Shown in pieces: positions 1-64,000 of a DNA stretch of 64,000 nt (its first letter is position 1; the number at the start of each line of letters is the position of its first letter). The notes below the pieces were generated by a model that did not search any database, was not told the DNA's origin, and worked only from the letters and a program-made list of their open reading frames with translations. Position numbers and translations under genes: made by a program. Where the stretch lies: NCBI RefSeq assembly GCF_024730785.1, contig NZ_CP102830.1, positions 3,100,001-3,164,000 of the forward strand, in the 5' to 3' direction. This DNA comes from Pseudomonas sp. LS44. GTDB taxonomy: Bacteria > Pseudomonadota > Gammaproteobacteria > Pseudomonadales > Pseudomonadaceae.

Positions 1-1327
1 TGGAGCCGCCGAGGATCAGACCGGCGTTCTGGGCAAAACCCACGCTGGCAGTAATGGAACCGGACGGCTGCTCTTCAACGCTGTAATTGACATCGACCTG
101 GTCATCGGTACCGGCGACCTGCGGAGTTTCAACGTTGACTTCTTTGAAGTAACCCAAACGTTCGAGGCGCGTCTTCGATTGGTCGATCAAATAGGTAGAA
201 GCCCAGCCGCCTTCCATTTGGCGCATCTCGCGACGCAGCACTTCATCTTCGGTCTTGGTGTTACCGCGGAAGTTGATGCGATTGACGTAAGCGCGCTTGC
301 CCGGATCAACGACAAAGGTGATCGAAACAGTATGATCGTCATCATGCGCCTCGGGGACGCCGTTGACGTTGGCAAAGGTATAGCCCTCGTTACCCAGGCG
401 GCGGGTGATGAGCTCAGAAGTAGTGGTCATCACTTTGCGCGAGAAGACCTGACCTTGCTTAACCAGCAGCAGGGATTTGACTTCCTCCTCAGGCACTTTC
501 AGGTCACCAGAAAGCTTAACCTCGCGAACGCTGTATTTTTGTCCTTCATCCACGTTGACGGTGATGTAGACATGTTTCTTGTCGGGAGTAATGGATACCT
601 GCGTCGAGGAAATATCCATGTTGATATAACCACGATCAAGGTAGTAGGAGCGCAGGCGCTCCAAGTCGCCGGAAAGTTTCTCACGGGCATACTTGTCGTC
701 ATTTTTAAAGAAAGACAGCCAGTTACTGGTCTTCAACTCGAACAGATCAATCAGATCCTGCTCCGCGAAAACGGTGTTACCCACCACGTTGATGTGCTGG
801 ATAGCGGCGACCGTACCTTCATTGATATTGATCTTCAGCGCCACGCGGTTACGCGGCTGGGGAATCACTTCCGTTTCAATACCGGCAGAATAGCGACCTT
901 GGGCAACATACTGGCGCTGCAGCTCGTTGCGCACGCCTTCCAAAGTAGCGCGTTGGAAGATCTCGCCTTCTGACAAACCCGATTGATTCAGACCCTTGAG
1001 CAGGTCTTCGGTAGTGATCGCCTTGTTGCCCTCAATCTCGATACTCGAAATGGATGGGCGTTCGATCACGGTAATGACCAGTACATTACCTTCACGGCCG
1101 AGCTGGATATCTTGGAAGAAGCCCGTCTTGAACAGCGCACGCGTTGCTTCGACCAGCTCGCGGTCATCGGCATTATCACCAACGTTAAGCGGCAAGGCGC
1201 CGAATACGCTGCCGGCGGATACCCGCTGCAGGCCATTGACGCGAATATCGGAAATGGTGAAGGACTCGGCGTGAACTTCGGCGATCATCAATGTGGCTAG
1301 CACCACAGGCAGCAGCAGACGTTTCAT
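1..1327 (-). CDS. bamA: Outer membrane protein assembly factor BamA (C-terminus off window)
   Basis: This is the N-terminal 442 codons of BamA (Omp85/YaeT), the central component that folds beta-barrel proteins into the outer membrane. The reading frame starts at ATG 1327 with a signal peptide (MKRLLLPVVLATLMIAEVHA) and is followed by POTRA-type repeats, for example SFTISDIRVNGLQRVS and SISSIEIEGNKAITTEDL. The beta-barrel lies outside the window. It follows rseP in the same direction, in the usual rseP-bamA order, but a strong hairpin with a T-run separates them, so it probably also has its own promoter or depends on read-through. The identification is secure from the N-terminal sequence and the gene order. 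Confidence 0.95.
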   Translation of the reverse strand, partial: MKRLLLPVVLATLMIAEVHAESFTISDIRVNGLQRVSAGSVFGALPLNVGDNADDRELVEATRALFKTGFFQDIQLGREGNVLVITVIERPSISSIEIEGNKAITTEDLLKGLNQSGLSEGEIFQRATLEGVRNELQRQYVAQGRYSAGIETEVIPQPRNRVALKININEGTVAAIQHINVVGNTVFAEQDLIDLFELKTSNWLSFFKNDDKYAREKLSGDLERLRSYYLDRGYINMDISSTQVSITPDKKHVYITVNVDEGQKYSVREVKLSGDLKVPEEEVKSLLLVKQGQVFSRKVMTTTSELITRRLGNEGYTFANVNGVPEAHDDDHTVSITFVVDPGKRAYVNRINFRGNTKTEDEVLRREMRQMEGGWASTYLIDQSKTRLERLGYFKEVNVETPQVAGTDDQVDVNYSVEEQPSGSITASVGFAQNAGLILGGS

Positions 1328-1355
1328 GAAGTCCTTTCTTATTCCAACTGGCGAT

Positions 1356-1384
1356 AAAAAAATCTGCCGCAAAGCGACAGATTT
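1356..1384 (-). terminator. Hairpin with T-run between rseP and bamA
   Basis: An inverted repeat with arms AAATCTG and CAGATTT and an inner CGC/GCG is followed on the minus strand by a run of seven T. It sits just after the rseP stop and before the bamA start, so it should attenuate or end the rseP transcript. Confidence 0.7.
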
Positions 1385-1398
1385 GTTATTCAGAAGTT

Positions 1399-2751
1399 TT
1401 ACAGTCGACTCAGATCATTGACAAAGGCGAGCAACATCACCCCCAAGACCAAACTAATGCCGATCTGCATCCCCCAACCCTGTACGCGCTCGGACAATGG
1501 GCGCCCACGCACCCATTCGATCATATAGAAGAGCAAATGCCCCCCATCTAAGACGGGGATCGGCAATAGATTCAGAACCCCCAAGCTAATGCTCAGATAG
1601 GCTAGGAAATTAAGAAAGTCCCCCAAGCCGGACTGGGCTGAAGCGCCCGCCACTTTAGCAATGGTTATCGGCCCGCTCAAGTTTTTTACCGAGAGCTCGC
1701 CAAAGAGCATTTTCTTAAGTGAATCAAGGGTCAAGACGCTCATGGTCCAAGTGCGCCGGAAACCCTCGCCAAGCGCATCGAGCGGGCCGAAGCTGACCTC
1801 GCGAAGCATTTCCGGCGGCCAATCAACCCCTTGCACTCCGGCCCCCAGGTAGCCGCTACGTGCCTCACCCTTGCCGCGCGCGGCCAAAGTCAGACGAATG
1901 TCTTGCTGCTGACCGGCGCGCTCAACGCGCAGTGAAATGGCGTCACCCGGGCGACCACGAACGTTGTCGACCAGCTGCTGCCAATCGCGTAGCGCAACGC
2001 CGTCAAGACTCAAAAGATGGTCGCCGATTTGCAGGCCAGCGGCCTGCGCCGGACCTTCGGGATCCAACTGCGCCAGAACCGGCGGAACCTGTGGCCGCCA
2101 GGGGCGAATCCCCAGGGACGAGATCGGATCGGGCTCATCGACACCCTTTAGCCAATCGCTCAGCAGCACCTGATGCGCGCTATCGACAGTGGAGCCCGCT
2201 TCACGCACTGAGACATCGAGCGTGCCGCTTTCACCAAGACGACGAACCATCTGTAAGTTGACTGCGGCCCAGCCAGGTGTCGACTCACCGTTGACTGCCA
2301 CGATTTCCTGGCCTGCCATGAGGCCCGCGCGCTCAGCGAGACTGCCAGCCTCGATGGCACCGATGACTGGACGCACTTGTTGGCTGCCCAGCATCGCCAG
2401 CAGCCAAAAGAACACCAACGCCAGTAAAAAGTTGGCAATCGGGCCAGCGGAAACAATCGCGATCCGCTGGAGGACGGTTTTGCGGTTGAACGTCTGATCG
2501 AGCAACTCAGCTGGGACTTCGGCTTCGCGCTCGTCCAACATTTTCACGTAGCCGCCCAGCGGAATGGCCGCAACCACAAACTCGGTACCGCGCCGATCAT
2601 GCCAACGGAGCAACGGCGTGCCAAACCCCACTGAAAAGCGCAGCACTTTGACGCCGCAACGACGGGCGACCCAAAAGTGTCCGAACTCGTGAAAAGTCAC
2701 CAACACTCCGAGCGCAACGAGGAGGCCCAGCACCATGTAAAGCGTGTTCAT
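1399..2751 (-). CDS. rseP: Site-2 intramembrane zinc metalloprotease RseP
   Basis: RseP (MucP in Pseudomonas) is the inner-membrane site-2 protease that cuts the anti-sigma factor (RseA/MucA) to release the envelope-stress sigma factor. The 450-residue protein has the zinc-binding HEFGH at residues 21-25 in the first membrane helix. Two PDZ domains follow in the middle (around residues 115-180 and 220-300), and the second active-site motif LNLLPIPVLDGG lies near residue 395, followed by a C-terminal membrane helix. Length matches the family. It lies 15 bp after dxr in the dxr-rseP-bamA order. Start ATG 2751 is the family start (MNTLYMVLGLLVALGVL). Confidence 0.97.
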   Translation of the reverse strand: MNTLYMVLGLLVALGVLVTFHEFGHFWVARRCGVKVLRFSVGFGTPLLRWHDRRGTEFVVAAIPLGGYVKMLDEREAEVPAELLDQTFNRKTVLQRIAIVSAGPIANFLLALVFFWLLAMLGSQQVRPVIGAIEAGSLAERAGLMAGQEIVAVNGESTPGWAAVNLQMVRRLGESGTLDVSVREAGSTVDSAHQVLLSDWLKGVDEPDPISSLGIRPWRPQVPPVLAQLDPEGPAQAAGLQIGDHLLSLDGVALRDWQQLVDNVRGRPGDAISLRVERAGQQQDIRLTLAARGKGEARSGYLGAGVQGVDWPPEMLREVSFGPLDALGEGFRRTWTMSVLTLDSLKKMLFGELSVKNLSGPITIAKVAGASAQSGLGDFLNFLAYLSISLGVLNLLPIPVLDGGHLLFYMIEWVRGRPLSERVQGWGMQIGISLVLGVMLLAFVNDLSRL

Positions 2752-2766
2752 TTTTGCCCTCCTACG

Positions 2767-3957
2767 CTAGCGTCCACGACGCTCAAGCCATAGCCCAGCG
2801 GATATCCGCGCATCCTGATCTGCCGCCAGCACGACATCGAGATCCGATGCCTGACCGGGTGCTTCGAGACTCAATACATCGTCGATAATACTCGCGATCT
2901 CGGTAAAGCGGATGCGCCGCTCAAGGAACGCCGCCACCGCTACTTCGTTGGCAGCATTGAGCATGCTTGGTCGAGTTCCGCCTGCTTCTGCGGCCTGGCG
3001 CGCCAGGCGCAGGCAGGGAAAACGTTCCTCATCCGGCGGACTGAAATCCAATCGACCAATAGCGAAGAGATCGAGCGGCGCAACGCCTGAATCGATACGC
3101 TCAGGCCAGGCCAGGGCGTGACTGATCGGTGTACGCATATCCGGATTACCCAACTGGGCGAGCACGGAACCATCCACATAATCGACCAGGGAATGAATAA
3201 CGCTTTGCGGATGAATCACGATTTCAATCTGTGCCGGCCGCGCATCAAACAGCCAGCATGCTTCGATCAGTTCCAGCCCCTTGTTCATCATGCTGGCCGA
3301 GTCGACTGAAATCTTCCGCCCCATCGACCAGTTCGGATGCGCGCACGCTTGTTCCGGCGACACATCGGCCAACGCCGCCAAGGGAGTCTGCCGAAACGGC
3401 CCGCCGGACGCGGTCAGGAGAATGCGACGCACCCCGCCATGGGCTAAACCGCGGGCGTAGTCCACCGGCAGGCATTGGAAAATTGCGTTGTGCTCGCTAT
3501 CGATCGGCAACAGTACGGCGTTGCTTTTGCGCACCGCCTGCATGAACAAGGCGCCGGACATCACCAAGGCCTCCTTGTTTGCCAGCAATACTTTCTTGCC
3601 CGCCTCTACCGCTGCCAAGGTCGGCTTCAGCCCGGCAGCACCGACGATCGCCGCCATTACCGTGTCGACTTCGGGATCCGCCGCCACCGCACACAGCCCC
3701 GCCTCGCCGACGAGCACTTGAGTACTGAGATCGGCGCCGGCCAGCTGCCGCAGAAGCTCGCGAGCCGCTGCCGCATCCGGCACCACCGCATACCGTGGCT
3801 CATGCCGGATACACAAGGTCGCCAGTTCCGTCAGACGGGAAAACCCGGTAAGCGCGAAAACCTGGTAACGCTGGGGGTGACGAGCGATAACGTCTAACGT
3901 GCTGAGTCCAATCGAACCTGTGGCGCCCAGCACGGTAACTTGCTGGATAACGCTCAC
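2767..3957 (-). CDS. dxr: 1-deoxy-D-xylulose 5-phosphate reductoisomerase
   Basis: Dxr (IspC) converts DXP to 2-C-methyl-D-erythritol 4-phosphate with NADPH, the committed step of the MEP isoprenoid pathway. The Rossmann motif [17 protein letters not shown] is at the N-terminus. The metal and substrate region is seen in [20 protein letters not shown] and [18 protein letters not shown] chose GTG 3957: it gives 396 residues, the usual Pseudomonas length, and overlaps the cdsA stop in a GTGA, which suggests translational coupling. An upstream in-frame start at 3981 would lie inside cdsA and add eight residues that do not fit the family. Its product ultimately feeds uppS two genes upstream. Confidence 0.95.
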
Positions 3958-4781
3958 AGCGCGCCCCAGCCTGCAGCCCAAAGCAGCATCGCAAAAACTG
4001 GAATGGCCGCTGTCAGGCTGTCGATTCGATCGAGCACACCGCCATGTCCCGGCAGCAGATGACTACTGTCTTTCACCCCAGCCTGGCGCTTGAACATACT
4101 TTCGGTCAGATCACCAACCACTGAAATCAGCACGACCGCCGCCGCGCCAAGCAAACCGAAGATGAAATCCTGCGCGGCCCAGTCGCGATAACAACCGACC
4201 GCCACCACGATCAACAAGCTCACCAGCAAGCCGCCAATCAAGCCTTCCCAACTTTTCCCAGGACTGACCTGCGGAGCGAGTTTGCGGCGCCCAAATGCTT
4301 TGCCGGAAAAATAGGCACCGATATCGGCCGCCCACACCAGCACCATCACGGCGACGATCAGCCAGTTAGCCAGCGGCCACTCCTTGAACAGCACCAAGCC
4401 CTGCCAGGCCGGCAACAGAATCAACAGGCCAATAACGACCTTGCTCGGCATGCTTGCCCAATAACGGCTGCTCGCCGGATAACCCAACACCAATAGAATG
4501 GCCGCCAGCCACCACAGCAAGGCCGCCAGTAACACCAGCCCCGCCAGCCACGGCATTTGCCCGCGAGCCAGATACAGCAGCAAGATCGAAGCGGCGACCA
4601 ACCCGGCGTAGGCGATACGCGCCAGCTGACTAGTGAAACCAGCCAAGCGCGCCCACTCCCAGGCACCGAGCGTCACCACCGCGCCGATGAACAGCGCAAA
4701 GCTCGCCCCGTCCAGCAGGAAAAAACCGCCCAAAGCGATGGGCAACAGAATCAAGGCGGTGATGATGCGCTGCTTCAACAT
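3954..4781 (-). CDS. cdsA: Phosphatidate cytidylyltransferase
   Basis: CdsA makes CDP-diacylglycerol from phosphatidate and CTP at the inner membrane, the branch point for phospholipid head groups. The 275-residue protein is almost wholly hydrophobic, with about eight membrane segments. It carries the C-terminal CTP_transf_1 signature around [36 protein letters not shown] (key residues S, D, K, D, D). It overlaps uppS at its start and dxr at its stop, inside the frr-uppS-cdsA-dxr-rseP unit. Start ATG 4781 reads [16 protein letters not shown], as expected for the family. Confidence 0.95.
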
Positions 4782-5536
4782 TTAGCCCGTGCCTCGGCTT
4801 CCACCTGCTCACTGGTCTTGCCGAAGCGGCGTTGGCGGGTAGCGTAATTGGCCAGCGCCTTGCGCATGGCCTCGTGTTTGAAGTCCGGCCAGAGCAGGTC
4901 GGAGAAATACAGCTCGGAATAGGCCAGCTGCCACAACAGGAAATTGCTGATGCGGTGCTCGCCCCCGGTGCGGATGCAAAGATCGGGCAGCGGCAGGCCA
5001 GCCGTTGAAAGTAGGCCCTGCAATGCCTGCGCGGTCACGTCTTCCGGCTGCAGCCGTCCTGCCTGGACCTCTAACGCAAGCTGTTGAGCAGCCTGAACGA
5101 TGTCCCACTGGCCGCCATAATTGGCGGCAATTTGCAGGATGAAACGGGCTTCGCCCGCTGTAGAGGCCTCGGCCTCAGCCATAGCGGCCTGCAACTCCGC
5201 ATGAAAGCGCGAACGATCACCGATAATCCGCAGACTTATGCCGTTCGCCTTGAGCCGCTTGACCTCTCGCCGCAAGGCTCGGAGAAAAAGCTCCATCAAG
5301 GCGCTGACTTCTTCTGCGGGGCGCTGCCAGTTTTCACTGGAGAAGGCGAACAAGGTCAGCACCTCGACACCTTCTTCGGCACACACCTCGATGACCGCCC
5401 GCACCGCATCGACGCCTGCCTTATGCCCGGCGACTCCCGGCAAGAGGCGTTTTTTCGCCCAGCGATTGTTGCCATCCATGATGATGGCTACATGCTGCGG
5501 CATGCTCTTAGCGGCCTTTTTGTCCGTCTTGTTCAT
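4775..5536 (-). CDS. uppS: Undecaprenyl diphosphate synthase
   Basis: UppS condenses eight isopentenyl diphosphates onto farnesyl diphosphate to make the C55 lipid carrier for peptidoglycan and polysaccharides. The cis-prenyltransferase signature HVAIIMDGNNRWAKKR is at residues 15-30, with the substrate motifs TLFAFSSENWQRP and LCIRTGGEHRISNFLLWQLAYSELYF later. The ATG at 5536 gives 253 residues and lies 14 bp after the frr stop; an earlier in-frame TTG at 5554 would overlap frr and is less likely. The 3' end overlaps cdsA by a few bases, indicating one operon. Confidence 0.95.
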   Translation of the reverse strand: MNKTDKKAAKSMPQHVAIIMDGNNRWAKKRLLPGVAGHKAGVDAVRAVIEVCAEEGVEVLTLFAFSSENWQRPAEEVSALMELFLRALRREVKRLKANGISLRIIGDRSRFHAELQAAMAEAEASTAGEARFILQIAANYGGQWDIVQAAQQLALEVQAGRLQPEDVTAQALQGLLSTAGLPLPDLCIRTGGEHRISNFLLWQLAYSELYFSDLLWPDFKHEAMRKALANYATRQRRFGKTSEQVEAEARAKC

Positions 5537-5550
5537 GGGCAGAAGGCTCG

Positions 5551-6108
5551 TCAAACAGCCATCAGATCCGTTTCTTTGTTTTCCAGAGCCTTGTCGACTT
5601 CGGCAACGAACTTATCAGTGATCTTCTGCACGTCGTCTGCACCACGACGCTCGTCGTCTTCGCTGATTTCCTTTTCCTTAACCAGGTCTTTCAGCTGCGC
5701 CAAAGCGTCACGGCGAATATTGCGCAACGCCACACGGGCGCTTTCCGCCTCTTGGCGCGCCTGCTTGGTGAAACCTTTACGGGTTTCCTCAGTCAGCGCC
5801 GGCATCGGCACACGAATAGTGGTGCCCGCTGTGGCTGGATTCAGGCCCAGATCGGAGGTCATGATCGCCTTCTCAACTGCCTGGATCATGCTGCGGTCAA
5901 ACACGGTAAGCGCCAGGGTTCGAGAATCCTCGGCGACCACGTTAGCAACCTGCCGTAGCGGTGTATCGGTGCCGTAGTACGACACCATGACGCTGTCGAG
6001 AATACTTGGATGAGCTCGGCCCGTACGAATCTTGGCGAACGCATGATCCAGCGATTCGACCGATTTCTTCATGCGCTCCTGCGCGTCTTGCTTGATCTCG
6101 TTGATCAT
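5551..6108 (-). CDS. frr: Ribosome recycling factor
   Basis: RRF works with EF-G to split post-termination ribosomes. The 185-residue protein shows the family's long alpha-helical N-terminus ([20 protein letters not shown]), the [13 protein letters not shown] motif and the C-terminal helix ([21 protein letters not shown]). Length is typical. Its ATG overlaps the pyrH stop in an ATGA, so the two are translationally coupled, as is usual in this locus. Confidence 0.97.
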
Positions 6109-6848
6109 TGCTCACCCTCCTCGATCAAAGTTCCTTCAGCGCCGCCGACTACAACATTCAGCAGGGCGCCCGGTTTATTCATATTAAAAACCCGCAACGG
6201 CATGGAGTGATCGCGACACAGGCAGATGGCCGTCAGATCCATCACACCCAGCTTGCGATCCAGCACTTCGTCATAGGTCAAGCGGTCGAACTTCTCCGCA
6301 TGCGGATCCTTGAACGGATCAGCGGTATAGACACCATCGACCTTGGTCGCCTTGAGGACCATGTCGGCGTCAATCTCGATAGCGCGCAAGCACGCAGCGG
6401 AATCGGTAGTAAAGAAGGGATTACCCGTGCCTGCAGCGAAAATCACCACTTCACCGGTCTTCAGGTGGCGCATGGCCTTGCGGCGATCGTAATGGTCGGT
6501 AACGCCGACCATCGAGATAGCGGACATGACGATGGCTGGAATATTCGAACGCTCCAGGGCGTCGCGCATGGCCAGGGCGTTCATTACCGTAGCCAGCATG
6601 CCCATATGGTCGCCAGTAACCCGATCCATGCCCGCAGCGCTCAGCGCGGCGCCACGGAACAGGTTGCCGCCACCGATCACCAGGCCGACCTGCACGCCGA
6701 TGCCAACCAATTGGCCGACTTCCAAGGCCATACGATCCAGCACTTTGGGATCGATACCGAATTCTTCCGAGCCCATCAAGGCTTCGCCGCTTAGTTTGAG
6801 CAGAATGCGTTTATAGCGAGGTTGACGACCACTCACCTGCTGAGCCAT
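6105..6848 (-). CDS. pyrH: UMP kinase
   Basis: PyrH phosphorylates UMP to UDP with ATP in pyrimidine nucleotide synthesis and belongs to the amino-acid kinase fold family. The N-terminal phosphate-binding motif [13 protein letters not shown] and the glycine-rich [13 protein letters not shown] are present, as are [16 protein letters not shown] and [11 protein letters not shown]. The start is ATG 6848, preceded by AGGAGAG; the frame is open further upstream, but that stretch has no family resemblance and would exceed the usual length of about 247 residues. It heads the pyrH-frr-uppS-cdsA-dxr-rseP run and is separated from tsf by a terminator. Confidence 0.96.
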
Positions 6849-6966
6849 TGCGTATCTCTCCTGCGGCGTTGTTCTGGGAAACCCGGGGGGCTTCGTATTG
6901 TCACCGGGCGACCAGAGCGCCGCCAGGTAATTTGATGCAGCGCGGCGGTATTTAGCTCCCGCGCTT

Positions 6967-7004
6967 TGCAAAAGAGGCTGCACGCGTTAGCGGGCAGCCT
7001 CTTT
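6967..7004 (-). terminator. Rho-independent terminator after tsf
   Basis: A perfect 11-bp inverted repeat (AAAGAGGCTGC and GCAGCCTCTTT, 12-nt loop) lies 20 bp after the tsf stop. On the minus strand it ends in TCTTTTG. It should close the rpsB-tsf transcript before pyrH. Confidence 0.8.
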
Positions 7005-7024
7005 GATGCGACAGTAAAACCGTC

Positions 7025-7891
7025 TTATTGCTTGCTGGCAGCAGCCACTTGAGCAGCAACTTCGTCAGCAAAGTTGTCAACCGGCTTCTCGATGCCTTCA
7101 CCAACCGCGAAGCGGGTAAAGGAAACGATTTCTGCACCGCCTTTCTTGGCCAGAGCACCTACGGTGATTTCCGGATCCTTGACGAACGCTTGCTCAACCA
7201 GACTGGCCTCGGCCAGGAACTTGGTGATACGGCCAGCAATCATCTTCTCGACGATTTCAGCAGGCTTGCCCTTCATCTTGTCTTCGTTCAGGGACATGAA
7301 CACGTTTTTCTCGCGCTCGATGGCCTCTGGAGAGACTTGGCTCGGCACCAGGAACTCTGGGTTGCTGGCAGCCACGTGCATCGCGATGTCTTTGGCCAGC
7401 TCGACAGTACCGCCCTTCAGGGCTACAACCACGCCAATCTTATTGCCGTGCAGGTAGGAACCCAGTACATCGCCTTCAACACGAGCCAAGCGACGAATGT
7501 TGACGTTCTCGCCGGTCTTGCCGACCAGAACCAGACGATCCGCTTCACGCGCTTCGATCAGCGGCTCAACGGTGGTCAGCTTGTCAGCGAAAGCCTTGTC
7601 GACGCTAGCTGCGACGAAGGCTTTGAAGTCGTCCTGCAGAGCCAGGAAGTCAGTCTGCGAGTTAACTTCGAGCAGAACAGCAGATTTGCCGTCGTCCTTG
7701 ATTGCGATGGCGCCTTCGGCAGCGATGTTGCCAGCCTTCTTGGCGGCCTTGATGGCCCCCGAGGCACGCATATCATCAATGGCTTTTTCGATGTCGCCGC
7801 CAGCCTTGGTCAAGGCCTTCTTGCAATCCATCATGCCTTCGCCAGTGCGCTCGCGCAGTTCTTTAACCAGGGCTGCAGTAATCTCTGCCAT
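7025..7891 (-). CDS. tsf: Translation elongation factor Ts
   Basis: EF-Ts is the guanine nucleotide exchange factor for EF-Tu. The 288-residue protein has the N-terminal UBA-like region with the signature [16 protein letters not shown] (residues 11-26), the core [13 protein letters not shown] motif, and the dimerisation domain further on. Length matches the Pseudomonas protein (289). It is 127 bp after rpsB with a strong hairpin in the gap, so the two are co-transcribed but tsf is probably attenuated relative to rpsB. Confidence 0.97.
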
Positions 7892-7959
7892 CTTGAAATC
7901 CTCTTGGATAGGTCTTCAACCAGTCCACCCGGCGAACCAGGCGTTCAATTCTTAAGGAG

Positions 7960-7988
7960 GCAAAAAGGGGGCCTAGCCCCCTTTTTGC
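7960..7988 (-). terminator. Perfect hairpin between rpsB and tsf (attenuator)
   Basis: Two 13-nt arms (GCAAAAAGGGGGC and GCCCCCTTTTTGC) are perfectly complementary with a 3-nt loop. The T-run is inside the stem, so this could act as a partial terminator. Partial termination between rpsB and tsf is known in other gammaproteobacteria; that it does the same here is inference. Confidence 0.7.
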
Positions 7989-8018
7989 GTACCGAGTGAC
8001 GCGCTAGAAGGCGTCGAC

Positions 8019-8762
8019 TCAGCCTTCAGCTGCTTCAGCGGACGGAGCTTCTTCGACGAACTCGTCGGTGCCGCCGCCGGCGTTGCCGCGACCACGTACA
8101 ACGGCGTCAGCCATGGCACCCATGTACAACTGGATGGCGCGAATGGCGTCGTCGTTACCCGGGATGATGTAGTCAACGCCTTCCGGGCTGCTGTTGGTAT
8201 CGACGATACCGATAACCGGGATACCCAGTTTGTTGGCTTCGGTGATAGCAATGCGCTCGTGGTCAACGTCGATCACGAACAGCGCGTCCGGAAGACCGCC
8301 CATGTCCTTGATACCACCCAGGCTGCGATCCAGTTTTTCCAGATCGCGAGTACGCATCAGGGCTTCTTTCTTGGTCAGCTTGGTGAAAGTGCCGTCCTGA
8401 GACTGAACTTCCAAATCACGCAGACGCTTGATGGAAGCGCGGATGGTTTTGTAGTTGGTGAGCATGCCGCCCAACCAGCGGTGATCGACGAACGGCGAGT
8501 TGCAACGAGCAGCTTCTTCGCGAACGATCTTGCCAGCGGAACGCTTGGTGCCAACGAACAGAATTTTGTTCTTGCCGGCAGCCAGCTTCTCAACGAAGGA
8601 CAGCGCTTCGTTGAACATCGGCAGGGTTTTTTCGAGGTTGATGATATGGATCTTGTTGCGCGCGCCGAAAATGTACTTGCCCATTTTCGGGTTCCAGTAA
8701 CGGGTCTGGTGACCGAAGTGCACACCGGCCTTCAGCATATCGCGCATATTGACTTGGGACAT
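8019..8762 (-). CDS. rpsB: 30S ribosomal protein S2
   Basis: S2 is a late-assembling small-subunit protein needed for S1 binding. The 247-residue sequence carries the family motifs [22 protein letters not shown] at the start, [12 protein letters not shown] in the middle and [27 protein letters not shown] near the end. Start ATG 8762 is preceded by AAGGAACA. It is divergent from map, with a 286-bp leader/promoter region between them, and co-directional with tsf. Confidence 0.97.
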
Positions 8763-8781
8763 GATTGTTCCTTAAGTAAGT

Positions 8782-8876
8782 CGGGTTAGGCCTCCACGCA
8801 TCCCGATGACCAACCCATGGCTCTAGCCAAGGGCACCCAGGTCAACGTGTCGATACGTGTGCGGGTTAGGCTTCCA
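8782..8876 (-). ncRNA. rpsB 5' leader with repeated element (t44/tff-like position)
   Basis: The leader between the predicted promoter and rpsB contains a 15-nt element twice in direct orientation (8782-8796 and 8862-8876, one mismatch, 80 bp apart; CGGGTTAGGC core on the plus strand). In enterobacteria the same map-rpsB gap holds the t44/tff RNA, which is the rpsB leader. I infer a structured autoregulatory leader by position; I could not verify a conserved fold. Confidence 0.4.
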
Positions 8877-8903
8877 GGACGTGCAGCCCAGAAAGCGGCG
8901 CAT

Positions 8904-8932
8904 TTTATATCACACTAAGCCGGATGCAGGAA
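8904..8932 (-). promoter_or_regulatory. Putative sigma-70 promoter of rpsB
   Basis: On the minus strand a TATAAA -10 element (8904-8909) lies 17 bp after a weak -35 (TTCCTG, 8927-8932). It would give a leader of about 135 nt before rpsB. Confidence 0.45.
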
Positions 8933-8992
8933 GCCGAGCTTGGCTTTGCCGTAACACCAGGTCACCGCCTGCAGCTTCCAATCGGAATGCGG

Positions 8993-8998
8993 TAGAAT
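8993..8998 (+). promoter_or_regulatory. Putative -10 element of map
   Basis: TAGAAT lies about 50 bp before the map start. No clear -35 is seen, so this is weak evidence. Confidence 0.3.
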
Positions 8999-9048
8999 CG
9001 CGACTTCCCGTTTTCAGCCTTGCGCCCAGACGCACCGAGAGAGTCAGC

Positions 9049-9843
9049 ATGACCGTCACCATCAAGACGCCCGAGGAAATTGAGAAAATGCGCATCGCCG
9101 GCCGTCTGGCCGCCGAAGTGCTGGAAATGATCGGTGAGCACGTCAGACCTGGCGTCACGACCGACGAACTGGACCGCATCTGCCACGACTATATCGTCAA
9201 CGTCCAGCAAGCCATCCCAGCACCACTCAATTACAAAGGCTTTCCCAAGTCGATCTGCACCTCGATCAATCATGTGGTTTGCCATGGCATTCCTAATGAC
9301 AAGCCACTGAAAGATGGCGATGTACTGAACATCGACGTCACCGTGATCAAGAATGGCTATCACGGCGACACCAGTAAGATGTACATGGTTGGCAAAGTGC
9401 CTGAGTGGGCCGAGCGCCTGGCCAAAGTCACCCAGGAATGCATGTACAAGGGTATCGAACTGGTCCGTCCCGGCACGCGCCTGGGCGACATCGGCGAAGT
9501 GATCCAGAAGCACGCCGAGAAGAACGGTTTCTCGGTGGTTCGCGAATATTGTGGTCATGGCATCGGCGCGGTGTTCCATGAAGAGCCGCAAGTGCTGCAC
9601 TACGGCCGCGCCGGCACCGGCATGGAACTCAAGGAAGGCATGACCTTCACCATCGAGCCGATGATCAACCAGGGCCGTGCGGAAACCCGCCTGCTGGGTG
9701 ACGGCTGGACCGCCATCACCAAGGACCGCAAACTTTCCGCACAATGGGAACATACCGTACTGGTCACCGCTGACGGCTACGAGATCTTCACTTTGCGCAG
9801 CGATGACAGCATCGCCCGCACCTCGGCCAACCAGGCCGTCTAG
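9049..9843 (+). CDS. map: Type I methionine aminopeptidase
   Basis: Map removes the initiator methionine from nascent proteins using two divalent metals. The 264-residue protein shows all metal ligands in order: Asp in LNIDVTV, Asp in HGDTSKMY, His in GHGIG, Glu in FTIEPM and Glu in QWEHTV. The frame is open upstream to 8857, but ATG 9049 ([15 protein letters not shown]) matches the family start and length. It is divergent from rpsB and 47 bp before glnD. Confidence 0.97.
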
Positions 9844-9890
9844 GTCTCGATCGCCAACCCGAACAGATAGTCATCGTTAAGGAAGGCCGT

Positions 9891-12593
9891 ATGCCGCAGG
9901 TGGATCCCGAGTTGTTCGATCGCGGGCAGTTCCAGGCCGAGTTGGCGTTGAAATCCAGCCCCATCGCCGCCTTCAAGAAAGCCATCCGCGGCGCCCATGA
10001 AGTGCTCGATGCGCGCTTCCACCACGGTCGCGACATTCGCCGCCTGGTGGAAGATCGCGCTTGGTTCACCGACCAGATACTGCGCGAGGCCTGGGCACGC
10101 CTCGACTGGTGCGAGGACGCCGATATCGCCTTGCTGGCAGTCGGCGGCTATGGCCGTGGCGAGCTGCACCCTTATTCGGACATCGACCTGCTGATCCTGC
10201 TCGACAGCGCCGATCACGAAACCTTCCGCGAGCCGATCGAACGCTTCCTTACCCTGCTCTGGGACATCGGCCTGGAAGTTGGCCAAAGCGTGCGTTCGGT
10301 GAACGAATGCGTCCAAGAGGCGCGCGCCGACCTGACGGTGATCACCAACCTGATGGAAAGCCGCACCATTGCTGGGCCCGAGCATCTGCGCCAGCGCATG
10401 ATCGAGGTCACCAGTACCGAGCAGATGTGGCCGAGCAAGCACTTCTATCTGGCCAAGCGCAAAGAACAACGCACGCGTCACGCCAAATACAACGACACCG
10501 AATACAACCTCGAGCCCAACGTCAAAGGCTCGCCGGGCGGCTTGCGCGATATCCAGACCATTCTCTGGGTCGCCCGCCGCCACTTCGGCACGCTCAATCT
10601 GCATGCGATGGTCGGCCAGGGCTTCCTGCTGGAAAGCGAATACGCCCTGCTCGCCTCCTCCCAGGAGTTTCTCTGGAAGGTGCGCTACGCCTTGCACATG
10701 CTCGCCGGTCGCGCGGAAGACCGCCTGCTGTTCGATTACCAGCGCAGTATCGCCGGCCTGCTCGGCTTTGAAGACAACGATGCCAAGTTGGCCATTGAGC
10801 GCTTCATGCAGAAGTATTACCGCACGGTGATGAGCATCGCCGAGCTGAGCGAACTGATCGTCCTGCACTTCGAGGAAGCCATTCTCGGCGCCGGCGACGC
10901 CAGTCAGGTCCGACCACTGAATAGCCGTTTTCAGATTCGCGACGACTATATAGAGGTGGTCCACCCGCAGGTCTTCAAGCGCACCCCATTCGCGATCATG
11001 GAGATCTTCGTGTTGATGGCCCAGAACCCCGAGATCAAAGGGGTTCGTGCCGATACCATTCGCCTGTTGCGCGATCATCGGCATTTGATCGACGACGAGT
11101 TCCGCGGCGACATCCGCAACACCAGCCTGTTCATCGAGCTGTTCAAGTCCGAACAAGGCATCCACCGCAATCTGCGCCGGATGAACCGCTACGGCATCCT
11201 CGGCCGCTACCTGCCGGAGTTCGGCTATATCGTCGGGCAGATGCAGCATGACCTGTTCCATATCTATACGGTCGATGCGCACACGCTCAACTTGATCAAG
11301 CATCTGCGCAAGCTCAAGTGGCCGGAGCTGGCGGAGAAGTTTCCGCTGGCCAGCAAGGTCATGGACAAGCTGCCCAAGCCCGAGCTGATCTATCTCGCCG
11401 GCCTCTACCATGACATCGGTAAAGGCCGGGGTGGCGACCACTCCGAACTGGGCGCCGTGGATGCCGAGACCTTCTGCCGACGCCATCAACTGCCCGCCTG
11501 GGACAGCCGATTGATCGTCTGGCTGGTGCAGAACCACCTGGTGATGTCGACCACCGCACAGCGCAAAGACCTGTCCGACCCGCAGGTGATCCACGATTTC
11601 GCCCAACTGGTCGGCGATCAAGCGCACCTCGACTACCTCTACGTGCTGACCGTCGCCGACATCAACGCCACCAACCCGAGCCTGTGGAACTCCTGGCGTG
11701 CCAGCCTGTTGCGCCAGCTCTTCACCGAGACCAAGCGCGCTCTGCGCCGTGGCCTGGAGAATCCGCTGGATCGTGAAGAGCAGATTCGCCAGACCCAAAG
11801 CGCCGCCCTGGACATCCTGGTGCGCGCCGGCACCGACCCGGATGACGCCGAACAGCTCTGGACTCAGTTGGGCGATGACTATTTCCTGCGGCATACCGCC
11901 GCCGACGTGGCCTGGCACACCGACGCCATCCTGCAGCATGGCAAGCGCAGCGAACCACTGGTGCTGATCAAGGAAACCACCCAACGCGAATTCGAGGGCG
12001 GCACGCAGATCTTCATCTATGCACCGGATCAGCACGACTTCTTCGCCGTGACCGTGGCCGCCATGGACCAGCTCAACCTGAACATCCACGACGCCCGGGT
12101 CATCACCTCCAGCAGCCAGTTCACCCTCGACACCTACATAGTGTTGGACGCCGATGGCGGCTCGATTGGCGACAATCCGGCGCGTATCAAGGAAATTCGC
12201 CAGGGATTGGTCGCAGCACTGGAAAACCCCGACAACTATCCGGCGATCATCCAGCGCCGGGTGCCGCGGCAGCTCAAGCATTTCACCTTCGCCCCGCAAG
12301 TGACCATCTCCAACGATGCGCAGCGCCCGGTGACCATGCTGGAAATCATCGCCCCGGACCGCCCCGGCCTGCTGGCACGGATCGGCAAGATTTTCCTGGA
12401 TTTCGATCTGTCGCTGCAGAACGCCAAGATCGCCACCCTGGGTGAGCGCATCGAGGACGTGTTCTTCGTCACCGACGCCCGCAACCAGCCGCTGTCCGAT
12501 CCAGAGCTGTGCGCCCGCCTGCAACAGGCGATCGTCGAACAACTGTCGCCGACCCGCGATACCGCCAGCGAAATCAGCCGCATCAGTATTTGA
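9891..12593 (+). CDS. glnD: [Protein-PII] uridylyltransferase / uridylyl-removing enzyme
   Basis: GlnD senses glutamine and adds or removes UMP on PII proteins (GlnB/GlnK), setting nitrogen control. The 900-residue protein has the N-terminal nucleotidyltransferase motif [19 protein letters not shown] (about residues 84-102), a GlnE/PII-UTase middle region, and the HD hydrolase motif [21 protein letters not shown] (about residue 505). Two C-terminal ACT domains bind glutamine (around [19 protein letters not shown] and [17 protein letters not shown]). A strong AAGGAAGG ribosome site precedes ATG 9891. A 900-codon open frame also exists on the opposite strand but is a codon-bias shadow. Confidence 0.97.
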
Positions 12594-12645
12594 GCCTCAC
12601 AGACCGCGCCCTCCGGGGCGTGGCCGGATTACGCAAGAGATAATC

Positions 12646-13839
12646 ATGAACCCAGCACTCGCCCACCTGCAGCCCTACCCCTTCGAGAAACTGCGCGCCC
12701 TGCTCGGCGGCGTTCAACCGCCTCAAGGCAAGTCAGCCATCGCCCTGTCCATCGGCGAACCGAAGCACCGCTCGCCGAGCTTCGTTGGCGAAACCTTGAG
12801 CGCCAACCTCGAACAGCTCGCCGTGTACCCGACGACGCTCGGCCTGCCGGCGCTGCGCGAAGCCATCGCCCACTGGTGCGAGCGTCGCTTCAATGTACCG
12901 GCCGGTTGGCTGGATGCGGCGCGCCATGTGCTGCCGGTCAATGGCACCCGCGAGGCATTGTTCGCCTTCACCCAGACCGTGGTGGACCGCGAGCGCCAGG
13001 GTCTGGTGGTCAGCCCCAACCCCTTCTACCAAATCTACGAAGGCGCGGCCTTGCTCGCCGGCGCCGAGCCGCATTACCTGCCATGCCTGGCCGAAAACGG
13101 CTTCAATCCGGACTTCGACGCGGTGAGCGCCGAAACCTGGCAGCGCACGCAGATCCTCTTCCTCTGTTCGCCAGGCAACCCCACCGGCGCGCTGATCCCG
13201 CTGGAAACCTTGAAGAAGCTGATCACCCTGGCCGACCAGTATGATTTCGTGATCGCTGCCGACGAGTGCTACAGCGAGCTGTATTTCGACGAGCAGAACC
13301 CGCCGGCCGGCCTGCTGAGCGCCTGCGCCGCTCTGGGCTGTAGCGACTTCAAGCGCTGCGTGGTGTTTCACAGCCTGTCTAAGCGCTCCAACCTGCCCGG
13401 CCTGCGCTCCGGCTTCGTGGCCGGTGATGCCGAGATTCTCAAAGCCTTCCTGCTGTATCGCACCTATCACGGTTGCGCGATGCCCGTGCAGACCCAGTTG
13501 GCCAGCGTCGCGGCCTGGAATGATGAGGTTCACGTGCGCGCCAACCGCACCCTGTATCGCGAAAAGTTCGACGCCGTGCTGGATATCCTCGCGCCGGTGA
13601 TGGACGTGCAACGCCCGGACGGCGGCTTCTATCTCTGGGCGAAAACGCCGATGGACGACGCCACCTTCACCCGCGAGCTGTTCGCCAGCGAGCACGTCAC
13701 CGTAGTGCCCGGCTCCTACCTGTCCCGCGAGGTCAACGGCTTCAACCCCGGCGCCGGTCGTGTGCGCATGGCCCTGGTCGCGCCACTGGCCGAGTGCGTG
13801 GAAGCGGCCCAACGCATTCGTCAGTTCATCAGCGGCTGA
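12646..13839 (+). CDS. dapC: Succinyldiaminopimelate transaminase
   Basis: DapC transfers an amino group from glutamate to N-succinyl-2-amino-6-oxopimelate in lysine/DAP synthesis. It is a class I/II PLP aminotransferase of 397 residues. The PLP lysine is in HSLSKRSNLPGLRSG and the cofactor-binding aspartate in AADECYSELYF; the substrate arginine is near GRVRMALVA. The frame is open from 12442 inside glnD, but ATG 12646 (MNPALAHLQPYPFEKLRAL) has a purine-rich AAGAGA site and is the family start. Together with dapD and dapE in this window it gives three steps of the succinylase branch. Confidence 0.92.
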   Translation: MNPALAHLQPYPFEKLRALLGGVQPPQGKSAIALSIGEPKHRSPSFVGETLSANLEQLAVYPTTLGLPALREAIAHWCERRFNVPAGWLDAARHVLPVNGTREALFAFTQTVVDRERQGLVVSPNPFYQIYEGAALLAGAEPHYLPCLAENGFNPDFDAVSAETWQRTQILFLCSPGNPTGALIPLETLKKLITLADQYDFVIAADECYSELYFDEQNPPAGLLSACAALGCSDFKRCVVFHSLSKRSNLPGLRSGFVAGDAEILKAFLLYRTYHGCAMPVQTQLASVAAWNDEVHVRANRTLYREKFDAVLDILAPVMDVQRPDGGFYLWAKTPMDDATFTRELFASEHVTVVPGSYLSREVNGFNPGAGRVRMALVAPLAECVEAAQRIRQFISG

Positions 13840-13846
13840 TTCAGAC

Positions 13847-13880
13847 TCGCCCCAGTCGAGCATTTGACCGACTGGGGCGA
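13847..13880 (+). terminator. Hairpin after dapC
   Basis: A perfect 12-bp inverted repeat (TCGCCCCAGTCG and CGACTGGGGCGA, 10-nt loop) begins eight bases after the dapC stop. A weak T-rich tract follows, so it is a probable terminator. Confidence 0.6.
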
Positions 13881-14121
13881 CTTGGTAGTTTTGCATTACC
13901 AGCCTGCCGGCCCACGCGCAGCTCTCTATTTCGCAACGCGCGGTAACACAACGCACCAGTGGCCGGCTTCGATCAAAGCGTGGATTCACCTGCCCGCCTG
14001 ACACCAACTCGCCGACAATCCGCCCCAACACCGTCAACCACCGCTGCAATCGGTCGGCATGGCATAATTGCCGGCCCCAAGTCACCCAAACAGCCCCCAT
14101 CGCTTGCGGAGAGCCTGCAGA

Positions 14122-14484
14122 GTGAGCAAACCCAGCCAAGCCTTGTGCCTATACGGCATCAAGGCCTGCGACACGATGAAAAAAGCCCGCACCTGGCTCG
14201 ACGAGCACGGCGCCGCTTATGCTTTTCACGATTACAAAGCGGCCGGGATCGACCGAGCCAACCTGCAGAAGTGGTGCGCCGAGCATGGCTGGCAAATCGT
14301 GCTGAACCGCGCTGGCACTACCTTCCGCAAGCTCGACGAGGCGCAGAAGACCGATCTGAATGAAGCCCGCGCCATCGAACTGATGCTCGCTCAGCCCTCG
14401 ATGATCAAGCGTCCGGTGCTCGATCTGGGCGACAAGACCTTGATCGGCTTCAAGCCCGAACTTTATTCCGCCGCGCTCACCTGA
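14122..14484 (+). CDS. ArsC family reductase (YffB/Spx-like)
   Basis: A 120-residue thioredoxin-fold protein of the ArsC/YffB family. It has LYGIKACDTMKKARTWLDEH, with a single N-terminal cysteine in the position of the ArsC nucleophile, and the RPVLDLGDKTLIGFKPELY end typical of YffB-type proteins. The start is GTG 14122 with GGAGAG upstream; earlier codons do not fit the family. YffB-type proteins are usually found beside dapE or dapD genes, as here, but their substrate is not established, and arsenate reduction should not be assumed. Confidence 0.85.
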   Translation: MSKPSQALCLYGIKACDTMKKARTWLDEHGAAYAFHDYKAAGIDRANLQKWCAEHGWQIVLNRAGTTFRKLDEAQKTDLNEARAIELMLAQPSMIKRPVLDLGDKTLIGFKPELYSAALT

Positions 14485-14519
14485 GCCCGCTCGCCCACAT
14501 TCGTAACAAGGAAACCGCT

Positions 14520-15554
14520 ATGACCTCCTCCCTCTTCAGCATCGGCTTCGGTGTCGGCACCCAGAATCGCCAGGGCAACTGGCTGGAAGTCTTCTACGCA
14601 CAGCCGCTGCTCAACCCGGCCGCCGAACTGGTCGCTGCAGTCGCCACCAAGCTCAACTACCAGGGCGGCAACCAGGCCATCGCCATCAGCAAAAACCAGG
14701 CCGCCGAATTGGCCGACGCGCTGAAAGGCGTCGATGCCACCCAGGCCGCGCTGCTCACCCGTCTGGCCGAGAGCCAGCGCCCGCTGGTCGTCACCCTGCT
14801 GGCCGAAGACGCCGCGTTGACCTCCACACCCGAGGCCTATCTCAAGCTGCACCTGCTCTCCCATCGCTTGGTCAAGCCGCACGGACAGAACCTCACCGGC
14901 ATCTTCCCGCTGCTGCCGAACATCGCCTGGACCAGCCAAGGCGCCATCGACCTCGGTGAACTGGCCGAGCGCCAACTGGAAGCGCGCCTGAAAGGCGAGC
15001 TGCTGGAAGTCTTCTCGGTGGACAAGTTCCCGAAAATGACCGACTACGTAGTCCCGAGCGGCGTACGCCTGGCTGACAGCGCTCGCGTGCGCCTGGGCGC
15101 CTACATCGGCGAAGGCACCACGGTGATGCATGAAGGTTTCGTCAACTTCAACGCCGGCACCGAAGGCCCAGGCATGATCGAAGGCCGCGTCTCCGCTGGC
15201 GTGTTCGTCGGCAAGGGTTCCGACCTGGGCGGCGGCTGCTCGACCATGGGTACCCTGTCCGGTGGCGGCAACATCGTCATCAGCGTGGGCGAAGGCTGCC
15301 TGATCGGCGCCAATGCCGGTATCGGCATCCCACTCGGCGATCGCAACATCGTCGAAGCAGGCCTGTACATCACCGCCGGTACCAAGGTTGCGTTGCTCGA
15401 CGAGCAGAACAACCTGGTCAAGGTGGTCAAGGCTCGCGACGTGGCTGGTCAGACGGATCTGCTGTTCCGTCGCAACTCGCAAAACGGCGCGGTCGAGTGC
15501 AAGACCAACAAAACCGCGATCGAGCTCAACGAAGCGCTGCACGCGCACAATTGA
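14520..15554 (+). CDS. dapD: 2,3,4,5-tetrahydropyridine-2,6-dicarboxylate N-succinyltransferase
   Basis: DapD succinylates tetrahydrodipicolinate in lysine/DAP synthesis. The 344-residue length and the N-terminus (MTSSLFSIGFGVGTQNRQGN) are those of the Pseudomonas-type DapD, which is longer than the E. coli enzyme. The C-terminal half is a left-handed beta-helix with hexapeptide repeats (for example RLGAYIGEGTTVMHEGFVNF and GRVSAGVFVGKGSDLGGG). The preceding gap contains AAGGAAA. It lies 35 bp after the ArsC-like gene and upstream of csdA. Confidence 0.95.
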   Translation: MTSSLFSIGFGVGTQNRQGNWLEVFYAQPLLNPAAELVAAVATKLNYQGGNQAIAISKNQAAELADALKGVDATQAALLTRLAESQRPLVVTLLAEDAALTSTPEAYLKLHLLSHRLVKPHGQNLTGIFPLLPNIAWTSQGAIDLGELAERQLEARLKGELLEVFSVDKFPKMTDYVVPSGVRLADSARVRLGAYIGEGTTVMHEGFVNFNAGTEGPGMIEGRVSAGVFVGKGSDLGGGCSTMGTLSGGGNIVISVGEGCLIGANAGIGIPLGDRNIVEAGLYITAGTKVALLDEQNNLVKVVKARDVAGQTDLLFRRNSQNGAVECKTNKTAIELNEALHAHN

Positions 15555-15563
15555 TCCTATAGT

Positions 15564-15633
15564 CGTAGGGTGGTCGCGCCGCACAGCGGCAGTCCGCCAC
15601 GGCGTACTGCCCGAGCGGGCGAGTACGCCCTAC
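15564..15633. repeat. REP-like inverted repeat between dapD and csdA
   Basis: The sequence starts GTAGGGTGG and ends with its near complement CGCCCTAC and has internal AGTCCGCC and GCGTACTGC words. Related copies are at 35975-36076 and 41153-41247. Confidence 0.6.
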
Positions 15634-15647
15634 GCTGGGAGCCTGCA

Positions 15648-16853
15648 ATGCCCCTGAACTCCCCCTGGCGCGCCGATTTCCCCGGCATCCTGGCTCTCGA
15701 CGCAGAAGGCCAGACCTATCTCGACAGCGCCGCCACCAGCCAGAAGCCGCAGGCCATGCTCGACGCCCTGCTCGGCTATTACATGAGCGGCGCGGCCAAC
15801 GTGCATCGCGCCCAGCACGTTCCGGGCGAGCGGGCGACGTGGGCCTTCGAGACCACCCGCAGCAAGATCGCCCAGTGGCTGCAGGTCGAATCGCCGACGC
15901 AAATTCTCTTCACGCGCGGCACCACCGAAGCCATCAATCTGCTGGCCTATGGGCTGGAGACGCAATTTCATCCGGGCGACGAGATCGTCATCAGCGCCCT
16001 GGAACACCACGCAAATCTATTGCCCTGGCAACAACTGGCTCAGCGCCGGGGCTTGCACCTGCGCGTCCTACCACTGAACGCAGCTGGCAGCATCGATCTC
16101 GAACAGGCGGCACAGCTGATCGGGCCACGCTGCCGGCTGTTGGCGATCAGCCAGCTCTCCAACGTGCTAGGCCGCTGGCAACCGCTCCCCGAGTTGCTGG
16201 CAATGGCCCGCGCGCGCGGCGCCCTGAGCGTGGTGGACGGTGCCCAAGGCGCGGTGCATGGCCGCCCTGCGGTGCCGGCGCTGGATTGCGACTTCTATGT
16301 GTTCTCCGCGCACAAACTCTATGGCCCGGAGGGCGTCGGCGTGCTCTATGGGCGGGACGATGCCTTGCAGCGCCTACAGCATTGGCAGTTTGGTGGCGAG
16401 ATGGTGCAGGCCGCCGACTACCATGCCGCGACCTTCCGCCCAGCACCGCTCGGCTTCGAAGCCGGCACGCCGCCGATCGCCGGCGTAATCGGCCTAGGCG
16501 CGACCCTGGACTACCTCACCAGTCTCGATCCAGCTGCCGTCGCCGGCCACGAGGCGGCGCTGCACAACAAGCTCCTGGCCGGCCTGGCGGTACGCGATGG
16601 CATTCGTCTGCTCGGCGAGCCGCAAGTGGCGCTGGCCAGCTTTACCGTCGACGGCGTGCACAGTGCCGATCTGGCGCATCTGTTGAGCGACCAGGGCATC
16701 GCCGTGCGCACCGGTCACCACTGCGCCATGCCGCTGCTGAAAAGCCTCGGCCTGAGCGGCGCGGTGCGCGTCTCGCTAGGCCTGTACAACGACTCCAGCG
16801 ACCTCGACCGTTTCTTTAGCGCCTTCGATCGCGCCCTGGAGTTGCTGCGATGA
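15648..16853 (+). CDS. csdA: Cysteine desulfurase CsdA
   Basis: A class V aminotransferase-fold enzyme of 401 residues that removes sulfur from cysteine and hands it to CsdE. It has YLDSAATSQKP at the start, the PLP-lysine motif SAHKLYGPEGVGVLYG and the persulfide cysteine in RTGHHCAMPLLKSL. Start ATG 15648 (MPLNSPWRADFPGI) follows GGGAG; earlier codons lie in the REP-like repeat. The stop overlaps the csdE start in an ATGA, and tcdA (csdL) converges just downstream, recreating the csdA-csdE-csdL set. Confidence 0.93.
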   Translation: MPLNSPWRADFPGILALDAEGQTYLDSAATSQKPQAMLDALLGYYMSGAANVHRAQHVPGERATWAFETTRSKIAQWLQVESPTQILFTRGTTEAINLLAYGLETQFHPGDEIVISALEHHANLLPWQQLAQRRGLHLRVLPLNAAGSIDLEQAAQLIGPRCRLLAISQLSNVLGRWQPLPELLAMARARGALSVVDGAQGAVHGRPAVPALDCDFYVFSAHKLYGPEGVGVLYGRDDALQRLQHWQFGGEMVQAADYHAATFRPAPLGFEAGTPPIAGVIGLGATLDYLTSLDPAAVAGHEAALHNKLLAGLAVRDGIRLLGEPQVALASFTVDGVHSADLAHLLSDQGIAVRTGHHCAMPLLKSLGLSGAVRVSLGLYNDSSDLDRFFSAFDRALELLR

Positions 16854-17260
16854 GTCTGTCGGCGCACGCCGCCCAGGCGCTGGAGACGTTTACCCAGGCG
16901 GCCGGCTGGGAACAACGCGCCCGGCTGCTAATGCAATGGGGTGGACGACTCGAACCACTGAGCGAGGCCGAACGCAGCGAGGCCAACCGCGTGCACGGCT
17001 GCGAAAGCCTGGTCTGGCTGGTCGGCGCGGCGAAAGATGGACACTGGCAGTTTCGCGCCGCCAGTGACGCCCGTCTGCTGCGCGGTCTGCTGGCGCTCTT
17101 GCTGGTCCGCGTCGAGGGGCTGCCTGGGCCAGAGCTGCAGGCGCTGGATTTGCCTGACTGGTTCGCCCAGTTAGGTCTGGGTCGCCAGCTTTCGCCCTCG
17201 CGCAGCAATGGGCTGAATGCCGTGTTGCAGCGGATGCGCGAGCTGGTGGGCGGCGTCTAG
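16850..17260 (+). CDS. csdE: Sulfur acceptor protein CsdE (SufE family)
   Basis: A 136-residue SufE-fold protein that accepts persulfide sulfur from CsdA. The acceptor cysteine is in HGCESLVWLVG, the family signature (VxGCxSxVWL). The ATGA overlap with csdA indicates coupling. Length is typical. Confidence 0.92.
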   Translation: MSLSAHAAQALETFTQAAGWEQRARLLMQWGGRLEPLSEAERSEANRVHGCESLVWLVGAAKDGHWQFRAASDARLLRGLLALLLVRVEGLPGPELQALDLPDWFAQLGLGRQLSPSRSNGLNAVLQRMRELVGGV

Positions 17261-17301
17261 CTCACCAGCTCCCGGATTGCATCCGGGCTACGGTTCTGCA
17301 G

Positions 17302-17370
17302 GTAGGAGCGAATTCATTCGCAATCATCGCTCGCAGGAGCCACGTGGATCGCGAATGAATTCGCTCCTAC
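17302..17370. repeat. REP pair, GTAGGAGCGAATTCATTCGC family
   Basis: Two 20-nt arms (17302-17321 and 17351-17370) are perfect inverted copies around a 29-nt spacer. The element lies between the convergent csdE and tcdA genes and may act as a bidirectional transcript end. Other copies of the arm are at 37275 and 45535. Confidence 0.85.
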
Positions 17371-17387
17371 ACGCCAGCGTGCCTGCG

Positions 17388-18191
17388 TTAGCTCTTGCGC
17401 TCGGCCGGGCGGCGCGCGCCGGCGACCAATTTATCGACGATCCGTGCGGCGGCGACCATGCCGAACGTCGCCGTGACCATCATCACCGCGCCGAAACCAC
17501 CGGCGCAGTCGAGCTTGACCCCTTCCCCGGCGAAGCCCTTGGTCTGACACACGCTGCCGTCTGCCTGCGGATAGCGCAGCTGCTCGGTGGAGTACACACA
17601 ATGCACGCTGTAGGTGCGGCCCGGGGTGCGCGAGAAACCGTAATCGCGGCGCAAGGTCGAACGCACCTTGGCGGCCAGCGGATCGTTGAAGGTCTTATTG
17701 AGGTCGGCGACCTGGATTTGCGTCGGATCGACCTGCCCGCCCGCGCCGCCGGTGGTGACGATCTGGATCTTGCGCCGCTTGCACCAGGAGATCAGCGCCG
17801 CCTTGGCCGCCACGCTGTCGATGCAGTCGATCACCGCGTCGAGCTGCTCGGTGATGTACTCGGCCATCGTCTCGCGGGTCACGAAATCGGAGACCGCATG
17901 CACCACACAGGCCGGATTGATGGCGCGGATGCGTTCGGCCATGGCTTCCACCTTGGCTCGACCTACCGCGCCGTCCAGCGCATGCACCTGGCGGTTGGTG
18001 TTGGTGATGCACACATCATCCAGATCGAACAGGGAGATCTCGCCGACGCCGCTGCGCGCCAGCGCCTCGGCGGCCCAAGAACCGACGCCGCCGATGCCGA
18101 CCACGGCGACATGCGCCGCCGCCAAACGCTGCAGGCCGGCGCGCCCATAGAGTCGGGCGATGCCGCCAAAACGCTGCTCGTCGATCTGCAT
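17388..18191 (-). CDS. tcdA: tRNA threonylcarbamoyladenosine dehydratase TcdA (CsdL)
   Basis: TcdA is an E1-like ATP-dependent enzyme that cyclises t6A37 in tRNAs to ct6A. The 267-residue protein has the ThiF/E1 nucleotide-binding motif VAVVGIGGVGSWAAEALARSG (about residues 28-48), then LFDLDDVCITNTNRQ and the CIDSVAAKAALISWC region. The frame is open upstream, but ATG 18191 (MQIDEQRFGGIARLYG) is the family start. The sulfur relay CsdA-CsdE is next to it, as in enterobacteria where the gene is called csdL. Confidence 0.93.
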   Translation of the reverse strand: MQIDEQRFGGIARLYGRAGLQRLAAAHVAVVGIGGVGSWAAEALARSGVGEISLFDLDDVCITNTNRQVHALDGAVGRAKVEAMAERIRAINPACVVHAVSDFVTRETMAEYITEQLDAVIDCIDSVAAKAALISWCKRRKIQIVTTGGAGGQVDPTQIQVADLNKTFNDPLAAKVRSTLRRDYGFSRTPGRTYSVHCVYSTEQLRYPQADGSVCQTKGFAGEGVKLDCAGGFGAVMMVTATFGMVAAARIVDKLVAGARRPAERKS

Positions 18192-18353
18192 GACAGGGCT
18201 CACTGGCTGGAAACGGGCGCGCAGTATAAAAGCCAACGGCCCTATCGACGAGACTAGCCCGTCGCCAACCCACTTGCCGGCCAGCCCGGCGCTATAGTCA
18301 GGAGAGGCAAACAGGCGCACCGCAACCATCGGGCGAGCGCGCCGGAGGTGGCC

Positions 18354-19505
18354 ATGCGCAGCTTCACCTTCTTCAACCCCACCCGCCTGCACTTCGGCGC
18401 CGGGCAGATCGCCCGGCTGAGCGAGGAAATCCCGGCCAGCGCGCGGATCCTGGTTACCCATGGCGGCGCGAGCATTTTTCAGAATGGCGTGTGGCAGCAG
18501 GTGCAGGATGCGCTGAGCGGCTATCGGCTCAGCCGCTTCGCCGGCATCGAGGCCAATCCACAGTTCGCCACCCTGCTGCGCGGTCTGGAACAGGCACGCA
18601 GCAGCGCCTGCGATTTCATCCTGGCGATTGGCGGCGGCTCGGTGATTGACGGCAGCAAATTCATCGCCGCCGCGCTCTGCCATGACGGCGATCCCCTCGA
18701 GTTACTGACCGGCACCCCGATTACCGCGGCGCTTCCGTTGGGCTGCGTGGTGACACTGGCGGCGACCGGTTCGGAAAGCAACGGCAGCGGCCTGGTCAGC
18801 CATGCCGCGCGCCAGGAGAAGTTGGCTTTCTCCAGCCCGCTGCTGTGCCCACGCTTCGCCATTCTCGATCCGAACACGACCTTCAGCCTGCCGCCGCGGC
18901 TGATCAGCAACGGCGTCATCGATGCCTTCGTGCACACCCTCGAGTACTACCTGACCTACTCCGCCCATGCGCCGCTGCAGGATCGCTACGCCGAAGCGCT
19001 GTTGCGCACGCTGATCGAGGAAGGTCCGCTGGCCCTCGCCAGCCCGGCCAGCTACGGCGCGCGGGCCAATCTGATGCTCTGTGCCAACCAGGCCATGAAC
19101 GGCCTGCTGGGCTGCGGCATGCCCCAAGACCGACCCACCCACCTGATCGGCCGGGAACTGGCGGCGCTGTATCACATCGACCATGCGCAAACCCTGGCGG
19201 TGATTTTTCCCGCGCTGCTGGGCGAATACCGGGCGGCCTACCACGCCAAACTGCTGCAATACGCCGAGCGGGTCTGGGATTTCAGCCGTGGCGATCCCGA
19301 AGCGCGTGTCGATGCTGCTCTGAATGCCACCCGCGACTTCTTCCGCCGCTTGGGCGCCGCCACCCAACTGGGCGAATTGGGCCTGGATGCGGCGGCGATC
19401 GAGCAGATCCTCGCGCAGTTGAAACGCCACGGCGTGGCCACCCTCGACGAGCAGGCCGAGCTCGATCTGACGCGTTGCGAACGAATCCTGCTGCGAGCCC
19501 TGTAA
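18354..19505 (+). CDS. Iron-containing alcohol dehydrogenase (YqhD-like)
   Basis: A 383-residue group III (iron) alcohol dehydrogenase. It begins FFNPTRLHFGAGQIARL, has the cofactor motif FILAIGGGSVIDGSKFIAAAL (about residue 90), and the metal ligands in VIDAFVHTLEYY and PTHLIGRELAALYHIDHAQTLA. This pattern is closest to the NADPH-dependent aldehyde reductase YqhD and butanol dehydrogenases. GGAGG lies just before ATG 18354; a GTG six bases earlier is part of that ribosome site. The likely role is reduction of reactive or short-chain aldehydes; the true substrate is unknown. It is divergent from tcdA. Confidence 0.9.
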   Translation: MRSFTFFNPTRLHFGAGQIARLSEEIPASARILVTHGGASIFQNGVWQQVQDALSGYRLSRFAGIEANPQFATLLRGLEQARSSACDFILAIGGGSVIDGSKFIAAALCHDGDPLELLTGTPITAALPLGCVVTLAATGSESNGSGLVSHAARQEKLAFSSPLLCPRFAILDPNTTFSLPPRLISNGVIDAFVHTLEYYLTYSAHAPLQDRYAEALLRTLIEEGPLALASPASYGARANLMLCANQAMNGLLGCGMPQDRPTHLIGRELAALYHIDHAQTLAVIFPALLGEYRAAYHAKLLQYAERVWDFSRGDPEARVDAALNATRDFFRRLGAATQLGELGLDAAAIEQILAQLKRHGVATLDEQAELDLTRCERILLRAL

Positions 19506-19674
19506 TCCAGCGAAAGCAGCCTGGCGACGAACTTCTCTCGACGATAAGGGACAAAGTTTTGTCGGCCCGCGGCCCAATCTATACAGGTGTCAGGGGCCGG
19601 AGTAGCATGCGCGCCGACCAGCCTGCAGCTGGCGCCACCCCCCGTTGTTCCACGCATCGGAACCTGAAACGTCT

Positions 19675-22269
19675 ATGTCATCGCGTAAATTCGGACTCAA
19701 TCTCGTGGTCTTCGTGGCAGTCGCCGCGCTGTTCACCGGTTTCTGGGCCCTCATCAACCGACCAGTCAGTGCGCCCGACTGGCCCGAGCAAATTTCCGGC
19801 TTCTCCTTCTCGCCGTTCCGGCTGAATCAGAACCCGCAGAAGAACCAGTACCCGAGCGACGCACAGATTCGTCAGGATCTGGAACTGGTCAGCAAGCAGA
19901 CCGACAGCATTCGCACCTATTCAGTCGAAGGCACCCTCGCCGACATCCCGCGCCTGGCCGAAGAGTTCGGCCTGCGCGTGACGCTTGGCGTGTGGATCAG
20001 CCCGGACGAGGAGCGCAACGAGCGGGAAATCGCCAAAGCCATCGAAATCGCCAACGACTCGCGCAGCGTGGTTCGTGTGGTGATCGGCAACGAAGCGATG
20101 TTCCGCCGCGAAATCACCGCCGAAAAGCTGATCACCTACCTCGACCGCGTGCGCGCGGCCGTCAAGGTACCGGTCACCACTTCCGAGCAGTGGCACATCT
20201 GGCAGGATCACCCGGAGCTGGCCAAGCACGTCGACCTGATCGCCGCCCACGTGCTGCCCTACTGGGAGTTCGTGCCGATGGAGGACGCCACCGAGTTCGT
20301 CCTCGAGCGTGCCAAAGACCTGAAAAAACTGTTCCCGAAGAAACCTTTGCTGCTGTCCGAAGTGGGCTGGCCGAGCAACGGCCGGATGCGCGGCGGTGCC
20401 GATGCCACCCAGGCGGATCAGGCCATCTACCTGCGCACCCTGGTGCACGCGCTGAACTCCAAGGGTTACAACTACTTCGTCATCGAAGCCTTCGACCAGC
20501 CGTGGAAAGCCAGCGAAGAAGGCTCGGTCGGCGCCTACTGGGGCGTCTACAACGCCGAACGCCAGGCGAAGTTCAACTTCGAAGGACCGGTGGTGGCCAT
20601 CCCGCAGTGGCGCGTACTGGCCATCGGCTCGGTGATTCTCGCCCTGCTCGCCCTGACCCTGATGCTGATCGACGGCAGCGCCCTGCGTCAGCGCGGCCGC
20701 ACCTTCCTGACCTTCGTCGCCTTTGCCGGCGGCTCGGTACTGGTGTGGATCGGCTATGACTACAGCCAGCAATACGCTACCTGGTTCAGCCTGACCGTCG
20801 GCGGCCTGCTGGGTATCGGCGCGCTGGGCGTGTTCATCGTCCTGCTCACCGAAGCCCATGAGCTGGCGGAAACCGTGTGGACCCGCACGCGTCGTCGGCC
20901 ATTCATGCCCGTGCTCGCCGATGCGGCTTATCGGCCCAAGGTTTCGGTGCATGTGCCCTGCTACAACGAGCCGCCGGAGATGGTCAAACAGACCCTCGAC
21001 GCCTTGGCCGCCCTCGATTACCCGGACTACGAAGTCCTGATTATCGACAACAACACCAAGGACCCGGCTGTCTGGGAACCGGTGAAGGCCTATTGCGAAC
21101 AGCTCGGCCCGCGCTTCAAGTTCTTCCACGTCGCGCCACTGCACGGTTTCAAGGGTGGCGCGCTGAACTACATCCTGCCGCACACCGCGCCGGACGCCGA
21201 AGTGGTCGCGGTGATCGACTCCGATTACTGCGTCAACAAGAACTGGCTCAAGCACATGGTGCCGCACTTCGCCGATCCGAAGATCGCCGTGGTGCAATCG
21301 CCGCAGGACTACCGCGACGGCGAGGAAAACACCTTCAAGAAGCTCTGCTACGCCGAGTACAAGGGTTTCTTCCATATCGGCATGGTGACCCGCAACGATC
21401 GCAACGCGATCATCCAGCACGGCACCATGACCATGATCCGCCGCACCGTGATGGACGAACTGCAGTGGGCCGACTGGACCATCTGCGAGGACGCCGAACT
21501 GGGTCTGCGCGTGTTCGAGAAAGGCTATGCGGCCGCCTATGCCCACGACAGCTTTGGTCGCGGACTGATGCCGGATACCTTCATCGACTACAAGAAACAG
21601 CGCTTCCGCTGGGCCTACGGCGCCATTCAGATCATGAAGGGTCATGCCCGCAGCCTGTTCCTTGGCAAGGATTGCGAGCTGAAGAGCGGCCAGCGCTATC
21701 ACTTCATCGCCGGTTGGCTGCCGTGGATTGCCGACGGCCTGAACATCTTCTTCACCATCGGCGCGCTGCTCTGGTCGGCGGCGATGATCATCGTACCGAC
21801 GCGGGTCGACCCGCCGCTGCTGATCTTCGCGATTCCGCCGCTGGCGCTGTTCTTGTTCAAGTTCGGCAAGATCATGTTCCTCTATCAGCGCGCGGTCGGG
21901 GTCAATCTCAAAGACGCGTTCTGCGCCGCGGTGGCTGGTCTGGCCTTGTCGCACACCATCGCCAAGGCGGTGCTGTACGGCACGTTCACCAAGACCATTC
22001 CGTTCTTCCGCACGCCGAAGATGGCCTCCAACCACGGCATCATGGTGGCGCTGGCCGAGGCCCGCGAAGAAGTGTTCATCATGTTGCTACTGTGGGGCGC
22101 GGCCATCGGCATCGGCGTCGTCCAGGGCTTCCCCAGCGCGGACGTGAAGTTCTGGGTGGCAATGCTGCTGGTGCAATCGCTGCCTTATCTGGCCGCGCTG
22201 GTCATGGCGATGCTCTCGTCGCTGCCCAAGCCGCTGGAAGAGCCGACTGCCGACGAGGTGCCGGCCTGA
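19675..22269 (+). CDS. ndvB: Beta-glucan synthase NdvB-like: GH17 domain fused to GT2 glycosyltransferase
   Basis: An inner-membrane enzyme of 864 residues. After an N-terminal membrane helix (residues 8-27) comes a GH17-like beta-1,3-glucanase/transglucosylase domain with candidate catalytic glutamates in VVIGNEAMFR (E140) and LLLSEVGWPSNG (E229). Two membrane helices follow, then a GT2 domain with D515-S-D517, the E605-D606 acid pair and the QxxRW motif (Q642, R645, W646), then more membrane helices. This architecture and the adjacent dapE match P. aeruginosa ndvB (PA1163 next to PA1162), involved in periplasmic cyclic beta-1,3-glucans and biofilm antibiotic tolerance. Start ATG 19675 is chosen for the signal-like N-terminus. 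Confidence 0.88.
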   Translation: MSSRKFGLNLVVFVAVAALFTGFWALINRPVSAPDWPEQISGFSFSPFRLNQNPQKNQYPSDAQIRQDLELVSKQTDSIRTYSVEGTLADIPRLAEEFGLRVTLGVWISPDEERNEREIAKAIEIANDSRSVVRVVIGNEAMFRREITAEKLITYLDRVRAAVKVPVTTSEQWHIWQDHPELAKHVDLIAAHVLPYWEFVPMEDATEFVLERAKDLKKLFPKKPLLLSEVGWPSNGRMRGGADATQADQAIYLRTLVHALNSKGYNYFVIEAFDQPWKASEEGSVGAYWGVYNAERQAKFNFEGPVVAIPQWRVLAIGSVILALLALTLMLIDGSALRQRGRTFLTFVAFAGGSVLVWIGYDYSQQYATWFSLTVGGLLGIGALGVFIVLLTEAHELAETVWTRTRRRPFMPVLADAAYRPKVSVHVPCYNEPPEMVKQTLDALAALDYPDYEVLIIDNNTKDPAVWEPVKAYCEQLGPRFKFFHVAPLHGFKGGALNYILPHTAPDAEVVAVIDSDYCVNKNWLKHMVPHFADPKIAVVQSPQDYRDGEENTFKKLCYAEYKGFFHIGMVTRNDRNAIIQHGTMTMIRRTVMDELQWADWTICEDAELGLRVFEKGYAAAYAHDSFGRGLMPDTFIDYKKQRFRWAYGAIQIMKGHARSLFLGKDCELKSGQRYHFIAGWLPWIADGLNIFFTIGALLWSAAMIIVPTRVDPPLLIFAIPPLALFLFKFGKIMFLYQRAVGVNLKDAFCAAVAGLALSHTIAKAVLYGTFTKTIPFFRTPKMASNHGIMVALAEAREEVFIMLLLWGAAIGIGVVQGFPSADVKFWVAMLLVQSLPYLAALVMAMLSSLPKPLEEPTADEVPA

Positions 22270-22323
22270 CAGGGCAAGGCGATAGCGCCCTCCGCGCTAC
22301 GCTGAACCGCCCCGCGCAATAGC

Positions 22324-22350
22324 AAACGGCGACCTTAGGGTCGCCGTTTT
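22324..22350 (+). terminator. Rho-independent terminator after ndvB
   Basis: A perfect 11-bp stem (AAACGGCGACC and GGTCGCCGTTT, 4-nt loop) ends in TTTT, 55 bp after the ndvB stop. Confidence 0.85.
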
Positions 22351-22357
22351 GCATTAA

Positions 22358-24369
<2,012 letters not shown>

Positions 24370-24395
24370 CTTGCTGCGGCGACAGGAACTCTGCG

Positions 24396-24779
24396 ATGCG
24401 CCAACCGGATATCGAGATCTACCTCAAGGATGCCGACCACACCGCCATCACCGGCTGGCTGAGCCAGGCGCTCGGGCCGTGCTCCGAATGGCGGCAAAAA
24501 GGCCAGACCTACAAGTGCGAAGTCGACAGCGCGGCGGGACTTATTCCCCTGACCTGGCTGCCGAAGGCCGTGGGCAAATGGCACAGCCTGTATCTGGAGA
24601 GTGCCGATACACCGTGGGCTGACGATCTGGCGTGTGCCCGGGCGGCCTTCGCCGCGCTGGGCGTGGAGGTGCGCTGCGCGCCGGGCAGTTGGCAGGAAGA
24701 TGAAAGCGAGGAAACCGCCGATCGCTGGATTCGCGTCAGCGCCGATGGCGAAGAAGAAATCGTCTGGCACACCAGTTGA
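24396..24779 (+). CDS. Conserved hypothetical protein
   Basis: A 127-residue acidic, soluble protein with no recognisable motif (MRQPDIEIYLKDADHTAITGW at the start, DEEIVWHTS-type acidic end). It lies 26 bp after rlmA in the same direction. In P. aeruginosa a small hypothetical gene occupies the same place between the cold-shock gene and rrmA, so it is probably a conserved gene, but I cannot suggest a function. Confidence 0.75.
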   Translation: MRQPDIEIYLKDADHTAITGWLSQALGPCSEWRQKGQTYKCEVDSAAGLIPLTWLPKAVGKWHSLYLESADTPWADDLACARAAFAALGVEVRCAPGSWQEDESEETADRWIRVSADGEEEIVWHTS

Positions 24780-24783
24780 TCAA

Positions 24784-24981
24784 GCAGGCCGTTGAAAAAC
24801 GTAACGAGCGAAGGCTAGACAAGGCGCAACGACCAACGGGAGTAACAGCCGCAGGCTGGCCCGAAGGGTGAGCGCCAGCGAATAAATCAGGCGAAAAAGC
24901 GAGTTTACGAGTAGTAAATGAGCATTTTGAGCCTGATTTCAACGCGGTATAGCCGAGCGCAGTAGTTTTTCAACGGCCTGC
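24784..24981. mobile_element. 198-bp MITE-like element with 17-bp terminal inverted repeats
   Basis: The ends GCAGGCCGTTGAAAAAC (24784-24800) and its exact reverse complement (24965-24981) bound an AT-richer, non-coding interior. It lies five bases after the stop of the small conserved gene. No transposase is present, so it would be non-autonomous. Confidence 0.75.
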
Positions 24982-24986
24982 TAGAC

Positions 24987-25036
24987 GTAGGGCGGGTGCA
25001 ACCCGCCGAATGCAACGCGGGTTGCACCCGCCCTAC
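24987..25036. repeat. Inverted repeat GTAGGGCGGGTGCAACCCGC
   Basis: Two perfect 20-nt arms are separated by 10 nt. The same arms occur at 49221-49284 with a 24-nt spacer. The 24780-25099 gap therefore holds this repeat, the MITE-like element and the csp terminator, and no gene. Confidence 0.85.
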
Positions 25037-25054
25037 GCATGGTAAACCCCAGAA

Positions 25055-25088
25055 AGCAAAAGGCCCGTCAATTGACGGGCCTTTTGCT
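25055..25088 (-). terminator. Perfect 34-bp palindromic terminator after the cold-shock gene
   Basis: The sequence is its own exact reverse complement, with AGCAAAAGGCCCGTCAA as one arm and TTTTGCT at the end. It lies 11 bp after the csp stop and can work in both directions, also shielding against read-through from the plus-strand genes. Confidence 0.85.
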
Positions 25089-25099
25089 GTTCCGAACGA

Positions 25100-25309
25100 T
25101 TAAGTCCGGGAAACGTCTTCTGCCTGCGGGCCTTTCTGACCATCGATAACGGAGAACTCGACGCGCTCGCCCTCGCTCAGTGAGCGATGACCCTCGCCAC
25201 GAATGGCGCGGTAGTGAACGAATACGTCAGCGCCACTTTCACGCTGAATGAAGCCATAGCCCTTGGCATCATTGAACCATTTGACGGTCCCACTTTCACG
25301 ATCAGCCAT
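25100..25309 (-). CDS. Cold-shock domain protein (CspA family)
   Basis: A 69-residue single-stranded RNA/DNA-binding cold-shock protein. RNP1 is in [15 protein letters not shown] (residues 7-21) and RNP2 in DVFVHYRAI. It is slightly divergent from the major CspA ([19 protein letters not shown] in place of HFSAI), so it may be a constitutive or stationary-phase paralogue. ATG 25309 has AGAGTTGTA upstream. A leader of roughly 100 nt before it could carry the usual cold-shock mRNA structure, which I cannot judge by eye. Confidence 0.93.
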
Positions 25310-25485
25310 TACAACACTCTCCAACTCGCATTTTTGTTATTGCCTCTGACGAGGTATCGACGGCTCCGTAACGACGCTGCCCCGCTGCTAAAGCAGACAA
25401 AGGCATAACGCAGTCAAAAGACACCGCTATCGGAGTATAAAGCAAGCGCAAAACCTGCCAAGAAATTTTTCCGACCGCCGGTAAC

Positions 25486-25516
25486 GCCCGCAGCACTAGC
25501 GCTGCAGGCTTTTTTT
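25486..25516 (+). terminator. Plus-strand terminator-like hairpin with seven T, no obvious upstream gene
   Basis: A nearly perfect 9-bp stem (GCCCGCAGC and GCTGCAGGC, 6-nt loop) is followed by TTTTTTT on the plus strand. It touches the 3' end of the minus-strand DUF4340 gene. The T-run orientation suits a plus-strand transcript, yet no plus-strand gene precedes it. Confidence 0.55.
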
Positions 25517-25517
25517 G

Positions 25518-26495
25518 TCACTTTTTGGTGAGGACTTCCTTGAGGGTTTTGGCCAACGCGCGGTATTGCTCGGTTTCGATTCGATAGGCCCAATCGGCTT
25601 TGGCTGGCAGTTGCTCGGCATCGAAGTCGCTGCGCTTGGACAGCGTCATCCAGAACTGCTCGCCCTGTGCATACAGCGCACCGCTCAGTTGGCCGGCACT
25701 GAAACTCTCCAGCTCGAACTCGAGCAATGCCGGGGTTTTGAACTGCACCTGAGCCAACGGCGCGGCATCGGCGAATTCCAGGCGACCGAACAGGTTGGCC
25801 ATGCCATTGGCCGCCGCCTCGTAGGGCGGTCGCTGGCCGGCGGGCAGTGGGTCGACCTTGAAATTCGACTCGCTGGCCTGGTCGCGATACACGCTCAGGC
25901 GATCGCCATTGGCGTAGCGCACCGTGATGCGCTTGATGCTGGCGAACGGAATCGCCGCCACGCGCCGATCCAGCCATTGCTGCTCTTCGACCGGCAGGCT
26001 AATCGGCTTGTCGATCAGCCACACCTGATCGTCACCGACCAAGCGCACCAGCTGCCCTTCGCCCTGCTGAGCCGGCTTGCCAACCAGCAGCCCCAGAGGT
26101 TGCCCACCCGCCACTTGCAGGTTGATCCGCGCGGCTTGCTGTGGGCCCTTCTCCACTAGCCCGAGTTGTGCATGCAGCTGCGGGTTGCGGGTTTTCGCTT
26201 CGATCTTGCGGGCCTCGCCCAGCGCTCGCAACAGGCTGTTCACTGCCGCCGCAGAGGCCGGATAAGCGGCCTTGGCCGGCACCAGCCAGACGTTATCGCG
26301 ACGTTCCAGGCGTACCAGCGGCTGCCCGGGACTGCTTACCTCCAGCGCAGCGACCTCGCTCAAGCGGCCTTGCAAGGTAGGCAGCAAAGGCTCGCGGGCG
26401 ACCGTCGGCTCCGGCCGCGAGGCGTGGAGCCAGAAGTACGCCACGCCCAACGCCAGGGTGATCAGCGCCAGCAGCAGAAACGATTTGCGGCTCAT
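25518..26495 (-). CDS. DUF4340 family protein of the Gld-like ABC operon
   Basis: A 325-residue protein with an N-terminal membrane anchor (MSRKSFLLLALITLALGVAYFWLHA) and a periplasmic region typical of DUF4340 (QGRLSEVAALEVSSPGQPLVRLERRDNVWLV and YPASAAAVNSLL). It is the last gene of an ABC ATPase / permease / GldG-like / DUF4340 operon, 12 bp after the GldG-like gene. Members of this family are almost always found with such transporters, but the substrate is unknown. Confidence 0.85.
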   Translation of the reverse strand: MSRKSFLLLALITLALGVAYFWLHASRPEPTVAREPLLPTLQGRLSEVAALEVSSPGQPLVRLERRDNVWLVPAKAAYPASAAAVNSLLRALGEARKIEAKTRNPQLHAQLGLVEKGPQQAARINLQVAGGQPLGLLVGKPAQQGEGQLVRLVGDDQVWLIDKPISLPVEEQQWLDRRVAAIPFASIKRITVRYANGDRLSVYRDQASESNFKVDPLPAGQRPPYEAAANGMANLFGRLEFADAAPLAQVQFKTPALLEFELESFSAGQLSGALYAQGEQFWMTLSKRSDFDAEQLPAKADWAYRIETEQYRALAKTLKEVLTKK

Positions 26496-26507
26496 ATCAC
26501 CCCTCCC

Positions 26508-28346
26508 TTAGCTGTGCCGGCGACGACGCCACAGGCCCAGCGCCAACACGCCAAGGGTCAGTAGCAGCGGCACCAGCACGATGTTGGCGAACTTCAGGGT
26601 GCGGCCCAGCGCTTCGATGTTGGCGTTGAGCTGGTAGCGCACCTCGCGCAGTTCCTTGCGCAGGGTGAGCCGCTCCTGGATGAACTGCTGCACGGTGGCT
26701 TGCTGTTCGGGGGTCAATTCCAGGGTTTTGCTCGGGTCCTGCTTCTGCTGCAGCGTGGCGAGTTGCTGTTCGGTTTCGCTGAGGCGTTTTTGCAGCGTCT
26801 CCTCCTTCTCGCGGAACTGCACCTCGGCACCGCGTTGCAGCTCTTCGACCACCGTGAACGGGCGGCTGAAGCGACCACGCGACCGCACGCTGATCAGCGC
26901 ATCGGAACCGGCCAGGTTATCCAGCGCATTGATCGCGAAGGTGCCGTTGTCGGCCCACGGCTGTGGCACACGCTGGCCGAACATCTCCTGCACCTGCACC
27001 CACATGCGGTCGGTGAGCATGTCGGTATCGGCGACAGCGATCACGTTGATGCTGGCGGCTTCCTTGAGGCCATCTTTCTGACCTTCGATGCCATTGGGGA
27101 AGGCGCTTTGCGCCGGTCCGCTGATACGCGCGGCGATGGCATAGCGCTCGCCGGTCGGTTGCAGCTCGCGGATCAGGCTTTCCGGGTTGCTCAACGCGGT
27201 GAAACGCGCCGCATCGAACGGCATGGAATACGCCGAGCTGTGGATCAGCGGGGTGAACTGGGTCTTGCTGCCTTCCAGCGGCTCCAGAATACCCGCAGTG
27301 GCCACGGTGATGTTTTCCAGGCCGGCGGTGCTCACGTCGGTTTGGTCGATGGCGTTTTTCTGCACATTCAACCAAGCCGCATGGCGTACCGCGCGTTGGC
27401 CCTGGCCCATGCTCACCGACATGGCGTAAGAGCCGTCGCCGAGCACTTTGCCCGGTACCAGGCGCAGGCCCCAGGCCTTGAACAGCGGCTCGAGATCGGA
27501 AGACTTGTCCTCCCCGCCCATGTCACCCGGCATCGGCGTGCTGTGGTCGGCTTCGCTGTACGGATCGACGAATACCAGCAGCTTGCCGCCGCGCAGGACG
27601 AACTGGTCGATCGCATACAGGGTTTGCTGCGGCAGGTTTTTCGGGTGTACCAGCAGCAGTACCGACACCGTGTCCGGAATGCGGTCGAGATCCGGCTTGA
27701 GGCTTTCCAACTTGAACTGCTGGCGCAGGTCTTCCATGACCATCCACGGCGAGGTCGGCTGGCGCGCGGCCATGTCGAAGCCGCCATTGATTTGCAGGGT
27801 CGAGAGCACGCCGATGGTCGGCAGCTCCGGTTTGGCCAGGCTCTGCACCAGACGGCTGATGTCGTATTCGAGGAATTCCTCGTGATCGAGCGGGAAGAAC
27901 GGAATCACCTGGCGGGCATCCACCGAATTGGTGCCAGCCAGGCCGAAGTACACCTGATCGCCACTCTGGTTCAGCGGTACGGCCTGCAGACCGAACTGCG
28001 CGGCGCGGTCTTCATCTTCCGAGAACGGCTCGGGGTCGATGATGTGCAGCTTGAGCTTGCCGTCGGCCTCACGCTCGTAGGCCTTGAGCATTTCTTCGAC
28101 GCGCCGCGCGTAGTTACGCAGCTGCACCACATCCTTGGTGGCCTTGTCGGAGTAGAAGAAGTACAGGTTGATCGGCTCATCCAGCTCGGCAAGGATCTTC
28201 TTGGTACCGGCCGAGGTGGTGTAGAGCTTCTGTTCGGTCAGGTCCAGGCGCGCATCGGTGAGCGCCAGGCTGGAGAACATGTTGAGCGCGAGAAACGCCA
28301 GGGCAATCACGAGCAGCCCGACGCTGGAATACATCAACTTTTTCAT
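26508..28346 (-). CDS. GldG-like membrane component of ABC transporter
   Basis: A 612-residue protein with one N-terminal membrane helix (residues 5-27), a large periplasmic region of the ABC-type uncharacterised transport domain (RLDLTEQKLYTTSAGTKKILAELDEPINLYFFYSD), a coiled-coil stretch (about residues 515-560, rich in E, Q and L) and a C-terminal membrane helix ending in RRRRHS. It resembles GldG, which pairs with GldA/GldF in gliding Bacteroidetes; in Pseudomonas the operon lies beside plsB and its substrate is unknown. The start is 10 bp after the permease gene. Confidence 0.87.
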   Translation of the reverse strand: MKKLMYSSVGLLVIALAFLALNMFSSLALTDARLDLTEQKLYTTSAGTKKILAELDEPINLYFFYSDKATKDVVQLRNYARRVEEMLKAYEREADGKLKLHIIDPEPFSEDEDRAAQFGLQAVPLNQSGDQVYFGLAGTNSVDARQVIPFFPLDHEEFLEYDISRLVQSLAKPELPTIGVLSTLQINGGFDMAARQPTSPWMVMEDLRQQFKLESLKPDLDRIPDTVSVLLLVHPKNLPQQTLYAIDQFVLRGGKLLVFVDPYSEADHSTPMPGDMGGEDKSSDLEPLFKAWGLRLVPGKVLGDGSYAMSVSMGQGQRAVRHAAWLNVQKNAIDQTDVSTAGLENITVATAGILEPLEGSKTQFTPLIHSSAYSMPFDAARFTALSNPESLIRELQPTGERYAIAARISGPAQSAFPNGIEGQKDGLKEAASINVIAVADTDMLTDRMWVQVQEMFGQRVPQPWADNGTFAINALDNLAGSDALISVRSRGRFSRPFTVVEELQRGAEVQFREKEETLQKRLSETEQQLATLQQKQDPSKTLELTPEQQATVQQFIQERLTLRKELREVRYQLNANIEALGRTLKFANIVLVPLLLTLGVLALGLWRRRRHS

Positions 28347-28356
28347 ACGGGCATCC

Positions 28357-29088
28357 TCAGTCGGCTTTCTTCAGGTCAACCACCACGGCGGTGGCGGCCA
28401 GCCAAGCGGTAATCAGGCTGACGAAATACAGCAGGTCGCGCAGATCGATCACGCCCTTGCTGATTGCGTCGAAGCGGGTCAGAAAGCTCAACGAAGCCAC
28501 CGAGTCCACCAGCCATTGCGGCGCCCAGCTGAAGCTGTCGAGCACCATCGGGAAGCCGCTGACGATGAACACGAAGCACATGCTCACGGCGAGGATGAAG
28601 GCGATCACCTGGTTCTTGGCCAGCGCCGACATGCACGAGCCGATGGCCAGGTACGAGCCGGCCAGCAGCCAGCTGCCCAGATAACCGGTGGCGATGGCGC
28701 CATTGTCCGGCTCACCCAGGTAATTGACGGTGATGATCATCGGGAAGGTCAGCAGCAAGGCCAGGCCGGCAAATACCCAAGCGGCGAGGAACTTGCCCAG
28801 CACCGCCTCGAAGCGGGTGATTGGCAGGGTCATCAGCAGTTCGATGGAGCCGGACTTGCGCTCCTCGGCCCACAGGCGCATGGCGATGGCCGGCACCAGG
28901 AACAGGTACAACCACGGATGGAAGTTGAAGAACGGCGACAAATCGGCCTGACCACTCTCGAAGAAACCGCCGAGGTAGAAGGTGAACACCCCGGACAGCA
29001 CGAGGAAAATCAGGATGAACACATAGGCCAGCGGCGTGGCGAAATAGCTCGCCAGTTCGCGTTTGAAGACCACCGGTAACTGCTTCAT
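28357..29088 (-). CDS. ABC transporter permease (GldF-like, ABC-2 type)
   Basis: A 243-residue integral membrane protein with about six helices, starting MKQLPVVFKRELASYFATPLAYVFI. The conserved RLWAEERKSGSIELLMTLPITRFEAVLGKF loop is the ABC-2 permease signature that contacts the ATPase. ATG 29088 overlaps the ATPase stop in an ATGA; the much longer open frame upstream of it is a shadow of the ATPase gene. Confidence 0.9.
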   Translation of the reverse strand: MKQLPVVFKRELASYFATPLAYVFILIFLVLSGVFTFYLGGFFESGQADLSPFFNFHPWLYLFLVPAIAMRLWAEERKSGSIELLMTLPITRFEAVLGKFLAAWVFAGLALLLTFPMIITVNYLGEPDNGAIATGYLGSWLLAGSYLAIGSCMSALAKNQVIAFILAVSMCFVFIVSGFPMVLDSFSWAPQWLVDSVASLSFLTRFDAISKGVIDLRDLLYFVSLITAWLAATAVVVDLKKAD

Positions 29089-30008
29089 ACCAACTCCCCC
29101 CGCGTCAGGCTGCGGAACACTTCGTCCAGGCGGCCACACTCCACATTCAATTCGGTCACCGCCCAGCCCCGCTGAGCGATCAGCGCATTGACCTGCGGGA
29201 AGATCACCTGGCCCGGCTGGGCGAGCACGGTCAGGCTGTGTTCCAGCTCGTTGACCTCGACCCCGGCGACACCCGGCAAACCGCCAAGAGCGGCCTGATC
29301 GAGCGCTTCGGCGCCGACCAGGGTGACGGCCTGGTGGTAGCGCGAGCGGCTTTCCAGCTCGAACGGCGTGCCATCGGCAAGCAGCTTGCCCTGGGCGATC
29401 ACTACTGCACGGGTGCACACCGCGGTGACTTCTTCGAGGATGTGCGTGGAAATGATGACGATCTTGTCCTTGGCCAGGCTCTGAATCAGCCCGCGGACCT
29501 GATGCTTCTGGTTCGGATCGAGGCCATCGGTGGGCTCGTCGAGGATCAGCACCTTGGGATCGTGAAGAATCGCCTGAGCCAGACCGACGCGGCGTTTGAA
29601 GCCCTTGGACAGGGTTTCGATGGATTGCTCGAGCACCTTGTCGAGTTCCACCCGCTCGACCGCCAGGGCGACCCGCCGGCGCTTCTCGGCGCCCCGGAAA
29701 CCGCGGATCTCGGCGATGAATTCGAGGAAGCCGCGCACCGTCATATCGCCATAGCAAGGCGCGCCTTCCGGCAAATAACCGATCTGCTGCTGGGCTTTGA
29801 GTGTCTGGCTCTGGATGTCGAAACCGAGAACGCTGGCAGTGCCGGAAGTCGGCGCCAGAAAGCCGGTGAGCATCTTCATGGTGGTGGATTTACCGGCGCC
29901 ATTCGGGCCGAGAAAACCCAACACTTCCCCTTCTTGAACGCGGAAGGACAGGTTGTCCACCGCAATGTGCTGAGCGAATCGTTTCGTTAGATTTTTTATT
30001 TCGATCAT
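29085..30008 (-). CDS. ABC transporter ATP-binding protein (GldA-like)
   Basis: A 307-residue ATPase with Walker A GPNGAGKST (residues 34-42), the Q-loop (QQIGYLPEGAPCYGDMTV), the signature region LSKGFKRRVGLAQA, Walker B VLILDEPTDGLDP and the switch histidine in IISTHILEEV. The C-terminal extension of about 90 residues is typical of GldA/NatA-type exporters. It heads the four-gene operon; the 433-bp region upstream holds a MITE-like element and no other gene. Confidence 0.93.
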   Translation of the reverse strand: MIEIKNLTKRFAQHIAVDNLSFRVQEGEVLGFLGPNGAGKSTTMKMLTGFLAPTSGTASVLGFDIQSQTLKAQQQIGYLPEGAPCYGDMTVRGFLEFIAEIRGFRGAEKRRRVALAVERVELDKVLEQSIETLSKGFKRRVGLAQAILHDPKVLILDEPTDGLDPNQKHQVRGLIQSLAKDKIVIISTHILEEVTAVCTRAVVIAQGKLLADGTPFELESRSRYHQAVTLVGAEALDQAALGGLPGVAGVEVNELEHSLTVLAQPGQVIFPQVNALIAQRGWAVTELNVECGRLDEVFRSLTRGELV

Positions 30009-30236
30009 GGTCTCTCACCATCACGATGAAAAACCCACTCGCCACCCATACGAGCTTGCCTACGATCCGCTTGTCTGGCCCTAGCACGAGATCGTAAACA
30101 GGCTCTAAGCACAGCGAGATGGGTCTTGAAAAATGCCGGGGGACTATAAGGAGAGGCGCCCCGGCTATGCAAGACAGCCGAAGTTTCTGGAAGTTGCAGA
30201 TCTGGGTAGGAAATTCAGGTAGTTACACAACCACTA

Positions 30237-30395
30237 GTGGCCTGTGCGGTTAATTGGTTACCTCAAGTTCGGATGACTGAGGCTCTGAGACAAGGCGCCG
30301 CGACGAGTCATAGCAGGGCTATGGCGAGGAGCGGTAACGCAGTATCAGGGCCTCAGACGCCGAAATTGACTAACTGAATTAACCAAACAGGCCAC
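30237..30395 (+). mobile_element. 159-bp MITE-like element, copy 1
   Basis: The element is bounded by imperfect terminal inverted repeats (GTGGCCTGT, two variable bases, GGTTAATT). It is about 97 percent identical (five differences by my alignment) to the reverse complement of the 159-bp copy at 37082-37240. It has no coding capacity. The rest of the 30009-30441 gap shows no gene. Confidence 0.85.
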
Positions 30396-30441
30396 CCGCA
30401 GCCTTGGGCTCTTGCAGCCCAAGGCATGAGCCCAACAAAAC

Positions 30442-30912
30442 TCAGGGCGTGACCTGATATCCACGGCCTTGCAGGCAACTGGTATAGGCCGTCGAACTGG
30501 CCGAACTGGCCGCCTGCTCCTGGCTGCGCCGATCCTGGCGGCGCTCTTGACGCTGATGCATGCCGCCAACCACGGCGCCGGCCGCAGCGGTTTCGCCCGC
30601 ACGGTTCTGGCGGTAATCCTGCTTCACATCATCATCGACCCGGTCATACACCTCGTCGTGCTGCCGCCCGCGCACTTCGGCGCCGACCGCGCCAGCAGCG
30701 GCACCTGCCGCCGCGCCGCGCAGCCGTCCACCGACATGCGCGCTGCTGGTGGTCGGGGTGCTGCTGGCCGCATTTGCGGCGATGTTCTGGCAATCGCTCA
30801 TGTCCACTTGCACCTGCTGGGAACTCTGCCCCTTAGTCGGTACCACCGTCTGCGCCTGAACGCTGCCAACGATCAAGGCCGTCAACAAACAGACTCCGGA
30901 AAACTTCTTCAT
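30442..30912 (-). CDS. Glycine-zipper envelope protein
   Basis: A 156-residue exported protein. A signal peptide (MKKFSGVCLLTALIVGSVQAQ) precedes a cysteine-containing segment (DMSDCQNIAANAA) and a glycine-zipper-like membrane segment (GGRLRGAAAGAAAGAVGAEVRG, residues 61-82; a second AAAGAVVGG near 110). The second half is rich in Q and R. Glycine-zipper proteins of this kind are usually outer-membrane or periplasmic, with poorly known roles. ATG 30912 follows GGAGGTGGG. It is divergent from plsB. Confidence 0.75.
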   Translation of the reverse strand: MKKFSGVCLLTALIVGSVQAQTVVPTKGQSSQQVQVDMSDCQNIAANAASSTPTTSSAHVGGRLRGAAAGAAAGAVGAEVRGRQHDEVYDRVDDDVKQDYRQNRAGETAAAGAVVGGMHQRQERRQDRRSQEQAASSASSTAYTSCLQGRGYQVTP

Positions 30913-31132
30913 ACCCACCTCCATTGGCTTCAAGGCACGCTTGGTGCAGTTGCTCGGCCACGTGAGCAGCCTGCGCTGGGATTAAAGGATAGTTGCCGTC
31001 GCCCAACCACCGCCACTCCTCGGCGCATCCGACCAACCGCCGCCCGCGGCTTTTGCCGCGCCTGCGTGAATCCGTCACACTAGCCGGCCCGAGCGCACGC
31101 TCGTTCCATTTTCAGCCGCAGATACCCTCCGT

Positions 31133-33622
31133 ATGACCCGTTCGCCGCTCCATCGCCTTGTATTTGGCACCCTACGCCGCCTGCTGTACCTCTGGGTGCG
31201 CTCGGAAACCATCAATCAGTCCGCCTTCAGCCTCAAACTCGACCGCAGCAAACCAGTGCTCTATGTGCTGCAGCAGCCGTCGCTCAGCGACTTGGCAGTG
31301 CTGGATCACGAGTGCAGCAAGAGCGGGCTGCCACGGCCGGTGCTGCCAGTGGAGGTCGGCGGCCTGCAGGAGCCGGCGGCGTTCTTCTATCTCACTCGCG
31401 AGCCCGATTGGTTCGGCCGCCAGGACAAGCGCGGCGCCTCGCCGACCCTGGTGCGCCTGGTCACGGCCATCGGCCACCAGAGCGCCGAGGATGCGCAGAT
31501 CGTGCCGGTCAGCGTGTTCTGGGGCCAATCGCCGGACCGCGAGACCAGTCCGTGGAAGCTGCTGTTCGCCGACAGCTGGGCGGTCACCGGACGCCTGCGC
31601 CGGCTGCTCAACATCCTCATCCTCGGGCGCAAGACCCGCGTGCAGTTCGCCGCGCCTATCCAGCTGCGCGAGCTGGTCGAACAGGGCAAGGGCCAGGAGC
31701 GCACGCTGCGCATGGTCAACCGCATCCTGCGCGTGCATTTCCGCAATCAGAAGACCGCGGTGATCGGCCCCGACCTGTCGCACCGGCGCAACCTGGTCAA
31801 GGGCCTGATCCATGCGCCGCTGGTGCGCCAGGCGATCACCGACGAGGTCGAGCGCGAGAAGATCTCGGTGGAGAAGGCCGAGGCCCAGGCGCTGCGCTAC
31901 GGCAACGAGATCGCCTCGGACTACGCCTACACTGTGGTGCGTTTCCTCGAAGTGGTGCTCAGCTGGTTCTGGAACAAGATCTACGACGGCATCAAGCTCA
32001 ACAACCTCGACGGCGTGCAGCACATCGCCCAGGGCCACGAGGTGATCTACGTGCCCTGCCACCGCAGCCACATGGATTACCTGCTGCTGTCCTACCTGCT
32101 GTTTCGCAACGGCCTGACGCCGCCGCACATCGCCGCCGGCATCAACCTCAACATGCCGCTGATCGGTGGCCTCTTGCGCCGCGGCGGGGCCTTCTTCATG
32201 CGCCGCACCTTCAAGGGCAACCCGCTGTACACCGCGGTGTTCAACGAGTACCTGCACACCCTGTTCAGCAAGGGCTTCCCGGTCGAGTACTTCGTCGAGG
32301 GCGGCCGCTCGCGTACCGGGCGCATGCTCCAGCCGAAGACCGGCATGCTGGCAATCACCCTGCGCAGCTTCCTGCGTTCCAACCGCCTGCCGATCGTCTT
32401 CGTGCCGGTGTATATCGGCTACGAGCGCGTGCTCGAAGGCCGTACCTATTTGGGCGAACTACGCGGCGCGGCGAAGAAGAAGGAATCGATCTTCGATCTG
32501 TTCAAGGTGATCGGCGCGCTCAAACAGCGCTTCGGTGCCGTGGCGGTCAACTTCGGCGAACCGATCCGCCTCGCCGAATTCCTCGATCAGCAGCAACCCG
32601 GCTGGCGCGAGCAAGAGCTGGGGCCGCAATATCGTCCGGAATGGCTGAACGAGACCACCAGTCGCCTTGCCGAATGCGTGGCCCAGCACCTCAACGAGGC
32701 GGCGGCGGTCAACCCGGTCAATCTGGTGGCTTTGGCGCTGCTCTCCACCGCTAAACTGGCGCTCGACGAACGCGCCCTGGTGCGCGTGCTCGACCTGTAT
32801 CAGAGCCTGCTACGCCAAGTACCCTACTCGCCGCACACCACCTTGCCAGAGGGTGATGGCAAGGCGCTGATCGAGTACGTCAAAGGCATGCAGCTGGTCT
32901 CGGAGCAAAAGGACGCGCTCGGCAAGATCCTCTATCTGGACGAGCAGAATGCCGTCCTGATGACCTACTACCGCAACAACGTGCTGCACATCTTCGCCCT
33001 GCCGGCGCTGCTCGCCAGCTTCTTCCAGAGCAGCGCGCGGATCAGCCGCGAACAGATCCTGCGCTTCACCCGCGCGCTCTACCCCTACCTGCAGTCCGAG
33101 CTGTTCATCCGCTGGTCGCTGGACGAGCTGGATGCGGTGGTCGACCAGTGGCTGAACGCGTTCGTCGAGCGTGGCCTGCTGAAAATCGAAGGCGACGCGT
33201 ATGTGCGCCCGGCACCGAGCTCACGGCAGTTCGTCCTGCTGACCCTGCTCTCACGCGCCATCGTGCAGACCTTGCAGCGCTTCTACATGGCTACCGCGCT
33301 GCTGCTCAACGCCGGGCAGAACGCGATCAGCGCTGAAGAGCTGGAGGATCTGTGCACGGTGATGGCCCAGCGCCTGTCGATCCTGCATGGCCTCAACGCC
33401 CCCGAGTTCTTCGACAAAACGCTGTTCCGTCACTTTATCCAGAGTCTGCTCGACGAGGGCGTGCTGCGCCGTGATGAGGCCGGCAAGCTCAGCCACCACC
33501 CGCAACTGCCCGAAGTGGCGGAAGGCGTGGCCAAGCGCGTGTTGCCGGCGGAGATCCGCCTGTCGATCCGCCAGGTAGCGCTGGAGCGCGGCGAGGAAGC
33601 GCCGGCCGAAGCACCGGTGTAG
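31133..33622 (+). CDS. plsB: Glycerol-3-phosphate 1-O-acyltransferase
   Basis: PlsB transfers an acyl chain to position 1 of glycerol 3-phosphate, the first step of phospholipid synthesis, at the inner membrane. The 829-residue protein has the acyltransferase motifs in order: block I HRSHMD (H310-D315), block [15 protein letters not shown], block [17 protein letters not shown] and block [13 protein letters not shown]. Length is right for the family (about 830). It is followed by its own terminator. It makes the phosphatidate precursor used by CdsA elsewhere in the window. Confidence 0.96.
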
Positions 33623-33640
33623 ATCGACTGTCGCCATGTA

Positions 33641-33669
33641 AAAGGGCCGCTCGTTGCGGCCCTTCTTTA
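33641..33669 (+). terminator. Rho-independent terminator after plsB
   Basis: A 9-bp stem (AAGGGCCGC and GCGGCCCTT, 5-nt loop) is followed by CTTTATT. It lies 19 bp after the plsB stop and between convergent genes. Confidence 0.8.
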
Positions 33670-33682
33670 TTGCACCGGTGAA

Positions 33683-34558
33683 TCAGCCCGGCGCCGGCAC
33701 CTCGTGCTGGCGGAACCAGTCCAGCACGTCGTCCCACAACGGCTGCGCACGCTGGCGGAAATAGCCCATGTGGCCGATCGCGCCGAGCCCGTCGCGCGGG
33801 TCGATGTCCCGCCGCTGCAGCGGGGCATTGCAATAGGCCTGCACAAAGGCGTCGCGCGAGCGCGGCAGCGCCCACAGGTCGTCCAGAGCGTTGGCCGCGA
33901 TGATCGGCGTACGCACCGCAGCAAACCGCTCGGCGACATGGGCCATGGCCGGGTCGTCGAAGAAGTAGTGGGGAAACCTGCACCAGTGCCGCCACTGCCG
34001 GTACACGCCGAGGGGCAGATCCTCGCCCATGCCCAACTTGCTCCACGGCATGTAGCCGTGCCGGCGGGCCAGCAGCGGGAGCAGCAGGCTCCACATCAGG
34101 CGCACGCGCCAGCGCTCCAGCGGCGGCATCCAGCCGTGCCAGCCGGCGCCGGTGGCGAAGGTGTAGAAACGCGCCACCCGGTGATGGTTGGGCAGCAGGC
34201 CGAAGGCGTGGCCGCCGAAGGAATGGCCGACCATGAACAGCGGCACCTCGTCGCTGGCCATGGCCTCGACCGCCGCGGCCAGGTCGAGGTGCGCCCAATC
34301 CAGGTAGGCCATCTCGAAGCCCTTGAGCGTGGCCGGCGCGGACTGGCCTATGCCCCGATAGTCCAGAGTCATGACCGTGAAGCCCTGGGCGCTGGCGTAT
34401 TCGGCGAAGCGCCGGTAGAAGCCCTGCGGCACGCCGGTGGCGCCGGCCATCAGCAGATGCCCCTTGCGCGGACCCTGCGCGGCAAAGCGCGTGGCGGCGA
34501 TGCGGTAGCCATCGGCCGCCAACAAGGTGACGGCCTCGCCCTGCACAATACTGTTCAT
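33683..34558 (-). CDS. Alpha/beta hydrolase family protein
   Basis: A 291-residue cytosolic alpha/beta-hydrolase of the COG4757 type. The nucleophile elbow is VGHSFGGHAFG (about residue 103), an oxyanion-side motif appears in LLMAGATGVPQGFYRRFAEYA, and the catalytic acid and histidine are probably in ALDDLWALPRS and GAIGHMGYFR. Its ATG overlaps the TetR gene stop in an ATGA, so the two form an autoregulated pair. The substrate is unknown; an ester, lactone or lipid is plausible. Confidence 0.85.
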   Translation of the reverse strand: MNSIVQGEAVTLLAADGYRIAATRFAAQGPRKGHLLMAGATGVPQGFYRRFAEYASAQGFTVMTLDYRGIGQSAPATLKGFEMAYLDWAHLDLAAAVEAMASDEVPLFMVGHSFGGHAFGLLPNHHRVARFYTFATGAGWHGWMPPLERWRVRLMWSLLLPLLARRHGYMPWSKLGMGEDLPLGVYRQWRHWCRFPHYFFDDPAMAHVAERFAAVRTPIIAANALDDLWALPRSRDAFVQAYCNAPLQRRDIDPRDGLGAIGHMGYFRQRAQPLWDDVLDWFRQHEVPAPG

Positions 34559-35160
34559 CGTGTAACTCCCACTGCTTCGATTTCCCCGCCGATCCATTCC
34601 AGCAGCAGGTTCATGGTGACTTGTAGCGCCTGCCCGTCGCCGGCGACCCGCGCCTGCAGCAGTGCTCCCTCATAGGCCGCGACGGTGAGCGTGGCCAACG
34701 CCCCAGCCCGCTCCTCCGGCACGCCCGCCTGACCCAGCAGACCGGCCAGCAGTTGGCGGATCTCGGCAAAGCCGGCGGCCAGGGCCGCGCGCAGGGTCTG
34801 GTCGTCGGCACCCGACTCCAGCGCCACGGTGGCCAGCGGGCAGCCGCGCTCGAAGCCGCTCTGCTCGAGTTGCCGGCGTGCCTGCTCCAGCCAGACGCGC
34901 AGCACCTGCAACGCCTCGCCCTGGCTGGCCTGCAACTGCGTGAGCGTGGCGCGCAGGTGCGCCACCACGGCCTGGATGGCCGCGACCGCCAACTCGACCT
35001 TGCCGCCGGGGAAATGGTGATAGAGCACGCCCTTGGGCGCGCCGGCCTGGGCCAGCACCTCGTTCACCCCCACGCCATGCAGGCCGCGACGCTGCAGCGC
35101 GTCGGCCATGGCGGCGATCAGCCGCTCGCGGGTATTGGGTTGTTCTGTAGGTTTGTTCAT
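34555..35160 (-). CDS. TetR family transcriptional regulator
   Basis: A 201-residue TetR/AcrR regulator. The helix-turn-helix is in the N-terminus (GLHGVGVNEVLAQAGAPKGVLYHHFPGGKVEL, residues 28-59), and the C-terminal ligand region resembles the TetR_C_16/LfrR-type group. ATG 35160 is preferred to the TTG-type upstream start. A strong dyad (35174-35189) lies 14 bp upstream, so it probably represses itself and the coupled hydrolase gene. Confidence 0.9.
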   Translation of the reverse strand: MNKPTEQPNTRERLIAAMADALQRRGLHGVGVNEVLAQAGAPKGVLYHHFPGGKVELAVAAIQAVVAHLRATLTQLQASQGEALQVLRVWLEQARRQLEQSGFERGCPLATVALESGADDQTLRAALAAGFAEIRQLLAGLLGQAGVPEERAGALATLTVAAYEGALLQARVAGDGQALQVTMNLLLEWIGGEIEAVGVTR

Positions 35161-35173
35161 GGCGAAAAATCTA

Positions 35174-35189
35174 TAGACCGTTCGGTCTA
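35174..35189. promoter_or_regulatory. TetR-type operator TAGACCG-TT-CGGTCTA
   Basis: Two perfect 7-nt arms with a 2-nt spacer sit just upstream of the TetR gene. The TAGACCG/CGGTCTA half-sites resemble the operators of NemR-type TetR regulators. Confidence 0.75.
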
Positions 35190-35277
35190 GAGTCAAGTCC
35201 GCCGCCCGCCCTGCGGTTTGGCGCGCCTTCTCGGCTCGGGTAAGCTCGCGACTCCCCTCGCCCGACGGAAAACACCC

Positions 35278-35955
35278 ATGCTCCGCCTCGCCACCCTATT
35301 CGCCAGCCTCGCCCTATCCGCCCACGTCTCTGCCCTGTCACTCACCGATCTCAGCCAGAGCGACGCCAGCGGCGGCCTCAAGGATGCACTGAGCCAGGGC
35401 GCCAAAGTCGCCGTACAGCAACTGGGTAAACCCGGTGGTTTCAACGACAACCCCGAGGTGCGCATCGAGCTGCCAGGCAACCTCGGCAAAGCCGCCAAGA
35501 CCATGAAGCTGATGGGCATGGGCGCGCAGGTCGAACAGCTGGAAAGCAGCATGAACAAGGCCGCCGAGGCTGCCGTGCCGCAGGCCCAGGCGCTGCTGGT
35601 CGACGCGGTGAAGAAGATGACCGTGCAGGATGCCAAGGGCATCCTCAGCGGCCCGGACGACGCCGCCACGCAATACCTGAACAAGACCAGCCGCGAGCAG
35701 ATTCGCGCCAAGTTCCTGCCGATCGTCAAACAGGCCACCGACAAAGTCGGCCTGGCGCAGCAGTACAACGCCTTCGCCGGTCAGGCGGCGGCGTTCGGCG
35801 TCGGCAATGCCAAGGCTTCCAGCATCGAGAACTACGTGACCGAAGAAGCCCTCGACGGCTTGTTCAAGATGATTGCCGAGCAGGAAGCCGGCATCCGTCA
35901 AAACCCAGCCGGTGCGGCGACCAGTCTGGCGAAAAAGGTGTTTGGGGCGCTGTGA
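35278..35955 (+). CDS. DUF4197 family exported protein
   Basis: A 225-residue exported protein with signal peptide MLRLATLFASLALSAHVSA followed by the DUF4197 domain (LSQSDASGGLKDALSQGAKVAVQQLGKPGGFNDNPEVRIELPG and NYVTEEALDGLFKMIAEQEAGIRQNPAGAAT). The fold is helical and the function is unknown. The start ATG 35278 fits the signal peptide. Confidence 0.85.
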   Translation: MLRLATLFASLALSAHVSALSLTDLSQSDASGGLKDALSQGAKVAVQQLGKPGGFNDNPEVRIELPGNLGKAAKTMKLMGMGAQVEQLESSMNKAAEAAVPQAQALLVDAVKKMTVQDAKGILSGPDDAATQYLNKTSREQIRAKFLPIVKQATDKVGLAQQYNAFAGQAAAFGVGNAKASSIENYVTEEALDGLFKMIAEQEAGIRQNPAGAATSLAKKVFGAL

Positions 35956-35974
35956 ATTGTTTGTCACCGGCCCA

Positions 35975-36076
35975 GTAGGACGGACCGGAACGCCGGCCGC
36001 TCAGGAGCGCAGCGAACAGTCCGCCGCCGTGCTTGCCGCCGCTACATTGGCGTACTGCTACGCGAGTACGCCCTAC
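35975..36076. repeat. REP-like inverted repeat
   Basis: The element starts GTAGGACGGACCGGAACG and ends GTACGCCCTAC. It is related over much of its length to 41153-41247 and in part to 15564-15633. Confidence 0.65.
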
Positions 36077-36218
36077 CGCAACCGCCACCCTAGCCCTCGC
36101 CCATATATGGGAGGGCGCTAAGTCGAAAGGGGCCGGGGGAGAGGGAAAGGGCCGACCAGCGAAACCCAAGCCTCGGCCTTACAATGCCGCTCTGTCCCTC
36201 CGCGCTCCCGGATAACTC

Positions 36219-37082
36219 ATGGATATCGAGCTCGCCCGCACCTTCCTCGAAATCACCCGCTGCGGCAGCTTCATCGCCGCTGCCGAGCGCTTGCATGTCA
36301 CCCAGACGGCCATCACCGCGCGGGTGCAGAACCTCGAAAGCCAGCTCAACTGCAAGCTGTTCGTACGCAACCGCGCGGGTGCCAAGCTGACCGCCGATGG
36401 CGAGGCGTTCGTCGTCTATGCCAATCAGCTGGTGCAAACCTGGGAGGCCGCCCAGCGCGATCTGCCGTTGCTCGAGGGCTACCGCAACGTGCTGCATGTG
36501 GGCGGCGAAGTCAGCCTATGCAATCCGCTGATGCTCAGTTGGGTGCATGTACTGCGCGAGCAGATTCCCAGCCACGCGATCCGCGCCGAAGTTGGCGATG
36601 GTCAGCGCCTGCTGCGCCAGTTGGAACTCGGCGTGCTGGACGCCGCGCTGGTCTACCAGCCGGCCTACTGGCCCGGCATGCAGGTGGAGGAATTGCTCGA
36701 GGAAAAACTCATCCAGATCCGCTTGCCAGGTAACCCCGAGCCTTATGTGTACATCGACTGGGGCGAAGGCTTCCGCCGTCAGCACGACGCGGCGTTGCCG
36801 GACAAAGCCAAGGCTGCCCTGACCTTCAACCTCGGCCCGCTGGCCCTGCAATACATTCTTGAGCATGGCGGCGCCGGCTACTTCCGCACGCGCGTGGTGC
36901 AGAGCTACCTGGACAGCGGCGTCCTGGAGCGCGTGCCCAAGGCCCCGGAGTTCAGTTACCCGACCTACCTGGTGTATTCCCGCGAGCGCGATTCGGCGGC
37001 GTTGCAGCAGGCGTTCCAACTGCTGCGCGAAGTGGTGCGCAGCGACAGCGACTGGTCGCAGCGCTGGGACCCGGTGATCTAG
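36219..37082 (+). CDS. LysR family transcriptional regulator
   Basis: A 287-residue LysR regulator. The N-terminal winged helix-turn-helix is ELARTFLEITRCGSFIAAAERLHVTQTAITARVQNLE (residues 4-40), and the rest is a PBP2-type effector domain. No divergent target gene is visible. Its TAG stop overlaps the first base of the downstream 159-bp element, so the insertion may have shaped the C-terminus (RWDPVI). Confidence 0.9.
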   Translation: MDIELARTFLEITRCGSFIAAAERLHVTQTAITARVQNLESQLNCKLFVRNRAGAKLTADGEAFVVYANQLVQTWEAAQRDLPLLEGYRNVLHVGGEVSLCNPLMLSWVHVLREQIPSHAIRAEVGDGQRLLRQLELGVLDAALVYQPAYWPGMQVEELLEEKLIQIRLPGNPEPYVYIDWGEGFRRQHDAALPDKAKAALTFNLGPLALQYILEHGGAGYFRTRVVQSYLDSGVLERVPKAPEFSYPTYLVYSRERDSAALQQAFQLLREVVRSDSDWSQRWDPVI

Positions 37083-37240
37083 TGGCCTGTTTGGTTAATT
37101 CAGTTAGTCAATTTCGGCGCCTGAGACCCTGATACTGCGCTACCGCTCCTCGCCATAGCCTTGCTATGACTCGTCGCGGCGCCTTGTCTCAGAGCCTCAG
37201 TCATCCGAACTTGAGATAACCAATTAACCGCACAGGCCAC
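37082..37240 (-). mobile_element. 159-bp MITE-like element, copy 2 (inverted relative to copy 1)
   Basis: The element reads GTGGCCTGTTTGG at the left and its variant complement at the right, with CTA before and TAG after. It is the inverted, 97 percent identical partner of 30237-30395. Confidence 0.85.
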
Positions 37241-37274
37241 TAGCAACCGCGTATAAGACTCGCCGCACGGGTCG

Positions 37275-37334
37275 GTAGGAGCGAATTCATTCGCGCAAGG
37301 GCCACACCTTGATCGCGGATAAATCCGCTCCTAC
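37275..37334. repeat. REP pair, GTAGGAGCGAATTCATTCGC family (degenerate right arm)
   Basis: The left arm is identical to the arm at 17302. The right arm (ATCGCGGATAAATCCGCTCCTAC) has diverged. The 37083-37432 gap otherwise shows nothing coding. Confidence 0.75.
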
Positions 37335-37432
37335 ACAAAGCTTTCGCCGCGCCTACGGAACGGTCGCCGCCCCAGCCTCAAAAAGCATTTCCGTGCAGCT
37401 GGTGGCCTGGCAGCTGCCTATTTTGGCTAGCC

Positions 37433-38572
37433 CTACCCCAGATGCACGATCAGATCGCGGTGCAGCGCGGCGATCAGATCGGTCTGCGTGACGATCCCCA
37501 CCAATTCGCCCTGTTCCAGCACCGGCAGGCAATGCAGGCCCTGTTCGGACAGCAGCGGAATCAGCTCGACCACATGCGCATCGCTACCCACCCAGGTCAC
37601 CGGTTGACTCATCACCCGGCTCAGCGGCACATCGCGGCGCAGTCCCAGGCGCCCGAGGAAGTCCGAGTGCGGTGCGCGCCGCGAATGGCCGAGCAGGTCG
37701 ATCAGGCTGACGACACCGACTAACCGGCGCTCCTCGTCGAGCACCGGCAAGGCCTTCAAGTGATGGTATTCGAGCACGCGCAAGGCCTGCTCCACAGTGG
37801 TTTCCGGCGTCGCACATTGCACATCGCGGGACATGATCTGCCCGGCGCGGATATCGCCCATGCTGCGCCGCAGAGCGTACTTTTCCGTGGCGCGGACGAT
37901 CTGCTCAAGATCCTCGCGGGTCACGTCGACGAACTCACCGATATCCTCCAGCGCCTGGTCGAGGTCGGCCGAAGTGATGCCGACGCGCTCCTGCGGCGCC
38001 ACGTCCTGGGTGTGATGCATCTCGGCAGCCGGCGTGCCATGCGGCTTGGGGTAACGCACGCGGGTCAGGTTGTTGTAGAGCAGTGCGCAGGCCAGCAGGC
38101 ATAGCGCATTGAGCATCACCGGCGCGAGCACCTGCAGGCCCATCTCGGCCAGGTCCGGCCCGCCCATGGCCACGCAAAACGCCACCGCGCCACCGGGCGG
38201 ATGCAGGCAGCGCAACGGGCACATCAGCGCCAGCGCAACCCCGACCGCCAGGCTCGCAGTAACCAACGAAGCGCCGCCGACCTGCACCAGCGCCAGGGCC
38301 ACCAGAGTCGCCACCAGATAGCTGCCGACAATCGACCAGGGTTGCGCCAGCGCACCGGAAGACACCGCGAACAACAGGATCGCCGAAGCACCCAGCGGGC
38401 CGACCAGATGCGCGGCCACCGGCGCGCCGAACAACTGGTAGCACACCCAGGTACTCAGCAATACACCCAACGCGGCGCCGAGCCCGGCACGCAACCATTC
38501 GCGCGGGCGAGTATTCATGGCGGGAGGATTGAAGCTGTGCAGCCAATTGGCCAAGGAAAGGCGTTGCGTCAT
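37433..38572 (-). CDS. HPP family membrane protein with CBS domain pair
   Basis: A 379-residue protein with an N-terminal HPP domain of four or five membrane helices (LRAGLGAALGVLLSTWVCY onward, HPP motif CLHPPGGAVAF near residue 125). A cytosolic pair of CBS domains follows (IMSRDVQCATPETTVEQALRVL and VMSQPVTWVGSDAHVVELIPLL). CBS pairs usually bind adenosine nucleotides and gate the attached domain. HPP proteins have been linked to nitrite transport in chloroplasts and cyanobacteria; a role here is not shown. No strong ribosome site distinguishes ATG 38572 from GTG 38584. Confidence 0.85.
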   Translation of the reverse strand: MTQRLSLANWLHSFNPPAMNTRPREWLRAGLGAALGVLLSTWVCYQLFGAPVAAHLVGPLGASAILLFAVSSGALAQPWSIVGSYLVATLVALALVQVGGASLVTASLAVGVALALMCPLRCLHPPGGAVAFCVAMGGPDLAEMGLQVLAPVMLNALCLLACALLYNNLTRVRYPKPHGTPAAEMHHTQDVAPQERVGITSADLDQALEDIGEFVDVTREDLEQIVRATEKYALRRSMGDIRAGQIMSRDVQCATPETTVEQALRVLEYHHLKALPVLDEERRLVGVVSLIDLLGHSRRAPHSDFLGRLGLRRDVPLSRVMSQPVTWVGSDAHVVELIPLLSEQGLHCLPVLEQGELVGIVTQTDLIAALHRDLIVHLG

Positions 38573-38643
38573 GAGGTCCGGCACTGAGATTGGAAAGATG
38601 AAATTAAAGGCTATGTGCTCGTTAAGTGTTGCGCATCGCTTTT

Positions 38644-38748
38644 GTAGGGTGGGTTAGCCGCGTAGCGGCGTAACCCACCAGCGGTGCCGAGCTGAGCATC
38701 AGTGTCCAGCAGAGTCGGTGGGTTACGCCTACGGCTAACCCACCCTAC
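38644..38748. repeat. Inverted repeat GTAGGGTGGGTTAGCC family
   Basis: Arms GTAGGGTGGGTTAGCCG and CGGCTAACCCACCCTAC, each carrying a nested CGTAACCCACC hairpin, bound the element. A relative is at 61792-61899. The 38573-38943 gap otherwise contains only the ccoNQ terminator. Confidence 0.8.
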
Positions 38749-38846
38749 GGCTCATTGCTGCAGGCATCACCTAGTGGGCCTGCACGTCTCGACACGCAAC
38801 TGGGACATAACCAAATTAAAAAGCTGAGATTAACAACCGAGAGTGA

Positions 38847-38882
38847 AAATAAAGAAGGTCCGCGCAACACAGCTCGCGGACC
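38847..38882 (-). terminator. Rho-independent terminator of the ccoN-ccoQ unit
   Basis: An 8-bp stem (GGTCCGCG and CGCGGACC, 10-nt loop) is followed on the minus strand by TTCTTTATTTT. It lies 62 bp after the small CcoQ-like gene. Confidence 0.75.
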
Positions 38883-38943
38883 TAAAGCGTGCCTGGGGTA
38901 AGACACGATTCCCATCCCTGGGTATGGAAAAAATGGTTAACGT

Positions 38944-39162
38944 TCAGGCATCCAGTCGACCCGTTGGCCGTTCGCAGGCGAACTCGCTCTGCGGCGTGAT
39001 CACCCGCGCGCAGACCCGCCCGGTGGCGGCGCTCATGTTGCGCGCGGCCTGCGGGTCATCGGCGAACGGCTGCAGCGCCGCTTGCTCCAAGTCATCTGCC
39101 GAGCGCAGGCCGATGCAGCCGTAAAGCCCCACGCAAAACACCACTATGCCGAAGACAAACAT
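38944..39162 (-). CDS. CcoQ-like small membrane protein
   Basis: A 72-residue protein with one N-terminal membrane segment (MFVFGIVVFCVGLYGCIGL) and then DDLEQAALQPFADDPQAA. The latter matches the EAANLPFADD-type motif of CcoQ, the small cbb3 oxidase subunit. It is 10 bp after orphan ccoN, with GAGGAG before ATG 39162. A lipobox-like LYGC is also present, so a lipoprotein is an alternative. After the PFADD motif comes an unusual tail of about 35 residues with two cysteines. Confidence 0.65.
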   Translation of the reverse strand: MFVFGIVVFCVGLYGCIGLRSADDLEQAALQPFADDPQAARNMSAATGRVCARVITPQSEFACERPTGRLDA

Positions 39163-39172
39163 CCGCAACTCC

Positions 39173-40600
39173 TCAGGCTAAAGCAGGCACCAGACCCTGC
39201 ACGTCGCGCTCGCCGACGCGGATGGTCCGCCAGGTATTCCAGGCCATCAACAGCATGCCGCTGGCAAAGGTCGCGCCACCGATCAGGCGCACCACATAAC
39301 CGGCATGGCTGGCTTGTAGTGTTTCGACGAACGAGTAAGTCAGCGTGCCGTCCTCGTTGATCGCCCGCCACATCAGGCCCTGGGTGATGCCGTTGACCCA
39401 CATCGCGGCGATGTACAGCACGGTACCGATGGTCGCCAGCCAGAAGTGAGCGTTGATCAAGCCGAGGCTGTGCATCCGCTCGCGACCGTAGAGCTTGGGA
39501 ATCATGTGATACAGCGTGCCGATGGAAATCATCGCTACCCAACCGAGCGCCCCGGCGTGCACGTGGCCGATGGTCCAGTCGGTGTAGTGGGACAGCGCGT
39601 TGACGGTCTTGATCGCCATCATCGGACCTTCGAAGGTCGACATGCCGTAGAACGCCAGGGACACGACCAGGAAGCGCAGGATCGGGTCGGTGCGCAATTT
39701 ATGCCAGGCACCGGAGAGGGTCATCATGCCGTTGATCATGCCGCCCCAGCTCGGCGCCAGGAGGATCATCGACATCGCCATGCCGAGGCTCTGCGCCCAG
39801 TCCGGCAGCGCGGTGTAATGCAGGTGGTGCGGGCCGGCCCAGATGTACAGGGCGATGATCGACCAGAAATGCACGATGGACAGCCGATAGGAGTAGATCG
39901 GCCGCTCGGCCTGCTTGGGCACGAAGTAATACATCATGCCGAGGAAGCCCACCGAGAGGATGAAGCCGACCACGCTGTGGCCGTACCACCACTGGATCAT
40001 CGCGTCGGTGGCGCCGGAATACACCGAATAGGACTTGAGCAGGCTGACCGGAATGGCGATGTGATTGACCACATGGACCATACCGGTGACCACGATGAAC
40101 GCACCGTAGAACCAGTTGCCGACATAGATATGCTGGACCTTGCGCCGCGCGATGGTGCCGAAGAACAGGTAGGCATAGGCGACCCAGACGATCGCCACCC
40201 ACAGCGCAATCGGCCACTCCATCTCGGCGTATTCCTTGGACGTGGTGATGCCCAGCGGATAGCTGATCAACAGTGCGACGATCGCCGACTGCCAACCCCA
40301 GAACACGAACTTGGCCAGACTGTCGGAAATCAGCCGCACCCGACTGGTGCGCTGCACCACGTACAGCGAGGTGGCGAACAAGGCGCCGCCGCCGAACGCG
40401 AAGATCACCAGGTTGGTGTGGATCGGGCGGATACGGCCGAAGCTGGTCCATGACAGGCCGAAATTCAGCTCCGGCCAGACCAATTGAGCGGCGATGAACA
40501 CGCCCATAAACATGCCGAGAATCCCCCAGATCAGGGTCATCAAGGTGAATTGGCGAACGATCGCGTAGTTGTAGGTAAGCGGTGGTGCTGCACTGGCCAT
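39173..40600 (-). CDS. ccoN: Orphan cbb3-type cytochrome c oxidase subunit I
   Basis: A 475-residue catalytic subunit of cbb3 oxidase (haem-copper oxidase, C family). It has about twelve membrane helices with the haem and CuB histidines in [44 protein letters not shown] and [15 protein letters not shown]. No ccoO or ccoP follows; only a CcoQ-like gene does. P. aeruginosa has such orphan ccoN genes (ccoN3, ccoN4), whose products replace CcoN1/N2 in the full oxidase under cyanide or low oxygen. I cannot tell which orphan this equals. ATG 40600 has GACGGA upstream. I see no Anr box in the 140 bp before it. Confidence 0.92.
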
Positions 40601-40606
40601 GGTCAT

Positions 40607-41396
40607 TCCGTCGCACACAAAGGGAGCTAGCCAGCCCTCCATTGGCATGCGTCGGCGTTCTATTGGAGAAGACAACGGCACGGGGACGAAGGCGTCGCAA
40701 AAGGCTCTGCGACGCGGGTCTGGCAAGTGAGGCGGCATTGTGGCGGAGCAGCGCAGACGCTATCCAACGAATAATAATGCTGGATAAGTGCAATTATTTT
40801 TATTTAAAGCGAATCATCACCCTCTGCACGACAACTAGGGGGATGCCGCCCCTATCACCGCACAAGGCACTGATCGGTACCTCGGTTGTTTCAATCATTG
40901 GCCGCGCCGCGGCGACGGCTTGGCGGGTGGTGGCGGATTGGCTGGCGGTACTCCCGTGTCACTGCGCACCTGCGCATGGCTGCTCAGAGTGAAAATGAAG
41001 GAGCCACCGACATTCGGTCGCGCCCGCCTTTCAGGCCCGTAGGATGGGTTGAGCTGCGTGTTCGCCGGACGCAGCGCGATACCCGTTCGCTATGGGTATC
41101 GCTTCGGTCAGGGTCAACTTGCGCGTGCTGCAATCCGGGCACGGGCCCAGACGTAGGGCGGACCGGAGCCCGGCCGCTCAGGAGCGAAGCGAACAGTCCG
41201 CCAAGTGGCTCGCCGGCAAGGCGTACTGCTTCGCGAGTACGCCCTACAAACTTCATCCGCGGCACCCTGGCGCCGTGGTAGGTCACGCAGCATCGGCGCC
41301 GCTATCGCTTACCTGGCCAGGCCACAAGCCTTCGTCACCTGCACCAACCACGAGAAACCTCTCAGGCCGGTGCACGCTTAAATGCTGGAGGGACGG
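40607..41396. other. 790-bp intergenic region without a supported gene
   Basis: The stretch contains an AT-rich part next to the ccoN start (about 40765-40830), then GC-rich repeat-like sequence. One REP-like element (41153-41247) is recognisable. The short open frames here have low-complexity or arginine-rich translations and no ribosome site. Confidence 0.6.
41153..41247. repeat. REP-like inverted repeat
   Basis: The element starts GTAGGGCGGACCGGAGCC and ends GAGTACGCCCTAC. It shares the word GGCCGCTCAGGAGCG and the GTACTGC-TACGC end with 35975-36076. Confidence 0.7.
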
Positions 41397-42050
41397 TCAG
41401 GCCGTGGCTGGCGCGCGCCCAGCGAGCAGACGCAGCAGGCTGTTCAGCAGAATGCCGTAGAGCGGCACCATAAGGATCAGCATGACCGCCAGTTTGACGC
41501 CGTAGTCCACGGTGGCGATCTCCACCCAATTCTCGGCCATGAACGGGTTGCTGCTGTGCCAGAACGCCACCGAGAAGAACACGAAGGTGTCCATCAGGTT
41601 GCCGACGATGGTCGAGGCGGTCGGGGCGATCCACCATTGCGGCAGCTTGCGCAGGCGGTCGAACACCTGGATGTCGAGCAGTTGCCCGAGCACGTAGGCC
41701 AGGAAGCTGGCCAGCGAGATGCGCAAGACGAACTCGTTGAACTGCAGCAGCGAGCCCAGGCCGCGGAATTCGGCTTCCTGGAACAGCACCGAAATCACAT
41801 AGGACACCACCAGCGCCGGCAGCATGACGCGGGCGATCACCTGACGCGCCGGGCCTTTGCCGAGCAGACGCACGGTCAGGTCGGTCGCCAGGAAGATGAA
41901 CGGAAAACTGAACGCGCCCCAGGTGGTGTGCCAGCCGAACAGGGTGATCGGCAGCTGCACCAGATAGTTGCTGGCGATGATGATCAGGATGTGGAACGCA
42001 ATCAGGGCGCTCAGCGCAAAACGCCGGCGTTGCGGGGAAAGCAGAGTCAT
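41397..42050 (-). CDS. yhhQ: Queuosine precursor transporter YhhQ
   Basis: A 217-residue membrane protein of the YhhQ/COG1738 family with about six helices (FALSALIAFHILIIIASNYLVQLP, TLFGWHTTWGAFSFPFIFLATDLTVRLLG, FNEFVLRISLASFLAYVLGQLLDIQVFDRLR and further). In E. coli YhhQ imports the 7-deazaguanine queuosine precursors preQ0 and preQ1. A preQ1-I riboswitch-like aptamer sits 9 bases before the ATG and contains the ribosome site, which strongly supports the assignment and predicts shut-off when precursor is plentiful. Confidence 0.93.
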   Translation of the reverse strand: MTLLSPQRRRFALSALIAFHILIIIASNYLVQLPITLFGWHTTWGAFSFPFIFLATDLTVRLLGKGPARQVIARVMLPALVVSYVISVLFQEAEFRGLGSLLQFNEFVLRISLASFLAYVLGQLLDIQVFDRLRKLPQWWIAPTASTIVGNLMDTFVFFSVAFWHSSNPFMAENWVEIATVDYGVKLAVMLILMVPLYGILLNSLLRLLAGRAPATA

Positions 42051-42059
42051 TGGCGGTAG

Positions 42060-42090
42060 CCTTTTTGATGGATGGGGTTAGGGAACCCAT
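42060..42090 (-). promoter_or_regulatory. Probable preQ1-I riboswitch controlling yhhQ
   Basis: The minus-strand RNA reads AUGGG, an 8-nt loop UUCCCUAA, C plus CCCAU, then CCAUCAAAAAGG. P1 is five perfect pairs (AUGGG with CCCAU). The loop CCU can pair with the 3' AGG, which is the Shine-Dalgarno sequence of yhhQ, to form the P2 pseudoknot. The A-rich CAAAAA segment and UAACCCCA core match the Thermoanaerobacter type preQ1-I aptamer. Ligand binding should hide the ribosome site. Confidence 0.82.
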
Positions 42091-42337
42091 GCCGTCCGGA
42101 ATGAACAGCGGCGCGCAGTTTACCTGCCTGCAAAACCGCTGAGTAGCTCCGTCGCTCGATTTTTTGTCTCGAAAGTCAGTTTCGTTGGTTTTTTGATCGT
42201 TTTATCTGAGTGCAGCCGTTCGCCTCCGGCCGTCACCTCGCTGCCATCAAGGCTTCATTCACGTGCAACGAAACCGTCACTGATCCATCGCCAAAATCTC
42301 GCCGCCATTAAAGCCATTGAAAAATAAGGCGATAATC

Positions 42338-44254
42338 TTGACCCTTCGAACGCTTTTCCCTCTTTCCGTGCTGTGCCTAAACATCAGCTGCGCCTTCGCT
42401 GCCAGCCAGCCGCTTTCCACGCCGGTCCTCTCCAGCATCGACAACTTCCGCGACGTGGCCGGCACCACCAATGCCTACACCACCCAGAATGGCGGCGTCA
42501 TGCGCGGTGGCGTGTTCTACCGCTCCAACGCCCTGACCCCGAATGCCGCCGACCTAACAACCCTGAACATCCTGAACATCGGCCTGGTCATCGACCTGCG
42601 CACTCCGTCCGAAATCGCCGCAACCCCAGATACCATGCCCACCGGCGCCCGTTACCTGAACATCAACGTCATCGGCGCCGGCGACACCAGCTCCTTCAGC
42701 CTCACGAGTCCGACTAACAGCGTGAAGCTAATGGAGGACATGAACCGCCAGATGGTCGCCGACCCCCACGCCCGTGCAGAGCTCGCCAGGGAATTGCGTG
42801 AACTGGCCGCCAGCGAAGACCCGGCGCTGTTCCACTGCACCGCCGGCAAGGACCGCACCGGCTGGACTGCCGCGCTACTGCAGAGCATCGCAGGCGTCGA
42901 CAAAACCACGATCATGAACGACTACCTGGCCACCAACGCCTATACCGCCAAGCGGGTGCAGGCGACCCTGGACGGCGTGACGAAGAAATACGGCGCCTCG
43001 GCCGCCGCCATCTACGCACCGTTGCTGGGCGTCCAGGCCAGCTTCCTGCAGGCCGGCCTCGACCAGATCGTCGCCAGCTACGGCAGCATGGACAACTACC
43101 TGAAGGAAGGCCTGGGCCTGGACCAGGCCACCCTCTATGCCCTGCGCGGCAAGATGGTGCGCTTCGAGTTGCTGCCGGGGCAGAACGGCCTGCGCGGCAA
43201 CGCCGCCGCCGGCGCCGCAGCACTCGCAGCCCTACAGGACTCGGCGCTGGGCGGCACCGCCTCTGCCTACAACTACTACCTGCAGTCGGCCATCGACGCC
43301 GGCAACCTCGGCGGCGTGGAATCGACCGTCGGCGGCCAGGTGCATGCCGATGCCGGCAGCTACCTGCTGCGCCAGGCGCAGCGCATCGACGACGCGCTAC
43401 GCGGACACGCCAGCGGCCAGCACCTGGGCGAAGGCGAAGCGAACCTGTGGATGACCGGCATGGCCGGCTACCTGGGCACCGACGGCTCCGCCGAGGCAGC
43501 CAGCAGCAACGAGCACAGCACCGGCACGGTGGTCGGCCTGACCCAACGCTTCGACGCCCAGACCAGCGGTTATGCGGGCTTCGGCTACAGCAACGGCTCG
43601 GTCGGCGCGGCCAGCGGCAGCGTCGATACGGATACGGTGTTCCTGACCGGCGGCGTGCGCTACGGCTTCGACAACCTCGACAGCGGCGCCTTCACCGCCC
43701 TGCAACTCGACACCGGCCACGTCGACTACGACAGCAAGCGCGATCTCGGCGGCGGTCTGGGCCGCGCCAAGGGCGAGACCGACGGCTACTTCTATGGCGC
43801 CACCGGCCGTCTCGGCTACGTGCACAACATCGAATCGCTGCGCATCGAGCCGAGCCTCGGCCTGCGCGCCAGCCGTATCCAACTGGACAGTTTCCGGGAA
43901 ACCGGCAGCGAACTGGCTCTCGACGTCGACTCGCTCAGCGAGACCGCCAGCAGCCTGCTCGGCGACGTCAACCTTGGCTTCGCACCTCGCCACCTCAGTG
44001 GCTGGTCCGTGACGCCGACCGTCAGCCTCGGCTACGAGCACCTGTTCGGCGACGCTGGGGTGACCAGCGAAGGCACCCTGCTGAACACCGGCATCGCCCA
44101 AGACTCGGCCTTCGACAGCCGCGACCTGTACAAGGCCGGCTTCAACCTCACCGCCAGCCGTTCGGCGCTCAGCCTCGGCGCCGACGTCAACATCATCAAC
44201 GGTGGCGACAGCAGCGGTCTGAGCGGCAACCTGAGCGCCAGCCTGGCGTTCTGA
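42338..44254 (+). CDS. Autotransporter with tyrosine/lipid phosphatase passenger
   Basis: A 638-residue secreted protein. A signal peptide ending ISCAFA-AS is followed by a Y_phosphatase3-type domain (about residues 25-255) opening with SIDNFRDVAGT and VFYRSNAL. Its P-loop is HCTAGKDRTG, with nucleophile C167 and R173. A linker of about 130 residues leads to a C-terminal autotransporter beta-barrel (about 370-638: WMTGMAGYLGTDGS onward, many alternating strands, terminal phenylalanine SASLAF). The phosphatase should thus be displayed on or released from the cell surface. The P-loop matches the MptpB/LipA group, which acts on phosphotyrosine and phosphoinositides. TTG 42338 has AAGG eight bases upstream; TTG 42317 is an alternative start. 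Confidence 0.85.
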   Translation: MTLRTLFPLSVLCLNISCAFAASQPLSTPVLSSIDNFRDVAGTTNAYTTQNGGVMRGGVFYRSNALTPNAADLTTLNILNIGLVIDLRTPSEIAATPDTMPTGARYLNINVIGAGDTSSFSLTSPTNSVKLMEDMNRQMVADPHARAELARELRELAASEDPALFHCTAGKDRTGWTAALLQSIAGVDKTTIMNDYLATNAYTAKRVQATLDGVTKKYGASAAAIYAPLLGVQASFLQAGLDQIVASYGSMDNYLKEGLGLDQATLYALRGKMVRFELLPGQNGLRGNAAAGAAALAALQDSALGGTASAYNYYLQSAIDAGNLGGVESTVGGQVHADAGSYLLRQAQRIDDALRGHASGQHLGEGEANLWMTGMAGYLGTDGSAEAASSNEHSTGTVVGLTQRFDAQTSGYAGFGYSNGSVGAASGSVDTDTVFLTGGVRYGFDNLDSGAFTALQLDTGHVDYDSKRDLGGGLGRAKGETDGYFYGATGRLGYVHNIESLRIEPSLGLRASRIQLDSFRETGSELALDVDSLSETASSLLGDVNLGFAPRHLSGWSVTPTVSLGYEHLFGDAGVTSEGTLLNTGIAQDSAFDSRDLYKAGFNLTASRSALSLGADVNIINGGDSSGLSGNLSASLAF

Positions 44255-44294
44255 TCTCCCTCACCCGCCTCGCGCACCTGCGCGGGTCGGGCGG

Positions 44295-45446
44295 TTACAG
44301 ATCGATCACCCGTCTATCGTCCAGCGCCTCATCGAGGCTCTGATGGAACCACTTCAGCGCCGGCTCGAAGCGGCCGTGCCAGAGGCGGTCGCTGGCGCCG
44401 GCCTGGATGCCGGTCTGCACCCGCGCGGCCAGGGCGAAATCTTCTTCCAGGGCGCTATAGAGAATCTCGTTGTTCTTCTCGAAGTAGCGACGCGCCTTGT
44501 CGCTAGCGGGCTCTTCGCTGAGCAGGGTGTGGCCGAGCACCCGGGTGGCCAGTGGGCCGTCGGGGTAGACGCTGGAGAAGTCGATGTGGTCCGGCTCGAC
44601 CAGCACCAGGGTGTTGGGCCAGAGGAAATACAGCAGGTTGCCGTTCTGGCGCAGATTCCAGGCGCTTTCCGGCTGATCGAGGATGTCGCGCAGATTGCGC
44701 TTCACGTAGTAGTTGCGGATGTGCCGGCCGAAGCGTTCGAACAGCCCGAGGTTGGGCCAGAACAGGTGGTCGATGGTGGCCTGGTGGGCCTTCTGCACGT
44801 GGTAGTTCTCGAGGAAGGTGTCGATGGTCAGCTTCCAGTTCACCGGCCGGCGGATGTCGCGCGGGTCGAAGATCACATGCTCGTCGAGGCCGAAGCTGTC
44901 GAAGTCGGCGAGGATCTGCGGGCCGAAGAAGGCGTCCAGGTCCAGCGCCGGCCCCGGCGACAGGCGCGCCCACACCGCGCCGAAACGCTCGGCCACCGGC
45001 ACCTCGGTGAGGTTCAGGCAGGCGCGGGCGATGCCCTCGAAGCCATAGCCGTGGGGAATGCCGCGCAGCTGGCCGTCCGGGTTGTAGGCCCAGCCGTGAT
45101 AGGGGCAGACGAACACCCGGTTCTTGCCGCTGGCCTCGCCGACCAACTGGGTGCCGCGATGCTTGCAGACGTTGAGGAAACCACGCAGGCGGCCCTGCTC
45201 GTCGCGGCTCAGCAGCAGCGGCGCGAGCAGCTCGCGGGTGAGGAAATGACCGGCCGCAATCTCGCTGGAGCGCGCCACCAGCACCGGCTCGCGACGGAGG
45301 ACTTCGTCGCGCTCGCGGCGGTAGCGCTCTGCATCCAGATAGACCTCCACCGGCAGCGCCGAGGGGGCCGGGGCGCAGTCAGTCTGGCCCTGCTCGATCA
45401 GGGCGAGGGTGCGTTTGAGCAGTTCGACCTGGGTGGAATGCTGCAT
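44295..45446 (-). CDS. Rieske non-haem iron oxygenase, alpha subunit
   Basis: A 383-residue aromatic-ring-hydroxylating-type oxygenase. The Rieske 2Fe-2S ligands are in NVCKHRGTQL and CPYHGWAYNPDG (C-x-H and C-x2-H, about residues 93-115). The mononuclear iron site follows in DTFLENYHVQKAH. No beta subunit, ferredoxin or reductase is next to it, so it must use partners encoded elsewhere or belong to an alpha-only type. GAGGAG lies before ATG 45446. Neighbouring crotonase and CoA-ligase genes suggest a carboxylic acid or aromatic/terpenoid substrate, which is inference. Confidence 0.9.
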   Translation of the reverse strand: MQHSTQVELLKRTLALIEQGQTDCAPAPSALPVEVYLDAERYRRERDEVLRREPVLVARSSEIAAGHFLTRELLAPLLLSRDEQGRLRGFLNVCKHRGTQLVGEASGKNRVFVCPYHGWAYNPDGQLRGIPHGYGFEGIARACLNLTEVPVAERFGAVWARLSPGPALDLDAFFGPQILADFDSFGLDEHVIFDPRDIRRPVNWKLTIDTFLENYHVQKAHQATIDHLFWPNLGLFERFGRHIRNYYVKRNLRDILDQPESAWNLRQNGNLLYFLWPNTLVLVEPDHIDFSSVYPDGPLATRVLGHTLLSEEPASDKARRYFEKNNEILYSALEEDFALAARVQTGIQAGASDRLWHGRFEPALKWFHQSLDEALDDRRVIDL

Positions 45447-45534
45447 GAAGATCTCCTCGTAGCTACTGCCAATTAGTCGTTGGGCATCGCTGCGCTCAGC
45501 GCCAACCTACAAACCGCTCGCCGATACCGCTCAT

Positions 45535-45558
45535 GTAGGAGCGAATTCATTCGCGATC
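45535..45558. repeat. Single REP arm GTAGGAGCGAATTCATTCGC
   Basis: One arm identical to those at 17302 and 37275, in the gap after the Rieske oxygenase gene start and before the larger palindrome. Confidence 0.7.
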
Positions 45559-45577
45559 GGGTCAGACATGCCCGTTC

Positions 45578-45638
45578 GTAGCCCGGATGTAATCCGGGAA
45601 ACCCGGCACCTGCGTTTCCCGGATTACATCCGGGCTAC
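45578..45638. repeat. Perfect 25-bp inverted repeat overlapping a TetR gene end
   Basis: The arms at 45578-45602 and 45614-45638 (GTAGCCCGGATGTAATCCGG core) are exact complements with an 11-nt loop. The right arm provides the TAG stop of the TetR gene and may also end its transcript. Confidence 0.85.
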
Positions 45639-46228
45639 AACGGCGCCAAGGCGCCGCGAATAAAGTGCCAAAGCTGCCGCGCCAAGTGGTCGGCGACAGG
45701 ACGCTGGGGCCGCGCCAGGGCCTCCAGCAGCGCCTGATGCATGCCGCCTAAGATCATCGCCGACACCAGCTCCGGGTCGAGGCCGGCATTGAGCTGGCCG
45801 GCGGCCTGGCCGCGGCGGATGTTGTCGGCGCCCTGGCGGACGTTCTCGGCGGTGCGCTGGGCCTCCAGCGCGGCGACTTCCGGCTCGCGCGCCAGGCTGA
45901 CCAGCACCAGCGGCGCCAGCGGCTCGGCGTAGACGAAGTCCACCGCACGACGGGTGCGCTGCTCCTCGCGGCTGGACCAGTCGGCCGCATCCGGCAGAGG
46001 ATCGGCGGCCATCACCTGTTCCTGGTAGCGGTCGTAGAAGTCCTCGGCCACCGCCGCCAGCAGCCCGGCGCGCGAGTTGAAGTAGCGGTAGATCAGCCCG
46101 ACCGACACCCCGGCACGCTCGGCCACCCGGCCGACTTCCAGGCCGCCGCCCTGCTCCAACAATTCGCTGCGGGCCGCATCCAGCAGGCCGGCACGGGTTT
46201 TCAGGGCTTTGGGGGAAAGATCGGCCAT
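45635..46228 (-). CDS. TetR family transcriptional regulator
   Basis: A 197-residue TetR/AcrR regulator. The DNA-binding helices are in GLEVGRVAERAGVSVGLIYRYFNSRAGLLAAV (about residues 28-59). It is divergent from the crotonase gene, with a 104-bp AT-rich gap, and upstream of the Rieske gene on the same strand, so it is the likely local regulator of both. Start ATG 46228 is preferred to TTG 46258. The stop codon lies within a repetitive palindrome. Confidence 0.9.
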   Translation of the reverse strand: MADLSPKALKTRAGLLDAARSELLEQGGGLEVGRVAERAGVSVGLIYRYFNSRAGLLAAVAEDFYDRYQEQVMAADPLPDAADWSSREEQRTRRAVDFVYAEPLAPLVLVSLAREPEVAALEAQRTAENVRQGADNIRRGQAAGQLNAGLDPELVSAMILGGMHQALLEALARPQRPVADHLARQLWHFIRGALAPL

Positions 46229-46258
46229 CGCTGCACTCGATAAATTGCTAGACAACAA

Positions 46259-46277
46259 AAGTGAATTCAGTTTACTT
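46259..46277. promoter_or_regulatory. Imperfect dyad in the TetR-crotonase divergent gap
   Basis: The AT-rich sequence AAGTGAATTCAGTTTACTT has partial two-fold symmetry (outer AAGT/ACTT and AAxTT). It lies 30 bp upstream of the TetR gene and is a candidate operator; the evidence is weak. Confidence 0.35.
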
Positions 46278-46332
46278 ATTTATCCAGCGGTGCCAAGCCG
46301 CACCACAAAAATAATCGCCGGAGCCTTCCACC

Positions 46333-47166
46333 ATGACCGAATCCACCGTGCACTACAGCGTCACCGGCCGCGTGGCCACCCTCACCCTCAACCGCCCGGA
46401 GCGCCTCAACGCCATCGACGACCGCATGCCCGACGACATCGCCGCCGCTGTGGCGCGCGCCAATGCCGACGACGCCGTGCATGTGATCGTCCTCACCGGC
46501 GCCGGGCGGGGCTTCTGCAGCGGCTACGACCTCAAGTTCTTCGCCGAGAACCCGCGCGGCGTGTACGGCAGCCAGGAAATGCCCTGGGACCCGATGGTCG
46601 ACTACGCGCTGATGAAGCGGAACACCGAGCAGTTCATGAGCCTGTTCCGCAGCTACAAGCCGGTGATCGCTAAGGTCAACGGCCCGGCGGTAGCCGGCGG
46701 CAGCGACATCGCGCTGTGCTGCGACCTGATCGTGATGGCCGAGGAGGCGCAGATCGGCTACCCGCCGGCGCGGGTCTGGGGCTGCCCGACCACGGCCATG
46801 TGGGTGTACCGCCTCGGTGCCGAGAAGGCCAAGCGCATGCTGCTGACCGGCGACCTGATCGACGGCCGCGAGGCCCAGCGCCTCGGCCTGGTGTACCAGA
46901 GCGTGCCGCTGGCCGAGTTGGATGCCGCGGTCGATGCGCTGGTCGGGCGCATGCAGGGCATCCCCAAGAACCAGTTGATGATGCAGAAGCTGATGATCAA
47001 CCAGTCCTTCCACAACATGGGCCTGGAGAGCACGCAGATGTTCGCCACGCTGTTCGACGGCATCACCCGCCACAGCCCGGAAGGCGTGCGTTTCAAGGCG
47101 CGCTGCGAGGAAGTCGGCTTCAATCAGGCGGTGCGCGAGCGCGACTCGGGGCAGCCGATCCCGTAA
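46333..47166 (+). CDS. Enoyl-CoA hydratase/isomerase family protein (crotonase)
   Basis: A 277-residue crotonase-fold protein starting [27 protein letters not shown]. The first oxyanion loop is [13 protein letters not shown], and the second is [21 protein letters not shown], where hydratases usually have a glutamate and this protein has S-D. The usual second catalytic glutamate region reads [13 protein letters not shown]. It may therefore be a hydratase, isomerase or another crotonase reaction; the family call is firm but the chemistry is not. Confidence 0.85.
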
Positions 47167-47197
47167 CGACACGGGCCCGGACTTCGCATGAACAGTC

Positions 47198-47221
47198 CCC
47201 TCTCCCACTTGTGGGAGAGGG
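47198..47221. repeat. Palindromic CCCTCTCCCAC repeat
   Basis: A perfect 11-bp stem with a 2-nt loop, followed by degenerate copies of the CCCTCTCC word up to about 47290. It lies between the crotonase and acyl-CoA ligase genes and may partly uncouple them. Confidence 0.65.
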
Positions 47222-47340
47222 TTAGGGAGAGGGAAACCAGCTTCTTCACACTTTAGAGGCCGCCCTCTCCCCCGGCCCCTCTCCCCCTGCTTAATAAAAG
47301 AAAGGAGGACGAGGGGAGGAAAAACACAGGAGCGTGTTAG

Positions 47341-49131
47341 ATGACTGCACTGCCGCAACCACCGCTCGACCTGCCCAGCATCCCCGCCCTGCTCGCCTGG
47401 CGCGCGGCGACCACGCCGGACTGGCCGGCCACCCAACAGCGCCTGAACGACGGCCGCTGGCAAAGCCTGAGCTGGGGCGAGGTCGCCGCGCAAGCCAATC
47501 GGCTCGCCCGCGCCCTGATCGCCCACGGCGTAAAGCCCGGCGACCGGGTGGCGATCTGGAGTCGCACCCGCGTCGAGTGGAGCCTGCTGGATTTCGCCAT
47601 CCTCAGCGTCGGCGCGGTCAGCGTCGGCCTGTATCCCAGCCTCAGTCCCAACCAGGCGGCGCAGCAACTGCAACGCGCCGGCTGTCGCCTGCTGTTCGTC
47701 GAGCACTCCAGCCAGGCCCTGCCGTTGCACGAAGACGGCCTGAGCGTGGTGTGTATCGACGAGGCCTTGGCCGGCAGCGGCCATGTGTCTCTCGAGCAGT
47801 TCCGCGCCGGCGCCGAATCTATCCCCGCCGAGCAGGTGGAACAGCGCTGGCGGACACTCGGCCCACAGGCGCTGGCCAACCTGGTGTTCACCTCCGGCAC
47901 CACCGGCGAGCCGAAGGCGGCGATGCTCAGCCACAGTAATCTACTGGCCTTCATCAGCCAGTACCAGGCAGCAACCGGGCGCTATACCAGCGTTTCCTTC
48001 CTGCCCATGGCGCATGTCGGCGAACGGGTGATCGGCCATTACCAGCGCCTCTGGGCCGGCGCCCAGGCCGCCTATGTGCCAGATCTCAACGACATCCAGC
48101 GGGCGCTCGCCGAGGTGCAGCCGGACTTCTTCGGCAGCGTGCCGCGCCTGTTCGAGAAGTTCCACGCCGCGGTCATGGCCCAGCGCGCCGCCCTGCCGCC
48201 CGGCAAGCAGCGCCTGTTCGACTGGGCCTTAGCGACCGGGGCACGGCGCGCCCGCGGCCAGGGCAACGCACTGAGCGGCTGGCTGGCCCGCCGTCTGGTG
48301 CTCGATACAGTGCGCAGCAAGCTGTTCGGCCCGCGCATCCGCACCTTGGTCGGCGGCGGTGCGCCGCTGGATGCGCATTTGGTGGAGTTCTACGCCGCGC
48401 TCGGCCTGCCGCTGTGTGAAGGCTGGGGCATGTCGGAATCCACCGCCTTCCTGACCAGCAACGAAGCCGGTATCGCCAAGGCCGGCTCGGTCGGCAAGGC
48501 GCTGCCGGGCACCAAGCTGCGCATCGCCGACGATGGCGAGGTGCTGGTGCGCGGGCCCTTGGTGTTCCAGGGCTATTTCGGCCAGCCGGAGAAGACCGCC
48601 GAGACCTTCAGCGCCGACGGCTGGCTGTGCAGCGGCGACCTCGGCCGGATCGACGCGGACGGCTACCTGTGGCTGACCGGACGCAAGAAGGAGCTGATCA
48701 TCACCGCCGGCGGCAAGAACATCGCGCCGACCGCCATCGAGGCGCGCCTCAAGCAGCAGCCGCTGGTCGAGCAGGCGCTAGTGCATGGCGACCGCCGCAA
48801 GTACCTCGCCGCCCTCCTCGCCCTCGATCCCGAGCGCCTGGCCGCTTGGGCACGCCGCCAGAGGCTGGGCGGCGACTATGCCGACTGGCTGCAGGCGCCG
48901 GCGCTGCGGGCCGAGCTGCAGGCGCATATCGATGCGGTCAACGCCGAGCTGGCGCAGGTCGAGCGGATCAAGGCCTGGGCCCTGCTGCCGCGCCTGCTCA
49001 GCCAGGACGAGGACGAGCTGACGCCGACCCAGAAACTCAAACGCCCGGTGATCGAACGGCATTTCGCCGAGTTGCTGGAAAGCCTCTATCCGACCGAGGC
49101 GCAGGCCGCCAAGGCAAGCAACCTGGGCTGA
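47341..49131 (+). CDS. AMP-dependent acyl-CoA synthetase/ligase
   Basis: A 596-residue adenylate-forming enzyme similar to long-chain acyl-CoA synthetases. The P-loop is LVFTSGTTGEPKAAMLSHSN (about residues 180-199). The A5 motif is EGWGMSESTAF, the A7/A8 region is LCSGDLGRIDADGYLWLTGRKKELIITAGGKNI, and the C-terminal subdomain is long with TPTQKLKRPVIERHF. A good AGGAG site precedes ATG 47341. It follows the crotonase gene by 174 bp with repeats in between. The acyl substrate is unknown. Confidence 0.9.
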   Translation: MTALPQPPLDLPSIPALLAWRAATTPDWPATQQRLNDGRWQSLSWGEVAAQANRLARALIAHGVKPGDRVAIWSRTRVEWSLLDFAILSVGAVSVGLYPSLSPNQAAQQLQRAGCRLLFVEHSSQALPLHEDGLSVVCIDEALAGSGHVSLEQFRAGAESIPAEQVEQRWRTLGPQALANLVFTSGTTGEPKAAMLSHSNLLAFISQYQAATGRYTSVSFLPMAHVGERVIGHYQRLWAGAQAAYVPDLNDIQRALAEVQPDFFGSVPRLFEKFHAAVMAQRAALPPGKQRLFDWALATGARRARGQGNALSGWLARRLVLDTVRSKLFGPRIRTLVGGGAPLDAHLVEFYAALGLPLCEGWGMSESTAFLTSNEAGIAKAGSVGKALPGTKLRIADDGEVLVRGPLVFQGYFGQPEKTAETFSADGWLCSGDLGRIDADGYLWLTGRKKELIITAGGKNIAPTAIEARLKQQPLVEQALVHGDRRKYLAALLALDPERLAAWARRQRLGGDYADWLQAPALRAELQAHIDAVNAELAQVERIKAWALLPRLLSQDEDELTPTQKLKRPVIERHFAELLESLYPTEAQAAKASNLG

Positions 49132-49220
49132 ACACGGCTGTGTTGGGTATCGCTGCGCTCAACCCAACCTACAAGAGCGTCGGCTGTTCGCGACCGTAGA
49201 CCGTAGGACGGGTTGAGTAT

Positions 49221-49284
49221 GTAGGGCGGGTGCAACCCGCGCTGTGCCTTGCCGAAGCTGCCACGCGGGTTGCACCCGCCCTAC
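49221..49284. repeat. Inverted repeat GTAGGGCGGGTGCAACCCGC, second locus
   Basis: Two perfect 20-nt arms around a 24-nt spacer, with arms identical to 24987-25036. It lies between the convergent acyl-CoA ligase and ybcH-like genes. A further GATGGGT/ACCCATC pair overlaps the ybcH stop. Confidence 0.85.
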
Positions 49285-49375
49285 GCAAGCCTCGATCGCT
49301 CCCCGCGCCGCTTGGGAATACCGGAGCAGATCGTAGGATGGGTCGGGACGCGTAGTCTGAGCGCAGCGATACCCA

Positions 49376-50215
49376 TCATTTGCGCAATCGCGCGCCCCAG
49401 GGTCGATAGCGCAACTCGAACACCGCGACCCGCCGGCAAGCGGTGTCCAGGGCGCCGGGTTTGGCGGGCTGCGCGGCGAACGGCTGTCCTTCCGTGCTGG
49501 TCTGGCGGAACGCCTCGCGCACCACGCCGACCGTGCACGGCAGCGCCCGTTCGTAGGCCTGGCGCACCAGCGGCTCCAGGCGGGCGGTGCCGGCGCCGTC
49601 CTGCCACCAGACCTGGATGCCGAGCTCGCCCAGCCCGCCCAGCCAGCCGGCATACACCTGCGGCGCCAGCCGGCCACCAGTGAAGGCGCTCAGGTGCAGT
49701 GGCGCATCCAGCTGGCCGGCGAAGTCCTTGAGCTGGGCGTGCAGCGCCTGGCGCCGCTCCGGCGCATGGAAATTCAGATCGTCCAGCTCCAGCGGCAGAT
49801 ACCAGCCGGCCACCGGCAGCTGCCAGTCCTGACGCAAGCGTTGCTGCAGCGCCAGCGAGCGACCGAGCTGGTACTGCCAGTAGGAGGCCAGGCCGGCGCT
49901 GTCGAGTCCGTTCAGACGCTGGTAATAGTCCGGATCCATATACAACCCGAGCACCAGCTCGAGGCCCTGAGTCCGGGCCTCGCGCAACGATTGAGCCAGC
50001 CAGCCGTCGTGGCCACCGAAATCGGCATCGCCATAGGCGCTCCATTGCACCACCAGAGTACGCACGCCCTGCTGGGCGCTGGCTTGCCAGAGCTGCGTCC
50101 AGTCTTCCTGGGACAGCGCCGCATCCGCGTTCAGCGGCTGGTAGAACAGGTGCTCCTCGGCCCGCGCCTGGGCGAGCGCAAGCAGTAGGGTCAGGCCAAA
50201 CAGTAGTCGGCGCAT
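49376..50215 (-). CDS. ybcH: YbcH-like DUF4434 protein of the Nfr polysaccharide operon
   Basis: A 279-residue exported protein with signal peptide MRRLLFGLTLLLALAQARA and a DUF4434-type TIM-barrel domain (LFYQPLNADAALSQEDW, GVRTLVVQWSAYGD, LELVLGLYMDPDYYQRL, GWYLPLELDDLNF). The acidic WYLPLELDD strand end resembles a glycoside hydrolase catalytic strand, so it may trim or modify the glycan; this is inference. It is the last gene of wecB-nfrB-nfrA-ybcH, and its ATG overlaps the nfrA stop in TGATG. In E. coli ybcH also follows nfrB-nfrA. Confidence 0.82.
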   Translation of the reverse strand: MRRLLFGLTLLLALAQARAEEHLFYQPLNADAALSQEDWTQLWQASAQQGVRTLVVQWSAYGDADFGGHDGWLAQSLREARTQGLELVLGLYMDPDYYQRLNGLDSAGLASYWQYQLGRSLALQQRLRQDWQLPVAGWYLPLELDDLNFHAPERRQALHAQLKDFAGQLDAPLHLSAFTGGRLAPQVYAGWLGGLGELGIQVWWQDGAGTARLEPLVRQAYERALPCTVGVVREAFRQTSTEGQPFAAQPAKPGALDTACRRVAVFELRYRPWGARLRK

Positions 50216-53200
50216 CAGAAGCTCACCTCGACGCCCAGGAGCCAGCCATTGGCTCGTTCATAGAGATTGCCGCCCAGCCCCAGCTGGTACTCGCTGCGCA
50301 CCGTGACGTGGGCACGGTAGGCGTTGTAACGGTCGTCGCCGTACCAGTATTGCCAGCGCAGGCCGACGCCGCTGCGCAGGTCCTGGCGCCAAGCGTTGTC
50401 CGGGTCCTGCGTGGCGAACTCGGCGAAGCCGTAGGGCATCAGGGTTTGCGGCGAGTCGACCGGTAGTTTCCAGGCATGCCCCTGCTGGAAGCGCGACAGC
50501 CATTGATGGTCGCCGGCCTTGGTCCACCAGGCGGCATCCAGATAGAGCGAGCGCTCGCTCCAGTCGCTCTCGTCGACGCGCCAGTCGTTGCGGTAATCGC
50601 CTTGATCGAGAAACGACGCGCTGGCGCGCAGTAGATAGTCGGTGGAGGTCTGGAAGTACTTGTCACGCTGGCGAATCTCGCGCTCGAACTTCTTCGGCGT
50701 CCACAGTGTGTTCCAGCGCTGGCCGGCAAAGACCTCGTCCGGGTTGCCTTCGCTGGGGTCCTGGTTCTGCTTGTACAGCTCGCCGTACAGGTTGAGGTTG
50801 TAGTCGCCGAACGGTTTGTAGCGCAGGCCGACGCCGGCACCGAGGTACTGATTGTAGAGCTTGCGCCCGGCGGAACCGGCCAGCACCCGGCCATATACCG
50901 ACAGACTGCGGCCATCGCGGCTCGGCTCGTCGCCAAGGGCGTGATCCCAAATCGCCTGCTGCACGTTCTGCGCGGCGGCGCGGCGGCGTTCGCCGGTCTG
51001 GTCGTTGGGCAGCGGCACGCTGTAGGTCGCGATCCCGGCCGGCGACCAGACGCTGGCCAAGGTCAGGTTGTCGCGCTGTGACAGCGCCTGGTGAGCGCGG
51101 CGTTGGCGGTAGCGGCGCGCCTCTAGGCTGCCGTACTCATCGGCGCCGGCCACCGGCTGCTGCTCCAGGTCGATCGCCCGGCGCAGCTCGCGGCGCGCGG
51201 CGGTGCCGTCCTCGGCTTCGGCGTAGCGCCAGGCCAGGGTCTCGGCGAGGCGGTAATCCTCGGGGTAGTCGCGGCTGGCCTGCTCCAGGTAGGGGATCGC
51301 CAGGCGCCGCTCCGCTGGGGTCGGCGCACCGGCCAGGCGCATGCCGTAGTCGGCGCGGTAGCGCGGCTGGTCCGGCGCCAGGCGCATCGCCTCGACCAGC
51401 CAGGCGTTGCCTTGCGCCGGGTCGCCGGCCTGTTGCGCAAGGTTGGCGGCGACGTAGTAATGCTCGGCACGCGGCCGGTGCTGCAGGGCTTCGCGCTGGC
51501 GCTGCAGGGCCAGCTGCGGGTCGCCCTGAGCGGTGGCGATGGCCGCACCGAGCGCCCAGTCGTCGGCGGCGGCATGCCGGGCATGCTGCCAATGCCGTTC
51601 GGCCGCCTGCGGGTCGCCGGCACCCAAGGCGCTGCGGCTGGCAGTCAGGCGCGCGTTGTCGTTCAGCTCGCGGTCGCCGAAGCCCTGCCAGAGACGCCAG
51701 GCGCCCGGCGCATCCCCCGCGGCCTCCAGGGCGTAGGCCAGCGGCAGGCGGCTGTCCCGGTCGCCGCGCTGCAACGCGGCCTGGTAGTAGACCACCGCCG
51801 CTCCGGGGCGCTCAGGCATGGAGCAGCGGCCGAGGGCGCGCAGCTCGCCGGTTTCGCTCGGTTGCTCCGGGATCTGCCGGCGCACCAGGTCGCAGCGCCC
51901 GGCCTCGGCCAGACGACCGAGCAGCTGTGCCCGCGCGGCCGGGTCAACGTGCGCCAGCAGGCGCTCGATGCGAGGCGCGTCCAGTGGCGTGTCGACCTTG
52001 GCGTAGAGTCCGGCCAGCCGCTGCAGCGGTGCTGCTGGCAGGCGCCCGGCATGGCGGTCGAAGGCGCCTTCCAGCAGGCGTTGCGCATGCGCGTCCTGGC
52101 CGGCGCGCAGCGCCAGGTAGCTGGCCTGATCGAGCGCCGCGAGACTGCCGGTCTGCCGGTACTTGCGCTCCCACAACGCCTCGGCCTCACCACCGCGACC
52201 CTCGCGCTGCAGCAACTCGGCGCGCCGGCGCAGGGTCGCCGGGGTCTGCGGCTGGGCGGCCAGCCAGGCCAGGGCGCGGTCGCTGCGGCCCTGCTGCTGC
52301 CAGACTTCCAGTAGCCGCTCGCGCCGCGCCGTGTCCCAGGGCTCCGGCAGATGCTGGCGCTCGAGCAGACCATCCGCCTGCAGGCGCTGGGCGAGGACCA
52401 GCCAGGTTTGTGGGTCGGCCTGCGGGTTGCAGGCGTGCAACTGGTCGAGCGCTTCCTCACGGTCATGGCCGGACAGCCACTCGGCGGTCTCCAGACAGGG
52501 GTGTTGCAGCTCGTTGCTCAGTCGCCGCGCCAGGGCGCTGTCGCCGCTTTGCCGGGCCAGTTCCCACAACCGCTGCCGCTCGGCTGGGAGATCTTGTTCG
52601 TCGGCCGGCAGCCTCTGCAGCCAGCGCCCAGCCAGCTCCGCGTCGCCGGCGGCGATGGCGCGCTCGGCCAGCGCCCGTCGAGCAGTCACGGCGTCACGCT
52701 CGTAAGGCGCCTGGCGCAGCAACTGTTCGAGATCGCGCTCGTCCAGGCGCTGCACATAGGCATTGGCCAGCCGTCGCCAACTGGCGGCGGACAGTTCCCG
52801 GCGCGCGGCCAACGGCGCCAGTTCGTCGATGGTGGTCTGGCTGTCTTGCAACTGCTCGGCCAGCACCGCCCGGGCCTGGCGCAGGGCCAGGCCATCGTCG
52901 CTATTCGGCACCCGGCGCAACCAGTCCAGGGCCGCTTGCGGGCCGGCGCGCCGCGCCAAGGCCAGGCTGTAGGCCCGCCACAGGCGCTGGCGATCCACCG
53001 AATCGGCCTTGGCCAGCCAGGCGTCCACCTGGTCGTGGCCTGGAGGATCCTCGGCGATCCAGGCCAGGCGCAGGTCCTCCAGACGGTTTGAGTCCAGCCC
53101 GCCGGCAAGCGCATCGCCCTCGGCAAAACGCTTCTGTTCGAGCAACGCACGCACCAGCAGGGCGCGAGCCTCACCGTTGTTCGGCACCTTGCCGAGCAGG

Positions 53201-53370
53201 AAGCGCGTCAGCCGCTCGACTTCCGCCCAGTTCTGCCGATCGGCCTCGCGGTAGGCACGGTCCATGTAGGGAAAGCTGCGGAACTGCTGGAAGTCGCTGA
53301 GTGGCCAACCAGCGCCGTTCACCGCTCCCGCCAGGATCATCGCCAGGGTGCCGGCCAGCCAGCGCTTCAT
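50215..53370 (-). CDS. nfrA: NfrA-like outer-membrane polysaccharide exporter (phage N4 receptor type)
   Basis: A 1051-residue exported protein. Signal peptide MKRWLAGTLAMILAGAVNGA is followed by about 700 residues of TPR-like helical repeats (for example NGEARALLVRALLEQKRFAEGDAL and NAWLVEAMRLAPDQPRYRADYGMRLAG). The C-terminal NfrA_C beta-barrel runs from about residue 810 (SLSVYGRVLAGSAGRKLYNQYLGAG onward) to the terminal aromatic GVEVSF. The layout matches E. coli NfrA, the outer-membrane component needed for phage N4 adsorption and secretion of the N4 glycan receptor. Its ATG overlaps the nfrB stop (ATGA). Confidence 0.88.
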   Translation of the reverse strand: MKRWLAGTLAMILAGAVNGAGWPLSDFQQFRSFPYMDRAYREADRQNWAEVERLTRFLLGKVPNNGEARALLVRALLEQKRFAEGDALAGGLDSNRLEDLRLAWIAEDPPGHDQVDAWLAKADSVDRQRLWRAYSLALARRAGPQAALDWLRRVPNSDDGLALRQARAVLAEQLQDSQTTIDELAPLAARRELSAASWRRLANAYVQRLDERDLEQLLRQAPYERDAVTARRALAERAIAAGDAELAGRWLQRLPADEQDLPAERQRLWELARQSGDSALARRLSNELQHPCLETAEWLSGHDREEALDQLHACNPQADPQTWLVLAQRLQADGLLERQHLPEPWDTARRERLLEVWQQQGRSDRALAWLAAQPQTPATLRRRAELLQREGRGGEAEALWERKYRQTGSLAALDQASYLALRAGQDAHAQRLLEGAFDRHAGRLPAAPLQRLAGLYAKVDTPLDAPRIERLLAHVDPAARAQLLGRLAEAGRCDLVRRQIPEQPSETGELRALGRCSMPERPGAAVVYYQAALQRGDRDSRLPLAYALEAAGDAPGAWRLWQGFGDRELNDNARLTASRSALGAGDPQAAERHWQHARHAAADDWALGAAIATAQGDPQLALQRQREALQHRPRAEHYYVAANLAQQAGDPAQGNAWLVEAMRLAPDQPRYRADYGMRLAGAPTPAERRLAIPYLEQASRDYPEDYRLAETLAWRYAEAEDGTAARRELRRAIDLEQQPVAGADEYGSLEARRYRQRRAHQALSQRDNLTLASVWSPAGIATYSVPLPNDQTGERRRAAAQNVQQAIWDHALGDEPSRDGRSLSVYGRVLAGSAGRKLYNQYLGAGVGLRYKPFGDYNLNLYGELYKQNQDPSEGNPDEVFAGQRWNTLWTPKKFEREIRQRDKYFQTSTDYLLRASASFLDQGDYRNDWRVDESDWSERSLYLDAAWWTKAGDHQWLSRFQQGHAWKLPVDSPQTLMPYGFAEFATQDPDNAWRQDLRSGVGLRWQYWYGDDRYNAYRAHVTVRSEYQLGLGGNLYERANGWLLGVEVSF

Positions 53371-55544
53371 GCGGCCTCCCGAGCGATTAGCCAGGACGCG
53401 TGCTGCTCAGCGGCCTGCGTCTGCAGGGCCTGCTCGAGCACTTCCCGGCTGATCAGGCCACGCGCGATCAGGTGCTCGCCCAAGGGCGCGCGTTCCGCGT
53501 CGAAGTCAATCAGGGCCTGCCGGAATAGCGACGGCGGCACCAGGCCGCGCACCTGCAGCAGCTCGCCGAGCTGTATCTGGTGCAAACAGATGCGCTCCAT
53601 CAGTACGGCATCCTCATGGCGGCGCTCCAGTATCTGCAAAACCTCACGGACTTCAGCGGCTTGATGGTGACCGGGATACCAGTGGCGCAGACCGAGCACC
53701 ACCCGGCCCTGCGGCGCCAGACAGCAGCGCACCGGGCGCTGTAGCTGGCGACTGATGGCACCGAGCGAAACCTGGCCGACCGGCCACTCGCTGGCCAACA
53801 CCAGACAGTCGCCCTCCTCCGCAACCGGCAGCACCGCGTAGCGCAACGCCAGCCTGCGCGGCAGCTGGGCGATGAGCTGGGGCGTCAGGGTAAAGGGGTC
53901 GAGCGGCATCGCCTCCATGTCCAATTGCTCGGCCAATTCCTGCAGCAATTGCTGACTATCGATCAGCCCGCGCAGCAGCAGTTCGCGGCCCAGATGGTTG
54001 CGGATCGGACTGGTCAGCGCCGCTTCAAGCTGCGCCTCGCTGATCAACCCCCGCTCGACTAGCCGGTGGCCCAACGGCACGTGCTGCGCCCGACCGATGG
54101 TCGGGAACTCGTGGGTGGTCTTGTCCCAGGCGACGCGGCGCGAGTCGCCGGCCTGGATGACCTGGCGCAGCGCCTTGAGATTGGCGAAGAAGTTGACGAC
54201 GTTGCTCCACACCATGCGCGGTGCCGAGCGCAGCCCCTCGACCACGCCGTAGTAACGGCTGACGAACCAGAAACGCTGGAACAGCCGGTTGACCAGCAAC
54301 ACGCCATTGATCAGCAGTAACGCCGATAGGAAGCGGTTGTGCGTAATGATCGACTGGAAGTGCCAGGCCTCGGGCACCAGCAGGCTGATCAGCGACATGG
54401 CCAGCAGCACGAGGAACAGCAGGTTGACCAGAAAGCCCATCCCAAAGGCCAACAGGCCGCGCCGATCTCGCCAGAGGAAGTAGTTGAGCGCCAGCCTGGA
54501 GCTCCAGCCGAGGTTGGTGGTGCCCTGGAAGACGATGCCGGTGATCCAGCGCGACTTCTGCCGCACCGCGTGCTGGAAGGTGCGCGGAAAATGCTCGCGT
54601 ACGCAGATCACCTGGGCGAAATGGCGGTCCATGCCCAGCGCCCAGTTGCGGTTCAGGGCCAGCTTCGGATCTTCCACCGAATAACGGGCGAAAATAGTCG
54701 TCATGCCCTTCTGGTTGAGGCGAAAGCCGATGTCGTAGTCCTCGGTGAGGCTCTGCACGTCAAAGGCGATGCCGTCGCCATCCTCCAGCAGGGCGCTGAT
54801 CGCCCGGCGGCTGAAGCAGGTGCCGACCCCGGCGCTCGGCACCTGGCCGGTCAGTGCCTCGCGCACCACCACGTCCTTGCCGTGGCTCTCGGCGAACTCG
54901 TCGACATAGTGCCCGGCTGTCATCCCGCCGAACTCCGAGGCAAAGGGGTAGACCGGCACCTGCACCATGTCCTTGCCCTCGCCGAGCAGGTAGTTGAACA
55001 GGCGCAGCTCCAGCGGCGAGATAACGTCCTCGGCGTCATGCATGACGAAGCCGGCGAACTGCACCCGGGCATCCACCTCGAAACGCAGGATGGCGTCGAT
55101 CACATTGTTCAGGCAGTCGGCCTTGCTGGTCGGCCCCGGTCGCGCGCAGACCACCTTGTGCACGTTGGGATAGTGCAGGCACACGGCATCCACGTCCGCC
55201 TGGGTCTGCGGATCGTTCGGGTAGGTGCCGACGAAGATCTGGTAGTTCTCGTAGTCCAGGGTCGAGGCCGCCAGACGGGCCATCTCGCCGACCACGCCGA
55301 CCTCCTGCCAGGCCGGCACCATGATCGCCAGCGGCTGCTCGGCCCTCTCGAACAGGCGCTGCTCGTCGGCGCGCTCGAACTTGCCGTAGATGCGGTAGCG
55401 GCGGATCAGCAGGCGCAGCCAGTAGAAGATGTCGATGAACAGGTCATCCAGGCCAAATACCAGCATCAGCACGGCCAGCACGGTGGCGAGGACTTTCAGG
55501 GCATACAGGGCGTAAACCAGGACATTGACCAGTTCCAGACTCAT
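53367..55544 (-). CDS. nfrB: NfrB-like glycosyltransferase with MshEN-type c-di-GMP-binding repeats
   Basis: A 725-residue inner-membrane polymerase. Membrane helices near residues 10-30 and 360-425 flank a GT2 domain with VMHDAED (D170, D173), the acid pair in SLTEDYDIGFRL (E268, D269) and the QxxRW motif QKSRW (329-333). The C-terminal 240 residues hold MshEN/GspE-N-type repeats: PLGHRLVERGLISEAQLEAAL (490-510), LGRELLLRGLIDSQQLLQEL (518-537), QLGELLQVRGLVPPSLFRQAL (658-678) and PLGEHLIARGLISREVLEQAL (687-707). Such repeats bind c-di-GMP in MshE and in E. coli NfrB. Likely donor: UDP-ManNAc from WecB. ATG 55544 overlaps the wecB stop. Confidence 0.9.
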   Translation of the reverse strand: MSLELVNVLVYALYALKVLATVLAVLMLVFGLDDLFIDIFYWLRLLIRRYRIYGKFERADEQRLFERAEQPLAIMVPAWQEVGVVGEMARLAASTLDYENYQIFVGTYPNDPQTQADVDAVCLHYPNVHKVVCARPGPTSKADCLNNVIDAILRFEVDARVQFAGFVMHDAEDVISPLELRLFNYLLGEGKDMVQVPVYPFASEFGGMTAGHYVDEFAESHGKDVVVREALTGQVPSAGVGTCFSRRAISALLEDGDGIAFDVQSLTEDYDIGFRLNQKGMTTIFARYSVEDPKLALNRNWALGMDRHFAQVICVREHFPRTFQHAVRQKSRWITGIVFQGTTNLGWSSRLALNYFLWRDRRGLLAFGMGFLVNLLFLVLLAMSLISLLVPEAWHFQSIITHNRFLSALLLINGVLLVNRLFQRFWFVSRYYGVVEGLRSAPRMVWSNVVNFFANLKALRQVIQAGDSRRVAWDKTTHEFPTIGRAQHVPLGHRLVERGLISEAQLEAALTSPIRNHLGRELLLRGLIDSQQLLQELAEQLDMEAMPLDPFTLTPQLIAQLPRRLALRYAVLPVAEEGDCLVLASEWPVGQVSLGAISRQLQRPVRCCLAPQGRVVLGLRHWYPGHHQAAEVREVLQILERRHEDAVLMERICLHQIQLGELLQVRGLVPPSLFRQALIDFDAERAPLGEHLIARGLISREVLEQALQTQAAEQHASWLIAREAA

Positions 55545-56692
55545 GCACCGGCATTCCCGTACTGCTCGTTCAACCAGAAAACCAGGTGCTCGGCGATGTA
55601 CTCGCTGGCGTGGCCATCGCCATAGGGGTTGCTGGCCCGGCTCATCTGCTGGTACGCCTCGGCATCGTCGAGCAACAGGCTGGTCTCGCTGACGATGCCC
55701 GCCACGCTGGTACCCACCAGGCGCACCGTGCCCGCCGCCACGGCCGAGGGCCGCTCGGTGGTGCGGCGCATCACCAGCACCGGCTTGCCAAGTGACGGTG
55801 CTTCCTCCTGGATGCCGCCGGAGTCGGTGAGGATCAGGTGTGAACGGTCCATCAGCCAGACGAACGCCGGATAGTCCAGCGGCGCAATCAGGTGGATGTT
55901 GCGGCGCCCGCCGAGCAGCGCATGCACCGGCTGCTGCACCTGTGGGTTGAGGTGTACCGGGTAGACGAAAGTCACCTCGGGGTACTTGTCGGCCAGGATG
56001 GTGATGGCCTGGCAGATGTGTTCGAAGCCCTTGCCGAAGTTCTCCCGGCGGTGCCCGGTGATCAACACCAGCCGCCCCTCCCGGGGCAGAGCCGCGAGCG
56101 GCGAGCCGGCCGGCGGTTGCCAGCCGGTTTCGTCCAGGTGCGCCTTCATCCACAGCAACGCGTCGATCACCGTGTTGCCGGTGACCTCCATGTTCTCCAG
56201 CGGCACCCACTCCTTGAGCAGGTTGTTGCGGGCCACCCGGGTGGGCGGGAAATGCAGGCTGGCAATCACCGCGGTGAGGTGACGGTTGGCCTCCTCCGGC
56301 CAGGGCGAGTTGACATCACCCGTGCGCAATCCGGCCTCGACGTGGGCCACCGGGATGTGCCGATAGAATGCGGCCAGGGCGGCGACGAAGCTGGTGGTGG
56401 TGTCGCCATGCACCAGCACGACCTGCGGCTGTTGCGCCGCGTAGACCTGATCGAGCCGTCCCAGCAACTGCTGGCTGAGCCCGTTTAGACTCTGCCCCTC
56501 GGTCATCACCTGGAGGTTCTCGTCGACCTGCAACTCGAAGGCATCCAGCACCTGCTGGAGCATCTCGCGGTGCTGGCCGGTGACGCAGACGTACAGTTCG
56601 ATTTCTGCCCGCTCGCGCAGCACGCGCGCCAGCGGGGCCATCTTGATCGCCTCGGGGCGGGTACCGAAGACCATCATTACGCGATAGGACAT
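55541..56692 (-). CDS. wecB: UDP-N-acetylglucosamine 2-epimerase (non-hydrolysing)
   Basis: A 383-residue GT-B-fold epimerase that interconverts UDP-GlcNAc and UDP-ManNAc. It has the family start VMMVFGTRPEAIKMAPLARVL, VTGQHREML, HGDTTTSFVAALAAFY, HVEAGLRTGDVNSPWPEEANR, GHRRENFGKGFEHI and the nucleotide loop TDSGGIQEEAPSLGKPVLVMR. It is the first gene of the operon and overlaps nfrB in an ATGA. A dedicated copy here supplies UDP-ManNAc to NfrB without the ECA pathway that provides WecB in E. coli. GAGG lies 12 bases before the ATG. Confidence 0.95.
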   Translation of the reverse strand: MSYRVMMVFGTRPEAIKMAPLARVLRERAEIELYVCVTGQHREMLQQVLDAFELQVDENLQVMTEGQSLNGLSQQLLGRLDQVYAAQQPQVVLVHGDTTTSFVAALAAFYRHIPVAHVEAGLRTGDVNSPWPEEANRHLTAVIASLHFPPTRVARNNLLKEWVPLENMEVTGNTVIDALLWMKAHLDETGWQPPAGSPLAALPREGRLVLITGHRRENFGKGFEHICQAITILADKYPEVTFVYPVHLNPQVQQPVHALLGGRRNIHLIAPLDYPAFVWLMDRSHLILTDSGGIQEEAPSLGKPVLVMRRTTERPSAVAAGTVRLVGTSVAGIVSETSLLLDDAEAYQQMSRASNPYGDGHASEYIAEHLVFWLNEQYGNAGA

Positions 56693-56736
56693 GGAATCTT
56701 TACCTCACTTGGCATATCCGGAGCTCCTGCCCCGTA

Positions 56737-56754
56737 TGAACGCATGAGCGTTCA
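56737..56754. promoter_or_regulatory. Dyad TGAACGC-N4-GCGTTCA in the wecB promoter
   Basis: Two perfect 7-nt arms with a 4-nt spacer lie just downstream of the Anr box and across the expected -10 region. A repressor bound here would block the promoter. The cognate factor is unknown. Confidence 0.5.
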
Positions 56755-56763
56755 GAAACATGC

Positions 56764-56777
56764 TTGATGAGGATCAA
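56764..56777 (-). promoter_or_regulatory. Perfect Anr/FNR box upstream of wecB
   Basis: TTGATGAGGATCAA matches the TTGAT-N4-ATCAA consensus exactly. Its centre is 78 bp before the wecB ATG; placing the start site 41.5 bp downstream gives a leader of about 37 nt. The neighbouring RND genes end at a terminator before this point, so wecB is the only plausible target. Confidence 0.75.
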
Positions 56778-56817
56778 GCCATTCCAGCTTAGCCCTGCCG
56801 TCAATGGTAGATAAAAG

Positions 56818-56841
56818 AAACCCGGCCTGCTGGCCGGGTTT
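56818..56841 (-). terminator. Rho-independent terminator of the RND operon
   Basis: A perfect 10-bp stem (AAACCCGGCC and GGCCGGGTTT, 4-nt loop) is followed on the minus strand by CTTTTATCT. It insulates the wecB promoter from the efflux operon. Confidence 0.85.
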
Positions 56842-56860
56842 CGTATCGCAGAGACAGAGT

Positions 56861-59800
56861 TCAGCGTTCCTGCTTGACCCGGAACCAGGCCGCGTACAGC
56901 GCTGGCAGAAACACCAGAGTCAGTACCGTGGCGACGATCAAGCCGCCCATGATCGCCACTGCCATCGGCCCGAAGAAGATACTACGCGACAGTGGGATCA
57001 TCGCCAGCACCGCCGCCAGACCGGTCAGCACGATGGGCCGGAAGCGCCGTACGGTCGCTTCGATAATCGCGTTCCATTTGTCCAAACCGGAGCTGATGTC
57101 CTGTTCGATCTGGTCGACCAGAATCACCGAGTTGCGCATGATCATCCCCGACAGGGCGATGGTGCCGAGCATCGCGACGAAGCCGAAGGGCATCTGGAAC
57201 ACGAGCAGGAACAGGGTCACGCCGATCAGCCCCAGCGGCGCGGTGAGGAACACCATCGCCGAGCGCGAGAAGCTCTTCAGCTGCAGCATCAGCAACGTCA
57301 GCACCACGACGATGAACAGCGGAATACCGGCGTTCACCGAGCGCTGGCCACGCCCGGAATCTTCCACGGTGCCGCCGACATCCAGCAGATAGCCGGCCGG
57401 CAGCTCGGCACGGATCGATTCGAGATTCGGCAGGATCTGCTTGGCTACCCCGGTCGGCAGCGTCTTGTCGTAGATATCGCCGCGAATGGTCACCGTCGGC
57501 AGGCGGTTGCGGTGCCAGATGATGCCTTCTTCGAAGCCATATTCGAGGGTGGCGATCTGCGACAGCGGCACGCTTTTGCCCGAGCTGGTCGGCACCGCCA
57601 GGCTCGGCAGCAAGGCCAGCTCCTGACGCTCACGCACGGTGCCGCGCAACTGGATGTCGATCAGCTCATTGTCCTCGCGGTACTGGCTAACCGGCGCGCC
57701 GGTCAGCGAGCTCTGCAAGAACCTCGACAGCTCCGCCGTGCTGATGCCCAGGGCCCGCGCACGCTCCTGATCGATGTTCAAGCGCACCACTTTGCTCGGC
57801 TCTTCCCAGTCCAGGTGCACGTTCACCACATGCGGGTTGTCGCGCACTTTGGCGGCGACCTTGCGCGCTAGCGCCCGCACCTCGTCGATGTGCTCGCCGG
57901 ACACGCGGAACTGCACCGGATAACCCACCGGCGGACCATTCTCCAGACGCGAAACGCGGGTCCGCACGGTGGGGAATTCGTCGTTGACGGTGTCGATCAG
58001 CCAGGTGCGCAGCTCTTCGCGATCCTTGATGGTCTTGGCCAACACCACGAACTGGGCGAAGCTCGCCGCCGGCAATTGCTGATCGAGCGGCAGATAGAAG
58101 CGCGGCGAGCCGGTGCCCACATAGGCCACATAGTTGTCGATACCCGGATGGTTCTTCAGCAGCTCCTCGAGGCGTCCGGCGACCGCCGCAGTGTTGGTCA
58201 GCGAAGCGCCTTCGTTGAGTTTCAGATCGACCATCAGCTCCAGGCGCCCGGAGGACGGGAAGAACTGCTGGGGAATGAAGCGGAACAGCACGACGGAGGC
58301 GACAAACGCGGCGGCGGTGAGGAGGATCACCGTCTTGCGCCGCCGCACGCACCACCCCACCACGCGCCGAACGCGCTGGTAAAACGGGGTCGAATAGGGA
58401 TCGTGACCCTTGTCGCTGCCGCCGTGCTTCTCGGCATGGCGCTTGGCTAGATCCGGCAGCAGGCGCGCGCCCAGGTAAGGCACGAACACCACTGCGGCAA
58501 TCCACGAGACCAGCAGGGCGATGGTCACCACCTGGAAGATCGAGCGGGTGTATTCACCGGTACTCGATTGCGCAGTGGCGATTGGCAGGAAGCCGGCGGC
58601 GGTAATCAGCGTCCCGGTGAGCATCGGGAAGGCCGTACTGGTCCAGGCATAGCTGGCCGCCTTGAGCCGGTCGTAGCCCTGCTCCATCTTGATCGCCATC
58701 ATTTCCACGGCAATGATCGCGTCGTCGACCAGCAAGCCGAGGGACAGCACCAGGGCGCCGAGGGAAATCTTGTGCAGGCCGATGTTGAAGTAGTACATGG
58801 CGGCGAACGTCATCGCCAGCACCAGCGGAATCGATAGCGCCACCACCAGGCCGGTACGCAGGCCGAGCGAGAAGAAACTCACCAGCAGAACGATGATCAG
58901 CGCTTCGGCGAGCACGCGGACGAATTCGCCGACGCCGGTCTTCACCGCCGCCGGCTGGTCGGAAACCTTGCGCAGCTGCATACCGGCTGGCAGGCTTTCC
59001 TGCAGGCGGGCGAAATCTGCCTCGAGCGCATCGCCGAGCACCAGAATGTCGCCACCGGGCTTCATCGATACCGCCAGACCGATGGCATCCTCGCCCATGA
59101 AGCGCATACGCGGCGCGGGTGGATCGTTGAAGCCACGCTTGACCTCGGCCACATCGCTGATGCGAAAAGTCCGGTCGCCGACCCGGATCGGAAAGTCGCG
59201 AATTTCCTTCACCGAGTCGAACTTACCGCTGACCCGCAGCTGCACACGGTCGCTGGAGGTCTCGAAGAAACCTGCGGCGGCTATCGCGTTCTGCTCCTCC
59301 AACGCCTTCTGCACCGCGGCCAACGGCAGGCCGAGAGTCGCCAGCTTGACGTTGGACAGCTCAATCCAGATTTTCTCGTCCTGCAGACCGATCAGGTCGA
59401 CCTTGCCCACATCCTTGACCCGCTGCAGTTGCAGCTGAATGCGGTCGGCATAGTCCTTGAGCACCGCATAGTCGAAACCTTCGCCGGTCAGTGCATAGAT
59501 ATTGCCGAAGTTAGTGCCGAACTCGTCGTTGAAGAACGGCCCCTGGATGCCCTGCGGCAGGGTGTGGCGGATGTCGCCGACCTTCTTGCGCACCTGGTAC
59601 CACAGCTCGGGAATCTCCTTGGAGGTCATCGAATCGCGGGCGATGAACGTCACCTGCGACTCGCCCGGCCGCGAGAAGGACAGAATCCGATCGAAATCGC
59701 CGGTTTCCATGAGTTTCTTCTCGATGCGCTCGGTGACCTGTCGCGACATCTCCTCGGCGCTCGCGCCCGGCCATTGGGTACGCACCACCATGGCCTTCCA

Positions 59801-59929
59801 GGTGAATGGCGGATCCTCGCTCTGGCCCAGCTTGGTGTAGGAGATGGCGCCGACAATGCCCAGCAAGAGCATGAGATAGAGGACGATCTGGCGGTTCTGC
59901 AGCGCCCAGGCGGAAAGGTTGAAGCCCAT
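56861..59929 (-). CDS. RND efflux permease (HAE-1 type)
   Basis: A 1022-residue inner-membrane proton-driven transporter of the AcrB superfamily with twelve predicted helices. The central proton relay is the D-D pair in LGLLVDDAIIAVEMMAIKM (TM4), and TM10-12 includes LSGMIMRNSVILVDQIEQD. The N-terminus (MGFNLSAWALQNRQIVLYLMLLLGIVGA) resembles the TriC/VmeK-like subgroup more than MexB. It is 5 bp after the adaptor gene. No outer-membrane channel gene is adjacent, so it probably uses a shared TolC/OpmH-type protein. Substrates are unknown. Confidence 0.92.
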   Translation of the reverse strand: MGFNLSAWALQNRQIVLYLMLLLGIVGAISYTKLGQSEDPPFTWKAMVVRTQWPGASAEEMSRQVTERIEKKLMETGDFDRILSFSRPGESQVTFIARDSMTSKEIPELWYQVRKKVGDIRHTLPQGIQGPFFNDEFGTNFGNIYALTGEGFDYAVLKDYADRIQLQLQRVKDVGKVDLIGLQDEKIWIELSNVKLATLGLPLAAVQKALEEQNAIAAAGFFETSSDRVQLRVSGKFDSVKEIRDFPIRVGDRTFRISDVAEVKRGFNDPPAPRMRFMGEDAIGLAVSMKPGGDILVLGDALEADFARLQESLPAGMQLRKVSDQPAAVKTGVGEFVRVLAEALIIVLLVSFFSLGLRTGLVVALSIPLVLAMTFAAMYYFNIGLHKISLGALVLSLGLLVDDAIIAVEMMAIKMEQGYDRLKAASYAWTSTAFPMLTGTLITAAGFLPIATAQSSTGEYTRSIFQVVTIALLVSWIAAVVFVPYLGARLLPDLAKRHAEKHGGSDKGHDPYSTPFYQRVRRVVGWCVRRRKTVILLTAAAFVASVVLFRFIPQQFFPSSGRLELMVDLKLNEGASLTNTAAVAGRLEELLKNHPGIDNYVAYVGTGSPRFYLPLDQQLPAASFAQFVVLAKTIKDREELRTWLIDTVNDEFPTVRTRVSRLENGPPVGYPVQFRVSGEHIDEVRALARKVAAKVRDNPHVVNVHLDWEEPSKVVRLNIDQERARALGISTAELSRFLQSSLTGAPVSQYREDNELIDIQLRGTVRERQELALLPSLAVPTSSGKSVPLSQIATLEYGFEEGIIWHRNRLPTVTIRGDIYDKTLPTGVAKQILPNLESIRAELPAGYLLDVGGTVEDSGRGQRSVNAGIPLFIVVVLTLLMLQLKSFSRSAMVFLTAPLGLIGVTLFLLVFQMPFGFVAMLGTIALSGMIMRNSVILVDQIEQDISSGLDKWNAIIEATVRRFRPIVLTGLAAVLAMIPLSRSIFFGPMAVAIMGGLIVATVLTLVFLPALYAAWFRVKQER

Positions 59930-59934
59930 CGGGA

Positions 59935-61038
59935 TTACTCCTTACCAGCCAGTTTGACCGCACGATTGGCACGGTCCACCGGATGCACCTTCTGACCTTC
60001 CTGTAATACCTGCACGCCGGCGGCGACCACCCAATCGTCGGCGCTGAGCCCTTCGAGTACCGGCACCAGCTTGTCGGTGTACGCGCCAATGCGCACCAAA
60101 CGGCGTTGGATGGTCGAGGTTTGTGGATCGACCACCCACACGTACGGCTGATTGTTCTCTGCGGTTAGCGCCGACATCGGCACCGCCAACGGCACATCGC
60201 CATTCGCCTGCACGAACACGCGGGCGCTCTGGCCCAGCTCGGCACGCACTTTGCCGTCCTTGAACGACACCCGCGCCGCATAGGTACGCGACTGTGGATC
60301 GGCGGCTGGCGACAGCTCACGAATTTGTCCGGCAAAGCGTTCACCGGGTTGCGACCAGAGTTCGACCGCAACGGCCTGGCCGATCTTGAAATGCTCGATG
60401 GCATGCTCAGGCAGGCTGATCAGCACTTCCCGCTCGCCATCGGCCGCCAGGGTGAATACGGTTTGTCCGGCGGCCACAACCTGACCGTCCTCGACCCGCC
60501 GGCTGGCAATCACGCCCGCCGCTGGAGCACGCAGCACCGCATAGTCGGCCTGGTTGCTGGCGACATTGAATTCGGCGCGGATCTGCTTCACCCGCGCCGC
60601 GCCGGCGCGGTACTGGTTTTCCACGGTGTCGTATTGCGAGCGGCTGATCATCTGCCGCTCCAGCAAGGTTTTGTAACGGTCGCGTTCGCTGCTCACCAGC
60701 TTCAGGTTGGCTTCGGCAGCGACCACCTGGGCGCGCGCGGCATCCAGTTGCAGGCGCACATCCTCGGGGTCGAGCTGGGCCAGCGGCTGATCCTTCTTGA
60801 CCCGCGCGCCGCTGTCGACCAGGCGTTTGCTGACCTTGCCGCCAATCCGGAAGGCCAGGTCCGGCTCCAATCGCGCGCGCACCTCGCCCGGATAGGCATC
60901 GACCGCTTCACCAGCGGGCTGCGGCTGCACGACCATGGCGGGGCGAATGGCCTGAGCCACCTGCTCCCCGTTACCACAAGCAGCGAGCAGACAGATAAGA
61001 GTCAACGGCAAGACATGAGGCGGGATGCGGCGACGCAT
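59935..61038 (-). CDS. RND efflux periplasmic adaptor (lipoprotein)
   Basis: A 367-residue membrane-fusion protein. The signal ends in a lipobox (ICLLAACGN, C21). The lipoyl, helical hairpin and beta-barrel domains follow, with coiled-coil stretch LDAARAQVVAAEANLKLVSSERDRYKTL and second lipoyl half ADYAVLRAPAAGVIASRRVEDGQVV. ATG 61038 with AAGGTG upstream is preferred; the longer open frame crosses the operator region. It is divergent from the TetR gene and 5 bp before the permease gene. Confidence 0.92.
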   Translation of the reverse strand: MRRRIPPHVLPLTLICLLAACGNGEQVAQAIRPAMVVQPQPAGEAVDAYPGEVRARLEPDLAFRIGGKVSKRLVDSGARVKKDQPLAQLDPEDVRLQLDAARAQVVAAEANLKLVSSERDRYKTLLERQMISRSQYDTVENQYRAGAARVKQIRAEFNVASNQADYAVLRAPAAGVIASRRVEDGQVVAAGQTVFTLAADGEREVLISLPEHAIEHFKIGQAVAVELWSQPGERFAGQIRELSPAADPQSRTYAARVSFKDGKVRAELGQSARVFVQANGDVPLAVPMSALTAENNQPYVWVVDPQTSTIQRRLVRIGAYTDKLVPVLEGLSADDWVVAAGVQVLQEGQKVHPVDRANRAVKLAGKE

Positions 61039-61074
61039 GGCAGTGCACCTTACGAAAGAAACGGTTTGAATATT

Positions 61075-61090
61075 TATACTGCGCGGTATA
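61075..61090. promoter_or_regulatory. Operator-like dyad between RND and TetR genes
   Basis: TATACTGCGCGGTATA is a 16-bp near-perfect palindrome (one mismatched pair). It lies 37 bp before the adaptor gene and 53 bp before the TetR gene, the expected place for a TetR operator controlling both. Confidence 0.65.
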
Positions 61091-61142
61091 GTAAAAATAC
61101 CAAACTCACCAGTCCAGTATTCCTGAGCGAATAAATCCACAA

Positions 61143-61787
61143 ATGTCTGACAATTCGTTGCAACCCAGCGGGCCCGGCCGACCCAAGGACCCCGCCAAGC
61201 GCAAGGCCATCCTTGAGGCCGCCAAAACCCTGTTTCTGCGCAACGGTTTTGACGGCAGCAGCATGGATGCAATTGCTGCCGAGGCGGGGGTTTCCAAGCT
61301 CACCGTGTACAGCCATTTCACCGACAAGGAGACCTTGTTTTCCGCCGCAGTAAAGGCCAAATGCGAAGAACAGTTGCCGGAACTGATGTTCGAGCTGATC
61401 GACGGCGTACCCATGGAAACGGTGCTGATGAACATCGGCCGCGGGTTTCACGCGCTGATCAGCAGTGGCGAGTCGATCGAACTGCACCGCCTACTGGTGA
61501 CGCTGGGCAGTCAGGACCCGACGCTGGCCAAAATGTTCTTCGATGCCGGCCCGCAGCGCGTACTGCACGAGATGGAACACCTGCTGGCGAAAGTCCACGC
61601 CAGCGGACAGCTGCAGATCAGCAAGCCACTGAACGCCGCCGAACACTTCTTTTGCCTGATCAGGGGCGGCGTCAACTTCCGCCTACTGGCCGGCTGCGGC
61701 GAGCAACTCAGCCCGAGCGAAGCCGAAGAACACGTCCAAGAAGTAGTCGAACTGTTTATCCGCGCTTATCACCCGCGACCCGACTGA
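61143..61787 (+). CDS. TetR family repressor of the RND operon
   Basis: A 214-residue TetR/AcrR regulator with the DNA-binding region FDGSSMDAIAAEAGVSKLTVYSHFTDKETLFSAAV (about residues 37-71) and an AefR-like C-terminal domain (LHRLLVTLGSQDPTLAKMFFDAGP). It is divergent from the RND adaptor, with a dyad in the shared gap, so repression of the pump with relief by ligand is likely. Confidence 0.92.
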   Translation: MSDNSLQPSGPGRPKDPAKRKAILEAAKTLFLRNGFDGSSMDAIAAEAGVSKLTVYSHFTDKETLFSAAVKAKCEEQLPELMFELIDGVPMETVLMNIGRGFHALISSGESIELHRLLVTLGSQDPTLAKMFFDAGPQRVLHEMEHLLAKVHASGQLQISKPLNAAEHFFCLIRGGVNFRLLAGCGEQLSPSEAEEHVQEVVELFIRAYHPRPD

Positions 61788-61791
61788 GTCT

Positions 61792-61899
61792 GTAGGGTGG
61801 GTTAACTGTAGGCGTAACCCACCAAGCTTTGCGGAATTCCGACGCCCCACAAGCGGTACCGCTGGCGGGTTACGCCGCTACGCGGCTAACCCACCCTAC
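61792..61899. repeat. Inverted repeat GTAGGGTGGGTTA family, second locus
   Basis: Outer arms GTAGGGTGGGTTA and TAACCCACCCTAC with inner GCGTAACCCACC and GGCGGGTTACGCC. It is related to 38644-38748 and lies between the convergent TetR and rsmJ genes. Confidence 0.8.
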
Positions 61900-61927
61900 A
61901 AAAGCGGCTACGCGCTGTGCCTGCCGC

Positions 61928-62710
61928 TCAGTCTTTATCCAGCGCCTTTTTCGGATAGATATCGTAGCGGCTCGATTTGCCTTCCAGGCTGTAGCCCGGC
62001 TTGGGCCCGTCGATGATCGGCGCCTTGCGCGGGCGCTTGACCACCACCCGGTGACTGGCCAACTCCAGCGCCGCAGCGAGCAGCGCCGGGGCATCCAGAT
62101 CGTCGCCAACCAGCGGGCGGAACAGGCGCATTTCCTTCTTCACCAGGGCGCTCTTGTCGCGGTGCGGAAACATCGGATCGAGATACACCACTTGCGGCGC
62201 CGGGCCTTGCCAACCGCGCATGCGCTCGATCGCATTGCCGCTGAGCAGCTGCATGCGCGCCGCGATTGCCGCCACCTCGGGCGAGCAGGCCGCGCGAGCC
62301 AGTCCATCCTCGAGCAAGGCGGCGATGATCGGCTGACGTTCGATCAGGGTCAGCTGGCAACCCAGCCCGGCCAGCACGAACGCGTCGCGCCCCAACCCCG
62401 CCGTGGCGTCCACGATCCGCGGGCGGATACCGGCCTGCACGCCGACCGCCTTGGCGATCATCTGCCCACTGCCGCCGCCATACAGGCGCCGATGCGCCGC
62501 CGCGCCTTCGACAAAGTCCACCCGCACAGGGCCTGGCGCCTGCGGGCCGAGGTCGACCAGTTGCAGACCGGCGTCGCCCAGTTGCAGGGCGAACTGCGCC
62601 TCGCCGCCCAACGGCAACCCAAGCCGCTCACCCCAACTGGCCGCCTGCGCCGCATAGCGCGGTTCCAGCGCTTCGACGCGCACCAGGATTGTTTCCAGCT
62701 CGTCACTCAT
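61928..62710 (-). CDS. rsmJ: 16S rRNA m2G1516 methyltransferase RsmJ
   Basis: A 260-residue SAM-dependent methyltransferase of the RsmJ (YhiQ) family. The SAM region is in [30 protein letters not shown] (about residues 98-127) and the catalytic motif is [24 protein letters not shown]. The C-terminus holds [30 protein letters not shown]. RsmJ methylates G1516 of 16S rRNA in E. coli. ATG 62710 is chosen over GTG 62716; neither has a strong ribosome site. Confidence 0.93.
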
Positions 62711-62785
62711 TGCCACACGCCCAGTCTATCGATCCGCAACCAGCCGGCATTTTGCCAGAGCGGCGCGGAGTTTTTCCTATCGCGG

Positions 62786-63019
62786 CTAACGGCACATGCG
62801 AAACAGGCCCATGCCGACATGGAAATGATCGCCATGGGCCGCGTTGTAGTCCGATCCCAGGGTGACGTTGAAATGCTTGCAGGCCGCCGCCTGGACTCTG
62901 CGCAGGAACAACGCTTCGCGGTCGGTGTCGCGCCAATCCTGCGCCAGGCTGATGCGTCGGCCGTCGCGCAGGCGAAAACCGGCGATATCCAGCGCATTCG
63001 CCGAGCCATGCTGACCGCT
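62786..63019 (-). pseudogene. C-terminal remnant of an extensin-family protein
   Basis: Directly after the DUF72 stop, in the same reading frame, 77 codons run to TAG 62786. They encode HGSANALDIAGFRLRDG, ISLAQDW, FLRRVQAAACKHFNVTLGSDYN and AAHGDHFHVGMGLFRMCR. This is the conserved C-terminal half of extensin-like proteins (HGxAxAxDI, NxxHxDHFHxD), including the paired zinc-type histidines. There is no start codon and the N-terminal part is missing, so it is a decayed gene fragment. The other open frames here translate to nonsense. Confidence 0.7.
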
Positions 63020-63883
63020 TCAAAGTAGTACGAGTTGCTCTCGCGTTGCGCCTTCGTCGTGTTCAACCGTCAATGCCGGCAAGCCAGGCAGACGCTCGGC
63101 CAATAATGCGTGGAAGCGCAATGCCTGGGCGGCCGCCAGCTGATTATCCGGCGTGTGGAGAAACACGTAAGGCGTCAGGCCTTGCTCGATCCAGCTAGCG
63201 ACCTTGTCCACCCAGGGCAGCAGAAATGGTTCGTTAGCCGGCAGATCAGGCCCACCGATAAAACGCACCTGCGGACTGTCACTGAACGCCGCCGGGCGCA
63301 CCGGCAGACGTGGCTTTTTCGCTTGCGCATGACGCACCGCAGGATCGTCTGACCGGCAGCTGAACAGCGCCCGCGAATCCAGGCAGATGCGCTCGACCGC
63401 GCGCTCACGCAGCAGCCGATTGAGCGCGCGCTCCTCATCGCCCTTGGCGAAGAACGCCGCATGCCGCACCTCCACGGCGATGCGGCGGTGCTGGAAATGC
63501 TCCAGCCAGGCCGCCAGCTCGCCGAGCCGCTGCGGGCCAAAACTGGCCGGCAACTGCAACCAGAGCGGCGCGACTCGCTCACCCAACGGTGCCAACAAAC
63601 GCAGGAATGCCTCGCAGGCGTCGAGTCGATCGCGCAGATCGCCGTGATGACTGATATCACACGGCACCTTGGCGCAGAAGCGGAAGTCAGTCGGCATCGC
63701 ATCGGCCCAGCGCTGCACCGTAGCAGTCGTCGGTGGCGCGTAAAAAGTGGTGTTGCCCTCTACCGCGTTGAGCACGCGCACGTAGTGTTCGAGGCTAGCG
63801 GCCGGCCGCGCATCCGGCGGATACAGAACACCGCGCCAAGCCGGCTCGTTCCATGACGGACAGCCAAGGTGGTAGGGCAGCAC
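63020..63883 (-). CDS. DUF72 family protein (YecE-like)
   Basis: A 287-residue TIM-barrel protein of the DUF72 family (YecE), with the motifs HLGCPSWNEPAWRG, VEGNTTFYAPP, PTDFRFCAKVPCDISHH and the C-terminal YVFLHTPDNQLAAAQALRFHALL. The biochemical function is unknown. It starts at GTG 63883, 11 bp after the preceding gene, without a clear ribosome site. Its stop immediately precedes the extensin-like remnant, so a deletion has joined the two. Confidence 0.85.
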   Translation of the reverse strand: MLPYHLGCPSWNEPAWRGVLYPPDARPAASLEHYVRVLNAVEGNTTFYAPPTTATVQRWADAMPTDFRFCAKVPCDISHHGDLRDRLDACEAFLRLLAPLGERVAPLWLQLPASFGPQRLGELAAWLEHFQHRRIAVEVRHAAFFAKGDEERALNRLLRERAVERICLDSRALFSCRSDDPAVRHAQAKKPRLPVRPAAFSDSPQVRFIGGPDLPANEPFLLPWVDKVASWIEQGLTPYVFLHTPDNQLAAAQALRFHALLAERLPGLPALTVEHDEGATREQLVLL

Positions 63884-63894
63884 GGAGAAGCGGC

Positions 63895-64000
63895 TTAGGC
63901 GTAGAGATCGAGGCCGAGCACTTCGAGGGCATCGACATCGCTGACATAACTGGCGGTAATGCTGTAGCTGGCCAGCGCCTGGGCGGCGTGGCTGTTGAGC
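63895..64000 (-). CDS. C-terminal end of an unidentified protein (rest off window)
   Basis: The last 34 codons of a minus-strand gene end SDVDALEVLGLDLYA and TAA. The frame is open to the window edge and it is immediately upstream of DUF72. I do not recognise the family from this fragment. Confidence 0.55.
   Translation of the reverse strand, partial: LNSHAAQALASYSITASYVSDVDALEVLGLDLYA

Follow-up and report, generated by a model that had tools for sequence, protein, structure and literature searches.

A close described relative of the locus analysed here is the nfrBA-ybcH system of Escherichia coli K-12, which together with wecB is linked to the NGR glycan. In E. coli, wecB is located in the ECA operon, according to the available part of Sellner et al. 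2021 (PMC8669472). In the available portions of Sellner et al. and of Junkermeier & Hengge 2021 (PMC8669469), ManNAc is proposed as a constituent of the glycan on genetic grounds and no chemical structure is given; an earlier, sequence-only reading of this DNA, which treated a ManNAc-containing glycan as known, holds in this genetic sense only. Among the matches listed from 2022 on, no paper title concerned the structure of the N4-type receptor glycan. The same portions of both papers report that mutating D169, D267, W330, L490, G491, G519 or L537 of E. coli NfrB cuts or abolishes N4 infection, L537 having been tested solely together with L490.

Two further groups of relatives have been described. 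Junkermeier & Hengge found that the identified organisms without a WecB in another pathway all have one directly beside nfrB, named Pseudomonas soli SJ10 as an example, and noted that in most pseudomonads a GGDEF gene is linked to the nfr operon; the pseudomonad members, as the available part of their text states, were found by TBLASTN and motifs. Sellner et al., in the available part, describe nfrA, nfrB and wecB of Achromobacter clustered with BcsB and O-acetyltransferase homologues, and the 2021 papers also report such extended clusters with acetylation genes from Simplicispira. The available parts of PMC6467409 and PMC7650795 add nothing on nfr genes in Pseudomonas. The novelty of a wecB-carrying nfr operon, implied by the sequence-only reading, was rejected, since PMC8669469 had reported the linkage with a Pseudomonas example in 2021.

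In Pseudomonas sp. LS44, the analysis confirms that the window (the whole 64,000-nucleotide stretch analysed) contains a well-formed member of this Nfr (NGR) exopolysaccharide system. Four consecutive open reading frames from the window's list, all on the minus strand and all pointing the same way, span 49376-56692 in the order wecB-nfrB-nfrA-ybcH, with the following genes and junctions:

wecB (nfrC), 55541-56692, minus strand: 383 aa, first gene, non-hydrolysing UDP-GlcNAc 2-epimerase
nfrB, 53367-55544, minus strand: 725 aa, membrane GT2 synthase with a C-terminal MshEN c-di-GMP domain
nfrA, 50215-53370, minus strand: 1051 aa, putative outer-membrane exporter with helical repeats and an NfrA_C strand-rich C-terminus
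ybcH, 49376-50215, minus strand: 279 aa, DUF4434 protein, predicted TIM barrel, proposed glycan hydrolase
wecB/nfrB overlap ATGA, 55541-55544, minus strand: letters GCATGAGT, read directly
nfrB/nfrA overlap ATGA, 53367-53370, minus strand: letters GCATGAAG, read directly
nfrA/ybcH junction TGATG, 50213-50217, minus strand: letters TTCTGATGCG, read directly

The nfrB start is taken as the ATG that overlaps wecB, giving 725 aa; the 947-aa version in the ORF list is an upstream extension. Both the reading frames and the junction letters agree with the first description of four minus-strand genes joined by ATGA and TGATG. The wecB/nfrB overlap is 4 bases in 64 of 66 named loci, these 66 being the ones covered by the 15 commonest patterns. 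The sequences support reading the operon as an NfrBA-YbcH system that brings along an epimerase gene.

NfrB shares 51% identity with the E. coli K-12 protein. Pfam assigns it Glyco_trans_2_3 and MshEN domains, the latter at 39.9 bits (cut-off 23.1), and in the alignment D170, D269, W333, L491, G492, G519 and L537 correspond to E. coli D169, D267, W330, L490, G491, G519 and L537, so that all seven tested residues are present. The GT2 active-site motifs comprise D170 in HDAED, D269 in TED and W333 in QKSRW, while L491, G492, G519 and L537 are the key MshEN residues. The latter were read from the alignment because a regular expression for the MshEN motif matched nothing, E. coli included, the pattern being too strict. 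Separately, near the C-terminus of NfrB, residues about 655-710 (window 53415-53582, minus strand) contain two more LG-type MshEN-like motifs in addition to the known pair. In E. coli the LG is retained in the second of these but not in the first, and a second c-di-GMP site is possible there.

NfrA is more divergent, at 25% identity to E. coli NfrA, yet an NfrA-type outer-membrane exporter gene does stand beside nfrB: NfrA_C scores 90.8 bits (cut-off 25), and the structural model shows helical repeats at about 26-737 with good confidence and strands at 822-1050 with low pLDDT. A Pfam search gave no TPR domain for this protein. NfrB falls under the NCBIfam curated cut-off (1164.6 against 1170 bits) and NfrA clearly so (1011.8 against 1223), these cut-offs being naming thresholds rather than biological features. 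The epimerase, GT2 and DUF4434 families named at the outset were recovered, and the TPR-plus-barrel architecture given for NfrA is likely, its predicted barrel being poorly modelled. As judged from their sequences, the operon's proteins look like working members of an Nfr system.

Two surveys show how widely the arrangement recurs. Among 149 same-genus genomes, searched at a single E-value cut of at most 1e-100, 38 carry NfrB relatives; the 39 matches divide into 21 compact loci (70-100% identity) and 18 remoter ones (about 37-42%), with one genome, G025, having both. In the compact loci, the window's included, wecB lies directly before nfrB in 17 of 21, and nfrA and ybcH follow nfrB in all 21. 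The second survey, which partly overlaps the first, took the best 80 of 398 named loci and is biased to close relatives; the order wecB-nfrB-nfrA-ybcH, usually with the 4-base overlap, occurs in 72 and wecB is absent in 8. The survey of Pseudomonas for wecB at the nfr locus that had been proposed as a check thus came out positive, and recurrence at this frequency shows that the gene order is not due to chance. The 80 loci include two titled Pantoea and one titled Thalassospira. In the last (L165, 7853-15190, record titled Thalassospira profundimaris), the set is complete, with an NfrB 66% identical to the window's, and reflects either lateral transfer or a mislabelled record.

The distribution of epimerases largely bears out the published rule that wecB is linked where no other pathway has a WecB. 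Each of the 4 compact-locus genomes without a linked wecB has an epimerase elsewhere, scoring 412-414.5 bits for Epimerase_2. In 3 of these the unlinked wecB adjoins a wecC-like gene, and the three wecC genes are 98-100% identical, which makes these genomes close kin; in the fourth (G057), no wecC-like gene was found in the 10 kb covered. Among the 17 linked genomes, another epimerase of at least 350 bits occurs in just 2, namely LS44 itself (357 bits, WbpI-like) and G025, whose 399-bit protein lies in its second, extended Nfr-like cluster. Fisher's test on linkage against another epimerase gives p 0.0025 for the cut at 350 bits or more and p 1.7e-4 for a cut at 400 bits, both uncorrected for relatedness.

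The remoter loci resemble the extended clusters. All 18 have wecB about 2.4-2.8 kb upstream of an NfrB-like synthase that is just 37-42% identical to the window's, and 13 of 18 have a DUF4434 relative. In L065, the only one checked against Pfam, wecB and the synthase are separated by a BcsB-like gene, and the synthase is followed by NfrA_C, AlgF, AlgX and a DUF4434 protein that narrowly misses the cut-off (27.1 against 30 bits).

YbcH offers the one fresh lead of the analysis, a testable proposal that it is a glycoside hydrolase. The protein matches DUF4434 at 64.1 bits in Pfam and PRK09936 at 349.5 bits, just over the cut-off of 344; it is 32% identical to E. coli YbcH and 87% to its best named match, from Pseudomonas cavernae. 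Its N-terminus, judged by eye, is signal-like. PDB sequence searches returned chance-level matches alone, and none of the papers in the literature collection searched mentions DUF4434. The predicted model is a TIM barrel (pLDDT 83.9), and most of the top structural matches to it are glycoside hydrolases. In an alignment of 139 rows, with identities down to 26% and the window's protein present twice, E143, D145 and D206 are invariant, and E234 occurs in 138 rows, with D in the remaining one. By the strand limits of the predicted model, E143 lies on strand 4 and E234 after strand 7; two carboxylates at the ends of strands 4 and 7 are the layout of clan GH-A.

The TIM-barrel model, the mostly glycosidase matches and the nearly invariant glutamates suggest, with about an even chance, that YbcH may cut the Nfr polymer. 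The more specific proposal falls a little short of that: YbcH/DUF4434 could be an uncharacterised glycoside hydrolase family dedicated to the Nfr polymer, a putative counterpart of the PgaB hydrolase domain or PslG that would set chain length or clear stalled polymer. YbcH shows no meaningful sequence match to solved structures, which sets it apart from the PgaB C-terminal domain (GH153) and PslG. Given equal weight is the original proposal for E. coli, in which YbcH has no catalytic role and acts in the periplasm as a scaffold or by binding glycan: the available part of PMC8669469 describes it as a putative scaffold whose signal stays uncleaved and serves as an anchor. Its deletion has mild effects in E. 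coli, and proteins other than glycosidases are found among the structural matches of comparable Z. Moreover, glycosidase folds without activity exist. Conservation of four acids, among them the two glutamates located where strands 4 and 7 of the modelled barrel end, speaks against a non-catalytic role. If YbcH does cut the polymer, the fourth gene gains a mechanism, and the enzyme could serve as a specific tool to strip, probe and identify the N4 receptor glycan.

Taken together, the four genes very probably form an Nfr (NGR-type) exopolysaccharide operon whose WecB-NfrB-NfrA pathway covers sugar supply, c-di-GMP control and export, the YbcH step being judged apart. WecB would convert UDP-GlcNAc to UDP-ManNAc. 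Binding of c-di-GMP at MshEN would then switch on NfrB, so that a chain, probably containing ManNAc, is polymerised across the inner membrane, and NfrA would convey it through the periplasm and outer membrane. Periplasmic YbcH might trim or clear the chain as a glycoside hydrolase, at the even chance given above. The observations behind this model are the protein families, the seven of seven tested NfrB residues, the conserved gene order, the epimerase distribution and the predicted YbcH fold with its conserved acids; from them we infer the sugar, the polymer, c-di-GMP control, export and YbcH activity. Such an operon would hold a proposed c-di-GMP-gated glycan pathway as one unit and offer a clean setting in which to work out the chemical make-up of the N4-type receptor glycan.

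The polymer itself could be something other than the NGR glycan of E. coli, such as a mixed GlcNAc/ManNAc chain in which WecB gives one of two sugars. The low identities of NfrA and YbcH to their E. coli counterparts leave room for this, and the BcsB-like, AlgF and AlgX additions in L065 indicate that members of the wider family do not all make the same product. However, NfrB, which is expected to set the sugar, combines its 51% identity with the tested active-site residues, and wecB is the sole sugar-nucleotide gene of the operon, making a different polymer rather unlikely.

The preferred reading, an NGR-type chain fed by the operon's own epimerase, agrees with what the genome offers. WecB matches TIGR00236 at 476.5 bits (cut-off 210.15) in the NCBIfam profile search, and its best PDB relatives are UDP-GlcNAc 2-epimerases, among them 1f6d, which we take to be the E. 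coli enzyme. It carries HGDT, HVEAGLRT, WPEEANR and GHRRE motifs, presumably catalytic. The UDP-GlcNAc 2-epimerase that an Nfr system needs is thus encoded by the operon's first gene, consistent with the original suggestion that sugar-nucleotide supply is built in. In profile searches of the LS44 genome, nothing reached the cut-off for an ECA-type WecC (best 188 against 459 bits, with four WecC-like dehydrogenases all below; of the 14 control genomes, 13 signalled and 1 passed), and no WecF was found (E. coli alone signalled in the control set). The proposal that the pathway runs without ECA stands in so far as neither was found in the genome, as a contrast with E. coli and not as a new property.

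Two other Epimerase_2 proteins of this genome exceed the TIGR00236 cut-off, at 317.3 and 216.1 bits; a fourth Epimerase_2 match, at 19.8 bits, is under the cut-off. Both sit in an O-antigen-type cluster at 1.434-1.456 Mb (L084 and L033), which contains a TviB/WbpA-like dehydrogenase together with WbpI-like, FnlA-like, WbcJ and FnlC-like genes. The WbpI-like protein matches a UDP-diNAcGlcA 2-epimerase at 424 bits, ahead of 4neq (named UDP-GlcNAc 2-epimerase) at 293 and 1f6d at 149. The other is FnlC-like by its neighbours, following an FnlA-like gene (674 bits, under the cut-off of 730) and WbcJ (742, over 500). A second ordinary WecB was rejected on this basis, as a judgement. Since no WecC over the cut-off and no WecF were found and the other epimerases are WbpI- and FnlC-like, the operon's WecB is the best candidate in the genome for UDP-ManNAc supply. 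That it mainly serves another pathway, its position being incidental, is very improbable: its product could in principle supply ManNAcA sugars and the four sub-threshold dehydrogenases exist, but no WecC exceeds the cut-off, wecB and nfrB overlap by 4 bases, and wecB precedes nfrB in 72 of the 80 named loci.

The operon differs from most wecB-linked pseudomonad operons in lacking a GGDEF gene after ybcH. A same-strand GGDEF gene follows ybcH in 18 of the 21 compact loci (absent in the window, G027 and G129), and one of at least 60 bits lies 641-993 bases after ybcH in 64 of the 80 named loci (best 80 of 398). Its absence is shared by the window and its near relatives G027 and P. carbonaria. 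The LS44 genome has 35 GGDEF matches outside the operon, none closer than about 34 kb. If NfrB is c-di-GMP-controlled here, a cyclase encoded elsewhere in the genome would provide the activating signal. A simple pattern scan found no sigma-28-like promoter upstream of wecB.

Phage data bear on a possible receptor role. N4 gp65 recognises NfrA, as the available part of PMC12892993 reports. The gp65 search gave 118 matching records, 36 of which cover 80% or more of the query; 60 of the 118 were listed, spread over the ranking. They include a full-length relative in Pseudomonas phage inbricus (54% identity), whose host on record is P. syringae pv. avii, and, among the matches listed, relatives in the nearest Achromobacter phages at 54-56%. 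For gp66 (40 of 64 records listed, spread over the ranking), inbricus matches over residues 1-259 at 39% among the matches listed. Because inbricus has a full-length gp65 relative, an Nfr-dependent Pseudomonas phage seems plausible. The suggested role as a receptor for N4-like phages is therefore narrowed to phages with gp65-type tail sheaths, such as inbricus, for which it is plausible; DEV, an N4-like phage of P. aeruginosa, relies on LPS and LptD instead, according to the same part of PMC12892993.

Several features lie around the operon. Upstream of wecB, at window 56861-61272 on the minus strand, are genes that by eye resemble an RND efflux pump and a membrane-fusion protein; similar-looking genes occupy the same position in the near relative G027 (L044), suggesting shared synteny. 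Just downstream of ybcH, at window 49221-49284, and again at 24987-25036, GTAGGGCGGGTGCAACCCGC occurs in inverted pairs. Its 17-base core has 53 exact genome copies (27 forward, 26 reverse), against 0 for the reversed control pattern; many form inverted pairs by eye, and the element looks like a REP/REPIN. Additionally, a t44 RNA (Rfam RF00127, 71.2 bits) lies at window 8785-8881 on the minus strand.
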